Part shown: one piece after another, positions 1-64,000 of the stretch
Layout of the letters: the number at the start of each line of letters is the position of its first letter
Numbering within the stretch: position 1 is the first letter of the stretch
From: Pseudoalteromonas sp.
GTDB taxonomy: Bacteria > Pseudomonadota > Gammaproteobacteria > Enterobacterales > Alteromonadaceae
Reading direction: 5' to 3'
NCBI RefSeq assembly: GCF_018402495.1
Contig: NZ_JAGYIU010000003.1
Span: 1-64,000 of the forward strand
DNA: 64,000 nucleotides
Made by a program: the position numbers and the translations under genes
Notes under the pieces: generated by a model
What the model saw: the letters and a program-made list of their open reading frames with translations, nothing else
Told to the model about the DNA's origin: nothing
Database searches by the model: none

Positions 1-14
1 TATACAGAAGCCAT
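1..14 (-). CDS. First codons of a gene leaving the window leftwards, integron integrase candidate
   Basis: On the minus strand an ATG at 14-12 is preceded by a GGGG-containing ribosome-binding stretch and, further upstream, by a LexA-type box. Only about four codons (Met-Ala-Ser-Val) lie in the window, so the protein cannot be identified from itself. The guess that it is intI rests on context only: integron integrases are commonly LexA-controlled and diverge from their cassette array, and attC-bearing cassettes begin immediately to the right. Another SOS gene is equally possible from this fragment. Confidence 0.35.
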
Positions 15-32
15 GATCTGCCCCAGTTTTCA

Positions 33-48
33 CTGTATATATAAGCAG
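33..48 (-). promoter_or_regulatory. LexA (SOS) box
   Basis: The sequence is CTG-N10-CAG with an AT-alternating centre (CTGTATATATAAGCAG), close to the gammaproteobacterial LexA consensus. It lies about 20 bp upstream of the leftward ATG, where it would cover that promoter. This would place the leftward gene under SOS control. Confidence 0.65.
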
Positions 49-276
49 TAGTTGTATTTAGTTTTTTTCAACAACTCGCGGGGTTATTTCTTGTATTTTA
101 CAACAACAAAAAAACAACAAAAAAACAATAAAAAAACAATAAAAAAACAACAAATATAAATCCCTTGATTTACATTAAGATACAGAGTTAGACTGGAAAT
201 ATTAAAAAACTAAAAGGATTTTCTGTCTGCAACTTGTGGGTTTATATCCTTTGAATAAGCTGTTAGCTGCACAAAG
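49..276. other. Intergenic region between the leftward gene and first cassette, attI candidate
   Basis: The stretch is AT-rich. A run of imperfect A-tract/CAA decamer repeats occupies about 100-155. A GTTAGC core like that of an integron recombination site lies at 262-267, directly before the first cassette gene, and is the best candidate for the attI crossover point. The third purine of the GTTRRRY consensus is not matched. A cassette promoter is expected somewhere here, but I cannot assign -35 and -10 boxes with confidence. Confidence 0.35.
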
Positions 277-747
277 ATGAAATTCGAACTAATTAAATAT
301 ACAGACTTAAATCGGAAGTATTTCGAAGAATCTCTTACTTGGGCTCAATACTATGAGCCGGAAGACATCGATACTCTCGAAGAACTTGGTTTTGACCGTA
401 AAGTGGTATCGGCGGAGTTGGAAAAAATTGGATGGTCTGACGAGTACTGGTTCGCCGTCCCAGAAGATACTAAAATTGGTTCATTTATGTTTGAGCACCG
501 AAAGGCCGATTTCATAACCAAGTCAGGTAAGCATTTAAGTGGCTATGTCGTTAACTCGGGACATTGTGTTTGCATATTTGGTGCAGAAAGGGAATGGGAT
601 ATAAATATAAACCTTCTTGATCTGCTTGAAGAGGAAATTGGTGAACTTAAAGATGATGTGGGTCTAGCAAAGAGTGAAGAGCTATTGCCTTTAGAGGTAA
701 GAATTCCGTTTAAAGGTGTTCAATTTACATTCGCAGAGAGCAGCTAA
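277..747 (+). CDS. Hypothetical acidic protein, probable first integron cassette gene
   Basis: This 156-residue protein is soluble, acidic and rich in Glu, Asp and aromatic residues, with no signal peptide or membrane segment. I recognise no family. The ATG lies about 10 bp after a GTTAGC core, and the stop codon falls in a CTAACA sequence resembling the left arm of an attC site, so the gene fits the usual cassette layout with very short flanks. The reading frame is intact and read rightwards like the following cassette genes. Integron cassette proteins of this size are often of unknown function or are toxin-antitoxin or phage-defence related; nothing visible decides between these. Confidence 0.6.
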   Translation: MKFELIKYTDLNRKYFEESLTWAQYYEPEDIDTLEELGFDRKVVSAELEKIGWSDEYWFAVPEDTKIGSFMFEHRKADFITKSGKHLSGYVVNSGHCVCIFGAEREWDININLLDLLEEEIGELKDDVGLAKSEELLPLEVRIPFKGVQFTFAESS

Positions 748-872
748 CACATATGAGCCTTAACTCTGTCAACAGGCACTAGTATTTTTTTTGACCGTTT
801 TAATAAAGTGACGGTCAATTCTAAATCAATAAACAAATTCGTTTACTTCGTCTGTCGATGCGGCTGTTAAGC
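742..872 (+). other. attC-like site of the first cassette (weak)
   Basis: The left arm GCTAACA overlaps the stop codon of the preceding gene. The right arm ends in GTTAAGC (866-872), a perfect match to the GTTRRRY core. Between them TTGACCGT (791-798) and ACGGTCAA (811-818) form an 8-bp stem that could be the central hairpin or a transcription terminator. The outer arms match only loosely, so this is less certain than the attC sites further right. Confidence 0.4.
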
Positions 873-1255
873 AAGTAGCTTACGGCAAACACATATAAGG
901 TGCGTTACGCAGTAATCGCTTATTACGATCTCATCGCAGCCAGATTTTTCCCATATCCTTTTGGGGTTGCTGGGGCACTAGACATTCATCGGTTAACCTA
1001 ATCATGGCACTATTCAAGGCGGCTGGTTTCATCATTGTGATCCAGTTAGATTAAGGTGCGTAACGCAGTTATCAAGTCAGGTGTAAGCGACTTTGTTTAT
1101 TGTATTAATGCACGCGTACTGAGCGTCTAATCAAGGCAAGTGGCTTAGGTCTGTAGGCATATAATCAGGTTAAACCTTGTTGGTTATTAACTCACCCAAT
1201 TGATTGATGCTCAGCCTTATATCCAGTTAGATGTTCAGCTCACTCAGTACCGTGA
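873..1255 (-). ncRNA. Non-coding flank of the IS110/IS1111 element, candidate bridge RNA region
   Basis: No open reading frame fills these 383 bp, which lie downstream of the transposase stop codon. The region contains two near-identical blocks around AAGGTGCGTTACGCAG (about 897 and 1053) and two copies of ATCCAGTTAGAT (about 1041 and 1220). IS110-family elements are known to encode a structured bridge RNA in a long non-coding end; in the IS1111 subgroup it is downstream of the transposase gene, as here. The RNA itself, its loops and the exact element end are not demonstrated by the sequence alone. Confidence 0.35.
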
Positions 1256-2299
1256 CTAACTCTTTAAGAATTTCGCTTCATCGAATACCGTCTCTTTTTT
1301 AAGCATATAATAAACACAGCGACCAAGCTTATGTGCAAGCGCTGACAGTGCTTTGGCTTTGCTCATTCGCTTTTGTAGTTTTTCAAGGTATTTGTTGGCG
1401 TTGTGATTGTGACGCAGCAGCAATACAGCGGCTTCGGAGAACGCCCATTTTAGATGTGCATTGCCAATTTTATTGCCTTGTGTGCCGTAAGTTTTACCAG
1501 CTGACTCCGCTTTGCATTTGACTAACCGACTGTATGAAGCGAACTTTTGTACGCTTGAAAAACGATTGATGTCACCAATTTCGTAAATGATGGTGAGTGC
1601 TAGAATGCGGCCTATACCATTAATTGTTTGCAAAATATTAAGGTGGACAGGGTTGTGCTGCTTGGCCATTTGTTCAATATAATGCTCTAAAGGCTTAAGC
1701 TCCTTATGATAGCAATCAAGTATAGCCATGTTTAAATTAATAGAGCGTTGTACAACGGGATCAGGAAAGTAATAGCGCATTTTTTCTCTGTCGCAGACGT
1801 TCTTTAAATTGACATTATGGGCAGGTAAATTGTACTGGCTGGCAGTATTGGCGACATGGGCTTTTAAATCAGCGCCATGACGGACGATTTTAGTTCTGCG
1901 CCTTAATAAGTCGCGTGTTGCACGCATATCTTTGTCATAAACATAAGCAAGAGGGAAATTACCACCACGGATGAGTTTGGCAATTTTATGTGAATCTATT
2001 TTATCGTTTTTAGCTTTACCGCCATGAATCGCTTTCATATACAAAGCATGACCAAGGATAAAATCGATAGTGTGTTCTTTGCAAAAGTCAGCGACCCAAT
2101 ACCAACAGTGCATGCACTCTACGCCAACCACAATGTCACCGATATACGGTTTAAGTAGTTTTAGCAGTGCGTCAGGATCATCTTTAATTTTCTTGTGAAC
2201 AAGGATAAGTCCTGTATTATCAATGATACAAACATAAAGTAATCGCGCGTGTAAATCGATTCCACAATAATATGGATGCATGTTATTGTAAAAGTTCAT
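1256..2299 (-). CDS. IS110-family (IS1111-like) transposase
   Basis: The 347-residue product is a DEDD-type recombinase. Near the N terminus is CGIDLHARLLYVCIID with the first Asp, then VVGVECMHCWYW with Glu, then KAKNDKIDSHKIAKL with the paired Asp residues. The C-terminal half carries a transposase_20 domain with a helix-hairpin-helix-like INGIGRILALTI segment followed by ESAGKTYGTQGNKIGN. I chose the ATG at 2299 because a GGAG sits 8 bp upstream; longer in-frame extension to 2371 lacks such support and crosses the element edge. The short upstream and long downstream non-coding flanks favour the IS1111 subgroup. It interrupts an attC site. The frame is intact, so it may be active. Confidence 0.85.
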   Translation of the reverse strand: MNFYNNMHPYYCGIDLHARLLYVCIIDNTGLILVHKKIKDDPDALLKLLKPYIGDIVVGVECMHCWYWVADFCKEHTIDFILGHALYMKAIHGGKAKNDKIDSHKIAKLIRGGNFPLAYVYDKDMRATRDLLRRRTKIVRHGADLKAHVANTASQYNLPAHNVNLKNVCDREKMRYYFPDPVVQRSINLNMAILDCYHKELKPLEHYIEQMAKQHNPVHLNILQTINGIGRILALTIIYEIGDINRFSSVQKFASYSRLVKCKAESAGKTYGTQGNKIGNAHLKWAFSEAAVLLLRHNHNANKYLEKLQKRMSKAKALSALAHKLGRCVYYMLKKETVFDEAKFLKS

Positions 2300-2381
2300 T
2301 GAGCTTTCTCCTGTAAGGTTGGTTGCCATTTCAGCGTAGCGAATAATCGCGATGCTGGGGAGGAGGCTCAATGAGTATCAA

Positions 2382-2470
2382 GCAAATTAATCAGGACTAA
2401 AAAACGTTGGCTAGTTTCGCTACGCTCACTATTTTAGCCAACATTTTTAGCCCATTATTTGGGCGTTATG
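2382..2470 (+). other. attC site, left end interrupted by the IS
   Basis: The arms GTTGGCTA (2406-2413) and TAGCCAAC (2435-2442) form the inner stem, with outer complementary stretches ending in GGGCGTTATG at 2461-2470. The form closely resembles Vibrio-type attC sites. The leading TAA expected before CAAGC is missing, replaced by the insertion sequence. The next cassette gene starts four bases after the GTTATG core. Confidence 0.7.
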
Positions 2471-2474
2471 AGCC

Positions 2475-2864
2475 ATGAGCACTGATAGAGAAAATGCCAA
2501 TTACTGGTACAACGAGCTAGTGGAAGGCCTACGCTTAATTGCTAGTGAGTTTGATGTTCAAGAAAGAGCGCTGCCAGACTTTGTTCACCTTCCCGATGAA
2601 GTCTTGAACGCTGTGGACCTTGATACCTTAAGCTTGGTAGTCGAGCTCGGTCTTGTAACTCAGGAACAAACCGAAAAAATCAAACAGCTTGATTGTGCTC
2701 TGGAGAATATCGAATTGCCTAGCAATTACGAGGCAATGATAGAGGATATGAAAAATGGAAATAGCTTTAATACTTTAAGGAAGATGGCGCATGAGGTGTT
2801 AAATAGCTTGGGTCAAACTTACAAAGAACCAGCTACGAGCGCGGTCTATGTCAAAAGCTCATAA
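2475..2864 (+). CDS. Hypothetical cassette protein, 129 residues
   Basis: A small acidic soluble protein, predicted largely helical, with no signal peptide, membrane segment or motif I recognise. It is a textbook integron cassette gene in layout: the ATG is 4 bp after an attC core, and the TAA stop codon (2862-2864) forms the first bases of the next attC site. There is no clear Shine-Dalgarno sequence, which is common in cassette genes. Function unknown. Confidence 0.65.
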   Translation: MSTDRENANYWYNELVEGLRLIASEFDVQERALPDFVHLPDEVLNAVDLDTLSLVVELGLVTQEQTEKIKQLDCALENIELPSNYEAMIEDMKNGNSFNTLRKMAHEVLNSLGQTYKEPATSAVYVKSS

Positions 2865-2968
2865 CAAAGCAAGTCAATCTGACAGCTTACACTCCGCTTT
2901 GTTTTATGCGGGAAAAGCATCGCATAAAACCAAGCTCCATTACAGCTGCAGTTGCTTGCGGCGTTATG
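2862..2968 (+). other. attC site
   Basis: Starts with TAACAAAGCAAG overlapping the upstream stop codon and ends with CTTGCGGCGTTATG. The terminal arms are complementary (GCAAG/CTTGC around the TAAC/GTTA cores), and inner arms ATGCGGG..GCATCGCAT can fold. Length is 107 bp, within the attC range. It is the recombination site of the 2475-2864 cassette. Confidence 0.75.
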
Positions 2969-2987
2969 TTTTTAAGGGAGTATACGA

Positions 2988-3284
2988 ATGAATAAGTGGA
3001 TGACAAAGAAAAGAATTATTACGTTGGCAACGTTGCCAGTGGCAGGCTTGAGTTTCACAATTCTTTTAAATTTTCTCGCCGGACCCGGATACTCAACTTC
3101 AATAAATCAGGGGGCAGTTGCTGTGTACCTCCTTGGTTCTGTCTTATGGTCTGTTGCCGCAATTACTGCTGGCGTGTATATGTATTCAAAGTGCAGCTCA
3201 ATGAATACCAAAAAATTTATACCAGGAATTTTCTCAGTTTTTATAGGTGCAGGCTTGCCGTGGATAGTTGGCATGCAACTATGA
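2988..3284 (+). CDS. Small membrane protein, integron cassette
   Basis: The 98-residue product has three hydrophobic segments, at about 10-31, 41-63 and 76-95, with a positively charged N terminus (KWMTKKR), so it should sit in the inner membrane. A GGGAG ribosome-binding site precedes the ATG at a good distance. The gene lies between two attC sites in the same orientation as its neighbours. I recognise no family; small membrane proteins are frequent in cassettes. Confidence 0.6.
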   Translation: MNKWMTKKRIITLATLPVAGLSFTILLNFLAGPGYSTSINQGAVAVYLLGSVLWSVAAITAGVYMYSKCSSMNTKKFIPGIFSVFIGAGLPWIVGMQL

Positions 3285-3294
3285 CAGCCAAACA

Positions 3295-3371
3295 TAACAA
3301 TCGCCATCAAAAACGCGCCCGTTGGGTGCTCGACTCGCAACAAGTTGCTCGCGTTTTTGGTGGCGTTATAT
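3295..3371 (+). other. attC site
   Basis: A clear 77-bp site. TAACAATCGCCATCAAAAAC on the left is nearly perfectly complementary to GTTTTTGGTGGCGTTATA on the right, with a GCAACAAGTTGC palindrome in the loop region. This is the strongest attC in the window and supports the integron reading of the neighbourhood. Confidence 0.85.
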
Positions 3372-3393
3372 TTCTTTAGCATGGAGCATACCT

Positions 3394-3855
3394 TTGAAGA
3401 ATTTTGTTTTAATTATATTTTGTTTGTTTTTAATTAGTTGTAAATCAACTCAGTCTAAATCCGATAGCCTTCAGTTTGGAGTTAATTTAAATACGCATCC
3501 TGAACTTACAAAAGCTGAGAGATCTCTATGGTTTGGTTTCAGTTTTGGTTTAGGTACTTGTATTCAAAATGAGGGTGCCTCATATAATAACTTTCCAATT
3601 TCTTGTGAAGTTACAGCAAGAACAATTATGGCTCAAATGTATGAGAATGAACCTGATAAAAGTGCCTATAAAGATGTTTATGCTAGAGAGCTTTATTCCG
3701 TATATAAAGCTGGGTTCATAGAGCAATATGTGTGGTTCTTCCATAACCAAAAAGAATGGAACAAGCCAAGAAACATCGAAAAGTATAAAATATGGGCATC
3801 TAAAAATTTAACGACACATAATCAACAAACGAAGTTTGTGGGTAAATATCAATAA
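3394..3855 (+). CDS. Predicted lipoprotein, integron cassette, TTG start
   Basis: The most plausible start is TTG at 3394, preceded 7 bp upstream by GGAG. It gives a 153-residue protein opening with Lys, a hydrophobic stretch FVLIIFCLFL and the lipobox LISC (Cys at residue 16), so a lipoprotein signal peptide. A longer in-frame start at 3322 would run through the upstream attC site and bury the signal, so I reject it. The mature part is soluble with no motif I know. The stop lies just before the next attC site. Function unknown. Confidence 0.6.
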   Translation: MKNFVLIIFCLFLISCKSTQSKSDSLQFGVNLNTHPELTKAERSLWFGFSFGLGTCIQNEGASYNNFPISCEVTARTIMAQMYENEPDKSAYKDVYARELYSVYKAGFIEQYVWFFHNQKEWNKPRNIEKYKIWASKNLTTHNQQTKFVGKYQ

Positions 3856-3858
3856 ATA

Positions 3859-3945
3859 TAACAAGCACCTCAAAAAAGGACGTAAAAAGCTTGGCTTGCG
3901 TCACTTCGTTTCTAATTTTAGCCAAGCATTTTACGCCTGTTAGGC
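3859..3945 (+). other. attC site, last of the array
   Basis: Runs from TAACAAGCACC to GCCTGTTAGGC. The core GTTAGGC matches GTTRRRY exactly. Inner arms AAAAAGCTTGGCT and AGCCAAGCATTTT are complementary. No further attC is recognisable to the right, so this marks the distal edge of the visible cassette array. Confidence 0.7.
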
Positions 3946-4342
3946 GAACGTTTTGGTATGACTCCCACTGTCAAGTTAAGCACACTGATCCTTGCCTAAC
4001 TTTTTAAGCCATAATTACTTCAGCTCGAATTAGAGCGAGTTAATACATAGGATAAAGCAAGTAATGTCGTCGGTTATCTTGCTGATATGACTATAGGCGT
4101 CCTGCCTTTCGTAAATCAGCTACGCTGTTCAAAATTGTTCCATACAATTTTGTCGTTGGTTATTACTATTTCTAGTAACAGAGCAAACCTTACTTAGTAC
4201 GTCCTGTGGGGGTCACCGATGGCCCCTGTCTTCAGTCTATGTTCGTGGTTCAATGCAGTGTTAGCTGCATTGCCATCCTAACGCCGTCGGTGGTTGTGCC
4301 ACATCCGATGCTTGATCCCATGCATTAACTCTAATTCGTTTA
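3946..4342. other. Non-coding stretch beside an IS110 remnant, with a long-range inverted repeat
   Basis: No gene is supported here. CGAATTAGAG (4026-4035) followed by TTAATAC recurs inverted as GCATTAACTCTAATTCG (4322-4338), bracketing about 300 bp immediately downstream of the transposase remnant. The bracketed DNA is rich in short palindromes. It may be the non-coding end of the damaged IS110-family element, possibly its former bridge RNA region. Confidence 0.4.
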
Positions 4343-4615
4343 TCATGCGGGTACTCTTGCCAATCTAAGTTTTGTATTCACTGGCGTAAGTACCACTTCT
4401 TTTGCAATGGTCTGTATGTACGCAATCATTTCTCGGGCAATTTCGGTGAAAACCAAGTTGTAGTGTTTTCCTTTGGCTATCATTTTTTTATAGCGCTTGC
4501 AGAGCCTAAGCTGTGCTTTCCACGCAATATCAATAATGTCTTTTGGTAAACCTTCTTGTCGTTTTTGCATATCTGTGGATATATTTGCTGCATACCGATA
4601 AGTGTGCACCTTCAA
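4343..4615 (-). pseudogene. C-terminal remnant of an IS110-family transposase
   Basis: The roughly 90 residues resemble the tail of a distinct IS110-family group, with the pattern MQKRQEGLPKDIIDIAWKAQ followed by LCKRYKKMIAKGKHYN and an ending of the type VVAIARELxxFIWxIAKEV. The catalytic DEDD portion is absent. Upstream sequence runs directly into the damaged antitoxin gene, so the front was lost by deletion or rearrangement. It differs from the intact transposase at 1256-2299, so a second element is implied. Family assignment is from memory of the tail pattern. Confidence 0.6.
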
Positions 4616-4902
4616 GAGAAGGCGTCTTGCTCGGCCGTTTCCGCACTTTGTGATGGCGCCAATATGGCGTTTGCCACCACTCGAGTATCAGGGCGGTCTA
4701 AAGCTTCCATCAGCAACATAGCATCCGCTTGGCTCAGTTTTAAAGTCTGTTCACGTTCGATGACTTGTTTAGCTTTTTAGATTGCAGCGCTTAGAACAAA
4801 CGAGTTGATGTTAGACATGCCGGCGATCGCGGCGGCCTTATTAAGTAAGTCTTGTGTATCGACATCAACTCTAGCGGTGATGCGAAGCAAAGTAGTAGCC
4901 AT
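4612..4902 (-). pseudogene. Broken DUF1778 (TacA-like) antitoxin gene with in-frame stop
   Basis: From ATG 4902 the frame reads a ribbon-helix-helix N terminus (LLRITARVDVDTQDLLNKAA, then INSFVLSAAI) typical of DUF1778 antitoxins. A TAA then interrupts at codon 42, and the same frame continues as KAKQVIEREQTLKLS and EALDRP, the expected continuation. One base change, GAA to TAA, explains it. The normal partner, a GNAT acetyltransferase toxin downstream, is missing and replaced by the IS110 remnant. A truncated 41-residue DNA-binding part could still be made. Confidence 0.7.
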
Positions 4903-4918
4903 AATTATATCTCCTATT

Positions 4919-4988
4919 GTGCCAAAATGTCACATAGGTATTAGGGTCTTAAAGTGTGTAATAAACAATTATTGTGTCACTTTGGCAC
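4919..4988 (-). promoter_or_regulatory. Promoter region of the antitoxin with paired inverted operators
   Basis: GTGCCAAAATGTCACA (4919-4934) and TGTGTCACTTTGGCAC (4973-4988) are inverted copies differing at two positions, 38 bp apart, upstream of the antitoxin start. Such paired sites are typical of autoregulated RHH toxin-antitoxin operons. The operators are preserved although the operon is broken. Confidence 0.55.
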
Positions 4989-5295
4989 GCAAACTAATCG
5001 GGTAGCCGGCGGTTTCTAAGCTCCACATCACCCATCATGGGCTTTTTATTTACAGGAAGCAAAACAGTAAGGTCAGGTCTTGCGTTTTATTATAAAAGTC
5101 AAAAAGAAAGATCTGATCCTGCCTCCGCCACAGTGCCAACTTAGCCTTAATGGTATATTTTTATTAAGATGCCAGTAAAAAACGGCTCTGGTTCTAAAAT
5201 TGGTGTACGCTTGTCTTATTCGCTATTCGTAAGCTGCGCTTTAAACTGTTTTAGTTGCTGACAGTAAATAGATCGATATCACTAAGGATGTGTTG
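4989..5295. other. Intergenic region before the lactate permease
   Basis: CCCATCATGGG (5031-5041) followed by CTTTTTATTT is a small terminator-like hairpin. Loosely inverted GTCAGGTCTTGC/GATCTGATCCTGCC sequences follow at about 5073-5122. A promoter for the permease is expected just upstream of 5296; I cannot place its boxes confidently. No gene is seen. Confidence 0.35.
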
Positions 5296-6873
5296 ATGAA
5301 TACCGTAATAGCGGCTTTGCCGATTATTATTTTAATTTGGTTAATGACTAAGCGCGATCCGCTTCCTTCATATATTGCGCTGCCAGCCATGGCGTTATTA
5401 ACTGGGCTTTTACAGCTAGTTTATTTTCGTGCTGATTGGCAATTAGTCGCCGCTAATATGCTGGCTGGTGGTTTATCGGTTGCTACGCCTATTTCTATTA
5501 TTGCCGGTGCTATTTTGCTCAATAGGTTGTTAGCTATTTCTGGTGCTGAAGCAACGATTAAAAGCTGGTTAGAATCAATAAGCAGTAATCCTGTTGCGCA
5601 ACTAATGATCATCGGTTGGGCGTTTGCCTTTATGATTGAAGGTGCCTCTGGATTTGGCACTCCAGCTGCAATTGCAGCTCCTTTATTGGTTGGTCTAGGT
5701 TTTGCGCCGCTTAAAGTCGTGGTGTTTACGTTGATATTAAACTCTGTGCCTGTGTCGTTTGGTGCTGTGGGTACTCCCACATGGTTCGGTTTTTCGAGTT
5801 TAAATTTAGCACCAGAGCAAATACTGGCTATATCACAATGGACTGCGTTATGTCATGTTGTTGCGGCAATGGTCATTGTGCCCATTGCCTTGCGGTTTGT
5901 GTTATCTGCAGAGGTGATCCGTCGCAATGGGATCTATATTTACTTAAGCATTTTTTCCTGCGTGTTACCTTATTGGTGGATAGCGCAATGGAATTACGAA
6001 TTTCCTTCTTTACTTGGTGGCGCTATCGGCCTAGTACTGAGCGTTGTGTTTGCTAAATTTAATATTGGTTTAAGCACCGCAGACAAACAGATAACGCACA
6101 GCGTGAACATTTCGCGCAAAACACTGCTTATTGCGTTATCGCCATTATTGTTACTGATAATTGTTTTGTTGCTCACGCGAATTCAGCAGTTAGGCATTAA
6201 AGACTGGTTAAATAACGACAGTGCCTGGTTAGCGGCCGATTTGAGCTTTGCGCAATTTCAACTTAGTGCAGCCTTAATAATCTCACTGCAAGATATTTTT
6301 GCCACAGGGGTTAGCTGGTCGTATAAAACGTTGTATGTACCTGCCATTATTCCGTTTGTACTTGTGGTGGCGGTGTGTTTGCCGTTATTAAAAATGAATA
6401 CTAAACAAGTTAAACAAATGTGCAACGAAACAGCGCAACGAATCGTTTTACCTTGTGTTTCGTTATTGGGCGCATTGATTATGGTTAATTTTATGATGCT
6501 AGGTGAACACAACGCACCAATTTTTTATATGGCACAATCGTTTGCGCAACTGAGTGGTGAGAATTGGACCTTGTTTGCGGCTTTTCTCGGTGCTTTAGGA
6601 ACATTTTTTTCCGGCTCAGCAACGGTCTCTAACCTAACTTTTGCTGGTATTCAATACAGCATAGCGCAGCAGGTGGGCTTACCGACTACATTAATACTTG
6701 CACTACAGTCCGTTGGTGCAGCAATGGGTAATATGGTCTGTATAAGTAATATTATCGCGGTGGCAAGTATTGTTGGTTTAAATAACCAAGAAGGCGTGGT
6801 GATCAAAAAAACAGTGCTGCCGATGCTGATTTATGCTGCAATTATTGGCATATTTAGTTATGTGTTTTTTTAA
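5296..6873 (+). CDS. lctP: LctP-family L-lactate/glycolate permease
   Basis: A 525-residue polytopic inner-membrane transporter with about 12-14 hydrophobic helices. The family signature EGASGFGTPAAIAAPLL is present at about residue 115, followed by FGAVGTPTWFGF, both typical of LctP. It would import L-lactate or a related 2-hydroxy acid by proton symport. I prefer ATG 5296 over GTG 5290 because AGGA sits about 7 bp upstream. No lactate dehydrogenase genes are adjacent, so it may be transcribed alone. The length matches the family. Confidence 0.88.
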   Translation: MNTVIAALPIIILIWLMTKRDPLPSYIALPAMALLTGLLQLVYFRADWQLVAANMLAGGLSVATPISIIAGAILLNRLLAISGAEATIKSWLESISSNPVAQLMIIGWAFAFMIEGASGFGTPAAIAAPLLVGLGFAPLKVVVFTLILNSVPVSFGAVGTPTWFGFSSLNLAPEQILAISQWTALCHVVAAMVIVPIALRFVLSAEVIRRNGIYIYLSIFSCVLPYWWIAQWNYEFPSLLGGAIGLVLSVVFAKFNIGLSTADKQITHSVNISRKTLLIALSPLLLLIIVLLLTRIQQLGIKDWLNNDSAWLAADLSFAQFQLSAALIISLQDIFATGVSWSYKTLYVPAIIPFVLVVAVCLPLLKMNTKQVKQMCNETAQRIVLPCVSLLGALIMVNFMMLGEHNAPIFYMAQSFAQLSGENWTLFAAFLGALGTFFSGSATVSNLTFAGIQYSIAQQVGLPTTLILALQSVGAAMGNMVCISNIIAVASIVGLNNQEGVVIKKTVLPMLIYAAIIGIFSYVFF

Positions 6874-7295
6874 TGTCTGTTAACCTGCTCGTGTCATGCT
6901 AATAACGCTTTTCGGTAGCTATAGGGGAAATTTTGATATTGACAACGTATTTGTGCATAATTTTTTTAAGATCTTATTTGCACAAAGAAAAGGCAGTGCG
7001 AGGTTTTAGGTTTGAGGTTTTAGGTTTTAGGTTCGAAGCCCGACGCCCGTAACCCTCTGTGTGAATAATTCCTTTGCGCGGCATAAAGCCCCGCCTACAA
7101 TAAACCTCGATGTTGACCTTATCCGTAGGCGGGAGTTTACCTCGCGCATATTTGACAGTTCTAGGTGCGTTGCTCGATGCTCGATGCCCGTTGCTCGATG
7201 CCCGTTGCTCGATGCTCGATGCTCGTTGCCCGTTACTCGAGGCCCGTTGCTCGATGCTCGTTGCCCGTTACTCGAGGCCCATCGCCCTGAACTTT
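6874..7295. repeat. Repeat-rich intergenic region
   Basis: Three kinds of repeat lie in 420 bp. GGTTTTAG/GGTTTGAG units run from about 7003 to 7032. An inverted repeat CCCGCCTAC (7090-7098) and GTAGGCGGG (7125-7133) follows. Then a degenerate tandem array of GATGCCCGTTGCTC/GATGCTCGATGCTC-type units spans about 7168-7280. Small reading frames here are Arg-Cys-Pro-Leu-rich artefacts of the tandem units. No gene is supported. Confidence 0.7.
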
Positions 7296-8879
7296 TTATC
7301 TAATTGATATATTTTGTTTTAAAAGATAAGCCTGTGCTTCATCTGTATGGGGTTTAAATTTTTTCCAGCGGCCTACGGCCTTGTTGTTAAGCGGTTGGCG
7401 CACTTGCATTTTGCTGGCGGTTGATACCGGTGCAGTGTTTAAATGAAAGTCTAGGCACTGTGGTTGCCAGCCTAAATCGCAATAGCTCACTAACTCTTTG
7501 ATTATTTGCTCAGGTGCAGCCACGAGCTGTTCGTATTTTACTAGTTTAATATTGCTGTGCAGGGCGCTAAAGTGCTGCATTAGTTTATAAAAACGGCTGT
7601 AAAATTTAGCGGTGTCGAGTAAGTTTAACGAGTAAGCATAATACGGATTATTAATGGTAAATAGCTGACGATAGTTACCAATACAGGTGTCCATGGGGTC
7701 GCGCAGTAGGCAAATTATTTTGGCGTTTGGCAGTGCTTTGCTAATTAAGTCGATATAAAAAAAGTTAAATGGTAGTTTATCAATAAAGTGTTTATGAGTG
7801 CCGGTAACTACGCGGGTGGCTTGTAAATATAATTCGCCGAGCTGCTTATAATCTTGTTGGTAAGCATTAGTTAAGGTTTCTTCATCAAGCACATGCGGTG
7901 TTTGAGTTTGGGCAATTTTTTTTACGCTTAGGCCAAAATCTTGCAGCTCGCCCGCCGATTGTACGTCGCTGTGACTTGATAAAATTCGCTCAACTAATGT
8001 GGTGCCTGAACGTGGCATACCTAATACAAAAATTGGCTCACAGCTTTGGTTGCCAGCTGTTTGTTGGTTTTTGTACTTATCACTGAGCTGTTTAATATGT
8101 GCGAATAGTGCCTCAGACGCTTGATTATCAAACGCCTTATTAGCGAGTTTTGCTGCTTTACCTTGTTGTAACGCGGCAAAGGCTGCTGAAAATTCTCCTA
8201 GGTCTTGATATTCTTTTGCCAGCGCATGGCCAATATGTAGTTTAGCGTCAGGGTGATTAACCTGTTCAAATACGTTTTTTAATCGCGCTATGTGGTTATT
8301 TTGCTCGGTCACTTTAGTTAAATCGGCTAAAGCAAAATGGCTTTGATGATGAAGCGGATGCAGTGCTATGGCATGTTCAAACGCGTGTTGCGCTTTATCA
8401 AACTGGCCTAAAAATTTAGCGCATACTCCATAATTATAATAAAACTGTGGTTGGTTGCTGTTACTCGCCTTAGCTAAATGTAACGCGCATTTAAAATACT
8501 CAGCCGCTTGCTGATGTAAACCCGCTTGGGTGAGCGCTACGCCTAACGTATCGGCATCGAGTGCTTTACTAATATCTTCAAGTTTAACGCTGAGTGCGGT
8601 GCTTTTCGCTTTTTTTAAGTCACCCGTTAGGGCATAACATTTAGCAAGCTGCGCGGAATATTCAATAGATTGCGCTAAACTAAGTGCTTTTTCAATCAGC
8701 TTTATTGCTTTATAAATTTGGCCAACTTGTAAATTAACCATGGCGAGCAAAAAGTAGCCATCAGCAAAGTCAGGTTTTTGTGTTACTAGCTCAACCAGTG
8801 CTTTATGCGCTTGCTGAATATTGCCTTGGTTTAAGTTGTTTATAGCGCTTTGGTGAAGTTGCTTTAAGTTTGGCTGCAT
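7296..8879 (-). CDS. TPR-repeat sulfotransferase family protein
   Basis: This 527-residue cytoplasmic protein has tetratricopeptide repeats over about residues 1-240, then a sulfotransferase domain. The PAPS 5'-phosphosulfate loop is FVLGMPRSGTTLVERIL at about 284-300, and a 3'-phosphate-binding segment IICLLRDPMDTCIGNY follows about 100 residues later. It would move sulfate from PAPS onto an unknown acceptor; TPR-linked members are sometimes compared with tyrosylprotein sulfotransferases. It lies downstream of, and in the same direction as, the TonB receptor gene but behind a terminator hairpin. The start ATG follows an AAGAG. Confidence 0.85.
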   Translation of the reverse strand: MQPNLKQLHQSAINNLNQGNIQQAHKALVELVTQKPDFADGYFLLAMVNLQVGQIYKAIKLIEKALSLAQSIEYSAQLAKCYALTGDLKKAKSTALSVKLEDISKALDADTLGVALTQAGLHQQAAEYFKCALHLAKASNSNQPQFYYNYGVCAKFLGQFDKAQHAFEHAIALHPLHHQSHFALADLTKVTEQNNHIARLKNVFEQVNHPDAKLHIGHALAKEYQDLGEFSAAFAALQQGKAAKLANKAFDNQASEALFAHIKQLSDKYKNQQTAGNQSCEPIFVLGMPRSGTTLVERILSSHSDVQSAGELQDFGLSVKKIAQTQTPHVLDEETLTNAYQQDYKQLGELYLQATRVVTGTHKHFIDKLPFNFFYIDLISKALPNAKIICLLRDPMDTCIGNYRQLFTINNPYYAYSLNLLDTAKFYSRFYKLMQHFSALHSNIKLVKYEQLVAAPEQIIKELVSYCDLGWQPQCLDFHLNTAPVSTASKMQVRQPLNNKAVGRWKKFKPHTDEAQAYLLKQNISIR

Positions 8880-8911
8880 GAATACTCTTATAAATAATGT
8901 ACTTATGAAAT

Positions 8912-8940
8912 AAAAAGGCCCAAATTAATTTGAGCCTTTT
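8912..8940 (-). terminator. Intrinsic terminator after the TonB receptor gene
   Basis: On the minus strand AAAAGGCTCAAAT pairs with ATTTGGGCCTTTTTA, giving an AT-rich stem closed by GGC/GCC and followed by a T tract. It lies between the receptor stop and the sulfotransferase start, so the second gene is either read through or has its own promoter. Confidence 0.7.
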
Positions 8941-8989
8941 GATTGTACTTAAACTTATCGTTTAATTACATTTCAAACTTGTTGCTTAA

Positions 8990-11404
8990 TTATATTTCAA
9001 ACATATAGTTAAATTTAATGCCAACAGTCAGCGGGCGATTAATATAGTAGCCATAGTTACGTTGTATTTCAGCACCATTGGCCGTGGTAATGTCTGCATC
9101 TGAGCGACGAACTGAGGTAACCGCATATTTATTAAACAGGTTATCTATATATAACGTAGTCGACCACGCATCGGCGGTTAATTTAGCTGAAATATTACTT
9201 AAGCTATAACCTGGGAGTACTTCACCGTTGTCACGTAGGCCTACTTTTGAAATTACATCACTTTGTGCAGTTAAACCGTAGTTAATATCTAAGGTTTTAT
9301 CATTTAATATTTCTGTTTGGTAGTTAATCCCCATAGAGAACTGATGCTCTGGCGAGCCTGGTAAACGGTCGCCATCTTGCGCGCCATCAGTGCCGTCGGC
9401 ATTAAATAAATACGGGGCGTCTGAGGTTAGTTCTGCCTTTGTATAGGCATAAGTGGCATAGGCTGTAAATGCGTCTGATAAAATGGCACGGGTGGCAATT
9501 TCAACCCCTTTCGCATTTGCGCTACCTGCATTTGACAGGTACGGTAATTGACCAACGGCGGTAGCGCCAGCAATTTGTGCGTTATCCCAATCAACATTAA
9601 ATAGTGCGGCGTTAAAGTGTAATTGGCTTCTCATCCACGTACTTTTAAAGCCGAGCTCGTAGTTAGTGGTGGTATCAGCGTCGTACAGCATTTCGTCAGG
9701 TGTACCACAACCTGTTTGTTGATCTGTAGGCAAAGGAGTTGGGCAAGGTACTAGCCCATTTGAGCCACCAATTCTAAAGCCTTCGCTAATGGTTGCATAC
9801 GCCATTACTGAATCTGTAAATTGGTACTTAGCATTAAATTTGAAAAGGTTGCCGCTATCACCGGCTTCGTTTTCTTCAAAGTTAACTGAAATTGCATCAG
9901 GAGCAGCACCTTCATACAAGGTATTTGCTAACGGAAAGTCAAAGGCCGCTTTTGATTCTACATCGTATTCGTAAAAACGTGCACCAATGGTAATGTCGAG
10001 TTTATCGGTTACTTGGTAACCCACTTCACCAAACAGTGCAGATTCAGTGACTTTGCTGCCCGTAATTTCTAAATACTCTAATGAGTCTGGTCTTAGTTGC
10101 GCACCGCCAAAGTTATCAACCGCGAATTGATCAAACCCTGGAGTGTACTCTCTGCTTGATGCATCCGTGTCGGTTTTGTTGTAAAAACCACCGACAATCC
10201 AGCTTACATCGCTATCACTTTGTGAGACTAAACGTAGTTCTTGGGTGAAGGTGTCTTTTTCGTCAATTTCACGGGTATACGCTGAAAACGAAGGGAACTC
10301 TTCGTAGCCATAATCTAAACGAATTAACAGGTCTGTTTGGTCGCGCTGCCCATCGGCGTCAAATTGTGAAATACCGGTAGCCGATACCAGCTCGGCAAAC
10401 CCTAAGTCGGCTTTAAGTTCAAGGCTCAATAATTGATCTTCTTTTACCCGTGGTTCTGCATAACGGTACGCAGACTCGTATTTGCCAATACGATCACTTA
10501 AACCATTATTAGCATTAAGACTGTTATGATGAACAATAGAACGACCTTCGGTGTCTTGCTTTTGGTAGAAGTAATTTAATGTACCTTCGAATGACTCATT
10601 TGCTTTATAACGCAATGAAATACGGCCAGTTGTGGTTGTTTCACCGTTGGCGTCTTTTACATTTTTAAGATTGCTGTTTATCGCATCAGAGTTTGTCCAA
10701 TCAGGATCGGTAATCGACACACCGGGTTCGCGCACTGTGTAGGCATAATCAATAAACCCGGGATCTTCATAAATATTTAAGCTGGTACGTACAGCAAGTT
10801 TGTCTTCAATTAATGGTAAATTTAAGATAAAGCCCGCTTCACCACCGATTGAATCACTTTCTTGGGTTTGAAAAACATCACCGTAAACTTCACCTGAGGT
10901 AAAATCAAGCTCTGGCTCTTTAAGCATGTAGCGAATAGCACCGCCTAATGTACCGGCTCCATAAAGTGTGCCTTGTGGGCCAATAAGCACTTCCACTCGC
11001 TCTACATCAACTAAGCGCATATCAACTGATACTGGAATTTCGTTAATATAAGTGGCCACTGTACCACCATCTGATGAAGGACCTGATGAATTTGTATTCA
11101 AACCACGCACTATAATAGGTGAGCCAGAACGACCACCTTGATCGGTTATGGTTAAACCCGGTACCCAACGTGCAACATCAGCCAGTTCACTGATGTTTTG
11201 ATCTTTCATTACATCGGCATCAAGTGCAGTAATGTTTAATGGGGCTGCTTGAATAGAGCCACTTCGGCGAGTTGCTGTTACCTCAATCACTTCGAGTGAT
11301 TTATTTTTTTCAATAACTTGCTCTTGCGCTACTGCATTAGCGCTAAATAAAACTCCGCTCAGTGCGCTTGATACAGCCAAGGTTAACAGGCTTGGTTTAA
11401 ACAT
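8990..11404 (-). CDS. TonB-dependent outer-membrane receptor
   Basis: The 804-residue protein opens with a signal peptide (about 1-26, ending ANAVAQ) and a TonB-box-like stretch EVIEVTATRR at about 40. A plug domain (about 55-165) carries the motifs LADVARWVPGLTI, IIVRGLN and VERVEVLIGPQGTLYGAGTLGGAIRY. The remainder is a 22-strand type barrel ending in the aromatic-terminated strand VGIKFNYMFEI. It would import a nutrient or siderophore in an energy-dependent way. The substrate is not deducible; the long extracellular insertions are compatible with CirA/FecA-like or oligosaccharide receptors. Confidence 0.88.
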   Translation of the reverse strand: MFKPSLLTLAVSSALSGVLFSANAVAQEQVIEKNKSLEVIEVTATRRSGSIQAAPLNITALDADVMKDQNISELADVARWVPGLTITDQGGRSGSPIIVRGLNTNSSGPSSDGGTVATYINEIPVSVDMRLVDVERVEVLIGPQGTLYGAGTLGGAIRYMLKEPELDFTSGEVYGDVFQTQESDSIGGEAGFILNLPLIEDKLAVRTSLNIYEDPGFIDYAYTVREPGVSITDPDWTNSDAINSNLKNVKDANGETTTTGRISLRYKANESFEGTLNYFYQKQDTEGRSIVHHNSLNANNGLSDRIGKYESAYRYAEPRVKEDQLLSLELKADLGFAELVSATGISQFDADGQRDQTDLLIRLDYGYEEFPSFSAYTREIDEKDTFTQELRLVSQSDSDVSWIVGGFYNKTDTDASSREYTPGFDQFAVDNFGGAQLRPDSLEYLEITGSKVTESALFGEVGYQVTDKLDITIGARFYEYDVESKAAFDFPLANTLYEGAAPDAISVNFEENEAGDSGNLFKFNAKYQFTDSVMAYATISEGFRIGGSNGLVPCPTPLPTDQQTGCGTPDEMLYDADTTTNYELGFKSTWMRSQLHFNAALFNVDWDNAQIAGATAVGQLPYLSNAGSANAKGVEIATRAILSDAFTAYATYAYTKAELTSDAPYLFNADGTDGAQDGDRLPGSPEHQFSMGINYQTEILNDKTLDINYGLTAQSDVISKVGLRDNGEVLPGYSLSNISAKLTADAWSTTLYIDNLFNKYAVTSVRRSDADITTANGAEIQRNYGYYINRPLTVGIKFNYMFEI

Positions 11405-11732
11405 AAAAAATGATCCCAGTTAGATTAGATGTGTTTTGAATAAGCGATAATAATATCAGGAGGGGTGAGTGATTAAAATAAAAAAGTGAATTTTAATTCA
11501 CCTTTAAAGAATAATAATTAAATTTGATGTGGCGCAACGTATATACATGTATTTTTAAATCCACTTGCTAGGTATTTTATTAGCACTTACTCTATGAGCT
11601 ATGTGTGCTTAACACGTTTTTTATCTCGTTTTGTACCAATTTCATTAAATGAATAATTTTTAACGCAGATAGCGAATTACTCAATACGCTATTAATAAAA
11701 TTGGTATTACTATGTTATTAAAAGGATTATCA
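11405..11732. other. Divergent promoter region
   Basis: This AT-rich 328-bp region separates the leftward TonB receptor gene from the rightward patatin gene, so promoters for both must lie here. An imperfect AATTCAC/GTGAATT inverted pair at about 11487-11502 could be an operator. Nothing else is identifiable. Confidence 0.4.
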
Positions 11733-13997
11733 ATGACGCGCTTGGCATTAAGCATAATCATGTATAGCTTATGTTTATTTATTTGTATGTCTGTTGCTGC
11801 TGGGCAATCGCAACAGCCCCAATTAAATGAGCGTGCCAAAATTGGTTTAGTACTCAGTGGCGGGGGAGCAAAGGGCGCTGCTCATGTAGGTGTATTAAAA
11901 GTACTAGAGGCGCATAATATTGCAGTTGATTATATAGCCGGTACAAGTATTGGCGCTTATGTAGGTGCTATGTACGCACTTGGATATAGTGCTGATGATA
12001 TTGAAACTATTATGTTACAAGGTGCTTGGGATACAGGCTATTCCGACTCAATACCCAGAGAGCATTTAAGCTATCGAGATAAACAGTTACGCGACCGCTA
12101 TAATATTCCAATCAATATTGGCATTAGCGAAGGTAAAATTAAAATTCCTAAAGGGCTGATTCACGGGCAAAGTGTGTCGCAGCTACTTTATTATTCAACC
12201 GATAGAGTGAAACAATTCGATAGTTTTGACGATCTTGCTATTGGTTTTCGGGCTGTAGCGACAAATTTAGCAACGAATGAAGCCGTCATATTAGATAAGG
12301 GGAGTATAGTAAAGGCAATCCAAGCTTCTGCTGCTGTACCCGGTGCCTTACAGCCTATTGTTATTAATAATCAATTATTAGTTGATGGTGGTATCGCGAA
12401 CAATTTACCCGTTGATGTTGTTAAAGCCATGGGGGCGGATATTGTTATTGCTGTTGACATTGGCTCGCCACTTGTTAGTACAGATAAGCTAAACTCCACC
12501 GTTGCTGTATTAGAGCAGCTATCAACTATGCTTACGCAAGCGAGTACCGCTAAACAAAAAAAATTATTAAATGACAGTGATATATTGTTACGTCCCGATA
12601 TAGACGAGCTTAGCACAACCGACTTTAGCATAATGGCGCAAGCATTAGCACTTGGCGAACAAGCCGCACAGGAGCAGCTTGGTCAACTAACAAAATTATC
12701 GCTCAATGAGGGTCAATATCAGTATTATGTTAATAATAAAAAGCAAAAACGCGCACTATGGCTAACCTCCGTTGGTAAACCAATTTATAAAGTTGAAGTG
12801 CAGGGGGCTTCAGCAGTTAACGAACAGCTAATAAAACAACGTTTAAATATTAAAGACGGGCAAATTGTTAATAAAGAAGAGTTAGACGCAGCCATTATGC
12901 GTGTTTACGCTTTAAATCAATTTGAACGAGTTGAAGCTGAATTTATTGATACGCCTCAAGGGCGTAAACTGGTTGTTGCGCCTAAGCCTAAATCGTGGGG
13001 GCCTAATTATTTTTATGCTGGGTTTAACTGGGAAGACGATTTTAACTTTGATTCTGCAGTTTCATTAAATTTAGCCTACACAATGAGCGACATTACAGCA
13101 GATGGCGCACAATGGCGAAACGAATTAGAGTTTGGTTTTCAAAAGCGTTTATCAACTGAGCTTTATCAACCCCTTGATATAAACAAGCGCTTTTATGGTA
13201 TTGCTAATTTTCAATACGAGAGACAGCGATGGGACTTTTTAGCATTAAATTCACTGGATTACGATTTGAAACATCGTTCATCCTCTTTACTTTTTGGATT
13301 AGGTTTTAATTATTCCCATTACACAATCTTTGAAGCTGGACTGATAGGTGAACGAGGCTCAGTAGCAAATAGCTTTTTATTTAACGATGACGTAGATTAC
13401 AAAACACTAGGCGGATACTTTAAAATAGCGCATGACACCTTAAACAGCATTAGTTTTGCAACACGAGGTAATCGATTTAGCCTAACAACCTACTATCGCG
13501 ATGAAACATACGAAACATCCACCTTAGATCTTGCCTTAAAATTAAATAACACCCGCGAAAAAACATGGCAAATTAATGCAGACTGGAAGGGCGCTTTTAG
13601 TATTGGTAACAACACTATTTTAGGTAAAGTGGAAATGTCTACGGTTGAGAGTGATGCCGGTCTATCGGTACACTTTAGCCAGCTTGGTGGCTTTTTAAAC
13701 CTATCAGGGTTTCGTAAAAATGAATTGGTTGGCGCGCATAAACTTTTTGGTGCAGTGATTTATCAGCATAATTTAGGGCATAAAATGCCTTTATCTAATA
13801 TGCCTGTTTATTTAGGTCTCAGCCTTGAGGCGGGTAACGTGTGGTACAAGCAAAAAGATATAGATTTAAATGATCTAATTTATTCTAGCAATCTTTATTT
13901 AGGGACCGATACCTTACTTGGTCCCGCTGGGTTAGGCTTTGGTTATACTGATAGCGGCGAAAGCGCGCTTTATTTTTTCATTGGTACGCGCTTTTAA
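11733..13997 (+). CDS. Patatin-like phospholipase with POTRA and outer-membrane barrel (PlpD/RssA type)
   Basis: From ATG 11733 (AAGGA 7 bp upstream) the 754-residue product has a signal peptide to about residue 25. A patatin domain follows with oxyanion loop SGGGAKGAAH (about 42-51), nucleophile elbow GTSIG (about 71-75) and the DGG dyad aspartate near 218. Next come a POTRA-like domain (about 355-425) and a C-terminal 16-strand BamA-like barrel. This is the architecture of type Vd secretion proteins such as PlpD, which expose or release a phospholipase A at the surface. All catalytic elements are present. The family is well known; substrate and role here are not. Confidence 0.87.
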   Translation: MTRLALSIIMYSLCLFICMSVAAGQSQQPQLNERAKIGLVLSGGGAKGAAHVGVLKVLEAHNIAVDYIAGTSIGAYVGAMYALGYSADDIETIMLQGAWDTGYSDSIPREHLSYRDKQLRDRYNIPINIGISEGKIKIPKGLIHGQSVSQLLYYSTDRVKQFDSFDDLAIGFRAVATNLATNEAVILDKGSIVKAIQASAAVPGALQPIVINNQLLVDGGIANNLPVDVVKAMGADIVIAVDIGSPLVSTDKLNSTVAVLEQLSTMLTQASTAKQKKLLNDSDILLRPDIDELSTTDFSIMAQALALGEQAAQEQLGQLTKLSLNEGQYQYYVNNKKQKRALWLTSVGKPIYKVEVQGASAVNEQLIKQRLNIKDGQIVNKEELDAAIMRVYALNQFERVEAEFIDTPQGRKLVVAPKPKSWGPNYFYAGFNWEDDFNFDSAVSLNLAYTMSDITADGAQWRNELEFGFQKRLSTELYQPLDINKRFYGIANFQYERQRWDFLALNSLDYDLKHRSSSLLFGLGFNYSHYTIFEAGLIGERGSVANSFLFNDDVDYKTLGGYFKIAHDTLNSISFATRGNRFSLTTYYRDETYETSTLDLALKLNNTREKTWQINADWKGAFSIGNNTILGKVEMSTVESDAGLSVHFSQLGGFLNLSGFRKNELVGAHKLFGAVIYQHNLGHKMPLSNMPVYLGLSLEAGNVWYKQKDIDLNDLIYSSNLYLGTDTLLGPAGLGFGYTDSGESALYFFIGTRF

Positions 13998-14024
13998 TAC
14001 CACCTATACCGACAAAACTAACGC

Positions 14025-14885
14025 CTAAGCCTTTGGTTTTGAAGTCGATAAAGAGCTACCTAAAGAAGCAATAATCACTAACGCAATAGCCAGCCATTGT
14101 AAAATGCTTAATAGTTCTCCTAAAATAATGAGTCCCGCTAATGCTGCAATGGCCGGTTCAAGGCTCATTACAATACTAAAGTTTTGAGGAGACATATTAC
14201 GCAGTGTGATCATTTCTAAAGTGTAAGGCAAAGCGCTTGAAAGCACGGCAATTCCAATACCCAACGGGATAATACCCCAGGTAAAAGCAGCACTTTGCGA
14301 TATGCCACCATAGGGCACAAGTACAATAGCAGCAACGGTCATGCCCATAGCCACCGTTGCCCCCCCAGAGCTTTGGCTGCCAGTTTTTTTGCCAAATAAA
14401 ATATAACCTGCCCAACACGCACCCGCTGCAAGGGCTAAAATGACGCCAATTGGGTCTAAACTTTCTTGGCCTTTCATATCAGGCAAAAGCAATAAAATAC
14501 CAGCCACAGCACAGGCAACCCAAAATAAATCGCGTTTTCTGCGAGATGAAAATAAAGCAACAGCCAGTGGCCCGGTAAATTCAAGTGCAACACCAATGCC
14601 CAGCGGAATACGCTCGATGGCGTAATAAAATAGAATGTTCATGCCGCCTAGGCTCAAACCATAAATTAATATGGGTAAGCGTTGGCTTGCAACCGGAAAG
14701 TGTCTCCAAGGTTTAAAAATTAAACACAAAATAGCAGCAGAAAAACCTAAACGTAACGCGGTTGTACCCTCAGGGCCAACAATAGGGAAAAGCTGCTTAG
14801 CCAGTGAAGCCCCAGACTGAATAGTGATCATTGCAAGCAATATGCATAAAATAGCCAGTAATAGCTCTTTGGTTGATTTTTGCAT
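14025..14885 (-). CDS. EamA/DMT-family exporter (RhtA-like)
   Basis: A 286-residue inner-membrane protein with about ten helices in two EamA halves, containing the RIPLGIGVALEFTGPLAVA and SLEPAIAALAGLIILGE segments typical of RhtA-type threonine/homoserine exporters. An AGGA-type ribosome-binding site precedes the ATG. It converges with the patatin gene and has its own promoter region rightwards, where an inverted repeat lies. The precise substrate is an inference from family resemblance only. Confidence 0.82.
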   Translation of the reverse strand: MQKSTKELLLAILCILLAMITIQSGASLAKQLFPIVGPEGTTALRLGFSAAILCLIFKPWRHFPVASQRLPILIYGLSLGGMNILFYYAIERIPLGIGVALEFTGPLAVALFSSRRKRDLFWVACAVAGILLLLPDMKGQESLDPIGVILALAAGACWAGYILFGKKTGSQSSGGATVAMGMTVAAIVLVPYGGISQSAAFTWGIIPLGIGIAVLSSALPYTLEMITLRNMSPQNFSIVMSLEPAIAALAGLIILGELLSILQWLAIALVIIASLGSSLSTSKPKA

Positions 14886-14923
14886 GGTCGTCCTTAAATA
14901 TTGCCATTTAATTGCGGCGCATA

Positions 14924-14949
14924 TTACCTGCTTTTACCTACGCAGGTAA
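14924..14949 (-). promoter_or_regulatory. Inverted repeat upstream of the EamA exporter gene
   Basis: TTACCTGC and GCAGGTAA are perfect 8-bp arms separated by 10 bp, about 40 bp upstream of the exporter start codon. The position and form suit an operator for an unidentified dimeric regulator. Confidence 0.4.
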
Positions 14950-14976
14950 ATGTAAATTAGCGTTTTACATGGAGTT

Positions 14977-15002
14977 CCCAGTGATGAGTGGCTATCACTG
15001 GG
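14977..15002 (-). terminator. Stem-loop after the Gfo/Idh gene
   Basis: CCCAGTGAT and ATCACTGGG form a perfect 9-bp stem with an 8-nt loop, 76 bp past the oxidoreductase stop codon. There is no strong T tract, so termination strength is doubtful. Confidence 0.4.
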
Positions 15003-15077
15003 CTGAATAAAAACAAGCTTTACTCAGTTTTAAGATTGAGATTGCGGGTACTGAGGGCTGACTGATTGAGTAAAAAT

Positions 15078-16079
15078 TTATAGTTCAGTTTTACTATCTG
15101 CAGGGTATATAACGCCCAATTGTGCGCGGGCGGTATCGAGTACCGTCATCACATCACGTGAAAGTTGGTGGTTGTTAATATGTGACTCTGATGTATTTTG
15201 CTCAATCATCTCAATAAAGTGCGCCACTTCATACTTCATAAAATGCTCATCAAAATCTGCACTTATTGTTTCTTTTTGGCCATTATTAGCGATGAATTCC
15301 ACTTTTTTTAGTTGCGATACAGCTTCAATACGAATACGGCCAAACTCACCTTGTATTTCGGTTATGTTCTCGCCTTGCGATATTTTTGAATAACTAATTA
15401 CCGCTTGTTTATCTGCATAATTTAAAAGTACATCGCCGGCACCATCAACACCGGTTTCTAGTAATACGCCACTGGCATGCACACTGTTTGGTGCGCCCCA
15501 CAGTGCTATAAGTATATAAAGCGGGTAAATACCCAAGTCTACTAATGCGCCGTTAGCAAATTCAGGTAAAAAGGTATTAGGGCGCTCGCCGTTTTTGAGC
15601 TTATCGTAACGTGACGAGTATTGGCTAAATTGACCAATAAATTTACGCGGTGTACCAATTCTTTTTAACGCGTTTTTTAAAACAGCAAAGTTAGGTAAAT
15701 GCGTTGTCATCATCGCTTCCATGTACAAACGTTGATGTTTTTGAGCAGCCGTTAAAATAGCAGTAAGCTCATGGCTATTTGCTGCTGAGGGTTTTTCGCC
15801 AAGTACGTGTTTGCCCGCAGCTAAACATTGCACAGCATAATCTTTATGCAGGCTATTTGGTGCGGCAATATATACTGCATCTACAAGCTCGTCTTGGCAA
15901 ACAGCGTCAATGGAGGTAAATATTTTTGCTTGAGAGTGAGTGGGGTGCTTAGCTAAAAATCGCTCAGCGCTACTTTCTGCCCGAGAACACACACCGTATA
16001 AATTAAAATTACTCAGAGTACTTGCCGCATCGAGTAGTGTGTCGCTAATAAAATTGGTACCTACAATCACAAAATTCAT
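15078..16079 (-). CDS. Gfo/Idh/MocA-family oxidoreductase
   Basis: This 333-residue protein has an N-terminal Rossmann fold beginning FVIVGTNFISD, where the glycine motif is atypical (GTNFIS rather than GxGxxG). The family motif GKHVLGEKPSAAN follows at about residue 89, with the catalytic-region Lys in EKP. A C-terminal alpha/beta domain follows. It should reduce or oxidise a sugar-like substrate with NAD(P). It sits immediately downstream of the AraC-type regulator in the same direction, 37 bp apart, and could be co-transcribed. The substrate is unknown. Confidence 0.8.
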   Translation of the reverse strand: MNFVIVGTNFISDTLLDAASTLSNFNLYGVCSRAESSAERFLAKHPTHSQAKIFTSIDAVCQDELVDAVYIAAPNSLHKDYAVQCLAAGKHVLGEKPSAANSHELTAILTAAQKHQRLYMEAMMTTHLPNFAVLKNALKRIGTPRKFIGQFSQYSSRYDKLKNGERPNTFLPEFANGALVDLGIYPLYILIALWGAPNSVHASGVLLETGVDGAGDVLLNYADKQAVISYSKISQGENITEIQGEFGRIRIEAVSQLKKVEFIANNGQKETISADFDEHFMKYEVAHFIEMIEQNTSESHINNHQLSRDVMTVLDTARAQLGVIYPADSKTEL

Positions 16080-16116
16080 GTTTAGCCTTTTTATGTATTT
16101 TACGCAGCTTTGCAGT

Positions 16117-17118
16117 TTAACAATGTTTTGCTCTAAATGCGCGGGCAGAGCAGTTAAACCAGCGTTTTACACTGGCACTTAATGTGGCTTGTTCTTGATA
16201 ACCTAATAGCTCGGAAATATGTGAAATAGAAAATTGGTTTTGCATTAAATAGTGTTCACATAATGCGCGGCGAGTGGCATCTTTTAGTTTTACAAAACTG
16301 GTATTATGTTTTTTAAGCTCACGGTGCAAGGTCCGTGGATGCATATTAAGTGCCGCTGCTATCGTTTGGTTTGAGCATTGAAAAAGGGGCAGCATAGGTC
16401 GAATAAGTGCACTTACTTGCGCTGGTAACGACTGAGTATGCGCATTATTGGTGGCTAAAAAGTTTAACGCGGCTTGTGCTTTGTGTTGATCGGAAACATT
16501 AAGTGGCAGTAATAAATCGTTTTTGGCGATTAAAATACCGGCGCTGTTTCTGTGCTCAATAACGTTACAGCCAAAATGCTGATGGTAAGCCCGTAAATTT
16601 GCATCAAGCTTTTGCGGTAAAAATACCTTAATGGGTTTGCATTGATTTTGGCTCACTTTTTTTAAGGTGGCGAGCGCCAGTGCAATTGTTAATTCAATAA
16701 CTTGATTTATAACAGGTAATGGCTTGAGTTTTATTTCGAATGATAAAAATATATTTTGGTTATCTTCAAGTGTATGCGTGGTTAAATTAAGTGCGGGTGT
16801 ATGTAAGTGCAGGTATTTAATTACCCATGTAAGCGCTTCACCTAAATCAGTTCCACTTTTAGCGGCGATAGCGATATGCCCTAAAATATCAAAACTTTGT
16901 TTGCTAGCGAGTTTAAGACCAAAACTTGGGCAGTTTAAGCTATGAGCGCAGTATTCTAAAAGTTCGGCATAATGGCGATAAGTTAAGCTTTGGGTTTCAA
17001 GGGAGTTTAACGTTACCTCAATGGCGCAATGGCGCATAATGCTTGCTGTATCACCACCTAGTTCGGTAATTAATGTATCAATTCCCTGTAAAGAAGTGGC
17101 TTTAATTAGGCTGCTCAT
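16117..17118 (-). CDS. AraC-family transcriptional regulator
   Basis: The 333-residue protein has an N-terminal arabinose-binding-like domain of the OruR/ArgR-2 type (about 20-200) and a C-terminal AraC helix-turn-helix pair (about 235-330) with NQTIAAALNMHPRTLHRELK and the second helix pair around ISHISELLGYQEQATLSASV. It diverges from the GMC oxidoreductase gene with only about 90 bp between starts, so it likely controls that gene and perhaps the oxidoreductase downstream of itself. No good ribosome-binding site is visible before its ATG. Confidence 0.83.
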   Translation of the reverse strand: MSSLIKATSLQGIDTLITELGGDTASIMRHCAIEVTLNSLETQSLTYRHYAELLEYCAHSLNCPSFGLKLASKQSFDILGHIAIAAKSGTDLGEALTWVIKYLHLHTPALNLTTHTLEDNQNIFLSFEIKLKPLPVINQVIELTIALALATLKKVSQNQCKPIKVFLPQKLDANLRAYHQHFGCNVIEHRNSAGILIAKNDLLLPLNVSDQHKAQAALNFLATNNAHTQSLPAQVSALIRPMLPLFQCSNQTIAAALNMHPRTLHRELKKHNTSFVKLKDATRRALCEHYLMQNQFSISHISELLGYQEQATLSASVKRWFNCSARAFRAKHC

Positions 17119-17207
17119 AACAATTGCATTAGTGAAAAGGTGTCTAAAAATATCAAGTTTTTAGTAGGTAATCCATGCAAAGTAGTTTTTTTAATGGGAG
17201 ATATTTT

Positions 17208-18806
17208 ATGCATACCACCTCATTTGATTACATTGTGATTGGCGCAGGCAGTGCCGGCTGTGTTGTTGCCTCGCGATTATCTGAAAATAAAAATGTGAGT
17301 GTGTGTTTAATTGAAGCCGGCGGCCGTGACCAAAGTGCCATGGTGCAAATGCCTGCGGGAGTTGCAGCTAGTGTGCCTTATGGCATTAATAGCTGGCATT
17401 ACAACACGGTGCCACAAAAAGAGCTTAATAACCGCTGTGGATTTATGCCCAGAGGTAAAGTGCTTGGTGGTTCAAGTTCAATCAATGCCATGGTGTACAT
17501 TAGGGGGAATAAAAAAGACTACGACAACTGGGCCGCTATGGGAAATACCGGCTGGGATTATACCAGTTTGCTGCCTTATTTTATCAAAGCTGAAAACAAC
17601 AAAACCTTTACCAACAGCCCATATCATGGTGTAAATGGCCCCTTACATGTGCAAGAGCTAAGTTTACCAAGCCCGGTTAATCAGCTGTTTTTAAAAGCAT
17701 GCCAAGAGCAAGGCGTGGCCCTTAATGAGGATATTAATGCGCAGCAACAGCTAGGTGCGCGGTTATCGCAGGTCACTCAACATAAAGGGGAGCGTTGCAG
17801 TGCGGCAAAAGCGTACTTAACACCTAATTTAGCTCGTAAAAACTTAACCGTGCTCACTGATGCGCAGGTTAATAAAATTAATTTTTGTGGGAAAGTTGCA
17901 ACGAGTGTAACGCTAATAATTAATAATAAAACCTATGTGATAAATGCCCATAAAGAAATTATTTTAAGTGCCGGTGCTATTAACTCTCCCCAGCTTTTAA
18001 TGTTATCGGGAGTGGGGCCTGCGGATCATTTAAAGCAGCATAATATTGAAATAGTAAACGAGCTTTGTGGTGTGGGTGAGAACCTTCATGACCACTTAAC
18101 CGTTGTGCCATTATATAAAGCTAAATATACGCAGGGCACATTTGGTATAAGTGTGGCTGGTGCGTTTAATATTGCAAAAGGGTGCGTTGATTGGTTTGCC
18201 AAACGTGAAGGTCAACTTACGAGTAATTTTGCAGAATCACATGCCTTTATAAAACTATTTTCCGATTCAAAAGTGCCCGATGTACAACTTGAATTTGTGA
18301 TAGGGCTGGTGGACGATCACAGCCGTAAATTACACCCTGGCCATGGTTACAGTATCCACTGCAGTATAATGCAGCCTAAAAGCCGTGGCACTATTCGTTT
18401 GGCCGATAGTAACCCTGCAAGTGCACCACTCATTGACCCCAACTACTTAAGCCATCCCGATGATTTAACAGTGATGCTAACAGGATTAAAAAAAACACTG
18501 CAGATCATGCAAAGTAACGCATTTGATGAAATTAGAGGTGACATGATTTACCCGCTTGATATTAACAATGATGCGCAGCTTATTGAGTATATTAGGCAAA
18601 CGGCTGAAACGGAATACCATCCTGTAGGCACTTGTAAAATGGGGCAAGATGCTATGGCGGTAGTTAATAGTCAACTACAAGTTCATGGCGTAAAAAATTT
18701 GCGTGTGGTTGATGCTTCAGTTATGCCGCATATAATTACCGGCAACACCAATGCCGGCGTGATAGCCATCGCTGAAAAAGCAGCAGATTTAATTAAACTA
18801 ACTTGA
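17208..18806 (+). CDS. GMC-family FAD oxidoreductase (choline/alcohol dehydrogenase-like)
   Basis: The 532-residue flavoprotein starts at ATG 17208, with GGGAG 7 bp upstream; the earlier ATG 17175 lacks this. The FAD-binding YIVIGAGSAGCVVASRL opens the protein. GMC signature 1 (GKVLGGSSSINAMVYIRG) lies near 90 and signature 2 (GAINSPQLLMLSGVG) near 265. The C terminus has the catalytic His in EYHPVGTCKMG and an Asn in ITGNTNAGVIAIAE. It would oxidise an alcohol to an aldehyde. Divergence from an AraC regulator suggests substrate-induced expression. Not assignable to BetA without a betaine gene context. Confidence 0.85.
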   Translation: MHTTSFDYIVIGAGSAGCVVASRLSENKNVSVCLIEAGGRDQSAMVQMPAGVAASVPYGINSWHYNTVPQKELNNRCGFMPRGKVLGGSSSINAMVYIRGNKKDYDNWAAMGNTGWDYTSLLPYFIKAENNKTFTNSPYHGVNGPLHVQELSLPSPVNQLFLKACQEQGVALNEDINAQQQLGARLSQVTQHKGERCSAAKAYLTPNLARKNLTVLTDAQVNKINFCGKVATSVTLIINNKTYVINAHKEIILSAGAINSPQLLMLSGVGPADHLKQHNIEIVNELCGVGENLHDHLTVVPLYKAKYTQGTFGISVAGAFNIAKGCVDWFAKREGQLTSNFAESHAFIKLFSDSKVPDVQLEFVIGLVDDHSRKLHPGHGYSIHCSIMQPKSRGTIRLADSNPASAPLIDPNYLSHPDDLTVMLTGLKKTLQIMQSNAFDEIRGDMIYPLDINNDAQLIEYIRQTAETEYHPVGTCKMGQDAMAVVNSQLQVHGVKNLRVVDASVMPHIITGNTNAGVIAIAEKAADLIKLT

Positions 18807-19607
18807 CTTATAAAACGCCGATAACCATTGCTGCCAGTCTTGCTCTAGTTTGACCATTTGCTGGTGTTTTTTAGCGGCAAAGTGTTTACTTTTATCTTCA
18901 TCCGCTAAAAATGGCCCTACTCGGCAAAGTGAGCAGTAATTATCTGTTAAGTATGCAGGTAAAGTTAATATATTAGTCAGTTCTGGTTGGCTTTTTTCAC
19001 TAAATACGTAGGTAATGCCGCTGGTGTCTTTAACGTGTTTATCACGGTCAACATTGCGAATTTTATAACCATTGAAATAGCGAATATCGAATGGCATTTG
19101 CCCTTGATACTGCGCTTTTAAATGAGTATTTAAACTGCCTTCGATATTCCATTCACGATATGGTTTCACATCTTTAGAAGTGATGTAACACAATGCAGGC
19201 CCTTGCGGGTTTAAAGCAAACTCATTGGCATATTTTATAAATTGATGTAATAAAGCACGATTAAGAACATTCATGCTGGTATGGCGGGTATTTTGCTCAA
19301 ACGCATCACGACCAACAAACGCAGGAATAAGCGGAAACTGAAAAATAACCACATCAAAACCATGTAAATGCTGGCCAAGCGTTTGCCAACATTGTGGATT
19401 GGTTACATCAAAGCTATTACGTATTTCTACCTTTTGCGACTTTAAAGCATTGAGCGCATTGTCTGGGTATTTTTGCTCAATAGTTGATTGGTCGTCGTAA
19501 GTGGATGCCACTAACTTTTTTGGCTTTATATGACGATAAAGCGCATTTGAAAACGATAAATCGCCATCACCTACGGTGAGTATGTTCCAATCTGGGTTTA
19601 AGTACAT
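18798..19607 (-). CDS. BMT5-like (DUF2431) Rossmann-fold protein with zinc-finger tail
   Basis: This 269-residue protein begins with a SAM-binding-like segment (NILTVGDGDLSFSNAL) and continues with the DUF2431 motifs ASTYDDQ, VIFQFPLI and AYxTSKDVxPY-like YITSKDVKPYREW. This domain is known from eukaryotic 25S rRNA m3U methyltransferase Bmt5. Near the C terminus NYCSLC followed by KHFAAKKHQQM gives a CxxC...HxxxxxH arrangement like a U1-type zinc finger. It overlaps the GMC gene convergently by 9 bp and follows the next upstream gene by one base. Methyltransferase activity is an inference. Confidence 0.72.
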   Translation of the reverse strand: MYLNPDWNILTVGDGDLSFSNALYRHIKPKKLVASTYDDQSTIEQKYPDNALNALKSQKVEIRNSFDVTNPQCWQTLGQHLHGFDVVIFQFPLIPAFVGRDAFEQNTRHTSMNVLNRALLHQFIKYANEFALNPQGPALCYITSKDVKPYREWNIEGSLNTHLKAQYQGQMPFDIRYFNGYKIRNVDRDKHVKDTSGITYVFSEKSQPELTNILTLPAYLTDNYCSLCRVGPFLADEDKSKHFAAKKHQQMVKLEQDWQQWLSAFYKSS

Positions 19608-19608
19608 G

Positions 19609-20001
19609 TTAGCGCGAAGGTGTGTTTAATTTTTCGATGCTATTATCTTGCCCAGTTGTTTGGTGCAATCGATACATCGCTAAGCGCGTTTTTAATCCCT
19701 CAATGGCGACCTGTTTTAAAATTAGATTAAAGCTAATTAAAATCGCAAACATAATATGAATAGGGCCATAAGTAAAACCAGCATCAGGATTATAAACAGA
19801 TAAACCAAATAAAATAAGCAAAACAACCATGAGTATTTCAATAAGTTGATTTGAATAAAACGAAAGGCGACCTTCGCTTTTGTGATCTTTTTTTATGCTA
19901 ATGGCGCAAAAAAATGGGATCACCTTGATTTTAAAAACCGCGTTTTTTTCTACAAAGTTTTCGCCTAAATCAGTGAGCTGTTGGCGCAATTGGTCTATCA
20001 T
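19609..20001 (-). CDS. Small membrane protein of unknown function
   Basis: The 130-residue product has two hydrophobic helices (about 54-68 and 76-97) flanked by charged soluble ends. GAGGA precedes the ATG. Its stop codon is one base from the start of the BMT5-like gene, so the two are probably translated from one transcript. I recognise no family. Confidence 0.6.
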   Translation of the reverse strand: MIDQLRQQLTDLGENFVEKNAVFKIKVIPFFCAISIKKDHKSEGRLSFYSNQLIEILMVVLLILFGLSVYNPDAGFTYGPIHIMFAILISFNLILKQVAIEGLKTRLAMYRLHQTTGQDNSIEKLNTPSR

Positions 20002-20068
20002 GGTAAATCCTCAAAAAGCAGAGCGCGGATATTACCCTATAACAGACCAATGGTTAAGTAATGACGGA

Positions 20069-20488
20069 TTATTTTGGGTAAATACTCATACCAATAATTA
20101 ATATATGACATACAAATACCACGGAGGTGAGTATAAATCGCATTTTTTGATAATCTTTATGGTAACCCTGCCAATGAATCGACGCTTTTTCGAAAATTAG
20201 TACCAACCAAAAGCTCGCACCTAACCAAGCAAGCATCCACTCAATGGGTAAAAATGATAAAAATGCAATAGGGATCACAGGCAATACTGCTTTAATTGCA
20301 TCTGCAAAACTTTGCTGGCCTGCATGCCATAAATTACCCGCCATAAAGGCTAAAATGGCAATGCTGTAAAAACTAAAAAACTCTAAATTGACACTATTAC
20401 TGCCAAACATGAGTGGCCATGCCACGCAGCCTAAAAAGGGCAATAAACCTAAATAACCTAGTTGAATGTGATTGACAAATTTTTCCAT
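20069..20488 (-). CDS. DUF3429-type membrane protein
   Basis: A 139-residue inner-membrane protein with about five helices. The LGYLGLLPF opening and the AFMAGNLWHAG segment match the DUF3429 pattern as I remember it. It lies upstream of the two leftward genes with 67 bp between. Members of this family have no known biochemical role. Confidence 0.65.
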   Translation of the reverse strand: MEKFVNHIQLGYLGLLPFLGCVAWPLMFGSNSVNLEFFSFYSIAILAFMAGNLWHAGQQSFADAIKAVLPVIPIAFLSFLPIEWMLAWLGASFWLVLIFEKASIHWQGYHKDYQKMRFILTSVVFVCHILIIGMSIYPK

Positions 20489-20664
20489 AAACGAAATGCC
20501 TTTGAAGGTTGTGTAGTGTTAACCGCGTTATTGTAGCAAGGATATGCAGAGTAATCTTATTAAAATCAATATAACGCAGCTAGCTATGTGTGGTAGTTGG
20601 TTAAAACTCTTTAACGCTTAAAAGCAGACAGTCGATCACTGTTTGATTTTCAATCTTAAAAAGC

Positions 20665-20686
20665 GATTGTTATAATCTAAACAATC
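20665..20686 (+). promoter_or_regulatory. Inverted repeat in the ahpC promoter region, OxyR-site candidate
   Basis: GATTGTT and AACAATC are perfect 7-bp arms with an 8-bp AT-rich centre, about 100 bp upstream of ahpC. Its position and dyad form suit an OxyR-type activator site. The match to the long OxyR consensus is weak, so the identity of the regulator is a guess. Confidence 0.35.
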
Positions 20687-20783
20687 AATTTTATTTAATT
20701 ACTCAAAGGCCTTATTGTATTACTCAAGCAAACGCGAAAGGCGTTAACTTTTTTCTATACACTAAACATAAATGAGGAATACT

Positions 20784-21353
20784 ATGAGCACTTCATTGAT
20801 TAACACAAAATTACAACCTTTCAATGCAACAGCTTACCACAATGGTGACTTTGTAGAACTCACTGAAAAAGACGTATTAGGTAAGTGGTCTATCTTTTTC
20901 TTTTACCCAGCTGACTTTACATTTGTATGCCCTACAGAGCTAGGTGATCTTGCAGATCATTACGCACAGTTACAAGAAATGGGTGTTGAAGTTTACTCTG
21001 TATCAACTGACACACACTTTACACATAAAGCATGGCACGACACATCAGACACAATCGGTAAAATTACTTACCCAATGATTGGCGACCCAACAGGACGTAT
21101 TACACGCAACTTTGGTGTAATGATTGAAGAAGATGGTTTAGCACTTCGCGGTACATTTGTAATGAACCCTGAGGGTGAAATTAAGGTTGTTGAAACACAT
21201 GACTTAGGTATTGGTCGTAGCGCTAAAGAGTTAGTGCGTAAAGTACAAGCAGCACAGTACATTGCAACACATGATGGCGAAGTATGTCCTGCATCTTGGC
21301 AGCCAGGTGAAGACACATTAGCACCTTCACTAGACCTAGTTGGTAAGATTTAA
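20784..21353 (+). CDS. ahpC: Alkyl hydroperoxide reductase subunit C (2-Cys peroxiredoxin)
   Basis: The 189-residue protein has the peroxidatic Cys in FYPADFTFVCPTELGDLAD (about residue 48) and the resolving Cys in GEVCPASWQPG (about residue 168), the AhpC/Prx1 arrangement. It reduces hydrogen peroxide and organic peroxides in the cytoplasm and is recycled by AhpF, encoded just downstream. The start is ATG 20784 with GAGGA upstream. The codons are strongly biased, as expected for a highly expressed gene. The family is very well characterised. Confidence 0.95.
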   Translation: MSTSLINTKLQPFNATAYHNGDFVELTEKDVLGKWSIFFFYPADFTFVCPTELGDLADHYAQLQEMGVEVYSVSTDTHFTHKAWHDTSDTIGKITYPMIGDPTGRITRNFGVMIEEDGLALRGTFVMNPEGEIKVVETHDLGIGRSAKELVRKVQAAQYIATHDGEVCPASWQPGEDTLAPSLDLVGKI

Positions 21354-21395
21354 ACCTTATCACGTAATAATTTAGCGCAAAATATTGCGTTAATA

Positions 21396-21421
21396 CCAGT
21401 GAGCCATTACTGGCTCACTGG
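21396..21421 (+). terminator. Strong stem-loop between ahpC and ahpF
   Basis: CCAGTGAGCCA and TGGCTCACTGG form a perfect 11-bp stem with a 4-nt loop, 43 bp after ahpC. There is no T tract, so it may act as an attenuator or mRNA-stabilising end that keeps ahpC in excess over ahpF. Confidence 0.55.
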
Positions 21422-21427
21422 GCACCT

Positions 21428-21478
21428 CCCACGCCATCACACGTTTCTAAAATTTCGCACATGCACTGATGGCATGGG
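21428..21478 (+). other. Second stem-loop between ahpC and ahpF
   Basis: CCCACGCCATCA (21428-21439) and TGATGGCATGGG (21467-21478) pair as a 12-bp stem with one mismatch and a 27-nt loop. It directly follows the first hairpin and precedes the ahpF ribosome-binding site (TTGAGGGG). Confidence 0.5.
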
Positions 21479-21515
21479 AACCTTGCTGTTTTAATTTTCC
21501 TTGAGGGGCTAAGCC

Positions 21516-23093
21516 ATGTTAGACAACAACATAAAGAACCAACTAAAAAGCCATTTTGAATCGCTGACTCAGCCTGTTGAGCTGCTTATCGCCTTGGACG
21601 ACAGCAAAAAATCAACAGAAGTAGAAAGCCTAGCAAACGATTTAGCATCACTAAGCGATAAGTTTAGTGTAATAAATAACCCTGATATGAGCGCCCGCAG
21701 GCCTTCTATGGTGGTGCACTCACCAGAAAAAAACACCCATATTACCTTTGCAGGTGTACCTATGGGACACGAATTTACTAGTTTAGTGTTAGCGCTATTA
21801 CATACGGGTGGCCACCCTAGTAAAGCAAGTAAAGATAACATTGAACAAATACAAACACTTGAGCAAACACTTAATTTTGAAGTGTACATTAGCTTGAGTT
21901 GCCAAACCTGCCCGCAAGTTGTACAGGCACTTAATACTATGGCAGCAACAAATAGCAATATTAAAGCCACCATGATTGATGGGGCATTATTTCAAGACGA
22001 AGTAGAACAAAGAAATATATTGGCTGTACCTGCAGTTTACCTAAATGGAGAGCCATTTAGCCAAGGGGCAATGAGCCTCACTGATATTTTAAACAAAGTA
22101 GATAGCAAAGGTGCAGAGCGCCAAGCAGCGTCACTCAATGAAAAGTCAGTATTTGACGTGCTCGTTGTTGGTGGTGGCCCAGCAGGGGCTTCTGCAGCTA
22201 TTTATTCAGCTCGCAAAGGGCTTAATACTGGTGTTGTTGCAGAGCGGTTTGGTGGCCAAGTGGCTGACACCTTAGCGATTGAAAATTTTATTTCAGTTAA
22301 AGCAACGCAAGGGCCAAAAATGGTGGCTCAGTTAGAAGAGCACGTTAAAGAATACGATGTTGATGTAATGCACAATCAGCGTGCTGCCAGTCTTAAAAAA
22401 GGCAGTAATGGGTATGATATTACGCTAGAAAATGGCGCAGTATTACAAGCAAAATCACTCGTATTAGCAACCGGTGCACGCTGGCGCGAAATGAATGTAC
22501 CCGGTGAGCAACAATATAAAGGCCATGGGGTAGCTTATTGTCCACACTGTGATGGGCCTTTATTTAAAGGTAAACCGGTTGCGGTTATTGGTGGTGGTAA
22601 TTCAGGTATTGAGGCAGCCATTGATTTAGCTAACATTGTAGAGCATGTAACGGTGCTTGAATTTGCTGATACGTTACGCGCCGATGAGGTACTTATTCGT
22701 AAAGCTAATAGTTTAAAAAACATCACTATTATTAAAAACGCCCAAACCACAGAAGTATTGGGTGATGGCAAAAAAGTAACGGGGTTAAGTTATACCGACC
22801 GCCTTAGCAATGAGAGTAAACAGTTAAACTTAGCCGGTATATTTGTACAAATTGGTTTAATACCTAATACCGAATGGTTAAAAGAGAGTGACCTTGAATT
22901 AAGCCAATTTGGTGAAATACTCATTGATGCCAAAGGCGCAACATCGTTACAAGGCGTTTATGCTGCAGGTGATGCAACCACTACGCCATTTAAGCAAATT
23001 ATTATTGCGATGGGGGCGGGTGCAACAGCAAGCCTAGGTGCGTTTGACTATTTAATTCGCCAAACGCCCGATGAAGAGCAAAGCGCAGCATAA
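21516..23093 (+). CDS. ahpF: Alkyl hydroperoxide reductase subunit F
   Basis: This 525-residue flavoprotein has a double-thioredoxin N-terminal domain with the CxxC in [12 protein letters not shown] (about 129-132), an FAD-binding [19 protein letters not shown] near 215, the redox CxxC in AYCPHCDGP near 345, and an NAD-binding [13 protein letters not shown] near 360. It passes electrons from NADH to AhpC. It follows ahpC by about 160 bp containing two hairpins. A GAGGGG ribosome-binding site precedes its ATG. Length and motif spacing match the family. Confidence 0.95.
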
Positions 23094-23145
23094 ATCATAC
23101 AGTCTCTTGATATAACAGCTCTCACCCATAGCTGTTTGTTCACCC

Positions 23146-23174
23146 AAGCCGCCCTCTCCAAAGGCGGCTTTTTT
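23146..23174 (+). terminator. Intrinsic terminator of ahpCF
   Basis: AAGCCGCC and GGCGGCTT make a GC-rich 8-bp stem with a 9-nt loop, followed by TTTT. It lies between convergent genes and may work for both strands. Confidence 0.8.
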
Positions 23175-23179
23175 GAGCG

Positions 23180-23371
23180 CTATTTAAGCCGGGTAATACC
23201 GACTAAAATACAGACTGCGCCACCAATAAAGCCAAGCCAGGCTTCCATAGGTGTTTCGCCGTTTAGTGCACGGGTAACCTGAGAAGCTGCTGAGTCATAA
23301 ACGTCATAGCCCCATATTGCCAGTGCGATACCAATAACAATAAGTACAATACCAATAATTTTATTTGTCAT
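23180..23371 (-). CDS. DUF3185 small membrane protein
   Basis: The 63-residue product has two hydrophobic helices (about 4-22 and 44-60) around a polar loop, with IGIVLIVIGIALAIWGYD at the N terminus as in DUF3185 proteins. AAAGGA precedes its ATG. It ends at the terminator shared with ahpF. No role is known for the family. Confidence 0.7.
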   Translation of the reverse strand: MTNKIIGIVLIVIGIALAIWGYDVYDSAASQVTRALNGETPMEAWLGFIGGAVCILVGITRLK

Positions 23372-23419
23372 AATGATCCTTTGTTTTCTAGTACAAGTTA
23401 ATCTGAGCGATACTCGTTT

Positions 23420-25444
23420 TTATAATGTCGTTCCGCCCACTCTTTCTAGTGTATTTATAAGCGCTTGTTCTATTGCGGGAAGCTTAAATGGTTTCGCTAT
23501 AAACATATTCATGCCCGCTTGATTACATGTTAGCTTATCTTGGGAGGAAGCATTAGCCGTCAGAGCGACGATATATGTGCTTTTGGGGCTACAAATGTTA
23601 TTAGATCTTAATTGTTTGGTTGCTTCAAAACCATCAAGTATTGGCATAATACAATCCATAAAAATAAGATCGTAATGCTTTTGTTTGCACTTTAAAATCG
23701 CGTCTTGGCCGTCTATGGCAAAGTCAGGTTTTATGTCAAACTTTTCTAATGAGGCCTCAAGTACTAGGCGGTTTATTTCGTTATCGTCAACCACTAGTAC
23801 AGAAAGTTTGTCACTATGACTATTGACGGCGTTAAAGTTAGATTCTTGGGTTTGTTCTATACCCAATTTAATCGGTATATTAACAGTAAAACAAGTACCT
23901 TTTGTTGGGGCGCTAGTTACTTCAATTGTGCCATGCATTAAATCTACTAGCTCTTTTACAATCACCAAGCCGAGTCCTGTACCGCCTTTTTTGTTTTTAA
24001 CATCTACTTCTTGCTTAAACGGTTCAAATAGTGACTCTAGATAGGTTGCACTCATCCCACGACCAGTATCTTTGATCTCAATAGTTAATAATGACTGTTT
24101 TTCACTTGAAGATATCTTAGTATGGAGTGATACATAGCCTTGCTCTGTAAATTTTAAAGCATTACTCAGTAAATTAGAGACAATTTGTGTTAAACGAGAG
24201 GTATCACAATAAACCCAAAAGTCATTAGGGATATGGTTTGCACTTTTCAATTCAATACCTTTATCACTAAACAATACCGAATATAATGAAACCAGATCGG
24301 TAAAGACCATTTTGAGTAAAGAGTGATGAGGCTCAAGATTTAATTCGCCATGGCTTATTTTAGAAAAATCAAGCACTTCATTAACTATATTTAATAAAAT
24401 ATCGGCACTGCGCAGAGCTATTTTAACTTTTTTTGCACGTTTATTATCGTCGTGTTCATCAACAAGCGCGGCTAACATGCCAGTGATCCCATTGAGTGGC
24501 GTTCTTAGTTCGTGACTAATTTTGGCAAACAGCATACTTCGGTCTTGGAGGAGTTGTTCTGCAAGTGCTTTTTTTTGTTTTAACTCTTCGCGTAATTTAA
24601 CGGCTTCAGTTATATCTTGAAAAGTTCCAAACAAGCGCACACATTGACCGTTATTAAATTCTGCTTCACCAAGCGTTGAGACCCAAATTTTTTGTTTCTT
24701 AGCAGTTACAATTTCAAGTTCAAGCTCCCACTTTTTCCCTTCACTTATAGCAAGTTCAACTGCTTTATTTATGCAATCGCGGCTTTCGCCTTCTTTGTAA
24801 AACTCAATGGCTGTATTAAGATCTGGGGTTAACCCCTTTTCAGCTTGATGTATTAGCCGTGTTTGTTCACTCCACAAAACTGTTTTTTGAACAAGGTCAA
24901 CTTCCCAAGTACCAATATTGGCGATGCTCTCTAACTTTTGTAAAGTATTACTATTTTTTGTTAAATTAGCTTTATCTTGGTTGCTAGCAAACTCTGAGCC
25001 AAGCCATTGTGCAAACAATTCAATATAATCGTATGCTTCATCCGTAAAAGGAGGACACTCATTGGGTGATGAAAAGTTTACGGTGCCAAACACTTTATTG
25101 TCTATTTTTATTGGTGCACCAATATATGATTCCAGCTGAAAATTAGTATAGCAGGGGTGGTTTGCAATACGGCTTTGCGACGTTTTATGAAATGCCAGCG
25201 CAGAATTTGCTAATAAAGTGTGAATACAATAGGTACCACTTAAATCAAACTGTGTGCCAATAGCTAACGAATTATCTGGCGTGATGGCATAAAGAACCGT
25301 ATACCGTTCGTTTTCAACTTGACTAATTATTGCTAAATCCAGCTGGAAAACATTTAGCCCAAAGGCGAGTAGGTTTTCAATTTTATCATTAAAATTGAGC
25401 GTCTGGTCTGAAACAATATTATGGAAACGTCGAAGAAAGTTCAT
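23420..25444 (-). CDS. Hybrid sensor histidine kinase/response regulator (GAF-PAS-HK-REC)
   Basis: The 674-residue protein lacks membrane segments. It has an N-terminal GAF domain (about 20-155), a PAS domain with PAC region (about 170-275), then HisKA with the phospho-His in KISHELRTPLN (His 311). The ATPase domain carries NLLSNALKF, DTGRGM and GGTGLGLVIV. A C-terminal receiver has its phospho-Asp in FMDCIMP (Asp 597). I chose ATG 25444 because GGGTGG lies 5 bp upstream. It probably senses an intracellular ligand or redox state through GAF/PAS. The receiver output is not obvious, and no partner regulator is adjacent. Confidence 0.85.
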   Translation of the reverse strand: MNFLRRFHNIVSDQTLNFNDKIENLLAFGLNVFQLDLAIISQVENERYTVLYAITPDNSLAIGTQFDLSGTYCIHTLLANSALAFHKTSQSRIANHPCYTNFQLESYIGAPIKIDNKVFGTVNFSSPNECPPFTDEAYDYIELFAQWLGSEFASNQDKANLTKNSNTLQKLESIANIGTWEVDLVQKTVLWSEQTRLIHQAEKGLTPDLNTAIEFYKEGESRDCINKAVELAISEGKKWELELEIVTAKKQKIWVSTLGEAEFNNGQCVRLFGTFQDITEAVKLREELKQKKALAEQLLQDRSMLFAKISHELRTPLNGITGMLAALVDEHDDNKRAKKVKIALRSADILLNIVNEVLDFSKISHGELNLEPHHSLLKMVFTDLVSLYSVLFSDKGIELKSANHIPNDFWVYCDTSRLTQIVSNLLSNALKFTEQGYVSLHTKISSSEKQSLLTIEIKDTGRGMSATYLESLFEPFKQEVDVKNKKGGTGLGLVIVKELVDLMHGTIEVTSAPTKGTCFTVNIPIKLGIEQTQESNFNAVNSHSDKLSVLVVDDNEINRLVLEASLEKFDIKPDFAIDGQDAILKCKQKHYDLIFMDCIMPILDGFEATKQLRSNNICSPKSTYIVALTANASSQDKLTCNQAGMNMFIAKPFKLPAIEQALINTLERVGGTTL

Positions 25445-25453
25445 TAATGCCAC

Positions 25454-25829
25454 CCTATTTTCATTTTTATTCTTTGCAAAAATAAACGTCAGTTATACAC
25501 CTATGTGTAATCGCTCTAGTAATCACTCCGTATCAATTAGTGTAAGTAAATACTATTTTATCACCATAATAACTGTTATATCGATAAGCGTAGCAGCATT
25601 AATGCATATTTTATAACTCAAGTTAAAGATGGTTTGTTGTTTGACGCACGAGCTTTTTTAAGTATTGTTGGTGCTGTTGCTCTATTTTTTTTTATTATAG
25701 CCTCTGTAACCGCTACAAAACCAATATATTTCAGGGAGTTTTTTATAACCAATAGGTGAGACACAAGGCCAGTAATTTAAGTAGGCAGCAATACTTATTG
25801 CTGCCCGCCTAATGATAAAGGTTATGCGT
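25454..25829. other. Intergenic region with a stem-loop and a possible gene remnant
   Basis: GGCAGCAAT (25784-25792) and ATTGCTGCC (25797-25805) form a perfect 9-bp hairpin that probably ends the nfeD transcript. At about 25620-25760 a plus-strand frame without a start encodes a hydrophobic helix (FLSIVGAVALFFFIIASVTA) and looks like a fragment of a membrane protein. Otherwise the stretch is AT-rich with no gene. Confidence 0.4.
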
Positions 25830-26282
25830 TTAAATTGCTTCTACCCACATAACGCCCACTTCTTTTTTCGTAACTCTAACATGAGTACCCGCTGGCAACG
25901 GCTGTTTACTTTTTAGCTTCCAGCTGATCCCAGAATAAAGATAAATAGTGAGTCCACGTTCATCAACGTCATCATCTAACACAAAGTCAAGTTCAGCAAA
26001 GTCACTATTAACCGTTTTAGCGTCAACATTTTCTTGCATTCGTTTAAGGGGTTTCCATAATAAGAATGCACAAGCCGCGGTTATCAGAGTATTGCTCCAA
26101 AGTGCCGTAGTTAATGAGTCATCAAGCAAGGCAAAGTTCATCATTAATCCGGTTGCAAATAACGAAATGCCTAAAAATAATAATATAAAAGTAGACATCC
26201 CCAACACGGCAACTTCAACTATAAGTGCTAATACACCTAAAACCATGAGTGTTTGCGCCATATTATTAGTAATGAACTCCAT
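25830..26282 (-). CDS. NfeD-family membrane protein
   Basis: The 150-residue protein has three to four hydrophobic helices in its first 85 residues and a C-terminal OB-fold-like NfeD domain (about 100-150). ATG 26282 has GGAG 6 bp upstream; a longer TTG start at 26294 is less likely. The gene directly follows the SPFH/stomatin gene (14 bp). NfeD and SPFH proteins are a well-known conserved pair thought to organise membrane microdomains and quality control. Enzymatic activity is not expected, as the protease part of long NfeD is absent. Confidence 0.82.
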   Translation of the reverse strand: MEFITNNMAQTLMVLGVLALIVEVAVLGMSTFILLFLGISLFATGLMMNFALLDDSLTTALWSNTLITAACAFLLWKPLKRMQENVDAKTVNSDFAELDFVLDDDVDERGLTIYLYSGISWKLKSKQPLPAGTHVRVTKKEVGVMWVEAI

Positions 26283-26295
26283 ACTGTGCTCCAAA

Positions 26296-27249
26296 TTAAC
26301 CTTTTTGCTTTGTGTTTAAGGTATTAATAATCGACATAGCTTGCGCTACCATTGAGCTTGCATCGGTGCCGTTGTCGGGTAATAAAACAACCGACGACTC
26401 TTTTGCAATAGCCTGTTTGGCAGAAATAGCTTTAGTCGCAAGGTCTAACTGAATCGCTTTTTGGCCTTGCTCGGTGTCTGCAGCTTCACCGACTTTTCGC
26501 AGCGCATCGGCTTGGGCTTGTGCAACCGCTATAATAGCTTGCGCCTCACCTTCAGCACGCAAAATTTGCTCGGCTTTTTCAGCTTCAGCGGCCAATACTT
26601 GTGCCTGTTTTTTACCTTCAGCAACGTTAATATTTGCTTGGCGATCGCCCTCAGATTCTAAAATTTGCGCGCGTTTTACACGCTCAGCCTTCATTTGCGC
26701 TTCCATTGCTTCCATCACTGACTGAGGTGGCACAATGTCTTTAATTTCATAGCGCAGTACCTGAATACCCCAAGGCTCAGCCGCTTGGTTTATAGACGAT
26801 ACAATATTGGTATTAAGTACATCACGCTCTTCAAATGTTTTATCAAGCTCCATTTTACCTAGTTCAGAACGCATCGTTGTTTGCGATAGCTGCGTAACCG
26901 CAAACACATAATCGTCAACACCGTAAGTGGCTTTATAAGGGTCAAGCACACGAAAGTACAATACACCATCAACCGATAGCGAAATATTATCTTTGGTAAT
27001 AGCCGACTGCGAGGGCACATCTTGCGCTTGTTCTTTCAAACTACGGTCGGCTGCTATACGGTCAATAAATGGCACAATAAAATTTAAACCTGCTTCTTTA
27101 GTTGATTGGTATTTACCAAAACGTTCAATCAACCAAGCGCGGTTTTGTGGTACAAATTTAACACTGCTTTTTAGCAGTACTAAAACAAAAATCAGTAAAA
27201 ATGCTTCAACAGTAAAAATAATGTTGAGAATTTCTGCAATCGGATCCAT
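26296..27249 (-). CDS. SPFH/band-7 (stomatin-like, QmcA-type) protein
   Basis: This 317-residue protein has one N-terminal membrane helix (about 8-26), a band-7 domain (about 30-200) with VKFVPQNRAWLIERFGKY and the LDKTFEERD segment, then an Ala/Glu-rich coiled coil (about 185-270) with repeated AEGxxQA units. It should oligomerise at the inner membrane with the NfeD partner encoded next. AAGGAGA precedes the ATG. Length and order match the stomatin-like group; it is often implicated in protease (FtsH) regulation and membrane stress. Confidence 0.87.
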   Translation of the reverse strand: MDPIAEILNIIFTVEAFLLIFVLVLLKSSVKFVPQNRAWLIERFGKYQSTKEAGLNFIVPFIDRIAADRSLKEQAQDVPSQSAITKDNISLSVDGVLYFRVLDPYKATYGVDDYVFAVTQLSQTTMRSELGKMELDKTFEERDVLNTNIVSSINQAAEPWGIQVLRYEIKDIVPPQSVMEAMEAQMKAERVKRAQILESEGDRQANINVAEGKKQAQVLAAEAEKAEQILRAEGEAQAIIAVAQAQADALRKVGEAADTEQGQKAIQLDLATKAISAKQAIAKESSVVLLPDNGTDASSMVAQAMSIINTLNTKQKG

Positions 27250-27444
27250 GTATATTCTCCTTTAATGTAGCCTGTATGGCGGTCACTTATTGTTAATGTT
27301 ATAAATAACGTAACCTGTTTAGACTACCACTTAAGCTAATTAATTTCCTAACAAAAAATAATCAAGTAATAAGTAAAAGGTTGCACGCTATTATTGTGAG
27401 TAAAACACATGGTACACTCAAAATTTGTATTTTAGCCTAAGCTT

Positions 27445-28641
27445 ATGATGAATCCAGATACTACTTTTTTACAGCATGTAAAACATAAAACAAGTAAAAA
27501 GCCCACCTCAAAGCTCGAAGTGTTATGGTAACGAATTGAAAAACACACCAAACGTAATGCTAACTTTGTTATAAAAAAGCAAAACTTATTTGTACAATTT
27601 CAGCAGCAAGTTGAACCATACGAACATATGCAAGCACAGATGGTTGCAGAGCAAGTTGTTCATTTAAGTCAATTTATTATGCGAAAAAGCCTATCTGAGC
27701 AACAGCGTAATGAACTCATTGAATGGATAGAAGACGACATTGATTTTTTATCAGCACACCCCTTTATTGGCCCGATAAATGTAGCTGAGGTTATAAATGT
27801 GTTTCAAGCTCAACTAAAAGAGCAAAATCAAGCCACCATTAACGCCATACCGCCAGAAGAGCTAAATGAATTGCGTTTATTACTGCAACAAGACTTTGCG
27901 GGTCTTGAACTAACCGATGAGCAACTAAGAGACATCGCCCTTGAACCGCAAAAAGTGTATCAGTATCTTGATGAACAAGGATTCGTTGACAACGACCATG
28001 AGCAGCCATTTAACCACCACAACAGCGAAGATGAGCCGGATTGGGACGACTTTTTTGAAGACGAGCCGTACTTTAATCGCCAACAAGCTAAAAATCATAA
28101 AACCAACATAAAGCTGGAAAAACTATTTAAAGGGTCGCAACTTAACAAAATGTACAAACGCTTAGCGTCAAAGTTACACCCAGACAAAGAGCCTGATCCA
28201 GCCAAAAAAGCGCAAAAACACCAATTAATGCAACAATTAGGGCAAGCCCGTAAAACAAAAGACGGATTTAGTTTATTGCAGCTTTACATAACCTATATTG
28301 ACGACGATGTTGATTTTGACGAACAAACCAAAGCAAACCTCATTCCACTATTAAAAAATAAAATAGCAGAACTAAATGAGCAGTACCGAGCGCAACAAAC
28401 AGCAAACGATGAGCATTCATTCGTATGGCGAAAATTTAATGGCCGCAGCAAAGCACAAATTAAACAAAACTTTGCAGAGCACATAGCCGCCCTGCAAATT
28501 GAATGTGACGAAATAGCAACGCGACTAAACACCTGTACCACAGTAAACACACTCAAAAAAGAGCTAAACGAGCGCATTCAAAACAAACGCCACGCACCAT
28601 TATCATTGCAAGAGGCATTAAATAGCATGTTTAACTTTTAA
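27445..28641 (+). pseudogene. J-domain protein gene with an in-frame stop near the start
   Basis: The frame opens at ATG 27445/27448 and runs 27 codons to TAA at 27529, then continues without shift for about 370 codons. The residues around the stop (SKLEVLW, stop, RIEKHTKRNANF) read as one continuous protein, so CAA to TAA is the simplest change. An internal ATG at 27628 could restart a 337-residue product. A J-like domain lies at about 165-230 of that product, with MYKRLASKLHPDKEP containing the HPD motif. The rest is acidic and coiled. It may be a DnaK co-chaperone. Confidence 0.65.
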
Positions 28642-28727
28642 GCGCCACTCAACAAGGACGTGACTGTACTTGTAAAATATCGGGTTTCTGGTAATTTAAA
28701 CAAAAATAAACACAATGCAGGGAACGC

Positions 28728-29573
28728 ATGACACCGCAATTTGACTACATCACTAAACGCCGTTTTCACTTTCTTGAACTCATTGTTTACTGGGAAGGAC
28801 GTTTAACCACCAATCATTTGCAAACGCACTTTGCCGTGAGTCGCTCTAGCGCCTCACAGAGTATTCAAGACTACTTACAATTTTACCCAAACAGCCTGTG
28901 CTATAACGCATCAATAAAAGGCTACGAAGCCACCAAGCACTTTAACCCATGCCAAACAGAACTTGACCTAAACACCTACTTAAAGCTTGCCTATCAAAGC
29001 GAAAACACATACTCATATCAGCACTTTACTCGGCTAAACTCACCCCTTGCCGACATACAGCCCGCTAAAGTAAAAGGCGTATTACAAGCCCTCAATCAAC
29101 AAAAGCGTATTGATGTAGGCTATGCCTCGGTATCGAGCCCTGATTTTGAATCACGCATAATAAGCCCACATAATTTAGTGTTTGATGGCATGCGCTGGCA
29201 TGTACGCGCCTATTGTGAAAAAAATCGCGACTTTAGAGATTTCGTACTAACTCGCTTTAATGGCGAGTTTGAATTTGAAGGCCCGATTCAATATGACCAA
29301 AGTCACGACACATTATGGCACACCCAGCTTGATGTAGTTATAGAGCCCGACCCACGGCTAACCCCAGAGCGCGCCCATATTATTGCGCTCGATCACCAAA
29401 TGAGCAAACAACCCAATGGTCGTTACCAACGCACAATTAACGTACGCGCCGCGCTATTACTGTATCTTTTAAAACAACTGCGCCTCGATAGCTATCAAGC
29501 AAAGCCCGAAGCCCAACAAATTATTTTAAGCCCAGAATGTTTACAAACACTAAAACCTTACATGCAATGGTAG
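28728..29573 (+). CDS. WYL-domain helix-turn-helix regulator next to the cas operon
   Basis: This 281-residue protein has an N-terminal winged helix (about 10-60, FHFLELIVYWEGRLTTNHL then VSRSSASQSIQDY). A WYL domain (about 115-190) follows, whose core reads RISPHNLVFDGMRWHVRAYC-like IISPHNLVFDGMRWHVRAY, then a WCX-like C-terminal part. WYL proteins bind nucleic acid or ligand signals and are repeatedly found controlling CRISPR-Cas and other defence genes. It is 104 bp upstream of cas1 in the same direction, so it is the obvious candidate regulator of the locus. Target sites are unproven. Confidence 0.83.
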   Translation: MTPQFDYITKRRFHFLELIVYWEGRLTTNHLQTHFAVSRSSASQSIQDYLQFYPNSLCYNASIKGYEATKHFNPCQTELDLNTYLKLAYQSENTYSYQHFTRLNSPLADIQPAKVKGVLQALNQQKRIDVGYASVSSPDFESRIISPHNLVFDGMRWHVRAYCEKNRDFRDFVLTRFNGEFEFEGPIQYDQSHDTLWHTQLDVVIEPDPRLTPERAHIIALDHQMSKQPNGRYQRTINVRAALLLYLLKQLRLDSYQAKPEAQQIILSPECLQTLKPYMQW

Positions 29574-29631
29574 CGCTAATATGCGTAAAAACCCGACAGG
29601 TGATAAATGTACAGTGTTGTTGAGATTAATA

Positions 29632-29665
29632 TTAACGGGTAGGGTTAAAAAACCACCCACGTTAA
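29632..29665 (+). promoter_or_regulatory. Dyad upstream of cas1, candidate operator
   Basis: TTAACGGGT (29632-29640) and ACCCACGTTAA (29655-29665) are inverted arms with a one-base bulge, enclosing a shorter GGGTT/AACC pair, 13 bp before cas1. It overlaps the region where ribosome binding begins (AAGG at 29664-29667). It could bind the WYL regulator or form an mRNA hairpin. Confidence 0.4.
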
Positions 29666-29677
29666 GGTAAATATAAA

Positions 29678-30658
29678 ATGGATGACTTTAGCCCCAGCGA
29701 CTTAAAAACAATTTTGCATTCAAAGCGTGCCAATATGTATTACCTTGAGTATTGTCGGGTAATGCAAAAAGATGGCCGTGTGCTTTATCTTACAGAAGCC
29801 AAAAACGAAAATCAGTATTTTAATATTCCGATTGCGAACACTACCGTTTTACTATTAGGTAACGGCACATCAATAACCCAAGCGGCTATGCGCATGCTCG
29901 CACAAGCAGGTGTATTGGTCGGTTTTACCGGAGGCGGTGGCACGCCCTTACACATGGCATGTGAAGTAGAATGGTTTACACCACAAAGCGAGTATCGGCC
30001 GACCGAATACCTACATGGCTGGTTACAGTTTTGGTTTGACGATACAAAGCGTCTCTATACCGCTAAATTATTTCAGCAGCAGCGCATTGAATTTATTGAA
30101 AAAGTATGGAAAAAAGACCGCGATTTAAAAGCAGAAGGGTTTGACTTTAATAGCGAACAAATACAAAACGCACTAAGCACATTTCATAGCCGTACCAATG
30201 CCGCTGTAAAACAATCTGACTTACTACTCACAGAAGCGCAGCTTACTAAACTGCTTTATAAATACGCAGCAAATAATACCAACGTAGCAGAGTTTAAGCG
30301 CCAGCATCAGCCTGATAAAAATAGCACAAGTAAAGCCAACGACTTTTTAAACCACGGCAACTATTTAGCCTATGGCCTAGCTGCAAGTTGTTTATGGGTA
30401 TTGGGTATTCCTCACGGTTTTGCTGTTATGCACGGAAAAACACGACGTGGCGCGTTAGTGTTTGATGTAGCCGACCTAATTAAAGACGCCTTAGTTTTAC
30501 CATGGGCATTTATTTGCGCCAAAGAAAACGCAACCGAACAAGAATTTCGCCAGCAAGTACTCCAAGCGTTTACCGATCACAAAGCACTCGACTTTATGTT
30601 CGACACAGTAAAAAACATCGCATTAACAGATGAATTTGGCGTTGATGAACATGCTTGA
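29678..30658 (+). CDS. cas1: Cas1 integrase, type I-F
   Basis: The 326-residue protein carries Cas1 hallmarks: VLLLGNGTSITQAAMRMLA, VGFTGGGGTPLH, and the metal-binding His/Asp segment MHGKTRRGALVFDVADLIKD near residue 250-270. It would work with the Cas2 part of the Cas2-3 fusion to insert 32-bp spacers at the leader end. The start ATG lies after an AAGG. Gene order cas1 then cas2-3 is that of type I-F. No inactivating change is visible, fitting the very long regular array. Confidence 0.95.
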   Translation: MDDFSPSDLKTILHSKRANMYYLEYCRVMQKDGRVLYLTEAKNENQYFNIPIANTTVLLLGNGTSITQAAMRMLAQAGVLVGFTGGGGTPLHMACEVEWFTPQSEYRPTEYLHGWLQFWFDDTKRLYTAKLFQQQRIEFIEKVWKKDRDLKAEGFDFNSEQIQNALSTFHSRTNAAVKQSDLLLTEAQLTKLLYKYAANNTNVAEFKRQHQPDKNSTSKANDFLNHGNYLAYGLAASCLWVLGIPHGFAVMHGKTRRGALVFDVADLIKDALVLPWAFICAKENATEQEFRQQVLQAFTDHKALDFMFDTVKNIALTDEFGVDEHA

Positions 30659-30665
30659 TTTTATG

Positions 30666-30686
30666 GTAGGTCGTGCTTTAGCGCGT
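30666..30686 (+). repeat. 21-bp palindromic-type repeat between cas1 and cas2-3, left copy
   Basis: GTAGGTCGTGCTTTAGCGCG plus a final T lies in the 48-bp gap between cas1 and cas2-3. Its exact reverse complement occurs at 42860-42880, just beyond the array. Related GTAGGNCGTGCTTTAGC sequences are, as I recall, dispersed intergenic repeats in marine gammaproteobacteria. Confidence 0.8.
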
Positions 30687-30706
30687 CAAAAAGAAGGCGC
30701 AGCATT

Positions 30707-33640
30707 ATGATGGTTACGTTTGTTTCACAATGTGAAAAAAATGCCCTTAAAAAAACCCGCCGCGTGCTCGACGCATTCGCCAACCGCATAGGCGACAACA
30801 CATGGCAAACATTAATCACCGAAGACGGCCTACTCACCGTTAAAAAAATGCTGCGCAAAACCGCCAGCCGCAGCACCGCCGTAAGCTGCCATTGGATCAG
30901 AAGTCGCTCACGCAGCCAGTTATTGTGGGTTGTAGGGAATAAATTGAAATTTAATGAACAAGGCATAGTGCCGGTTAATAGAACAGAAACAGAGGTTATT
31001 ATGGATGTCATTACCGACAAACCCAAAAAAGGCGTACTTTATGCCAATACAAAGTTGCAACCATTGGCAGAGCATTTGTTTGCGGTAGGTTATTTTGCCG
31101 AGCAGTTACATAAAAATTTATTTCCTGAGAGCCTACAATTTTCGATGGTAAATTTTGTAGCTGGGTGTTTACATGATGTAGGTAAGATAGATCCAAAATT
31201 TCAAGAGTGGGTTACTAATCCCAAAAAGAAAAGTTTTGTTGCCGATGATGGGCAGCACATTGATGATGCAAAATTCAGTTTTGAGAAACACCCACGCCAC
31301 AATGAAGTGTCTTTATTGCTTTACCATCTTTTAGACAGCGTAGAATTAAAAACAATCAACTCAAGCAATAAAGAGTCTATAAAACATGCCATTTATTGGC
31401 ATCATGCTAAACCATACCGCAAAGATAAAGATAGTTTTACAACTTATAAAGAGATTGGGAAAAAGCTAATAGCTAATCAAAAAGGTGTTTTACTGCACGA
31501 TATTTTAGGCCAAGCACAAGCCATATTAAGCCAAGTCATGGGGATAGACAAAAAGTATCGCTCAGCAGCAAGCTCAACGCTGAGTAAAGCTTACAATAAT
31601 AAAGCAGTTGCAGAACAGGAGTTTACCATTTCAAGCTCATTACACACGCCCAGTTATAAAGAATATGAGCTAGAGGAGTCTGTATCTGCTAATCGTACTA
31701 ATGTAAAAATAAACGCATTAAATAATATTATAAGGGCATGTGTTATCACTGCCGATAGAATTATTTCCGCAATGAGCGCAGCAGAATTACATGAAGCCAT
31801 ATTGCATCATACCCTTGATGATAAGGTGAATGAGCTACTGGAGGTTGACTCTACCCTTACCTCAAATATTGAAACTTGTTTAAGCGCGTTTTATCCCAAT
31901 AGTGAGCGCAGTATTAAGCAAAGCGATATTGCCAAACAGCTAACCAGTGCTGAGAATGTTGCAGTATTAGCCGGTGCTGCAGGTTGTGGTAAGACTAAAA
32001 TAGCGTTGGAGTGGGCAAAACTACAAGGCGCAAAACGTATTATTTGGGTTTGCCCGCGAGTACAAGTCTGCCAAGGTTTGTTTTATGAATTAACCTCAGA
32101 GCAATATCTTCCTAATAGTACGATCGAAATAAATACAGGTGAGTTTAAATTTCATAATCAATGGGATAATCCGATCCCTGAAGGTGAAAACTTCTCTGGT
32201 GATGTGGTAATTACCACCATAGATCAAATATTAGGTTCTGTAATTAGCCACACAAATGCCAATACACTCATCGATTTTTTAAATAATCATGTAGTATTCG
32301 ATGAGTTCCATGAATACGTAAACATGCCAGCCTTTAACTTGCTTTTTGCTGAGTTGATCGCGGCTAAAAAAGTTAAAGAACAGCAAGCTAATACTTTATT
32401 GGTGTCTGCAACTCCTCATTATGTATTTGTTGAAGAATTATTGGGTATTCACCCCGACGACATCATAGAAATGCCATCGTTTAATCAAAGCCAGTACCAA
32501 CTCGATTTTAAAATATTTGACGATACCAAGCTTGATGACAGCAACCCATTATTTACTCCGCAAAGTGACTGTACCTTTGTTATTAGCAACATGGCACTCA
32601 CCGCACAAAATGGTTTTATCACAAATCAACATAATGAAAATGCGGTATTGCTGCACTCTAAATTTATTAAAAGTGATAAGCAAAAATGGTTCGAGGAAGT
32701 TTTTGAATCATATAAACGAGGTGGCACTAAAAAGTATGAAGTGCTGCGCAGCGGGCCTATTGTTCAGGCGTCATTAAACATTAGTTGTGATTATATGGTT
32801 GCTGAAATCACCAATGCTGAAGATTGTCTACAACGTTTAGGCCGACTAGATAGATTTGGTGAAAACGAAAATATCAATACTTATACTTTAGCAGTGCCAG
32901 AATCCATTGCAGCATCAAAAGGCAATAGCCCCGCATCACGATTTTTATCTAAGTTGTATGTGCTTAAGTCTGTGCGCGAGTGGTATCAGTTTTTATTAAA
33001 TTCATTAGAGGATAAACCATTCAATTTACCTGAAATTTACAGGCTTTATAAAAACTTTCACCATCTAGAAAATACGAAACAATATATCGAAAACGATTTA
33101 GTAGCAGCATTAAAAGCCAGTGTAATAAAAATAAACGCGAAGGTCATCGATCCGATTGTTGTACCATCTAAAAAGAATAAAGAGAAAAAACGCAGTAAAA
33201 TTAGTAAAGGCTCACTGCGCGGTGATAATCGTTTTGTGCAAATGGCAGTCGTAGACTTGAGTCAACAGGACCAGCAATACCTCGAACAATATGCATACAC
33301 AATACCACTTGATGATGAAACAGATGTTGATAATTTGACCTATTCGACCAATGCGATTCGAGGCTTTGAGCAAAGCGATAAAGATTTACTTTCACACATG
33401 TTCAAAAAACACCACAACATACTAGGTGGCACTAAGCCATATAACGATAATGCGTTACTTAATGACGCTCGCGACCCAGAGTCCCCCATATATTTAAGTT
33501 ATACCACTAATGACTTGCTTGCCGTTGGCGGCGAAAGTGCGCGACATCCGCATGCAATATATTACGCAATCTGCGATAAACAACCCATAGGCGCAATGTC
33601 TATAAAACAAATTAATCAAACCACAGAAGATGAGGAATAA
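30707..33640 (+). CDS. cas3: Cas2-Cas3 fusion nuclease-helicase, type I-F
   Basis: The 977-residue protein begins with a Cas2-like domain (about 1-95; [20 protein letters not shown] and [17 protein letters not shown]). An HD nuclease follows with His 156 and Asp 157 in [10 protein letters not shown] and an upstream His in [10 protein letters not shown] superfamily 2 helicase comes next with Walker [10 protein letters not shown] near 422, DEFH box at 532-535 and the LLVSATPH motif III. The C-terminal domain is Lys-rich in the linker. It both supports adaptation and degrades targets recruited by Cascade. GAAGG precedes the ATG. All key residues look intact. Confidence 0.94.
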
Positions 33641-33643
33641 ATC

Positions 33644-34645
33644 ATGGAAAAAGTAACTGGAATTAAAAGTGTTGATTTTAAAATTAAAGCAATTGGTCAT
33701 GGTGTAGTTAATTGGAATGGCTCTCCCCAGCTTGAGTTCTGGAAGGATGGTGCATCAAAGCCGACTAAAGTAAGTAACCACAACATGCCTAAATTGCGAG
33801 GGTATAGCAATATTAAAGATTTCTGGGAGGATGGTTCTCCAAAATCGTACCAGCATCCAAGTAGTGTGGATTTTAGTAAAGTTAAACTCTACATAAGTCA
33901 AAATTGTATTCGTCACCACCTATTTCGATGTGAACCTTACAATCTTCAATCACCTGAGTTATTAAAACAACCAATAAAGCTACTTTGCTCACTAGTTGGG
34001 TTGTTACGTGGCTATGTTATCCCAAAAAATGAAAATAAACGAACAAGCCCTTTATTGTTAACTGATTTTGTTGATCAGTTAGGTAACGGTAATTATGAGC
34101 AAATGGGGCAGTCTGGCAGTAAAGAGAAAAAAGAAAATAAAGATGGCAAAGAATCAAGTAACTCTATTTTTTCAAAGACTACCTTTGGTGATACTGAGTA
34201 CATTGCTTATGGTTCAATTAGCATAGAACAGCTTCAGTTCATTCCTCTTTGCGCTGACTTTGGTCGTCAGGCGTATATTGTTAATAACCATTCTGAAGGT
34301 AGAGAGGTTGCGAAAGCATTAACGAAGTATCTTCAAGAAACCTTAGGGCGAGAAAATGCATTGGCCACTTACCATGAAAACTATGTTCGCAGAGGTTCAA
34401 TTTTTGATGAGGGCGAGCAAGGGATTTTATTAAATGATGATGCAATTGATGTTTTAGTTAACGAAATGGTTGATCTAATTAGAGATTTAAATATAAAGCA
34501 AGCTAAAGGGTATATGTTTGTAGAGGATGTATCTGTGGATTATAACGACGGTGTTGGAAAAGATATGCTGCGCATCAAACATTCACCCGAAAAGGTAAAT
34601 CCAGAAAAAGGAAAAGAATACGCGGTCTATTATGAGGGTAAATAG
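33644..34645 (+). CDS. cas7fv: Cas7fv backbone protein of type I-F2 Cascade
   Basis: The 333-residue protein follows cas2-3 by 3 bp. It begins GIKSVDFKIKAIGHGVVNWN and contains the charged insertion EKKENKDGKE near 165. Sequence and position match my memory of the I-Fv Cas7 of Shewanella putrefaciens, which forms the crRNA-binding filament and stands where csy1/cas8f would be in ordinary I-F loci. No Csy3-like protein of the classic type occurs elsewhere in the operon. The function is from family and gene order; individual RNA-binding residues cannot be assigned. Confidence 0.82.
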   Translation: MEKVTGIKSVDFKIKAIGHGVVNWNGSPQLEFWKDGASKPTKVSNHNMPKLRGYSNIKDFWEDGSPKSYQHPSSVDFSKVKLYISQNCIRHHLFRCEPYNLQSPELLKQPIKLLCSLVGLLRGYVIPKNENKRTSPLLLTDFVDQLGNGNYEQMGQSGSKEKKENKDGKESSNSIFSKTTFGDTEYIAYGSISIEQLQFIPLCADFGRQAYIVNNHSEGREVAKALTKYLQETLGRENALATYHENYVRRGSIFDEGEQGILLNDDAIDVLVNEMVDLIRDLNIKQAKGYMFVEDVSVDYNDGVGKDMLRIKHSPEKVNPEKGKEYAVYYEGK

Positions 34646-34646
34646 T

Positions 34647-35918
34647 ATGCGCATATTAATAGAATACGACTCATGTTGGCATATGAGCTTTCTTGGGGAT
34701 GATGATAAAAAACCAATTGAAAAAGTAAATAGTAAAACCAACACCTCAAGTGATACAGGTTATATGCAGAAATTTGTTGCCACTTCAAAAGCTCAGGGGC
34801 AGAAAGAATCACATACCAGCGAGAGTACAGTATTAGGTGTTTTGTCTCGGCTCATAGGTGATCAACGGAAGCTATACCAAGCAAGAAATTCTAATAATTT
34901 TTATTTTTCAGATATTGAATCATGCATTTCATTTAAAGAAACAAAAACAGAAGCAGCAAATGAATTGGTTTATTTAACGAATAAATCGGATGATAGGTGT
35001 TCTCAAGGTAACTTTTTAGGCGTTATCTCAGATGATAATCCTTGGTTCTCTTCTAAAATAGCTCCTCAATTCTGGTCTGTTTTGTATTTGAATAAAAAAG
35101 ATTTGTTGGAATTTATTTTATCTGGAAAACCAAACTCATTAATAAATGGTGGGTTTGGATATTCTAAGCCAATTAATTTACTTTCAAGATTAGATGAAAT
35201 AACTGACATAAAAGGTGATATAGGTTCTCCTTGGTTTAGTGCTGAACGAGTGATGCTACAGCGAATCAATTTAGAAAAAAAATTAGTTGTTGAGAGTGGT
35301 AAAGAATCTGATTACAAAAATAAATTTGTAGCAGCACCTCCTAAAACAGAGAAGCAGAGATTGGTATATAAAAATAAGATTGAGCAATTTGAGAATAATT
35401 TAACAGGAATTAGTAAGCAATTGGAAAGCTTAGGTACTGTTGATGAGTGTTTGATTACTCAAGAGAAGCTTAATAAAGCTATTGCTTTAATATTGGGTGC
35501 ATATCCTGATATTGAGTATTGGAAGGATGGTGTGTTATATCCGTATCGGTTATATGCTGTCGCTTTATATTTGCAAGCACAGAGATTAATAGATGAAGGG
35601 TGTGACCTAGGCTTCATGATTAATGCTAAACGTGAACTTCAAATACAGGGGTTTTCCAAGCGTGGTTTTAATGGTGTGAGGGACTGGCTCAATGCAATGA
35701 CTGGAGGCCGCAAAAAAGCTGTAGGCACTCCTTGCAATATTAAAAAGCAATCTGGTTTTTTGGAAATTGAGTTGCAGTTAGATTCTCAGGCGAGAGGGCT
35801 TTATTTCAATAACATGAGTCGAGCCCAAGAAATAAAAACGCTCATTGAAAATGCTGGTGTGTCGAGTTTTTACCTAGGTAAAAAAGGGCTTGCTTATGTT
35901 TCAAATATTCGAGTTTAG
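34647..35918 (+). CDS. cas5fv: Cas5fv of type I-F2 Cascade
   Basis: I start at ATG 34647, one base past the cas7fv stop, giving 423 residues beginning [16 protein letters not shown]; an in-frame start at 34632 overlaps cas7fv. The protein combines a RAMP-like beginning and a GYSKP/RxxxxRINLEKK region with a Lys-rich insertion at about 205-250. In the reduced I-F2 complex this enlarged Cas5 takes over PAM recognition from the missing large subunit. Order between cas7fv and cas6f fits exactly. Identification rests mainly on synteny and lack of alternatives. Confidence 0.8.
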
Positions 35919-35926
35919 GAGGAAGT

Positions 35927-36478
35927 ATGGATTCTTATATTGAACTACAACTAAAACCTGATGCTGAAATGCGAGAAGCAGAGCTTAGCAGTAAAGTATT
36001 TACAAAGTTTCATAAAGCGCTTGTTCATTTAAAAACAAATCAAATAGGTATTAGTTTCCCAAAAGCGCATTTAAAACTCGGTAAGGTATTTCGTATTCAC
36101 GGTGACGCAAGTTTGCTGAATGACTTTCAAGGTTTAAATTGGTTAGGGCCATTAAGTGGTTATTGTCAACAAAGTAATATTTTATCTGTCCCTGAAAATA
36201 CCCAGTATCGCGTTGTTTCTGAAAAAAGAAGTAATTTAAGTAAAGCAAAACTAAGGCGCTTGATTGCTAGAGGTAGTATCGACAAAGAGGGTGAAAAACG
36301 ATACAAGGTGAAAATGTTAAGTCAAGGCTTTGATAATCCTTATTTAGATTTGTTCAGCAGTTCAACAGAGCAGGTTCACCGAAAATTTTTTGCGTTTAGT
36401 GAGATTAAAGACAAACCAAATAGCGGTACGTTCAACACTTATGGTTTAAGTAATACCGCCACAATACCGTGGTTCTAA
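35927..36478 (+). CDS. cas6f: Cas6f (Csy4) crRNA endonuclease
   Basis: This 183-residue protein has its His at residue 29 ([10 protein letters not shown]), the same position as the catalytic His of Pseudomonas Csy4. An Arg/Lys-rich helix ([14 protein letters not shown]) that would bind the repeat hairpin lies near 105-118, and the C-terminal end is [12 protein letters not shown]. It cuts each repeat after the CTGCC/GGCAG stem, leaving the 8-nt handle CTTAGAAA. GGAGGAAG precedes its ATG, which is 8 bp after cas5fv. It is the last cas gene before the leader. Confidence 0.93.
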
Positions 36479-36608
36479 CCCTTTATTTTTGCTCTTTAAA
36501 AATATGATATAAAAACAGTAAGTTACAATAGGTCGTTTTTTACAAGGTAAAATTAGCATATTTACCCTAACAACCTGTTGTAACATATTTTTTTGCTGAT
36601 AAACTGTT
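36479..36608 (+). promoter_or_regulatory. CRISPR leader
   Basis: This 130-bp AT-rich stretch between cas6f and the first repeat holds A and T tracts and the dyad ACAAC-CT-GTTGT (36570-36581) about 28 bp before the first repeat. The array promoter and protein-binding sites for spacer integration are expected here. I cannot identify a confident IHF consensus. Confidence 0.75.
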
Positions 36609-39600
36609 GTTCACTGCCGCACAGGCAGCTTAGAAAACTAATTGAAATCCTATTGTAAACGCCTTTGAGTTCACTGCCGCACAGGCAGCTTAGAAATGTT
36701 CCGCTTGAGTCGTACTGCTCGCCACGCTGTTCACTGCCGCACAGGCAGCTTAGAAATAAGTCTAAACTATCTACAGCGTTGCTAATCGGTTCACTGCCGC
36801 ACAGGCAGCTTAGAAATCTAGCTATTGATAAAACATTCCTTGGCTGCGGTTCACTGCCGCACAGGCAGCTTAGAAAAATCGCGCAGTGTTGTTACTGGCA
36901 CATGGCACGTTCACTGCCGCACAGGCAGCTTAGAAAACATGAACAATCAGAGGCTAATCAGGCATGAGGTTCACTGCCGCACAGGCAGCTTAGAAATTAA
37001 TCATTAGTGAGCTAGAGCCAACAGTAACGTTCACTGCCGCACAGGCAGCTTAGAAATTTCTGCCACCCTCGCTTACTCTAAATCTGTTGTTCACTGCCGC
37101 ACAGGCAGCTTAGAAATCTAAAAGTGAAAGCTGCTATTGAATCTAATTGTTCACTGCCGCACAGGCAGCTTAGAAAATTCCCACACATTGCCGACCATGT
37201 CGTACACAGTTCACTGCCGCACAGGCAGCTTAGAAAGCAAACTCGGCGCAACTGGCAATCGTTGCATCGTTCACTGCCGCACAGGCAGCTTAGAAAAACT
37301 GCCGACAAATATTTTGCCGTCTGGGCGCGTTCACTGCCGCACAGGCAGCTTAGAAAAAAAAGGAAACTCACCATGCACCAACAAAATAGTTCACTGCCGC
37401 ACAGGCAGCTTAGAAAATGAAATACTCATCCCGTTAGGTTTCTTTGTAGTTCACTGCCGCACAGGCAGCTTAGAAATCAAGCGTGTCACTCATTGTCTCA
37501 GAATCTAAGTTCACTGCCGCACAGGCAGCTTAGAAAGCCAACAAGCGTACCCGCCGTATATTTATTAAGTTCACTGCCGCACAGGCAGCTTAGAAATACA
37601 GTTGAGATTGTTAGCGCCAGTGGCCACTGTTCACTGCCGCACAGGCAGCTTAGAAAGTCAAGCATTATCATTTGACCTGAAAAGCCATGTTCACTGCCGC
37701 ACAGGCAGCTTAGAAATAATTAGCGTGTCAGCGCTAGCTATCTGTATTGTTCACTGCCGCACAGGCAGCTTAGAAAACAGCAAAACCCTAACGACCCGCC
37801 ATTTTAACGTTCACTGCCGCACAGGCAGCTTAGAAAATTTATAACTGGTGCAATGCGTATAAAGACAAGTTCACTGCCGCACAGGCAGCTTAGAAAAAAC
37901 GTCATGGTTTGGATTAGCAAATTTAACTGTTCACTGCCGCACAGGCAGCTTAGAAATCATGGACTACAGCTTAAAAGGTAATTACAAGGTTCACTGCCGC
38001 ACAGGCAGCTTAGAAATATGACGGGCGGCGTTCCCTTCTCTGGTGGTGGTTCACTGCCGCACAGGCAGCTTAGAAAATAAAGGGTATGTGGTCAGGGTTA
38101 TCGATTAAGTTCACTGCCGCACAGGCAGCTTAGAAATATCTTTGGAGAGTCACAAGTTAAAAAGTCGTGTTCACTGCCGCACAGGCAGCTTAGAAAACTG
38201 CCCGTTTACACTACACCTTTTTCCCGTTGTTCACTGCCGCACAGGCAGCTTAGAAATATTGCTGATGCGTAATAACTAACCTCGGGAGGTTCACTGCCGC
38301 ACAGGCAGCTTAGAAAGCCGTCAGGTGGTGGTTCTGGGGTTGGTTTGTGTTCACTGCCGCACAGGCAGCTTAGAAATGAATATATCGTCGATAAACTTGA
38401 TGCTGGATGTTCACTGCCGCACAGGCAGCTTAGAAAAAAGATAGGTGTATTTGATGAAGCACCACCAGGTTCACTGCCGCACAGGCAGCTTAGAAAATTG
38501 CTAAAATAAACATCTTGCAACAATGTGAGTTCACTGCCGCACAGGCAGCTTAGAAAATTATTTCTGCAAGCTTGCCGAACGCAACAAGGTTCACTGCCGC
38601 ACAGGCAGCTTAGAAATAATGAACCAGTTGTTGCTAAAGCTGCGTCGTGTTCACTGCCGCACAGGCAGCTTAGAAATGAGTTCTCTTTTTTGACCAACGA
38701 ACCTGCACGTTCACTGCCGCACAGGCAGCTTAGAAATGTTTACTGCAAATAAGCAGCCTAGACAGTAAGTTCACTGCCGCACAGGCAGCTTAGAAAATTA
38801 TCAGCGAGCGATTTCAGCCTACAGCATTGTTCACTGCCGCACAGGCAGCTTAGAAAGCTAACGTGAGTGAAAACGCATTTGCACTGCGGTTCACTGCCGC
38901 ACAGGCAGCTTAGAAATCGTCGTCAGCACCAAATTTGGGATCAGTAATGTTCACTGCCGCACAGGCAGCTTAGAAAATCTGGTAATGGATAATAAAGTGT
39001 TGGCAGACGTTCACTGCCGCACAGGCAGCTTAGAAAACAAAATCGATTTGTACAGCGAGCTCTTTGCTGTTCACTGCCGCACAGGCAGCTTAGAAAGCTG
39101 GTATAAACCAGCGGAAAATCACGATAGAGTTCACTGCCGCACAGGCAGCTTAGAAATTTATTACAGGGCTGTTAATTTCAGTGTTCGCGTTCACTGCCGC
39201 ACAGGCAGCTTAGAAATCATGGGTGGGTGGTGTGGCGTCATCATCGCCGTTCACTGCCGCACAGGCAGCTTAGAAAATCACGCCTTGGCGGATAACATCA
39301 CCCACTAAGTTCACTGCCGCACAGGCAGCTTAGAAAAATAGAAACACCAAATCCTGATGGTTCTTTGTGTTCACTGCCGCACAGGCAGCTTAGAAATTCA
39401 CCCGAAATTTGAAAATAAACAGTGTTGCGTTCACTGCCGCACAGGCAGCTTAGAAATTTCTTATATATCCTGACCAAATCAAAACATAGTTCACTGCCGC
39501 ACAGGCAGCTTAGAAAAGTAAGTAGGCCATTTGACTTATCTTGACCTTGTTCACTGCCGCACAGGCAGCTTAGAAAGTCCAGCTTTATTTGAGTCTTGAT

Positions 39601-42336
39601 TATTGCAAGTTCACTGCCGCACAGGCAGCTTAGAAAATATGCTAAACCGAGGTAAGTAACTGCCAGCCGTTCACTGCCGCACAGGCAGCTTAGAAAAATA
39701 TTGGTAGCCGTGGCGCCAAGGTTTGAAAGTTCACTGCCGCACAGGCAGCTTAGAAATATTAACTAAGCTTGTTGGCCTGCGCAATAAAGTTCACTGCCGC
39801 ACAGGCAGCTTAGAAATATTGGAGAAATTATGAATATTGAAGGCGCTAGTTCACTGCCGCACAGGCAGCTTAGAAAGCTAACATGTTTGAAGTTTTGGTA
39901 AACTCGGAGTTCACTGCCGCACAGGCAGCTTAGAAATATTAGCTAATGGGGTTATTGCTTCCCCATAAGTTCACTGCCGCACAGGCAGCTTAGAAAGTTT
40001 ACTTGAAGCAGTCGATTTAAGCGGCAATGTTCACTGCCGCACAGGCAGCTTAGAAAAATAAAACAGTGAAAACAAAATTTCAAAAAATGTTCACTGCCGC
40101 ACAGGCAGCTTAGAAAATTACAAACCAGATCGAGTGCGTGTTCAGTAAGTTCACTGCCGCACAGGCAGCTTAGAAACATTAGCATCTTCGTACTCAAATG
40201 CAATATCTGTTCACTGCCGCACAGGCAGCTTAGAAAATAGTCACAGGGTCAGCAATTGAGATAGAAAAGTTCACTGCCGCACAGGCAGCTTAGAAACTAT
40301 TTTCTGGCGTCGTAAATTACGTAAAATCGTTCACTGCCGCACAGGCAGCTTAGAAATTTTCTACTTTTCTCCATGTTACGTCATCTATGTTCACTGCCGC
40401 ACAGGCAGCTTAGAAAGTTAAGCCTAGCATAAACTTTACGGCCTTTTTGTTCACTGCCGCACAGGCAGCTTAGAAATTTAAGTTCTCCAGACTGAACTAA
40501 TGAATCGAGTTCACTGCCGCACAGGCAGCTTAGAAATGCTACTGTAATTCCATCTGATATAGTTCTGTGTTCACTGCCGCACAGGCAGCTTAGAAATTAA
40601 AGGTAATCAACAAGGTATCTCAACTTACGTTCACTGCCGCACAGGCAGCTTAGAAATCAAGAACGCAAGCTTCAAGGAACTGCATATCGTTCACTGCCGC
40701 ACAGGCAGCTTAGAAATAGCATTAGAAGTTCATCCCTAGTAAATGTATGTTCACTGCCGCACAGGCAGCTTAGAAAATAATTCGAGTGTCATTAATATCA
40801 TGCCTATCGTTCACTGCCGCACAGGCAGCTTAGAAATATTTTGCTAAGATACAATTATACAAAACAAGGTTCACTGCCGCACAGGCAGCTTAGAAATGTA
40901 ACAATTAGTGATACAGTAACCAGAAGCAGTTCACTGCCGCACAGGCAGCTTAGAAAGTTAGCTCCAGCGCTCGCTTGATATTTTGCATGTTCACTGCCGC
41001 ACAGGCAGCTTAGAAAATCCATATAGACTAGGTATCTATCATCACTCAGTTCACTGCCGCACAGGCAGCTTAGAAAGTTTGGATCTTCGATAACGCTTTT
41101 AAGCTGCTGTTCACTGCCGCACAGGCAGCTTAGAAATTATTTAGTTAATTGATATTACCCTGTGTCTTGTTCACTGCCGCACAGGCAGCTTAGAAATGAA
41201 AGCACTACAGGTGGCAGTAGTAGCATATGTTCACTGCCGCACAGGCAGCTTAGAAATAGGGATTTAAGTGCGGAACTAAAAAATCTAAGTTCACTGCCGC
41301 ACAGGCAGCTTAGAAAACCATCCCAGCTACCGAAATATGGACTTTCGTGTTCACTGCCGCACAGGCAGCTTAGAAAATTTATAACTGTTATTTTTGTGGC
41401 CTTGCCAAGTTCACTGCCGCACAGGCAGCTTAGAAAGCTATCAGTTACCGTGTGCAATAAGCGGAATAGTTCACTGCCGCACAGGCAGCTTAGAAAAAGT
41501 AGATGCACGTTCTGCGGCATCCGCTGGAGTTCACTGCCGCACAGGCAGCTTAGAAAGCACAAGTCAACATCAAAAAGGGGTCTTGATAGTTCACTGCCGC
41601 ACAGGCAGCTTAGAAATTCATCGCCCACTTTCATGTGTGCCAAATTATGTTCACTGCCGCACAGGCAGCTTAGAAATGTCTCTTGTGGCATTAGGCTTTT
41701 CCTAGTTTGTTCACTGCCGCACAGGCAGCTTAGAAAGTTTTCATCTAAACCAAGAATCAATACTGATTGTTCACTGCCGCACAGGCAGCTTAGAAATTAA
41801 ATAAATCATGGTGCAGACCTCACACCTAGTTCACTGCCGCACAGGCAGCTTAGAAAGCACTGGCGAGCTATCAAAATTAGAAGAGGGCGTTCACTGCCGC
41901 ACAGGCAGCTTAGAAAACCAGCTTTAAATTAAACGACAATCCAAACCAGTTCACTGCCGCACAGGCAGCTTAGAAAATCAGTTCAGACAGTTGATCAATT
42001 TGTATATCGTTCACTGCCGCACAGGCAGCTTAGAAAATTGTTAACAGTAGCTTGCGTTACCTGTTTTGGTTCACTGCCGCACAGGCAGCTTAGAAATCAA
42101 ATATTTTGATGTAGTTTTCGTAATTTTTGTTCACTGCCGCACAGGCAGCTTAGAAAAGTTCGAGCAATCATACCACGCTACCTATAATGTTCACTGCCGC
42201 ACAGGCAGCTTAGAAATTAGATAGAGCGGTACCAGAACGAGTACGGCAGTTCACTGCCGCACAGGCAGCTTAGAAATGTAAGGAAATATAATAACATCGG
42301 CGTCTTGCGTTCACTGCCGCACAGGCAGCTTAGGTG
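36609..42336 (+). CRISPR. Type I-F CRISPR array, 96 repeats and 95 spacers
   Basis: The 28-bp repeat starts GTTCACTGCC, contains the Csy4 hairpin CTGCC-GCACA-GGCAG and ends in the handle CTTAGAAA, the canonical I-F repeat. It recurs with a strict 60-bp period from 36609 to 42309, so every spacer is exactly 32 bp. The first 95 repeats appear identical. The 96th (42309-42336) keeps 25 bases and then changes to GTG, marking the leader-distal end. Transcription runs left to right from the leader. No spacer is obviously duplicated. Targets cannot be named without a search. Confidence 0.99.
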
Positions 42337-42850
42337 ACGATGGACCGAAACGAAGTTTCGCAGCCTGAGGAAGTGAGGTCATGGATGACCGATGTAACCA
42401 AGCTCCATGGATGGATTCAAACACCGATATTAATTTAACAAAGTTCACTGCCGCACAGGCAGCTTAGGTGACGATGGACCGAAACAAAGTTTCGCAGCCT
42501 GAGGAAGTGAGGTCATGGCAGATTTTTTGTTCCCGACAAAATCTAAGTACCTAAATCCATTTAGGCAATGACCGATGTAACCAAGCTCCATGGATGGATT
42601 CAAACGCCGATGTTAATTTAACCACGTTCACTGCCGCACAGGCAGCTTAGAAATTTTTAAAACCGTCGAATTCGACGGTATTAAAATTTACTGCCGCATG
42701 GGCAGCCTGAGGAAGTGAGGTTATGGCAGATTTTTTGTTCCCGACAAAATCTAAGTACCTAAATCCATTTAGGCAATGACCGATGTGACCAAGCTCCATG
42801 GATGGATTCAAACGCCGATGTTAATTTAACCTCGTTCACTGCCTTTCATA
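42337..42850 (+). repeat. Scrambled leader-distal end of the array: tandem trailer duplications
   Basis: Three copies of a trailer segment follow the array at about 42337-42442, 42468-42625 and 42702-42833. All share GCAGCCTGAGGAAGTGAGG, CCAAGCTCCATGGATGGATT and an ending TAATTTAAC; the first lacks about 55 bp present in the others. Repeat pieces sit between them: 25 bases at 42443-42467, a perfect 28-bp repeat at 42626-42653, a 32-bp spacer (42654-42685) containing the perfect palindrome CCGTCGAATTCGACGG, a decayed repeat at 42686-42713, and a final GTTCACTGCC at 42834-42843. This looks like recombination among old terminal repeats. Confidence 0.85.
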
Positions 42851-42859
42851 AAATACATT

Positions 42860-42880
42860 ACGCGCTAAAGCACGACCTAC
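42860..42880 (-). repeat. 21-bp repeat beyond the array, right inverted copy
   Basis: ACGCGCTAAAGCACGACCTA plus a final C is the exact reverse complement of 30666-30686. The two copies bracket cas2-3, the Cascade genes and the whole array. It lies 13 bp before the stop of the leftward cyclase gene. Confidence 0.8.
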
Positions 42881-42892
42881 AGGGTGGGTGGC

Positions 42893-44329
42893 TTAGGTGG
42901 TATAAACGTTTATTTGGTTGCGGTTGGCGTTTTTTGCTTGGTATAGGGCTTTGTCTGCGTTGTTTATCATTTCTTCTGCTTGGGTTGTTGAGTTAGGTAT
43001 GCAGCTATAACAACCAAAGCTGAGTGTCAGTGATGAGGCTATGGGGGAGTATTCGTGGGCTATGTCTAATGAGGCTATTTTTTGTTGAACTAGATGTGCA
43101 AATTCGCTGCAGCGCTCTGCATCTACCAAGGGCAGTATGAGTGCAAATTCTTCTCCGCCGTAGCGCGCAGCTAGGTCGCCTTCGCGTTTGCATAAATTTT
43201 TAAGTGCATTTGCTACGGTTTTTAGGACATCGTCGCCTTTCTGATGGCCGTAAAAGTCGTTGTAATGTTTAAAAAAGTCGATGTCACACATAATAAGGCT
43301 TATAGGCTTTTTTTGACGGGCGCATCGTTTAAGTTCACTTTTTAGTACTTTGTCGAAGTAGCGACGATTTGCAATATTAGTTAGCCCGTCGGTATTTGCT
43401 AATTGATTGAGTTTTGTATTTGCGTTGATCAGTTGTTGTTGTGCATCATGAAGTTTTTGTTTGTATTTTATGTTTTTGAGTGCGTTGTTAATAATTTCAC
43501 CCACTAATTTTATTCTGATCAGGTCAATGTCGCTCCACTGACGTTGTTGCTTAACGCAGTCGCAGCCAATAAACCCGACAAGCTCGTTATCAAAACGTAG
43601 GCCAATGCATAAAACCGATTTAATATTTTGTATTTCAAATTCAGTTTTTTCTGATTGGGCCTCAGCGGGTAGTTGTGTAATATCATTCACTTGAAATACA
43701 TGAGTTAAATTCATAACATCAAAAAAATAGGGGAGCTCAGATTTAGGTACATTTTGTAGTCTGTTTTTATAACTCGTAATTCCGGTGTTTACCCATTCAT
43801 GTGTGTTGGTTAAGGTTTGGTTATTAGCGTTAAATTCAAATAAGTAGCTTCTGTCTGCCTTACAAACAGTGCCAATGGCTTTTAAAGCAAAATCAATTTG
43901 CTGATCTATGTTATCATTTTGAATATCAATGAGTTCGGCGGAAATTTCAGAGATTATTTTATCAAAGTTGTATTCTTCACTACTGCCAATGTTGCTATGC
44001 TCTAGGGTAAGCATGATTAAATCATCACAAAATACAGTACGTGTAACGTTTAAAAGGGTGGTTTGGTGGTGGTGTTTTAATAAGATAGAAGAGCTATGAT
44101 CTGCTAAAAACAGCTGTGAAATAGCTATAAAGGTATTGGTTTTCGAGTCAAGTAAGGTGATATTACTTAATGCCGCTTTTGTTATGGTATTGCTATTATT
44201 ATCTATTGCAAGCAAGTGCTTAGCATAAGAGTTTATAATATAGCTATCTGCTTTATTATCATAAACAATAACAGCTAATGTAATACTATTAAAAACGTGT
44301 CGCATTATTTTTGTTATGTTATGGCCCAC
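42893..44329 (-). CDS. GAF-GGDEF diguanylate cyclase
   Basis: The 478-residue protein starts at GTG 44329 with GGAG 6 bp upstream. A PAS-like N-terminal part (about 10-115) precedes a GAF domain (about 130-290; LCIGLRFDNELVGFIGCD), a short coiled linker and a GGDEF domain with LTNIANRRYFDKVL and the intact active motif RYGGEEFALILPL. No membrane segment is visible. It should make c-di-GMP in response to a small-molecule or redox signal. Its gene converges on the CRISPR array end. Confidence 0.87.
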   Translation of the reverse strand: MGHNITKIMRHVFNSITLAVIVYDNKADSYIINSYAKHLLAIDNNSNTITKAALSNITLLDSKTNTFIAISQLFLADHSSSILLKHHHQTTLLNVTRTVFCDDLIMLTLEHSNIGSSEEYNFDKIISEISAELIDIQNDNIDQQIDFALKAIGTVCKADRSYLFEFNANNQTLTNTHEWVNTGITSYKNRLQNVPKSELPYFFDVMNLTHVFQVNDITQLPAEAQSEKTEFEIQNIKSVLCIGLRFDNELVGFIGCDCVKQQRQWSDIDLIRIKLVGEIINNALKNIKYKQKLHDAQQQLINANTKLNQLANTDGLTNIANRRYFDKVLKSELKRCARQKKPISLIMCDIDFFKHYNDFYGHQKGDDVLKTVANALKNLCKREGDLAARYGGEEFALILPLVDAERCSEFAHLVQQKIASLDIAHEYSPIASSLTLSFGCYSCIPNSTTQAEEMINNADKALYQAKNANRNQINVYTT

Positions 44330-44546
44330 TGATTTCTCCGCATTACAATATGAAAAATAACTATATTTATGAATTAATTATTCTTTTTTATACATCAAAT
44401 CTAGTACAGTTTTTTGTATTTTACTAAGTTTTTAGTGCGTTTAATTGAGCGACGTATTACAATTGTGATTGTATATCATTACGTGTTTTCTCATTAGCTT
44501 TATTCTATAAGCTTACTTTGTTTTTAGTGAAGGTTTATTATATTTC

Positions 44547-45440
44547 ATGACAGAAATAACCACACATCATGCTTCTCGTCGTCGTTTGTTAATCGCACTT
44601 GCCATTACCTGTTCGTTCATGATTATTCAATTAGTGGGTGCATATTATGCAAATTCGCTTGCCGTTCTTGCTGATGCGGGTCATTTATTTGTTCACAATA
44701 GCTCTTTGTTTATTGCTTTAATTGCCTCTAGTTTTGCGATTCATTTGGCTAAAACGTATAACGATGGTCATCAAAAAGCGGAGTTAATTGGTGGGCTTAT
44801 TAATGGGGTACTGTATTTAGTTATAAGCCTTGTTATTTTGTTTGAAGGGGCTGAGCGCTTTATCGAGCATAATCAAGGTCATTCTCATGCTATCAATAGT
44901 TACTTAATGTCGGTGATTGCAGCTATTGGTTTTTTATTTCATGGTGCGGCGGCATGGGTACTTTATAAGGGCCGAAAGGCAAGTATTAATGTGTATGCGG
45001 TATTTTTGCACTCATTTTTTGATTTAATATCAACGGTGTCTACTTTTGCGGCGGGCGTACTAATTTACATAACAGGCTGGAATGTGATTGATATTTTGTC
45101 GAGTATGCTTATTGCGTCCTTTGTGTTGTTTACCGGTATTAAGGTTATTATAAGCTGTATAAAGGGGTTGCGTTCAAACAAGGCGAAGCTACCTGAAGTG
45201 GCCGATATTGAAACAGAAATAACCACTGTGGAGCATGTCGCAAATGTGCATAATGTGACGGTTGTTCGCAAAAATAAAAAAGTGATAGTCGGGGCGCATG
45301 TAGTGCTTAAACAGCACTGCACCATAGAAAAACATGATGAAGAGTGTCGCTTAAAGGTAATAAAATTGCTTGCCGATAAATTTAATGTGAATGATAGTGT
45401 GTTACAAATTGAAAGTTATGAATGTAAGCACATACATTAA
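44547..45440 (+). CDS. Cation diffusion facilitator metal exporter with atypical TM2 motif
   Basis: The 297-residue protein has six hydrophobic helices and a C-terminal cytoplasmic domain (about 210-297), the CDF plan. A His-rich loop (EHNQGHSHA) lies between helices. TM5 carries the standard metal pair HSFFD (HxxxD). TM2 reads ADAGHLFVHN, so the usual HxxxD is HxxxH. CDF proteins exchange cytoplasmic Zn or other divalent metals for protons, and residues at this site set metal choice; whether the change alters specificity is inference. A terminator follows the gene. Confidence 0.85.
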   Translation: MTEITTHHASRRRLLIALAITCSFMIIQLVGAYYANSLAVLADAGHLFVHNSSLFIALIASSFAIHLAKTYNDGHQKAELIGGLINGVLYLVISLVILFEGAERFIEHNQGHSHAINSYLMSVIAAIGFLFHGAAAWVLYKGRKASINVYAVFLHSFFDLISTVSTFAAGVLIYITGWNVIDILSSMLIASFVLFTGIKVIISCIKGLRSNKAKLPEVADIETEITTVEHVANVHNVTVVRKNKKVIVGAHVVLKQHCTIEKHDEECRLKVIKLLADKFNVNDSVLQIESYECKHIH

Positions 45441-45451
45441 CGCATTGATAC

Positions 45452-45479
45452 AAAAGCGACTTAACTAAGTTGCTTTTTT
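45452..45479 (+). terminator. Intrinsic terminator of the CDF gene
   Basis: AAAAGCGACTT and AAGTTGCTTTTTT form a stem with one G-U pair and a T tract, 12 bp after the stop codon. The A run on the other side lets it serve the convergent gene as well. Confidence 0.7.
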
Positions 45480-45488
45480 GCTTCAGGT

Positions 45489-48400
45489 TTATATCATATC
45501 AATAATTTTTTCAAAGCACTCTGGGCTCACTAAATCGCTGGCACTCATAGGGCGAGCGAAGTAGTAGCCTTGCTGTTTATAGCAGCCTATATTACGTAAA
45601 AATTCAATCTGTTCACGGGTTTCTACTCCTTCAGCAATACAATACAAGTCTAAGTTTTCAGCAAGTGAGTGAATTGTTTTAATAATAGACTCATTACCTT
45701 TATCAACACCAATACTATTAACAAAGCTTTGATCTATTTTTATTACGTTAATTGGAAATTGGCTTAAGTATGTGAGTGATGAATACCCTGTGCCAAAATC
45801 ATCAAGAAATAGTTTAAACCCCGCAGCTTGTAAACTTTTTAGTTGTTTTGCTGCCTTGTATTTATCTTCTAGCAGTGTGCTTTCTGTAATTTCTAAGCGT
45901 ATTTGTTGCGGTTTTATATTTGCTTTTTCAAGTATTGAGCTAAATTTTTGTGCTATGTTGGCTTTTAAAATGTGTTTTGGTGATAGGTTCAGTGATATAT
46001 AAAACAGCGGGTTAATTTTTAGAATTGGGGCAAGCTCGGTAATTGCACGCTGTAATGCTTGCTCAGTTAATAAATCAATTAGGCCTGTTTCTTCAGCAAT
46101 AGGTATAAACATAGCAGGAGAAATCGTTTTGCCTTGATTTTCCCAGCGCATTAGCAATTCAACCCCGCTTATTGTTTTATCTTGTGTGTTAACAATGGGT
46201 TGGTAGTGATTAAATAGCTGGTTATCTTTAGTGGCGTCTTTTAAGTCATTTTCAAGAATAAGCTTTTGTTTTATTTGCTCATTCATTTCTTCATTAAAAA
46301 ACTGAAACCCGTTTCGGCCTGCTTGTTTAGCATGCATCATGGCAATATCTGCGTTCCGTATGAGGACATCGGTCGATGTTGCGTCGTAGGGGTATAATGC
46401 AATACCAATACTGGCTGATATATTAATTGCAAAGTCTTCAATAATAACCTTGTTGGCTAGCTCCTTACTCATTTCGTTGAGGATGTGTTGTAAAGAGGCC
46501 ATTGAGGTAACGTTTTCAATTAACACTAAAAATTCATCACCACTTTGGCGGCCAAATGAAGCGTTATCACCTAAGTATTTGCTCACTCGCTCGGTGATAT
46601 TACACAGCAGTTTGTCACCTACAGCATGACCAAAGGAGTCATTTACGGGTTTAAATTTATCTAAATCTATAAATATAACAGCGCATTGCGAATCGTTTTT
46701 AGCGGCGCTTGTAATGGCATTTTCGATTTTTTGATTCATTAAACTACGATTTGGTAAACCTGTTAACGCATCGTAATTGGCAAGGTATCGCAACTCATTT
46801 TCAGCACGTTTTTGCTCTGTTAAATCTGTAATAACAATAACATAGTAACTTACTTTATCTTTTTCGTCGGCAATAGCTGTTACACTTAAATGAATCGGGT
46901 GTTTTTTTGCTTTTGTAGTTTTTACATAAGCATTTGTGCGCCAATTCTCTTTTGGTTTGAGTGTTTTTAAAATTATCGCAAATTCTTTGCATTTAGTCCG
47001 ACCAAGGGCATTAATAAATAGTTTTGAATTTACAACACCCTTTTCACCTTTGTCAGAGAACACATCCATAAAGCTATTATTAGCTGAAAAAGGTATTAAA
47101 TTTTCGTCTAAAATAAGTAAGTAGTCATTTATTTGGCTAAATGCTTCGCCTAATATTTTTGCTTGTTGTTCGTTTGCTAGCTGCTCAGTGATATTAGTAA
47201 AGATACCAGATACATAAAGGGGCTCTTTGGTATCTTCGTTATAAATAGTTTGTCCTAAGTCATGAAACCATAACCAGTGCCCGTCTTTGTGTCTTAATCT
47301 ATAAGTGGCTTGCCAATGGTTATGTTGGGTTTGTGTTATAAAGGTATTCCATTTACTTTGTAATCTTCGGCGCTCATCAGGGTGCATAATATTAAAAAAA
47401 CTGCTTATATCGACACGCTCCGGTAAATTATGGTAGCCAAGCTCTACTCCTCTATCTGTATTTACAGAGCTATCTGCAAAGCTATAGTTCCATATACCGC
47501 TTTTATTACTTTTTAGCGCTAAGTCTGTTTGGGTTTTAGAGTAAATTGCGGCGCGATGAGCTTGTTCAATTGCAACTTTTCGACTTCGATACTGCCAGAA
47601 AAACAAAAATAAAATCACTATAGTAGCAACAAAGTAGCATGCATAAGCAATAGGCGATTGCCAAGGGGCGTAGGCCACGCTAAATCTAAGCTTAACAGGG
47701 TCGCTAGTAATCACTCCATTACGCTGCTGAGTTGATACTGATAATACATAATCACCAGGTTGTAATTTTGTAAAAAACACCTCATTAGATCTTAAGTCGT
47801 TATAGCTTAGTGACGTTGGGCCTGTAAGCTCAACTTTATAGGCGGTTTTATCAATATTTTTATAATCAAAATTAGAAAACCGAACTGTTAAACCCATGTC
47901 GTCGTGTTTTAGCATCAACGAGTCATTACTATATTTTACTGGCGTGTAATCAAGCGTTTGTGAAAACAAACTAATATCTGTAATTGCTAAGTTATTATTG
48001 ATTTTTCGCTGTTCATTATCAAATTGCTCTGGGTCAAACATTAGCACGCCGCTACGGTTACCAAACGCTAACTCGTTGTTATGTAACCTTAATGCTGCTA
48101 GTGCTGTAAAGTGATTGTTACTTAAGCCATCTTTTATTGTGTACGTGGTGATGTTAAGCGTATCTAAATTAAGTCTAGAGAGTCCATTATCAGAACTAAT
48201 CCATAAAAAGTCATTGTCATTAATAAGTTCAAATATGGAGTTAGTATTTAATGAGTTATTTTTATTAAAAGTATGTACTTGCTCGTATGTTTCAGCGTTA
48301 ACGGCAATTAACCCTTCTTGAGTGGTGGCTAACCAAAGTAGCTTTCGTTTGGCATCGTAATAATAATTTTCTACCGTATAGTAAAGATTATTTTTTGCTA

Positions 48401-49985
48401 TTTTAGATTTAAAAATAGGCGTTAAAGTGCCAGTTGCTTCGTTGTATCGGTAAAACGTGTCAGAAGTACTTAAAAGTAGATCGCCAGGGAAAGCGTTAGA
48501 GGGGCTATGGAACGTATATGCAAGCATAGGCGATACCTGCTCTTTTAGTCCATTAATAACTCGGTTTTCGCCAGTGTTACCATTAAATATATAAAAGTTA
48601 TCATTGTTAATGTAAGCAAATATATCGGGTGCAACTTGTGCAATGCCAAACGTATAGTCGGTGTTTAGCTTGTACTGAGTAATGTATTTGTTTTTTTCAA
48701 ATGTAGCTGTTTTTTTATTAAAGAGATCGAGCCCGGAAAAAGTAGCTAGCCACAGATAGTTGTCGCCTTTGTCATATGCAGGAAAAATATCACCTATAGC
48801 CGATAGGCCATAGACCGCTTTGCTATCTTTAGATTGTAAATATAAGTCACTCTTTTGGGTTTTTGAGTCATAACGAACAAGCCCATCGTCCGTGCCTATC
48901 CAAAGTAGTTGTTCTTTATCTTGATGAATAATATTTACAATATTATTTTTAGGTAGAGTGATTTTTTTAAATTTCTTTGTTTGTGCTGCCCAAGTAAATA
49001 TTCCATGTGTTCTAGAGCCTAACCAAAGTAAACCCGACTCATCATACATAATATCGTTGATAGTGTTCTCTGTTACGTTGTAGTTACTATCTTTGAAGTT
49101 TAAAATAGGGCTAATGCTTGTGTTTTTTCTATCGAATTCAAATAACCCACTTTCTGTGGCAATAAACTCACCATACGGTGTGTTCACATAATCCCAAATA
49201 TTATAATCACTAATAAGTGTTGATAGCGCAGCAGGGTTTATATTTTTATTTTCATCTAAAGCAATCCGATACATCCCTTCAACCGTACCAACTAACAAGC
49301 CAAGTTCATGATCAATCGATAAAAATTTTACGTTGTTACTATCGTTAGTAACTTCTTGAGTATCGTTAAGTGTTATTTGTTGGAGGTCGTTATTGGCAAA
49401 GTTATAAACATACAGACCATGGTCAGCGCCAATGTATAAGGTGTTTTGGTAGAGTGACAATGTACGCACAAACATACTTTCATCTGGTAGAGAAATTGTG
49501 AGTGTTTTCTTTTTTGTTTTTTTATTAAAACGGTAAACGTGTGAATCAATAGAACAATAAAAATACTCCGCTTGTTCACTAACAGCAGATATAGGGGAAA
49601 ATTTTTCTTTATTTTGGTTCAAATGACCTGAATATATTTGCTCAGCGTGTAAGTTATTTGGGTTAATTAAATAGCTACCAGCAAATTGTGTGCTTACTAG
49701 TATTTTTCCGTCGTTGGTTTTGTAAATATAAATAATGTAGTTGTTTTTTAAACCGGTTTGGCTTTCGTAAGGTGTAACTTGATAGCCGTCGAATCGAAAT
49801 AAACCTTGAGTTGTAGCAATCCATACATAGCCAATATCATCTTGTACTGATTTTACTACAAAGCTTTGCGCCAATTGCTCGTTTTTGGATATACGTTGTA
49901 ACTGTTCTGAATAGGTTTGCGTAGCAAAAGCGTGTGGTATGCAAACTAATAAAAACATAAAAACAATACAGAAAAGTTTACTCAA
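45489..49985 (-). CDS. Two-component-type propeller sensor with PAS, GGDEF and EAL domains
   Basis: This 1498-residue protein has a signal peptide (about 1-22) and a large periplasmic region of Reg_prop beta-propeller repeats (about 40-690, many blades with LWIGTDDGLVRYD-like cores). A Y_Y_Y domain (about 700-780) and one membrane helix (about 790-810) follow. Inside are two PAS regions, a GGDEF domain with LTGLPNRSLMNQKI and a degenerate SGDEF motif, and an EAL domain with ELLMRW, EITEST, DDFGTGYSSL and AEGVET. The EAL half looks catalytically complete; the GGDEF half is doubtful. Such sensors often respond to polysaccharide breakdown products. It is a single gene with no polysaccharide cluster nearby. 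Confidence 0.87.
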   Translation of the reverse strand: MSKLFCIVFMFLLVCIPHAFATQTYSEQLQRISKNEQLAQSFVVKSVQDDIGYVWIATTQGLFRFDGYQVTPYESQTGLKNNYIIYIYKTNDGKILVSTQFAGSYLINPNNLHAEQIYSGHLNQNKEKFSPISAVSEQAEYFYCSIDSHVYRFNKKTKKKTLTISLPDESMFVRTLSLYQNTLYIGADHGLYVYNFANNDLQQITLNDTQEVTNDSNNVKFLSIDHELGLLVGTVEGMYRIALDENKNINPAALSTLISDYNIWDYVNTPYGEFIATESGLFEFDRKNTSISPILNFKDSNYNVTENTINDIMYDESGLLWLGSRTHGIFTWAAQTKKFKKITLPKNNIVNIIHQDKEQLLWIGTDDGLVRYDSKTQKSDLYLQSKDSKAVYGLSAIGDIFPAYDKGDNYLWLATFSGLDLFNKKTATFEKNKYITQYKLNTDYTFGIAQVAPDIFAYINNDNFYIFNGNTGENRVINGLKEQVSPMLAYTFHSPSNAFPGDLLLSTSDTFYRYNEATGTLTPIFKSKIAKNNLYYTVENYYYDAKRKLLWLATTQEGLIAVNAETYEQVHTFNKNNSLNTNSIFELINDNDFLWISSDNGLSRLNLDTLNITTYTIKDGLSNNHFTALAALRLHNNELAFGNRSGVLMFDPEQFDNEQRKINNNLAITDISLFSQTLDYTPVKYSNDSLMLKHDDMGLTVRFSNFDYKNIDKTAYKVELTGPTSLSYNDLRSNEVFFTKLQPGDYVLSVSTQQRNGVITSDPVKLRFSVAYAPWQSPIAYACYFVATIVILFLFFWQYRSRKVAIEQAHRAAIYSKTQTDLALKSNKSGIWNYSFADSSVNTDRGVELGYHNLPERVDISSFFNIMHPDERRRLQSKWNTFITQTQHNHWQATYRLRHKDGHWLWFHDLGQTIYNEDTKEPLYVSGIFTNITEQLANEQQAKILGEAFSQINDYLLILDENLIPFSANNSFMDVFSDKGEKGVVNSKLFINALGRTKCKEFAIILKTLKPKENWRTNAYVKTTKAKKHPIHLSVTAIADEKDKVSYYVIVITDLTEQKRAENELRYLANYDALTGLPNRSLMNQKIENAITSAAKNDSQCAVIFIDLDKFKPVNDSFGHAVGDKLLCNITERVSKYLGDNASFGRQSGDEFLVLIENVTSMASLQHILNEMSKELANKVIIEDFAINISASIGIALYPYDATSTDVLIRNADIAMMHAKQAGRNGFQFFNEEMNEQIKQKLILENDLKDATKDNQLFNHYQPIVNTQDKTISGVELLMRWENQGKTISPAMFIPIAEETGLIDLLTEQALQRAITELAPILKINPLFYISLNLSPKHILKANIAQKFSSILEKANIKPQQIRLEITESTLLEDKYKAAKQLKSLQAAGFKLFLDDFGTGYSSLTYLSQFPINVIKIDQSFVNSIGVDKGNESIIKTIHSLAENLDLYCIAEGVETREQIEFLRNIGCYKQQGYYFARPMSASDLVSPECFEKIIDMI

Positions 49986-50144
49986 AAGTTCTTACCCTTT
50001 TTAAACTGACAAGGTTGGTATTAAATAACGGTGTAATATAACATGAGTTTAATTTAAAAATTACAAAAAGCATCAAATGTAAATTATTTGTTTCGATTTA
50101 TTGGCGTGTTACAAGGTACCGTGCCCATAACGTAAGGACGTAGC

Positions 50145-50699
50145 ATGAACTACTCAGAAAATATTAAAGCAGAGCAATGCATACTTTTAATTATCGACTT
50201 ACAAAGTAAGCTAGCACCTGCAATTGTTTCGTTTAACGAAACACTTGCTTGTGCTCTGCAGTTAGCAAAAGCAAGCACTATTCATCAAATACCTTCATTA
50301 ATTACAGAACATTATAAAAAAGGACTAGGTGAAAGTGATGAGAACATACAGTCTGCGTTACCTAATGCACAGTATGTTGAAAAAATAAATTTTAGTGCCT
50401 GCGCCGAAGAGGGATTTTTAGATACTCTTTCGCAATTACAGCGCTCTCATGTGGTTGTTATTGGTACAGAAGCACATGTTTGTGTATTACAAACATGTTT
50501 AGATTTACTACAACAAGGTTATGCAGTAACTGTTGCTACGGATGCAATAGCTTCAAGAAATGCCGAGCACAAAGCCATTGCAGTTGAGCAGCTTCGTCAA
50601 GCCGGTGCAGTAATATCATGTGCAGAAACAATAATATTTCAATGGACAAAAAAAGCAGGGACGTCTACTTTTAAACAAATACTATCAATAGTTAAGTAG
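50145..50699 (+). CDS. Isochorismatase-like cysteine hydrolase
   Basis: The 184-residue protein shows the family pattern: Asp in LLIIDLQSKLAP, Lys in YVEKINFSA, and the nucleophile Cys in VVIGTEAHVCVLQTCLDLL, followed by a VATDAIASR segment. It resembles the YcaC/hydrolase subgroup. The substrate is unknown. AAGGAC precedes its ATG. The gene stands alone between the large sensor and a MITE-like element. Confidence 0.82.
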   Translation: MNYSENIKAEQCILLIIDLQSKLAPAIVSFNETLACALQLAKASTIHQIPSLITEHYKKGLGESDENIQSALPNAQYVEKINFSACAEEGFLDTLSQLQRSHVVVIGTEAHVCVLQTCLDLLQQGYAVTVATDAIASRNAEHKAIAVEQLRQAGAVISCAETIIFQWTKKAGTSTFKQILSIVK

Positions 50700-50787
50700 C
50701 GCACTAAAAACATTTTTAAATCAAGCAGCACAATCATTTTTAGTTTGATTTAAGATAAAAAATTGCGAGTTGTTGTAGGTTATACTA

Positions 50788-51145
50788 GGGTCTGTTGACC
50801 TTTCAAGGTTGAATTTGCAGCAGTCTGTTTGGTATTTAGGCAAGGCAGAGCCTATGTTGTGTGGTTATTTCCCATAAATAGGCGATAACGCAGCATCAAT
50901 GCCAAACAGGCGCTGCCCTTTGGGTTCTGCCTAGGAGCGATTTACTCTTTGTTGCCACCATGGATGGTGGTACGGGGCGTGAGCAGGACGCACACGCTTT
51001 GCTCGGTTTTTCTTATTCTTACAGGGATGTAAGCCAGTAGAATAACGCAGGAGCAGTTATCGAGCCCACTCGATTACAAACCTCTTGGGGCGATTAAACC
51101 GCTCCTAGTTTGAACAAATTGTAATCCGCAAAGGTCAACAGACCC
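50788..51145 (+). mobile_element. MITE-like element, family A, copy 1 (358 bp)
   Basis: Terminal inverted repeats GGGTCTGTTGACCTTT and AAAGGTCAACAGACCC bound a 358-bp sequence with no coding capacity. Internal parts (CAGTCTGTTTGGTATTTAGG, GGGGCGTGAGCAGGACGCAC) recur in the copies at 59883 and 63063 and in a fragment near 54310. No transposase of this family lies in the window. Confidence 0.8.
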
Positions 51146-51191
51146 CAACAATAAGCGTGTTTAATTTATTACAAAATTAATTAAGGTTTTT

Positions 51192-52658
51192 ATGTCTAGT
51201 GTGAGTCGATTGTTTACAATCATATTCTGTTTATTATTTGTAGAGTCTATTGGTATAGGCCTTTATTTTGATACATTAACAGAGGCATTTCTGGTCGGCT
51301 TGCCCTTGTGCTTGCTTCCTATTTGGTTATTAAAAACCCAACCCGAAAGTAAAATTACACCGCACGTGGTAGCCGCTGCTATTATGATGTTTTCATTTTT
51401 GCATATTCAACAGGCTTATGGGCTTATTGAAGTGCATTTCGAAATATTCATTTTCTTAGCCATGCTAATAATGTTCATAGAGTGGCGAGTGTTTATTACC
51501 GCTATTGTGTTTGTAGCTATACACCATTTATCTTTTTACTACCTGCAGACTCAAAATACTGGGTTTTATGTCTTCGATCCAGACCGCCTTGCTTTTTCAA
51601 CAGTGCTTATTCACGCAGCGTATGCCATTGTGGAAGCGCTTGTAGCCGGTTTTATTGCCGTTACATTAAAGCGAGAACGCCGTGCGGGTTTATCGTTAAG
51701 CTATGCCACAGAGCAAATAATGCAAGACCCTAATCAAATAAAGATTTCTATGCGGGCAGATGATACAACAAGCAAAGCGGTTGTTGGTTTTAATACTTTG
51801 CTTGAGTACTTATCAGATATAATAAAGCAGGTTCAAGTTCAGTCAGACTCTTTGAAAAGTAACTCTAAGGAGCTTATTCATGTTCATGATGAGTTGAACA
51901 GTAGTGCGCGGCGACGAAATGCCCAAACAGATGATATTGCTAATTCAGGCTCACAAGTGGCGCATGGGTTCAAGTTAGTTGAACAAGAAAGCGATACACT
52001 AAAACAACAAGTTAATAGCATTACTGAATCAGCCAATGTTGCGCTTGAAGAAGTATTACAAACCGACAGAAAAAGCACCGAGCTACTCACCTTGTTAACA
52101 AACACTGAAGAGCAGCTAAGCCACTTAGTGGCAGCTGGTGATGTTATTACTAGTTTACTCAATGAAATTTCAGGCATTGCCGACCAAACTAATTTATTAG
52201 CCCTTAATGCTGCAATAGAGGCCGCACGAGCGGGTGAGCATGGCCGAGGGTTTGCTGTTGTTGCCGATGAAGTACGCTCGCTTGCAAATAGCAGCCAAGC
52301 AACAACAACCAAAATAGCGTCTACGCTTACTGATCTGGTAAATAATAGTCGCACGTCAACTCAATCGATGAATCAATGTGTAGAATTTGTGGTTGATTTA
52401 ACAAAAATAAGCGCAACGATGAAAGAGAATATTTCGTCAATGAGTGATCAAATTCAAGCGGTATCTGCCAGCACTAACTCAGTAGCTCAAGTGGTTGCCG
52501 AGCAGGCTGGAAATACAGAGCAAATAGCAATGAGCACAGATCAAATGCGCCAAAATCAGTATCAAGAGACTAAAATAGTTGAGCAGTTAACGGCTAAAGT
52601 GCAGCTGATAGACGTAAGTATTGATGTATTAGAGCAAAGTATTGCAAAATTTAAGTAA
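51192..52658 (+). CDS. Methyl-accepting chemotaxis-type signal transducer
   Basis: The 488-residue protein has six or so hydrophobic helices in its first 165 residues with hardly any periplasmic domain, then a cytoplasmic coiled-coil signalling domain. The conserved hairpin tip reads [20 protein letters not shown] and continues [18 protein letters not shown]. It would signal through CheW/CheA. A polytopic N terminus suggests sensing of membrane state or a hydrophobic signal. It overlaps the next gene by 17 bp. Confidence 0.87.
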
Positions 52659-53166
52659 GTCTCGTTATTTCACCATTAGCTTAATTTGTATATGGCTTGT
52701 TTTTGTTGTGTCGGCACTTGTTTACTTTCAGCTAGGGCAGCTAAAGCCCTTTGATGAGGGTAATATGCTTAAAAAACAAAACTGGTTTTCGCAATTTAAA
52801 AACCAAGTACTGTGGCAAAACAAAGACAGTGCGCAACTTGTGATTATCACGCAAGAAAATTGCGGTTGCACAATTCAGGCACAGCCTCATCTATCAGCCC
52901 TGCAACGCTTTGCTACAGACCAAGGCGTTGAGGTACAAACTTTTACATTAAATAACGAGTTAAAGTCGGTGATACCTGCGACACCCGCCGCCGTTTTAAT
53001 CGATAAAAATGGTGAGTTTGTTTATGCAGGGCCTTTATCTGAAGGGCTGGCATGCTCTCAAGGTAGTGGCTTTGTGGAAACCGTTATTAGTAACTTACAG
53101 GCCGGATTTAACTCATCATTATTAATAGCGGATACAAAAGGCTGTTATTGTGTAAATAACGCATAA
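52642..53166 (+). CDS. Membrane-anchored thioredoxin-like protein (DUF6436 type), TTG start
   Basis: Using the TTG at 52642, inside the end of the receptor gene, gives 174 residues with an N-terminal membrane anchor (about 9-32) and a periplasmic thioredoxin-like domain. The redox site reads [13 protein letters not shown], a CxC in place of the usual CxxC, and a second CYC lies near the C terminus (GCYCVNNA). No ATG exists before the anchor, so a non-ATG start is needed. Overlap with the receptor gene suggests coupled translation. DUF6436 is from memory. Confidence 0.6.
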
Positions 53167-53183
53167 ATCATATACCCTTATAT

Positions 53184-53229
53184 AAAAAGCGCTTACAACT
53201 AACTTGTAAAAAGTAGGTAAGCGCTTTTT
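53184..53229. terminator. Bidirectional terminator
   Basis: AAAAAGCGCTTAC and GTAAGCGCTTTTT are perfect 13-bp arms with a 20-nt loop, placed between convergent genes, with A and T runs giving terminators on both strands. Confidence 0.82.
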
Positions 53230-53271
53230 ATTATTTAACAATTAAAGGGTGATGTAAACGCTATTTAATCA

Positions 53272-53829
53272 CTACATAGTCACTAAACCATAAATACCCA
53301 ATAGTACAAAAACACTGGCTGCAATTGCTCTTACGGTATTTAATGGAATTCTTTTTAGTAACGCCTTACCGGCATAAATAACAGGCACATTAGCGATTAG
53401 CATACCCACAGTTGTACCAATTGTTACCCACAGAACAGACTGATATTGCGCGCCGAGCAATACGGTAGCTATTTGGGTTTTATCGCCAATTTCAGCAATA
53501 AAAAACAGGATTAAAGCGACCAAAAATGCACCATAACGATCGTATTTATGGCTCACTTCTTCATCTTTATCTGGAATAAGCAACCACAGCCCTACCACAA
53601 TAAAGCTTATATTGACTATCCAAGGTAAGTATTCAACCGCAAAGTTCCCGCTTAACCAATCACCAAACCATGCCGATAAACCATGATTGATAATTGTGGC
53701 TGCAAAAATGCCTAAAATAAGCGCTATTTTATTATGAAAGCGAGCGGCTAATAGTAATGATAAAAGCTGCGTTTTATCGCCTATTTCAGCAAGGGCAACA
53801 GTGACGGTAGAGGTTAGAAAAATATCCAT
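53272..53829 (-). CDS. mneA: GDT1/UPF0016 (TMEM165-type) manganese exporter
   Basis: This 185-residue inner-membrane protein has six helices with two copies of the family signature, EIGDKTQLLSLLLAARF near the N terminus and EIGDKTQIATVLLGAQY near 112. These acidic motifs bind the cation. Bacterial members (MneA) export Mn2+. The upstream leader carries a yybP-ykoY-type manganese riboswitch, which strongly supports manganese as substrate. The length and repeat symmetry are normal. Confidence 0.9.
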   Translation of the reverse strand: MDIFLTSTVTVALAEIGDKTQLLSLLLAARFHNKIALILGIFAATIINHGLSAWFGDWLSGNFAVEYLPWIVNISFIVVGLWLLIPDKDEEVSHKYDRYGAFLVALILFFIAEIGDKTQIATVLLGAQYQSVLWVTIGTTVGMLIANVPVIYAGKALLKRIPLNTVRAIAASVFVLLGIYGLVTM

Positions 53830-53841
53830 TAATATAATCTT

Positions 53842-54015
53842 CAGGCGGGAATACTAAACCAAGGCAAACAGCTATCTCCCGCCATGAGGATAGTGTCTGC
53901 CTAGGTCTCGCCGATAACGCTTGCTACAACATTACAAACTTACCATGCACATGAGGTGCAATTATGTTGATAAGTTTACTCATTACTGAGCGGGCTACTC
54001 CCCTAAGAGGATGGC
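53842..54015 (-). promoter_or_regulatory. yybP-ykoY manganese riboswitch and expression platform
   Basis: Read on the minus strand, the leader contains CTTAGGGGAGTAGCCCGC (54013-53990 region) and, about 80 nt later, GGCGAGACCTAGGCAGACAC (53913-53893 region), the two conserved loop stretches of this riboswitch class. A following stem GGCGGGA/TCCCGCC (53883-53844) ends just before the ribosome-binding site and start codon and is a good expression platform. High Mn2+ should turn on the exporter. Confidence 0.88.
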
Positions 54016-54648
54016 AATTATTCCATAAAGTTTAAAGCAGGTAAATATGTAACGATAGCTTTTTAAGTTTAGGCTATGTTTTTGTTTTGTTGACTAGCAT
54101 TAAACCTTTTCATACATCGATTTAGTCGTATAGCAAACGGATAAAAACCATAAAAATAAAAGCTAGCTAGGCCTTTATAGGGGTTAAGGTATTAAAACAT
54201 GACTATGGCAGTTGGCTTAAGTGTTGGTGCTATATTGAGTGAGTTCATATGGCTAGAGACTCATTTTCCGAGATTGAATTTGTAAGTAGTGTGCTTGGAT
54301 TTTAGGAAAGAGAGTAGGGCGCGGCAGTTTTGCTCGGTTTTTATTTAGTCTAAGCCTACTCGATTACAAACCTGGCGACTAAACCGCTCCTATTTTGAAC
54401 AAATCTTATTCTAAAAACCGAGTTTTAAAACTTTTTAATGTGCAAATTATAAAAATAATACTATAAATTAACTGTACAACATTTTTGATGATAAGAGTTC
54501 TACAATATTTTAAACGGTTTTTACTTAAGCTAATTCAAAAAGAATTACACTGGAATAGGCTGAAATAGTTTTGTTAAAGTTTGATTCCAGAAATAATAAT
54601 ATTATCGAGTAGTATTTACCTAGATCGTCCATATTTGTAAGGGCACAT
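54016..54648. other. Long intergenic region with a fragment of MITE family A
   Basis: No gene is supported in these 630 bp. Between about 54310 and 54410 the sequence matches the right part of MITE family A (TTTTGCTCGGTTTTTATTTAG, CTACTCGATTACAAACCTGG-like, AAACCGCTCCTATTTTGAAC) but lacks terminal repeats, so it is a decayed piece. The AT-rich 54440-54640 should hold the promoter of the response-regulator gene. Confidence 0.55.
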
Positions 54649-55575
54649 ATGCTTAATATATTTGATGTAATTAGGAATATAATTGCAGAGCAAAAGATAA
54701 TATTACCCAGTTTTTTTTATATTAAAAATTTATCTGGATACCATCAATGTTTACTTCACCCATCTAAACTAGAAAAATTATTGCCCGGTTTAAGTGAAGC
54801 TCTAGTTAATGCTCACAAAAAAGATATAAGAGGGCATTTATGTCTGGTAAAGAAAAATAATAGCCTTGTTCTTAAAATAAACTCCATTGTTATTTTTAAT
54901 TTTGATGAAGAATGTGAGTTTGTGTCTCCTTATTCTGCGGTGGAATCTCAACAACAATGTGAGGTAGAAACAGTCGATGAATTAATTGAAGTTTTAGAAT
55001 TAAATTGTAACCAAGCCTACAGCGGACAAGATTGGAAATGGCAATGGGTTGATATGAACTCTAATAAACTCAATGTGGTTAATATCATACCCGTTAACAC
55101 CAAACTAAACGCAGATTTTCATGCTGATTATTATGCTTTTTATCCTTTTTTGGATAGCGAGATTCAAACCGTCATAAGTTCCTTATCTAGTTCTATGTTA
55201 AACGTGTTGTTGGCTGATGACAGTACTGTAAGCTTACTAACCACCAAAGCCATGATTGAAAATATAGGTGCGCATGTAACAACTGCTGAAAATGGAATGC
55301 AAGCGCTAGCTATTTGTCAAAAAGAAGATTTTGATGTGATTATTTTAGATGAAAAAATGCCTGAAATGTTTGGAAGTGATGTCTTCTTTAATATGAAAAG
55401 TAATAATTTGAATTCAAAATCATTAAAGGCAATTTTATCAGGTGTTACTAACAAAAAAGAAGTAGATGGCTTTATTAATAAAGGTGCAGATATCCACTTA
55501 GATAAGCCTGTGACTAAGTTAAAATTACAAAAGCTACTTGAAATTAGTAAACAAAAAAAGTTTGATGTTTTATAA
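54649..55575 (+). CDS. Response regulator with novel N-terminal domain
   Basis: The 308-residue protein has an N-terminal region (about 1-180) I do not recognise and a C-terminal receiver domain (about 185-305) with acidic pair ADD, phospho-Asp in VIILDEKMPE (Asp 234) and Lys in HLDKPVTK. There is no DNA-binding or enzymatic output domain, so it may be a stand-alone receiver with a sensory or protein-interaction head. It opens a three-gene operon, 17 bp before the hydrolase gene. A hybrid kinase two genes downstream is the likely partner. Confidence 0.78.
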   Translation: MLNIFDVIRNIIAEQKIILPSFFYIKNLSGYHQCLLHPSKLEKLLPGLSEALVNAHKKDIRGHLCLVKKNNSLVLKINSIVIFNFDEECEFVSPYSAVESQQQCEVETVDELIEVLELNCNQAYSGQDWKWQWVDMNSNKLNVVNIIPVNTKLNADFHADYYAFYPFLDSEIQTVISSLSSSMLNVLLADDSTVSLLTTKAMIENIGAHVTTAENGMQALAICQKEDFDVIILDEKMPEMFGSDVFFNMKSNNLNSKSLKAILSGVTNKKEVDGFINKGADIHLDKPVTKLKLQKLLEISKQKKFDVL

Positions 55576-55592
55576 AACCTGTAGGAGTAAAT

Positions 55593-56183
55593 ATGGCTAA
55601 TTCAGCGTTATTGTTAATTGGTTTCCAAAATGACTACTTTTCAAAGCAAGGTATTCTTAACCCTCTTATTAATGAAAGTTCGCATATAACCGGTGTACTA
55701 GATAACACCTTTAAGCTAATTGAATCCCATGGCGACAAGTTCAAGGCTATTATAAGTACACCTATTTGCTTTACAAATGACTATAGTGAGCTGATTAACC
55801 CCGTTGGTATTTTGAGCGCAATAAAAGAGGCAGGCGCATTTAAAGAGGGGACTTTTGGCGCACAAGAAATAGATCAAATAAAAGCACTGAGTCATATTAT
55901 TACTACAATACCTGGTAAAAGAGGGTTAAATGCTTTTTCTAATACTAAGTTAGAAAACTTTTTAAGAAAATTAAATATTGATCATATTGTACTGTCCGGC
56001 ACAGTGACGTCTATTTGTATTGACTCAACTGGCCGGTCAGCTCATGAAAAAGGTTTTAATGTAACTGTTTTAACTGATTGTACTTCAAGCAGAACGCCTT
56101 TTGAGCAGCAATTTTACTGTGAAAATGTATTTCCACTTTATGCTAATGTGATTGATTCACATGATGTGATCATAAAATTATGA
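55593..56183 (+). CDS. Isochorismatase-like cysteine hydrolase in a kinase operon
   Basis: This 196-residue protein shows the family layout: Asp in [13 protein letters not shown], Lys in [13 protein letters not shown], and the nucleophile Cys in [19 protein letters not shown], then VLTDCTSSR. It differs clearly from the paralogue at 50145. AGGAG precedes its ATG. Its stop codon overlaps the start of the hybrid kinase gene (ATGA), implying coupled translation. Members hydrolyse small amides or vinyl ethers; a role in making or removing the kinase ligand is only a hypothesis. Confidence 0.82.
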
Positions 56184-58936
56184 AAAAAGACTCAACAATA
56201 AATGAAGAGCTTCAATTACAAATTCAATATGCTTTGTTAGAGAAAGCAGCACAATTTCACCAAAAGCAAAAAGAGTTTGTTTCAATACTTAAAGAGTGTG
56301 TATTCGAATTAAATGAAGAGTTTATTATTAAATATTTTAATAATGCATGGAAACAAGATTTAGGCTATTCAACTCCACAAGTTAAAAATCAGCATTTATT
56401 GCAGTTTATTTATTCACCTCACTTTCAAATTTATCAAGATGCAAAAAAGTTACAGTTAGGGTCATCTATATCAGAACATGTCATAGTTACAAAAAATGAC
56501 GGTAGTTCATGTTGGTACCAGTTGTCATTAGTAAGATCACAAGATGGTTTTATAGGCTCATTATTTAGTATCGAGCACATGATAAAAGAGCAACTGCGAT
56601 TGACTCAAAAAAATGAACTTGCTGAAAGGTTGTCTCTAGTTGCGAAACACACAAAAAATAGTGTTGTAATTACTGATCCCTACGGAAAAATTGAGTGGGT
56701 TAATAATAGTTTTGAGTTACTCACCGAGTATCGGCTTGATGAAGTGATAGGGAAAAAGCCGAAAGACTTTTTGCATGGCCCTAAAACAGCCAAAAAAGAA
56801 CTTAAAGTGATGGCTGACTCATTAAAAAAAAATAAAAACTTCAATATTGATATCATTAATTATAAAAAGTCCGGGGAGCCATTTTGGGTTAATATAGATG
56901 CATTTTTTGTATTTGAAGAGGATAGAATAAAAAATATTGTTGCCATTGAAACCGATATCACAGCTAAAATGGAGGCTAAATTCAAAGTAAAGGAAATTGA
57001 AAGAAACTACAAATTTGTGACTAATTTTATTCAAGAGCCTATTTTAAGATTATCTGTTGAAGGCAGTATTTTATATGCAAGTGAGAGCTGGTATTTACAT
57101 TTTAAAGGTGAAGACTCAGATAGCTTTTTAAGCTTTGTTTCTGCTGACTCTCTAGACGAATTTAATCAAGTGCTTGGCTCTAGTAAAGCGTCATTACAAA
57201 AAGATTTATTGTTGAGAAGCCAAAAAGGACCTAGGTGGTATGAATCTCATTTTGAGATCTATGAAAGTGAAATTTCGCCTTATAAAAAAGAAATTGCCGT
57301 TAGCCTTATAGATATAGATAAACGAGTTAGAAATAATGAATTGTTAAATAGGCAAAAACATAAGGCAGAAGAGCTAAATCAGGCAAAATCTAGGTTTATA
57401 GCCAATATAAGTCATGAAATAAGAACCCCACTCAATGCTATTTTAGGCTCTTCCGAGCTGCTAAATGATACCGGATTAACTCGTGAACAATATTTATTTA
57501 ATAAATTAATAAGTACGAGTGGTGAAGCACTTTTAGGTATTCTAGACGACGTACTTTTATTTTCACGTAATGAAGAGCACTGCATCGAGCTGCAAAGCGA
57601 TGAGTTCAGTATTGAAGAATGTATTAGTGAAGTGTTCAGTATTGTTGAATCGTCAATTTATGACAAAGGGCTTACTTTAATTGCAGATATTTCTCAGTAT
57701 AGTCCTATTTACTTTTTGGGTGATAAACAGCGAGTAAGACAGTTACTTCTTAATATTATTTCTAATGCAATAAAGTTTACTCCAGAGGGAAAAATTAAGG
57801 TATCAGTAAGTTATAACACTGAAGAAATATTAGTTATTTCGATAAAGGATACCGGTGTTGGGATTCGTAAAGAACGTATTGAACATTTATTTAAGCCATT
57901 TGCACAGGGGGATAGCTCAACGACCAGGAAGTATGGCGGAAGTGGCTTGGGCTTAGCAATATGTAAACAAATATGTGATGCCATGAAGGGGACCATTGAG
58001 GTTGAATCCGAGCTTGGCTTAGGCAGTAAATTTATATTGAGCTTACCATTAACTCAAGCAGTAACGCCTTGTCCTCAAAAGAAAAACAATTATTGTTTTC
58101 ATAGTGTCGGTATAGATAAAGATATTGTAACTTCATTAGCAAACACTTTGCGAAGAATGGGTTGTTCCGTTTTTGAATATCAGAATATAGATGAGTTAGA
58201 GCATGTTAATAGCCAAGTTGATCGAATTATATTGAGTGAGTCAAATCAGCTTATTGCGCACAAGCATTTTTATGATAGTTACTTGCTTGGCGTGCCTATC
58301 TTATTAATTAATCCCAGTAATCAAACAGCACAACAATATCACAATATTCAAGCAATACAGTGTGTAAAAGGACCTATTGATGTTAAGCTATTAATAAATG
58401 CTCAGCGTTTATTTTTAGATGTTCTCATTAATTTTGGTTTTAACTTTATTACACCTTTAGCAACTCAGGATGAAAAATTTTCTCTACGTGATTATTTTAA
58501 GGCTGATGTATTAGTTGTGGAAGACAATGCTAATAATCGACTCGTGATTGGCAAGTATTTAGAGAAGTTAAACTGCAATGTACACTTTGCACATGACGGC
58601 GTGCAATGCCTAAGTCAAATTAATAAGCGTGCTTTCCAATTTATATTTATGGATATACAAATGCCGAATATGGGAGGGATAGAAGCATCTATAAGGCTAA
58701 GAGCTAGTTTTACAAAAGAGCAATTACCCATTGTTGCGTTAACTGCAAATGCATTAGATGGAGATAAAGAGCGTTACATTGAAGCAGGTATGAACGATTA
58801 CATTGCCAAGCCAATTGTATTTTCTGAATTAGTACGTGTACTCGATAAGTATTTAAAACAAAGTCACACTTACGGTACCCGCCTAGAAAGAATGCAGCAA
58901 GTTAATTTGTGGGTGAAATCTCATTTGTATTCGTAA
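56180..58936 (+). CDS. Hybrid sensor histidine kinase (PAS-PAS-PAS-HK-REC)
   Basis: This 918-residue protein without membrane helices has three PAS regions (about 30-130, 145-265 and 275-375). HisKA follows with His 412 in [13 protein letters not shown]. The ATPase domain carries [21 protein letters not shown] and [11 protein letters not shown] degenerate receiver-like stretch lies at about 630-740, and a C-terminal receiver has Asp 825 in IFMDIQMPN. The second PAS ([18 protein letters not shown], with a [10 protein letters not shown] region) resembles LOV-type PAS, but I do not see the LOV cysteine motif. It is coupled to the hydrolase gene and could feed the HPt protein encoded 2.4 kb downstream. 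Confidence 0.85.
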
Positions 58937-59067
58937 AATGATTCGCAATTTGCAAATATACACTGAATCAGTAAGTTTAAATCTCCAACTCACTGTTTAA
59001 TAATTAAAAATTAAGTGGATTCATTTTTGCACATACCCTATGTAGCAACCATAAGGGAAGAGCTATC

Positions 59068-59799
59068 ATGATCCAAACTTTATTTTTATGTGAGTTTACT
59101 GTTAACGCAGGGGCAAGCCATTTAAATTACATTAAACACTCAAATGAAGAGCGGCAACAGAAAATTTTTGGCTTAGTAAAGTGGGTATCTATCCTGTTTG
59201 CCTTTAATCAAGATATTGAGCATGTTGCTGTATGTTACGGTATTGCTTTAGATACTGGCATCGCTAGTGGTAGTTTAGCCAAACATTTAGGTAGAACACC
59301 TATGATTGTTTGGTATGACAATACCAGCGCCAAAATATTCCTTTTTAGCATAATTGAAGACTATAGCGCGTCAAAAAACATTATAAAAGGCATACATACT
59401 AACTGCAAAATTGCAATCGTATCAAGTCGTCAAGATTTACAACCTGGACTTATACTTAATGATGAACTCACTCATAGTATCCTTCAAATGCTGTCTCAAA
59501 AGTTAAAAGGTTTTGGAAATATTAGCTCCGGGTTGCCGTCACAATTAAATAATCAAGTGGCAGTTATAGACTTAATTAAAATAAGTGGGTTTGCTAAACC
59601 AAAAAAAGTAAAAATTAACTTTAATAATAGTTTTTTAGGTGAAGGTAATATTTTAGCACAGCGTTTATCGGCGGTTATCATAGTTAACAATACAGATATA
59701 CTTATGTTATCAGATAAAATAAAAAACCAACTTATTCGCTTTCCGAATTCAACTGATTCCTTATTAAAAATGAGTTCGGCTTCTCTGACAATATTATAA
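59068..59799 (+). CDS. Unknown protein, possible sensory domain
   Basis: The 243-residue protein has no signal peptide or clear membrane segment. Its composition alternates hydrophobic strands and charged helices, for example KTHTNCKIAIVSSRQD-like GIHTNCKIAIVSSRQDLQP near 110. I recognise no family. AAGGGAAG precedes its ATG. It lies between the hybrid kinase and a MITE copy in the same direction as the relay genes, 131 bp after the kinase, so it may belong to the same system. Confidence 0.55.
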   Translation: MIQTLFLCEFTVNAGASHLNYIKHSNEERQQKIFGLVKWVSILFAFNQDIEHVAVCYGIALDTGIASGSLAKHLGRTPMIVWYDNTSAKIFLFSIIEDYSASKNIIKGIHTNCKIAIVSSRQDLQPGLILNDELTHSILQMLSQKLKGFGNISSGLPSQLNNQVAVIDLIKISGFAKPKKVKINFNNSFLGEGNILAQRLSAVIIVNNTDILMLSDKIKNQLIRFPNSTDSLLKMSSASLTIL

Positions 59800-59882
59800 A
59801 CAGCAATACAACGTTTTCTCAGTTAAAAAGCAGTCAAAGTGATAGCTCTACTATTGAAATTCTTAACTAATGAGTCAGATTA

Positions 59883-60167
59883 GGGGCTGTTGACCTTTCA
59901 AGGTTAAATTTGCAGTAGTCTGTTTGGTATTTAGGCAAGGCAGAGCCTATGTGGTGTGGTTATTATTCCCCATAAATAGGCGGTAACGCAGCATCAATGC
60001 CAAACAGACACTGCCCTTCGGGTTGCACATGGATGGTGGTAAGGGGCGTGAGCAGGACGCACAAGCTGTGCTCGGGTTTGACTTAGCCCACTAGGTTAGA
60101 AGGCTCTTGGGGCGATTAAACCGCCCCTAGTTTGCGCAAATTGTAATCCGCAAAGGTCAACAGACCC
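59883..60167 (+). mobile_element. MITE-like element, family A, copy 2 (285 bp)
   Basis: Ends GGGGCTGTTGACCTTT and AAAGGTCAACAGACCC are inverted, flanked by TTA on the left and TAA on the right. The inside matches copy 1 but lacks about 70 bp of its right-hand part. No coding capacity. Confidence 0.78.
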
Positions 60168-60498
60168 TAATGTTTCATAATAAAAATGGCATCAAATAGA
60201 TAACGTTGAAACAAGTACTAGCAGGGCTACTTTTATTACTTGGTAATGATCGAGTGCTTTGAACAAACAAAGTAGAAGATTTATCACAAATTTGAATATC
60301 TGTTTAGTTTTATGAAGTAAATAACAGAAAGTGAAAACAGTGCCGCCCTGATATTAGTATTCATATAAAAGGTCATGATGATGTGTTATCTAGCTTCATA
60401 CGGTTCTCAATTGATGATCAAGTAATAAAGTCAATTGAGCAAGAGCGGCTATTAAATGTTTTTTTGGAATCACATTTTGAATTAAAGGGTGGTGTATT
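60168..60498. other. Intergenic region with a possible gene remnant
   Basis: From about 60343 to 60498 a plus-strand frame without a start codon encodes about 50 residues (for example FIRFSIDDQVIKSIEQERLL) vaguely like the ATP-lid region of a histidine kinase. It ends where the EAL gene starts. This may be a decayed fragment; it may also be chance. The rest shows nothing. Confidence 0.3.
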
Positions 60499-61287
60499 AT
60501 GCTAAACGCAGAAGATATTAAGTATGAGCAGTTTTCATTAGAAAAAATATTTGAGCTAGCATTAAGAAACGATAGTTTCTATATGTGTTATCAGCCTATT
60601 GTTTCAACGAACAATAGTCGGTTAATCGGATTCGAAGCATTGATCCGTAGTCGAATAAATGATGTACGACTCAGACCAGATAACCTTATACCGTACGTAG
60701 AGAAAACAGGCCAAATTATTGAGTTAGGCTCTTGGATATTAAAACAATGCCTTGTAGATTATAAAAGGCTCGAAAGCTATGGTTTAAAGGATTTCACCAT
60801 GTCTATTAATATTTCACCAATACAGATAATTGATCATGATGTGACAGTTGAAATAAACGACTTGATAAATGAGCTTGGTGTTTGTCCTAAAAATATTAAA
60901 CTAGAGTTGACTGAAACCGCATTAATTAGTGACTCTAATAAAATATCTAATACGTTTGCTCGTTTAAGAGAAATGGGTATAAAAATTTGGCTGGATGACT
61001 TTGGAACAGGCTTTGCCTCTCTAAGTTTGCTGCGACAGTTTAAAGTAAATGGCATCAAAATAGATAAAAGCTTTGTGAGTAATATAGCCACCGATAACGA
61101 TGACTTTACCTTATGCAGTGCCATAATAGCTATGGCACAACGGCTAAACTTAGAATTGATTGCTGAGGGTATTGAGACTCCGCAGCAGCTTCAAATACTC
61201 AATTGCTTAGGTTGTGAAAATATCCAAGGTTACTTGATTGATAAACCACTTGCTTTAGGGGATGTTATAACGAAGTGGGCAAAATAA
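60499..61287 (+). CDS. Stand-alone EAL-domain c-di-GMP phosphodiesterase
   Basis: The 262-residue protein is one EAL domain with all key motifs: FEALIRSR, the Asn in SINISPIQ, KLELTETAL, WLDDFGTGFASLSLLR, GIKIDKSFV, LIAEGIETPQQ and the closing QGYLIDKPL. It should hydrolyse c-di-GMP to pGpG. There is no sensory domain, so it needs protein-protein control, perhaps through the neighbouring relay. AAAGGGTGG lies upstream of the ATG. It precedes the HPt gene by 60 bp and may be in one operon with it. Confidence 0.88.
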   Translation: MLNAEDIKYEQFSLEKIFELALRNDSFYMCYQPIVSTNNSRLIGFEALIRSRINDVRLRPDNLIPYVEKTGQIIELGSWILKQCLVDYKRLESYGLKDFTMSINISPIQIIDHDVTVEINDLINELGVCPKNIKLELTETALISDSNKISNTFARLREMGIKIWLDDFGTGFASLSLLRQFKVNGIKIDKSFVSNIATDNDDFTLCSAIIAMAQRLNLELIAEGIETPQQLQILNCLGCENIQGYLIDKPLALGDVITKWAK

Positions 61288-61347
61288 TATTGCTATTACT
61301 ATAATCATTTCTATAATTAAATTAGTAAGTTATGTTGAGGTGTGAAA

Positions 61348-61677
61348 GTGATCAATCATACGAAGTTACATAAGCTAAGAAACGATGTTGGCGAAGATAT
61401 TATTAATGAGCTTATTAAACATTTTATCAATGAGGTATCCCAGCAACTGATACAATTACAAAGCTATACTGTAGATATAGATTACAATCAAAAACAGATA
61501 AATGATGTTTTGCATATTTTAAAAAATACGACCAGTTTGTATGGTGCTGATTCATTATTTTATATAACTAATGCTAATTATGAAAAAGGTGTAGTTTCGG
61601 AAGCCGAATTGCTTGAAATATGTAAAGAGATATCTTGCTCGCTTGAGAGCTTCGAAATGCTAGTTCAACGGGGTTAA
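61348..61677 (+). CDS. LuxU-like histidine phosphotransfer (HPt) protein
   Basis: This 109-residue helical protein uses GTG 61348, with GAGG 8 bp upstream; GTG 61342 is too close to it. The phosphoacceptor is His 56 in NDVLHILKNTTSLYGADSLF, matching the HxxKxxxxxxGA pattern of HPt proteins such as LuxU (His 58). It would pass phosphate from a hybrid kinase receiver to the response regulator encoded 3 bp downstream. The pairing with a LuxO-like activator is the layout of the Vibrio quorum-sensing relay. Confidence 0.8.
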   Translation: MINHTKLHKLRNDVGEDIINELIKHFINEVSQQLIQLQSYTVDIDYNQKQINDVLHILKNTTSLYGADSLFYITNANYEKGVVSEAELLEICKEISCSLESFEMLVQRG

Positions 61678-61680
61678 CGC

Positions 61681-63063
61681 ATGCAGACACCACTTGTATA
61701 TATTGTAGAAGATAGCATAGCTGCTGGTTCCATGTATAAGGCGTACTTAGAAAGTCATGATTACAGATGCGAATTATTCATTGATGGTTACTCTGCTATA
61801 GCTGCAATAAAAGAAAAATCACCCGATATTATTGTTCAAGATGTTTGTCTTCCTGATATTTCAGGTATTGAAGTTTTAAAGTTTGCTAAAAAGATAAATA
61901 GCAATACACAAGTTATAGTAATCACTTCTAATAGCTCGATAGATATTGCAGTAAGCGCTATGCGTGAAGGGGGTTATGATTTTATTGAAAAACCTTTTGA
62001 AAATAGCTATCTCTTATCTGCAGTTGCTAGTGCAAGTAAACAAAGTTTGGCGCCTGTAGCACCTAAGAAAAAATTAAGTAGTCAACAAGCTAAAACGGAT
62101 GTTCAATTTGATTTTATTGGTGATTCTATTGCTGTGCAAACTGTAAAACGAATTTTAAATTCGGCAAAAAATTCAAAAGCTTCAGTATTTGTCACTGGAG
62201 AAAGTGGCACAGGGAAGGAAGTATGTGCTCAATATTTACATGAGTATAGTAATCGAAAAAATCAGCGCTTTATAGCTATAAACTGCGCTGCTATCCCAAC
62301 AGATTTATTTGAGTCTGAATTTTTTGGACACGTAAAAGGTGCATTTAGTGGTGCATTAATAGATAGAGTCGGTGCAGTGGAGGCGGCTGACGGAGGCACT
62401 TTGTTCTTAGATGAAGTATGTGAAATGGAAGCGCCTTTGCAGGCCAAGTTATTACGCTTTTTGCAAACAGGTTGTTACAGTAAGATTGGATCTTCAGATG
62501 TTAAGTATAGTGATGTTAGAATTGTATGCGCAACAAATAGGAATCCTCAAAAAGAAGTTGCAGAAAGTCGGTTTAGAGAGGATTTATTTTATAGATTAAA
62601 TGTTATTCCTATTAATTTACCTCCTCTTAGAGAAAGAGAAGATGACATTTTAAATTTAGCTAATTTTTTTATTCGGCAGAAATCTTTGTCAGCAAGTAAG
62701 GAATTTAAAAGCTTAAGTCCTGAAGCTGCAAAAGCATTCGTATCTTATGATTGGCCAGGAAATATACGAGAGCTTCAAAATGTAATTGAAAATAGCGTGG
62801 TGATGAATGAAGGAGAAGTTATTGAGTTAAATATGTTGACTCAATTTAACGACCAAAAAATCTCTACAAAATGTGAAAAGTATCCAGTTCATGATCAGGA
62901 AATAGCCTTCTTTTCAGATCAAATTTTACCTTTGTGGCAAGTTGAAAAACAAGCTATTGAATCGGCGATTATTTATTGCGATGGTAATATTCCATTAGCA
63001 GCTGTTAAGTTGGGGGTGAGTGCATCAACACTTTATAGAAAAATAAAAAGCTGGGAAAATTAG
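61681..63063 (+). CDS. LuxO-like sigma-54-dependent response regulator
   Basis: This 460-residue protein has an N-terminal receiver (Asp 54 in IIVQDVCLPD, Lys 104 in FIEKPF). An AAA+ sigma-54 interaction domain follows, with Walker A TGESGTGKEVCAQ, the GAFSGA form of the GAFTGA loop, and DGGTLFLDEV as Walker B. The C-terminal Fis-type helix-turn-helix reads IPLAAVKLGVSASTLYRKIK. It should activate sigma-54 promoters when phosphorylated. The stop codon TAG abuts, and shares its G with, a MITE copy. Being paired with an HPt gene favours LuxO over NtrC-type identity, but targets are unknown. Confidence 0.85.
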   Translation: MQTPLVYIVEDSIAAGSMYKAYLESHDYRCELFIDGYSAIAAIKEKSPDIIVQDVCLPDISGIEVLKFAKKINSNTQVIVITSNSSIDIAVSAMREGGYDFIEKPFENSYLLSAVASASKQSLAPVAPKKKLSSQQAKTDVQFDFIGDSIAVQTVKRILNSAKNSKASVFVTGESGTGKEVCAQYLHEYSNRKNQRFIAINCAAIPTDLFESEFFGHVKGAFSGALIDRVGAVEAADGGTLFLDEVCEMEAPLQAKLLRFLQTGCYSKIGSSDVKYSDVRIVCATNRNPQKEVAESRFREDLFYRLNVIPINLPPLREREDDILNLANFFIRQKSLSASKEFKSLSPEAAKAFVSYDWPGNIRELQNVIENSVVMNEGEVIELNMLTQFNDQKISTKCEKYPVHDQEIAFFSDQILPLWQVEKQAIESAIIYCDGNIPLAAVKLGVSASTLYRKIKSWEN

Positions 63064-63275
63064 GGGTTGTTGATTCTTCAAGTTTAAATTTACATTAGTC
63101 TGTTTGGTATTTAAGTAAGGCAGTGTTTATGTGGTATGGTTATTTTTTCCATAAATAGGCGTTGCTCGAAGTGTTTTTCCTAGAGGCGACTAATTCTATG
63201 TTGCCTAAATAGATGGTGGAAAGGGGCGTGTTCAGGAAGCACACGCTTTACTTGGTTTTTACTTAGCCCACTTGC
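63063..63275 (+). mobile_element. MITE-like element, family A, copy 3 (decayed)
   Basis: It begins GGGGTTGTTGATTCTTCAAG and keeps GTCTGTTTGGTATTTAAG and GGGGCGTGTTCAGGAAGCAC, but the right terminal repeat is lost. The left end forms part of the stop codon of the upstream regulator. Confidence 0.65.
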
Positions 63276-63363
63276 ATTTTAATTCGCTAAACTAAGGAGT
63301 TTAAATTTTAAATTATTCCAAAAAAGAGCTAATACATTGTCCTTAAAGTAAAAGTCGAGTAAT

Positions 63364-63560
63364 CAACCTGAACTCTGGATAATAAATCTATCTCAAGGAG
63401 CTATTCTCAGCGTAAACTGCATTGAATCTACTTACAACAGGCCAGGTATTAACGCGAAAATTCGGCTTGTTTTCACTGTAAATCTCTGGTTTGAAAAAAT
63501 AAACCTAATTATTACTATGATCCAATATGTTAGTAAATCTTTTAACCAGAGTTCAGGTTA
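63364..63560 (+). mobile_element. MITE-like element, family B
   Basis: CAACCTGAACTCTGG (63364-63378) and its inverted form CCAGAGTTCAGGTTA (63546-63560) bound about 197 bp without coding capacity. Only one copy is in the window, so mobility is inferred from the termini alone. Confidence 0.5.
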
Positions 63561-63797
63561 ATAAATATTTAACTTTATTGACCAAGACAAACTTAAACCT
63601 CATATAAAGTAATAGACTTTAGCTAATAAATCTCAATTTAAGTGCCATACTTCGAATGAAATTTAAACAATTCTCAATTTAAGTGGCACTGGCCAAAAAA
63701 ATGCAAAAAAGTTAATTTAGGCTAAAAACCAATTGATAACTATTTTTGTTTAGATTAATATAGGCATATTAAATGTAATTGAGAGTTGTTTGTATTC
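63561..63797. other. Promoter region of the ferredoxin gene with a short direct repeat
   Basis: TCTCAATTTAAGTG occurs at 63631-63644 and 63672-63685, 41 bp apart, four helical turns, a spacing that suits paired protein binding. A TGATAACTATTTTT sequence at 63734 resembles the left half of a Fur site. Either could regulate the downstream iron gene; both are weak. Confidence 0.3.
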
Positions 63798-63992
63798 ATG
63801 TATGTTTGTCTTTGTCACGGTGTGACCGATAAAAAAATTGAGCAAACCATCGACGATGGTGCTACTACCATGCGCGAGCTAACTAAAGAGCTTAAAGTGG
63901 GCAGCCAATGTGGTAAATGTTGTTGTTGTACTAAAAAGATCCTCAATCGTAAATTGATTCAAATTGCTGATGTTACTGATCAAGTGGCATAG
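63798..63992 (+). CDS. bfd: Bacterioferritin-associated ferredoxin
   Basis: The 64-residue protein starts at ATG 63798; a TTG at 63786 is less likely. It carries the Bfd [2Fe-2S] ligand pattern: CLCHG near the N terminus and SQCGKCCCC near residue 38, which has two cysteines more than the usual CGKC. Bfd reduces ferric iron in bacterioferritin for release when iron is scarce. No bacterioferritin gene is in view, though the window ends here. Confidence 0.88.
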   Translation: MYVCLCHGVTDKKIEQTIDDGATTMRELTKELKVGSQCGKCCCCTKKILNRKLIQIADVTDQVA

Positions 63993-64000
63993 TAAATTAA

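What the first reader, a model, noticed from the sequence alone, without database searches (positions are those of the whole stretch)
873..2470. IS110/IS1111 element inserted into an attC site, with a possible bridge RNA
The transposase is intact, the attC to its right lacks exactly the first TAA, and 380 bp of non-coding DNA with internal repeated blocks lies at its 3' side. Known IS1111-attC elements target cassette sites, and IS110-family enzymes use a bridge RNA. This copy may therefore carry an RNA guide specific to attC sequences.
Basis: partly seen in the sequence, partly recalled or inferred. Interest (0 to 1): 0.6.

Follow-up and report, generated by a model that had tools for sequence, protein, structure and literature searches.

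The report
RNA-guided jumping gene targeting integron cassettes
A small jumping gene in what is probably a Pseudoalteromonas genome sits in the recombination site of a gene cassette and very probably finds such sites with a built-in guide RNA, as its known relatives do; its RNA seems to carry a second copy of the target-reading part, which is the only unusual feature.

Summary
The element is real, but its left boundary is not at 873. It spans window 750-2378 (1629 bp) between CA at 748-749 and 2379-2380. The transposase (2299-1256, minus strand) is IS110/IS1111 type. Related empty attC sites in the genus read TAA-CA-AG, so the element split an attC directly after the stop codon of the upstream cassette gene. 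Of 73 distinct left flanks 72 end in TTG, and 51-53 of 55 right flanks continue TTA, in an attC-like setting. The 506-nt non-coding region holds three conserved RNA modules with compensatory changes. Module D looks like a donor loop; its right-end match mostly follows the element's right end. Modules A and B each carry TAAC and TTGA strings for the two halves of the attC core. In a sister clade with other targets, module A follows the elements' own flanks on the whole (0 of 20,000 and 0 of 5,000 permutations); module B does so more weakly. This is a new member of the RNA-guided IS1111 elements that target attC. Possibly new: a second target-reading loop, and preference for attC although about 930 guide-compatible 8-mers exist in the genome.

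The parts
750..2378 (-). whole insertion sequence (1629 bp without the CA core)
   Evidence: ends from 9 close relatives and from related empty attC sites in the genus
748..749 (.). core dinucleotide CA (TG on the element strand), right-end side
   Evidence: empty site TAA-CA-AG
2379..2380 (.). core dinucleotide CA, left-end side
   Evidence: empty site
1256..2299 (-). IS110/IS1111 transposase, 347 aa
   Evidence: the 80 best of 174 relatives kept
754..760 (.). subterminal inverted repeat TGAGCCT, right end
   Evidence: sequence; changes together with the other end in L054
2364..2370 (.). subterminal inverted repeat AGGCTCA, left end
   Evidence: sequence
1111..1255 (-). RNA module A: target-binding loop; 15-pair closing stem, 11 pairs with changes on both sides in relatives
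   Evidence: sister-clade permutation tests
1226..1230 (-). module A right-target guide CTAAC (pairs GTTAG of attC)
   Evidence: TAACT the same in 30 of 30 aligned relatives, the C before it in at least 90% (the rows were picked by text patterns, see full report)
1127..1136 (-). module A left-target guide CCTTGATTAG (matches YTTG of attC)
   Evidence: TTGATTA[G/T] found in 64 of 66 non-coding regions
993..1084 (-). RNA module B: second, target-like loop
   Evidence: weaker target tracking
1045..1049 (-). module B CTAAC
   Evidence: TAACTG the same in 30 of 30 aligned relatives (rows picked by text patterns)
1012..1020 (-). module B CTTGAATAG
   Evidence: TTGAATAG in 30 of 30 aligned relatives, but used to pick them; L023, L034 and L035 have TTGTATAG or TTGACTAG
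872..994 (-). RNA module D: donor-like loop
   Evidence: 28 relatives
983..992 (-). module D left-end guide GATGAATGTC, complementary to GATACTCAT with one mismatch and one wobble
   Evidence: sequence; (inferred, no clear covariation)
886..897 (-). module D right-end guide TATATGTGTTTG
   Evidence: 55 rows CATATG with [TA]ATATG, 5 rows CATAGG with AATAGG; of 5 further rows 2 fit by eye and 3 do not (L017, L027, L076)
896..917 (.). palindromic replacement in module D (TGCGTWACGCA)
1052..1073 (.). palindromic replacement in module B
767..772 (-). -35-like TTGACA near the right end
   Evidence: sequence, by eye; with 2374-2379 it gives an 18-nt spacer in the circle
2374..2379 (-). -10-like GATACT at the left end
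   Evidence: sequence, by eye
791..818 (.). hairpin near the right end
   Evidence: sequence; a hairpin with other letters is seen by eye in relatives
745..747 (+). first TAA of the split attC, also the stop codon of cassette ORF 277-747
2381..2471 (+). remainder of the split attC
   Evidence: related attC sites in the genus, 79-84% identical

Best explanation
It is an intact IS1111-family element of the kind that targets integron attC sites. When excised as a circle, its joined ends form a promoter (TTGACA-18-GATACT) that drives the transposase and a downstream RNA. In that RNA, loop A pairs with both strands of the attC left core (CTAAC with GTTAG, YTTGA with the complement of YTTG). Loop D pairs with the joined element ends (TATATGTG with the right end, GATGAATGTC with the left end). 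The transposase then recombines circle and attC at the TG core, leaving the element between TAA and AG of the attC. Shown here: ends, attC setting, conserved RNA fold, agreement of loop D with the right end in most relatives, and agreement of loop A with the flanks in sister elements. Inferred: promoter use, circle, RNA processing, pairing in the cell, and the role of loop B, which I suggest helps to read the target halves that flank the inserted element during excision.
For: Transposase. Ends and related empty sites: (29 fetched sites: 20 uninterrupted with TAACAA[G/A], 6 uninterrupted with a changed left core, 2 occupied by a related element, 1 cut off). Same junction: 73 distinct left flanks, last letters T 72, T 73, G 73 of 73; 55 right flanks, G 55, T 53, T 52, A 51 of 55. 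attC setting: a 1R-like motif in 54 of 75 flanks against 14 of 72 control stretches. Fold: module A 98.7% of cells paired, covariation score 0.622 against 0.222 shuffled and at most 0.185 slid; module B 0.469 against 0.114 and at most 0.096; module D 0.269 against 0.105 and at most 0.034. Donor loop and right end; also Manganitrophus L091, right end ATAAG with loop ATAAGTG. Target loop in the sister clade: A against flanks 0 of 20,000 permutations and 0 of 5,000 with whole modules. Order: top-strand complement first, as reported for IS1111 (PMC11187229, passages).
Against: No expression or activity data. Within the attC clade the target does not vary, so assigning loop A to attC leans on sister elements only about 29-35% identical in transposase where measured. 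Two of the 15 distinct sister elements (L186, L191) fit their right flank poorly. The donor left-end guide has a mismatch and a wobble and does not follow left-end changes in this clade. Three relatives have a donor loop that does not fit their right end (L017, L027, L076), and L100 and L101 (52% and 50% identical) fit poorly. The window copy has palindromic replacements in modules B and D. Some measures of the structure test do not exceed shuffles: pairs with double change and pair types for B (91 and 113 of 500), pair types for D (399 of 500). About nine of 75 relatives are not in an attC that I could recognise. The shared core is only about 8 bp and does not by itself explain attC preference (928 matches in the genome).
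Confidence: 0.86

Rival explanations
1. The transposase itself, or the folded attC hairpin, is what is recognised; the structured RNA acts only as a scaffold or regulator.
For: The shared core is short and occurs 928 times in the genome, while most of 75 copies sit in an attC setting.
Against: In the sister clade loop A follows the flanks from element to element, which protein reading would not produce; about nine copies of the attC clade sit at the core sequence without a recognisable attC.
Confidence: 0.15
2. The element reached attC once and its copies are carried around by cassette exchange.
For: It lies in a cassette array.
Against: 73 distinct left flanks, at the same position; one strain has two copies in two different attC sites (L014 and L015).
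Confidence: 0.03
3. Module B is a leftover copy of module A without function, or a stem that keeps only a chance likeness to the target.
For: The blind test for B is weak: left flank 49 of 5,000, right flank 529 of 5,000 for 15 distinct elements.
Against: B's stems covary, its loop letters are nearly constant in the attC clade, and the motif-anchored test gives 0 and 31 of 20,000.
Confidence: 0.45

Closest known systems
ISKpn4, ISPst6 and ISPa25 (IS1111 family, attC targets; PMC11187229, abstract, passages and sections 10 and 13 seen)
   Different: I had no sequence of these to compare. Klebsiella (64) and Escherichia (73) records appear among plasmid hits at E 1e-5, but neither is among the ten commonest genera nor the 60 of 173 listed rows at E 1e-10, so the kinship is probably distant. 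The non-coding region here is 506 nt
ISPa21 in class 1 integrons (PMC11616780, passages seen)
   Same: IS1111 group element in cassette attC sites
   Different: clinical class 1 integrons there; sequence not compared
IS621 bridge RNA (PMC11208160, section 12 and passages; PMC11208158, passages)
   Different: IS110 group: the RNA lies upstream of the gene and the order of the two target guides is reversed (PMC11187229, passages); 177 nt with one target-binding loop

Membership tests
IS1111 family | DEDD transposase with PF01548 and PF02371 | tested here: met
IS1111 family | long non-coding region downstream of the transposase gene | tested here: met
   506 nt
IS1111 family | subterminal inverted repeats (7-17 bp in PMC11208160; 11-13 bp in PMC11187229) with asymmetric outer extensions | tested here: inconclusive
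   only 7 bp exact (TGAGCCT); outer extensions 8 and 4 nt without the core, the same difference of 4 as the reported 7 and 3
IS1111 family | RNA with top-strand complement 5' of the bottom-strand match | tested here: met
   modules A and B
IS1111-attC group | insertion at one fixed position and orientation at one end of attC | tested here: met
   (73 distinct left flanks, 55 right flanks); about nine of 75 not in a recognisable attC
IS1111-attC group | sequence kinship with ISKpn4 or ISPst6 in transposase and RNA region | not tested
   no sequence on hand; the record tried was one for ISEc11 and was not held
bridge RNA / seekRNA system | RNA binds the transposase and is needed for transposition | not testable with these tools
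   needs experiment
bridge RNA / seekRNA system | loops covary with target and donor | tested here: met
   donor right end: with three misfits; target: sister clade only

The most novel reading that the evidence does not exclude
IS1111-type RNAs carry two target-reading loops plus one donor loop. Loop A finds the empty target for insertion, while loop B together with donor loop D reads the four half-sites of the inserted element (left flank, right flank, left end, right end) for excision. [quoted passage not shown]
Probability: 0.35. Interest if true: 0.65.

Novelty: new member of a known kind. Interest (0 to 1): 0.45.

Why it matters
It shows, by natural variation alone, which parts of an IS1111 RNA probably read target and donor. 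It adds a sizeable, mostly marine clade of attC-targeting elements. Two questions become directly testable: whether IS1111 RNAs have a second target loop used for excision, and how an RNA that reads about 8 bp prefers attC sites among some 930 matching sequences.

Tried and rejected
Rfam search of 1-6000 with permissive threshold: no match. Search for the same cassette without the element in 108 genus genomes: only the window and a 25-bp match; related attC sites were used instead. Plasmid search with the right-hand cassette (2385-2870): no match. Viral contigs: no relative of either transposase. The 22-bp palindromic repeat as guide: rejected, because it is absent from most relatives and, with up to 2 mismatches, found nowhere else in the genome. 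A crude inverted-repeat test for attC was weak (31 of 75 against 9 of 72), so a 1R-like motif was used (54 of 75 against 14 of 72); 21 of 75 miss it, and by eye about 12 of these still look like attC. A spaced attC-like pattern is not enriched in the own genome (25 places against 65 for the reversed control). Covariation of the donor left-end guide with left-end changes inside the attC clade: not seen. Global folding of the whole non-coding region gave a partial structure only. A first version of the blind test stopped with an error; the second is. No covariance model was built and no protein structure was predicted.

Rows dropped; 65 rows; the script put 5 outside the pattern. L030 and L079 fit when read by eye; L017, L027 and L076 do not. 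Structure alignments: of 44 non-redundant sequences I listed 43 (not L083); five failed the text match for module B (L023, L034, L035, L056, L066); of the 38 left I used 30 and left out the window, L014, L016, L017, L018, L024, L076 and L084. Module D used 28, because L037 and L049 failed the text match. The window copy is thus in none of the three structure alignments. Sister clade: 19 of 28 loci looked at were used; L105 had been seen without a readable motif, and L109, L110, L189, L201, L205, L206, L208, L210 and L212 were left out (cut short, no right end found, or not worked out). One search used segments that I picked at homologous positions after having looked at matches, so it may flatter the result; one search lacks that flaw and is weaker for module B.

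Full report
What is there. The window lies at the start of contig C4 of a genome that is probably Pseudoalteromonas, as the closest named relatives of the transposase are. A cassette gene (277-747), a split attC and further cassette-like ORFs (2475-3855) surround an insertion sequence. Its transposase runs 2299 to 1256 on the minus strand and has both IS110-family domains. The own genome holds no second close copy; the next match is 32% identical. Two genes over the cut-off of the integron integrase model lie elsewhere, one of them on the same contig at C4:174483-175430.

Ends. Ten named loci have a 95-100% identical transposase (L011-L019, L025). Nine of them align with the window past 873 as far as GGCTCATATG, window 750; L019 is cut short in the transposase. 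On the other side they begin at TTGATACTC or TGATACTC. A scan of the genus with the attC remainder hit 90 of 108 genomes, own included. Of the 29 loci fetched besides the window, 20 show an uninterrupted TAACAA[G/A] site, 6 an uninterrupted site with another left core, 2 are occupied by a related element and 1 is cut off. The element is therefore 750-2378 between two CA copies, and the TAA before it is both the first TAA of the attC and the stop codon of the upstream cassette gene.

Target. In 80 sequences with a readable left end (79 relatives and the window) there are 73 distinct left flanks of at least 25 bases and 55 right flanks. The junction is YTTG|TTA (Y in 68 of 73) with a GTCC box 16-19 bases away (G 42, T 46, C 47, C 48 of 73), T at -12 (61 of 73) and A at -9 (58 of 73). 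This is the attC left-end pattern (pattern recalled, not from a call). A 1R-like motif follows in 54 of 75 against 14 of 72 control stretches. Nine copies (L021, L048, L059, L072, L074, L078, L080, L084, L085) are not in an attC that I could recognise by eye. YTTGTTAK itself occurs 928 times in the own genome, against 945 for the reversed control, so the core alone is not selective.

RNA. The region between stop codon and right end is conserved in blocks across genera (66 sequences aligned, window included). Structure was tested on relatives only. Module A (window 1255-1111): 15-pair closing stem, 11 pairs with changes on both sides, score 0.622 against 0.222 shuffled and at most 0.185 slid (30 sequences). 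Module B (1084-993): 14 pairs, 7 with double changes, 0.469 against 0.114 and at most 0.096 (30 sequences). Module D (994-872): 20 pairs, 11 with double changes, 0.269 against 0.105 and at most 0.034 (28 sequences). The structures were derived from the same alignments, which favours them over slid versions; for B the number of doubly changed pairs and of pair types, and for D the number of pair types, do not exceed shuffles. Inside A and B lie TAACT with TTGATTA, and TAACTG with TTGAATAG, the same in all 30 aligned rows; these rows had been picked partly by those letters. TTGATTA[G/T] was found in 64 of 66 non-coding regions; module B differs in L023, L034 and L035. On the element strand the target reads YTTG TTAG, so CTAAC is the complement of its right half and YTTGA a match of its left half, in the order reported for IS1111 (PMC11187229, passages).

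Donor loop. The two strands of module D match the element ends: TATATGTG matches CATATGTG of the right end, GATGAATGTC is complementary to GATACTCAT of the left end with one mismatch and one wobble. Where the right end is CATAGG (5 rows), the loop reads AATAGG; where it is CATATG, the loop reads [TA]ATATG (55 rows); no crossed case. Of the 5 remaining rows two fit by eye and three do not (L017, L027, L076). The five CATAGG rows may stem from one event. A Nitrospirota plasmid element with a broken transposase frame and right end ATAAG has the loop ATAAGTG. L100 and L101 fit poorly.

Sister clade. Elements with about 29-35% identical transposase, where measured, have three comparable modules but different targets. 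Examples: L104 right flank GACCCCGTT with loop AACGGGGTC; L199 GTCACCGTA with TACGGTGAC; L211 ACACAGGG with CCCTGTGT; L196 left flank CAAGACCTGA with the same ten letters in loop A. L186 and L191 fit poorly. With segments at homologous positions, 15 distinct elements: A against both flanks was reached by 0 of 20,000 permutations, B right by 31 and B left by 0. With whole modules searched blindly: A 0 and 0 of 5,000; B left 49, B right 529 of 5,000. Module A is thus the target loop; module B follows the target more loosely. Relatedness of elements is not corrected for in these tests.

Reading. This is an RNA-guided IS1111 element of the attC-targeting sort. The kind is known (PMC11187229, abstract, passages and two sections; PMC11616780, passages; PMC11208160, section 12 and passages). 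I saw no mention of two target loops in the passages and searches that I made, but figures and supplements were not seen and a founding attC paper was not held, so this is not a claim that it is unpublished. [quoted passage not shown] A role of module B in excision would fit both, but is inference.

Noticed in passing
896-917 and 1052-1073: Two near-identical palindromic blocks (TGCGTWACGCA) replace the AGCCT strings of modules B and D. Other Pseudoalteromonas copies have one or the other (L016 in B; L014, L015, L017 in D); with up to 2 mismatches there is no further copy in the own genome.
   Followed up: partly
L014, L015, L056, L076: Extra blocks of similar sequence (TCTCGGCT..) at the same place inside module D of elements in Pseudoalteromonas, Shewanella and Neptunomonas, perhaps a small mobile or exchanged block.
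   Followed up: no
L188 (own genome, contig C4 97706-98719): A second IS1111-type element in the same genome, of the sister clade, whose module A fits its own right flank (scores).
   Followed up: partly
L072, L073, L074 and L070, L071, L075: Alteromonas oceani contigs break at the ends of this element, and L072 and L074 lie outside attC sites that I could recognise.
   Followed up: no
2475-2864, 2988-3284, 3397-3855: Further cassette-like ORFs without a Pfam match.
   Followed up: no
L054: Both inverted repeats changed together (TGAACC and GGTTCA), a natural compensatory change of the ends.
   Followed up: no
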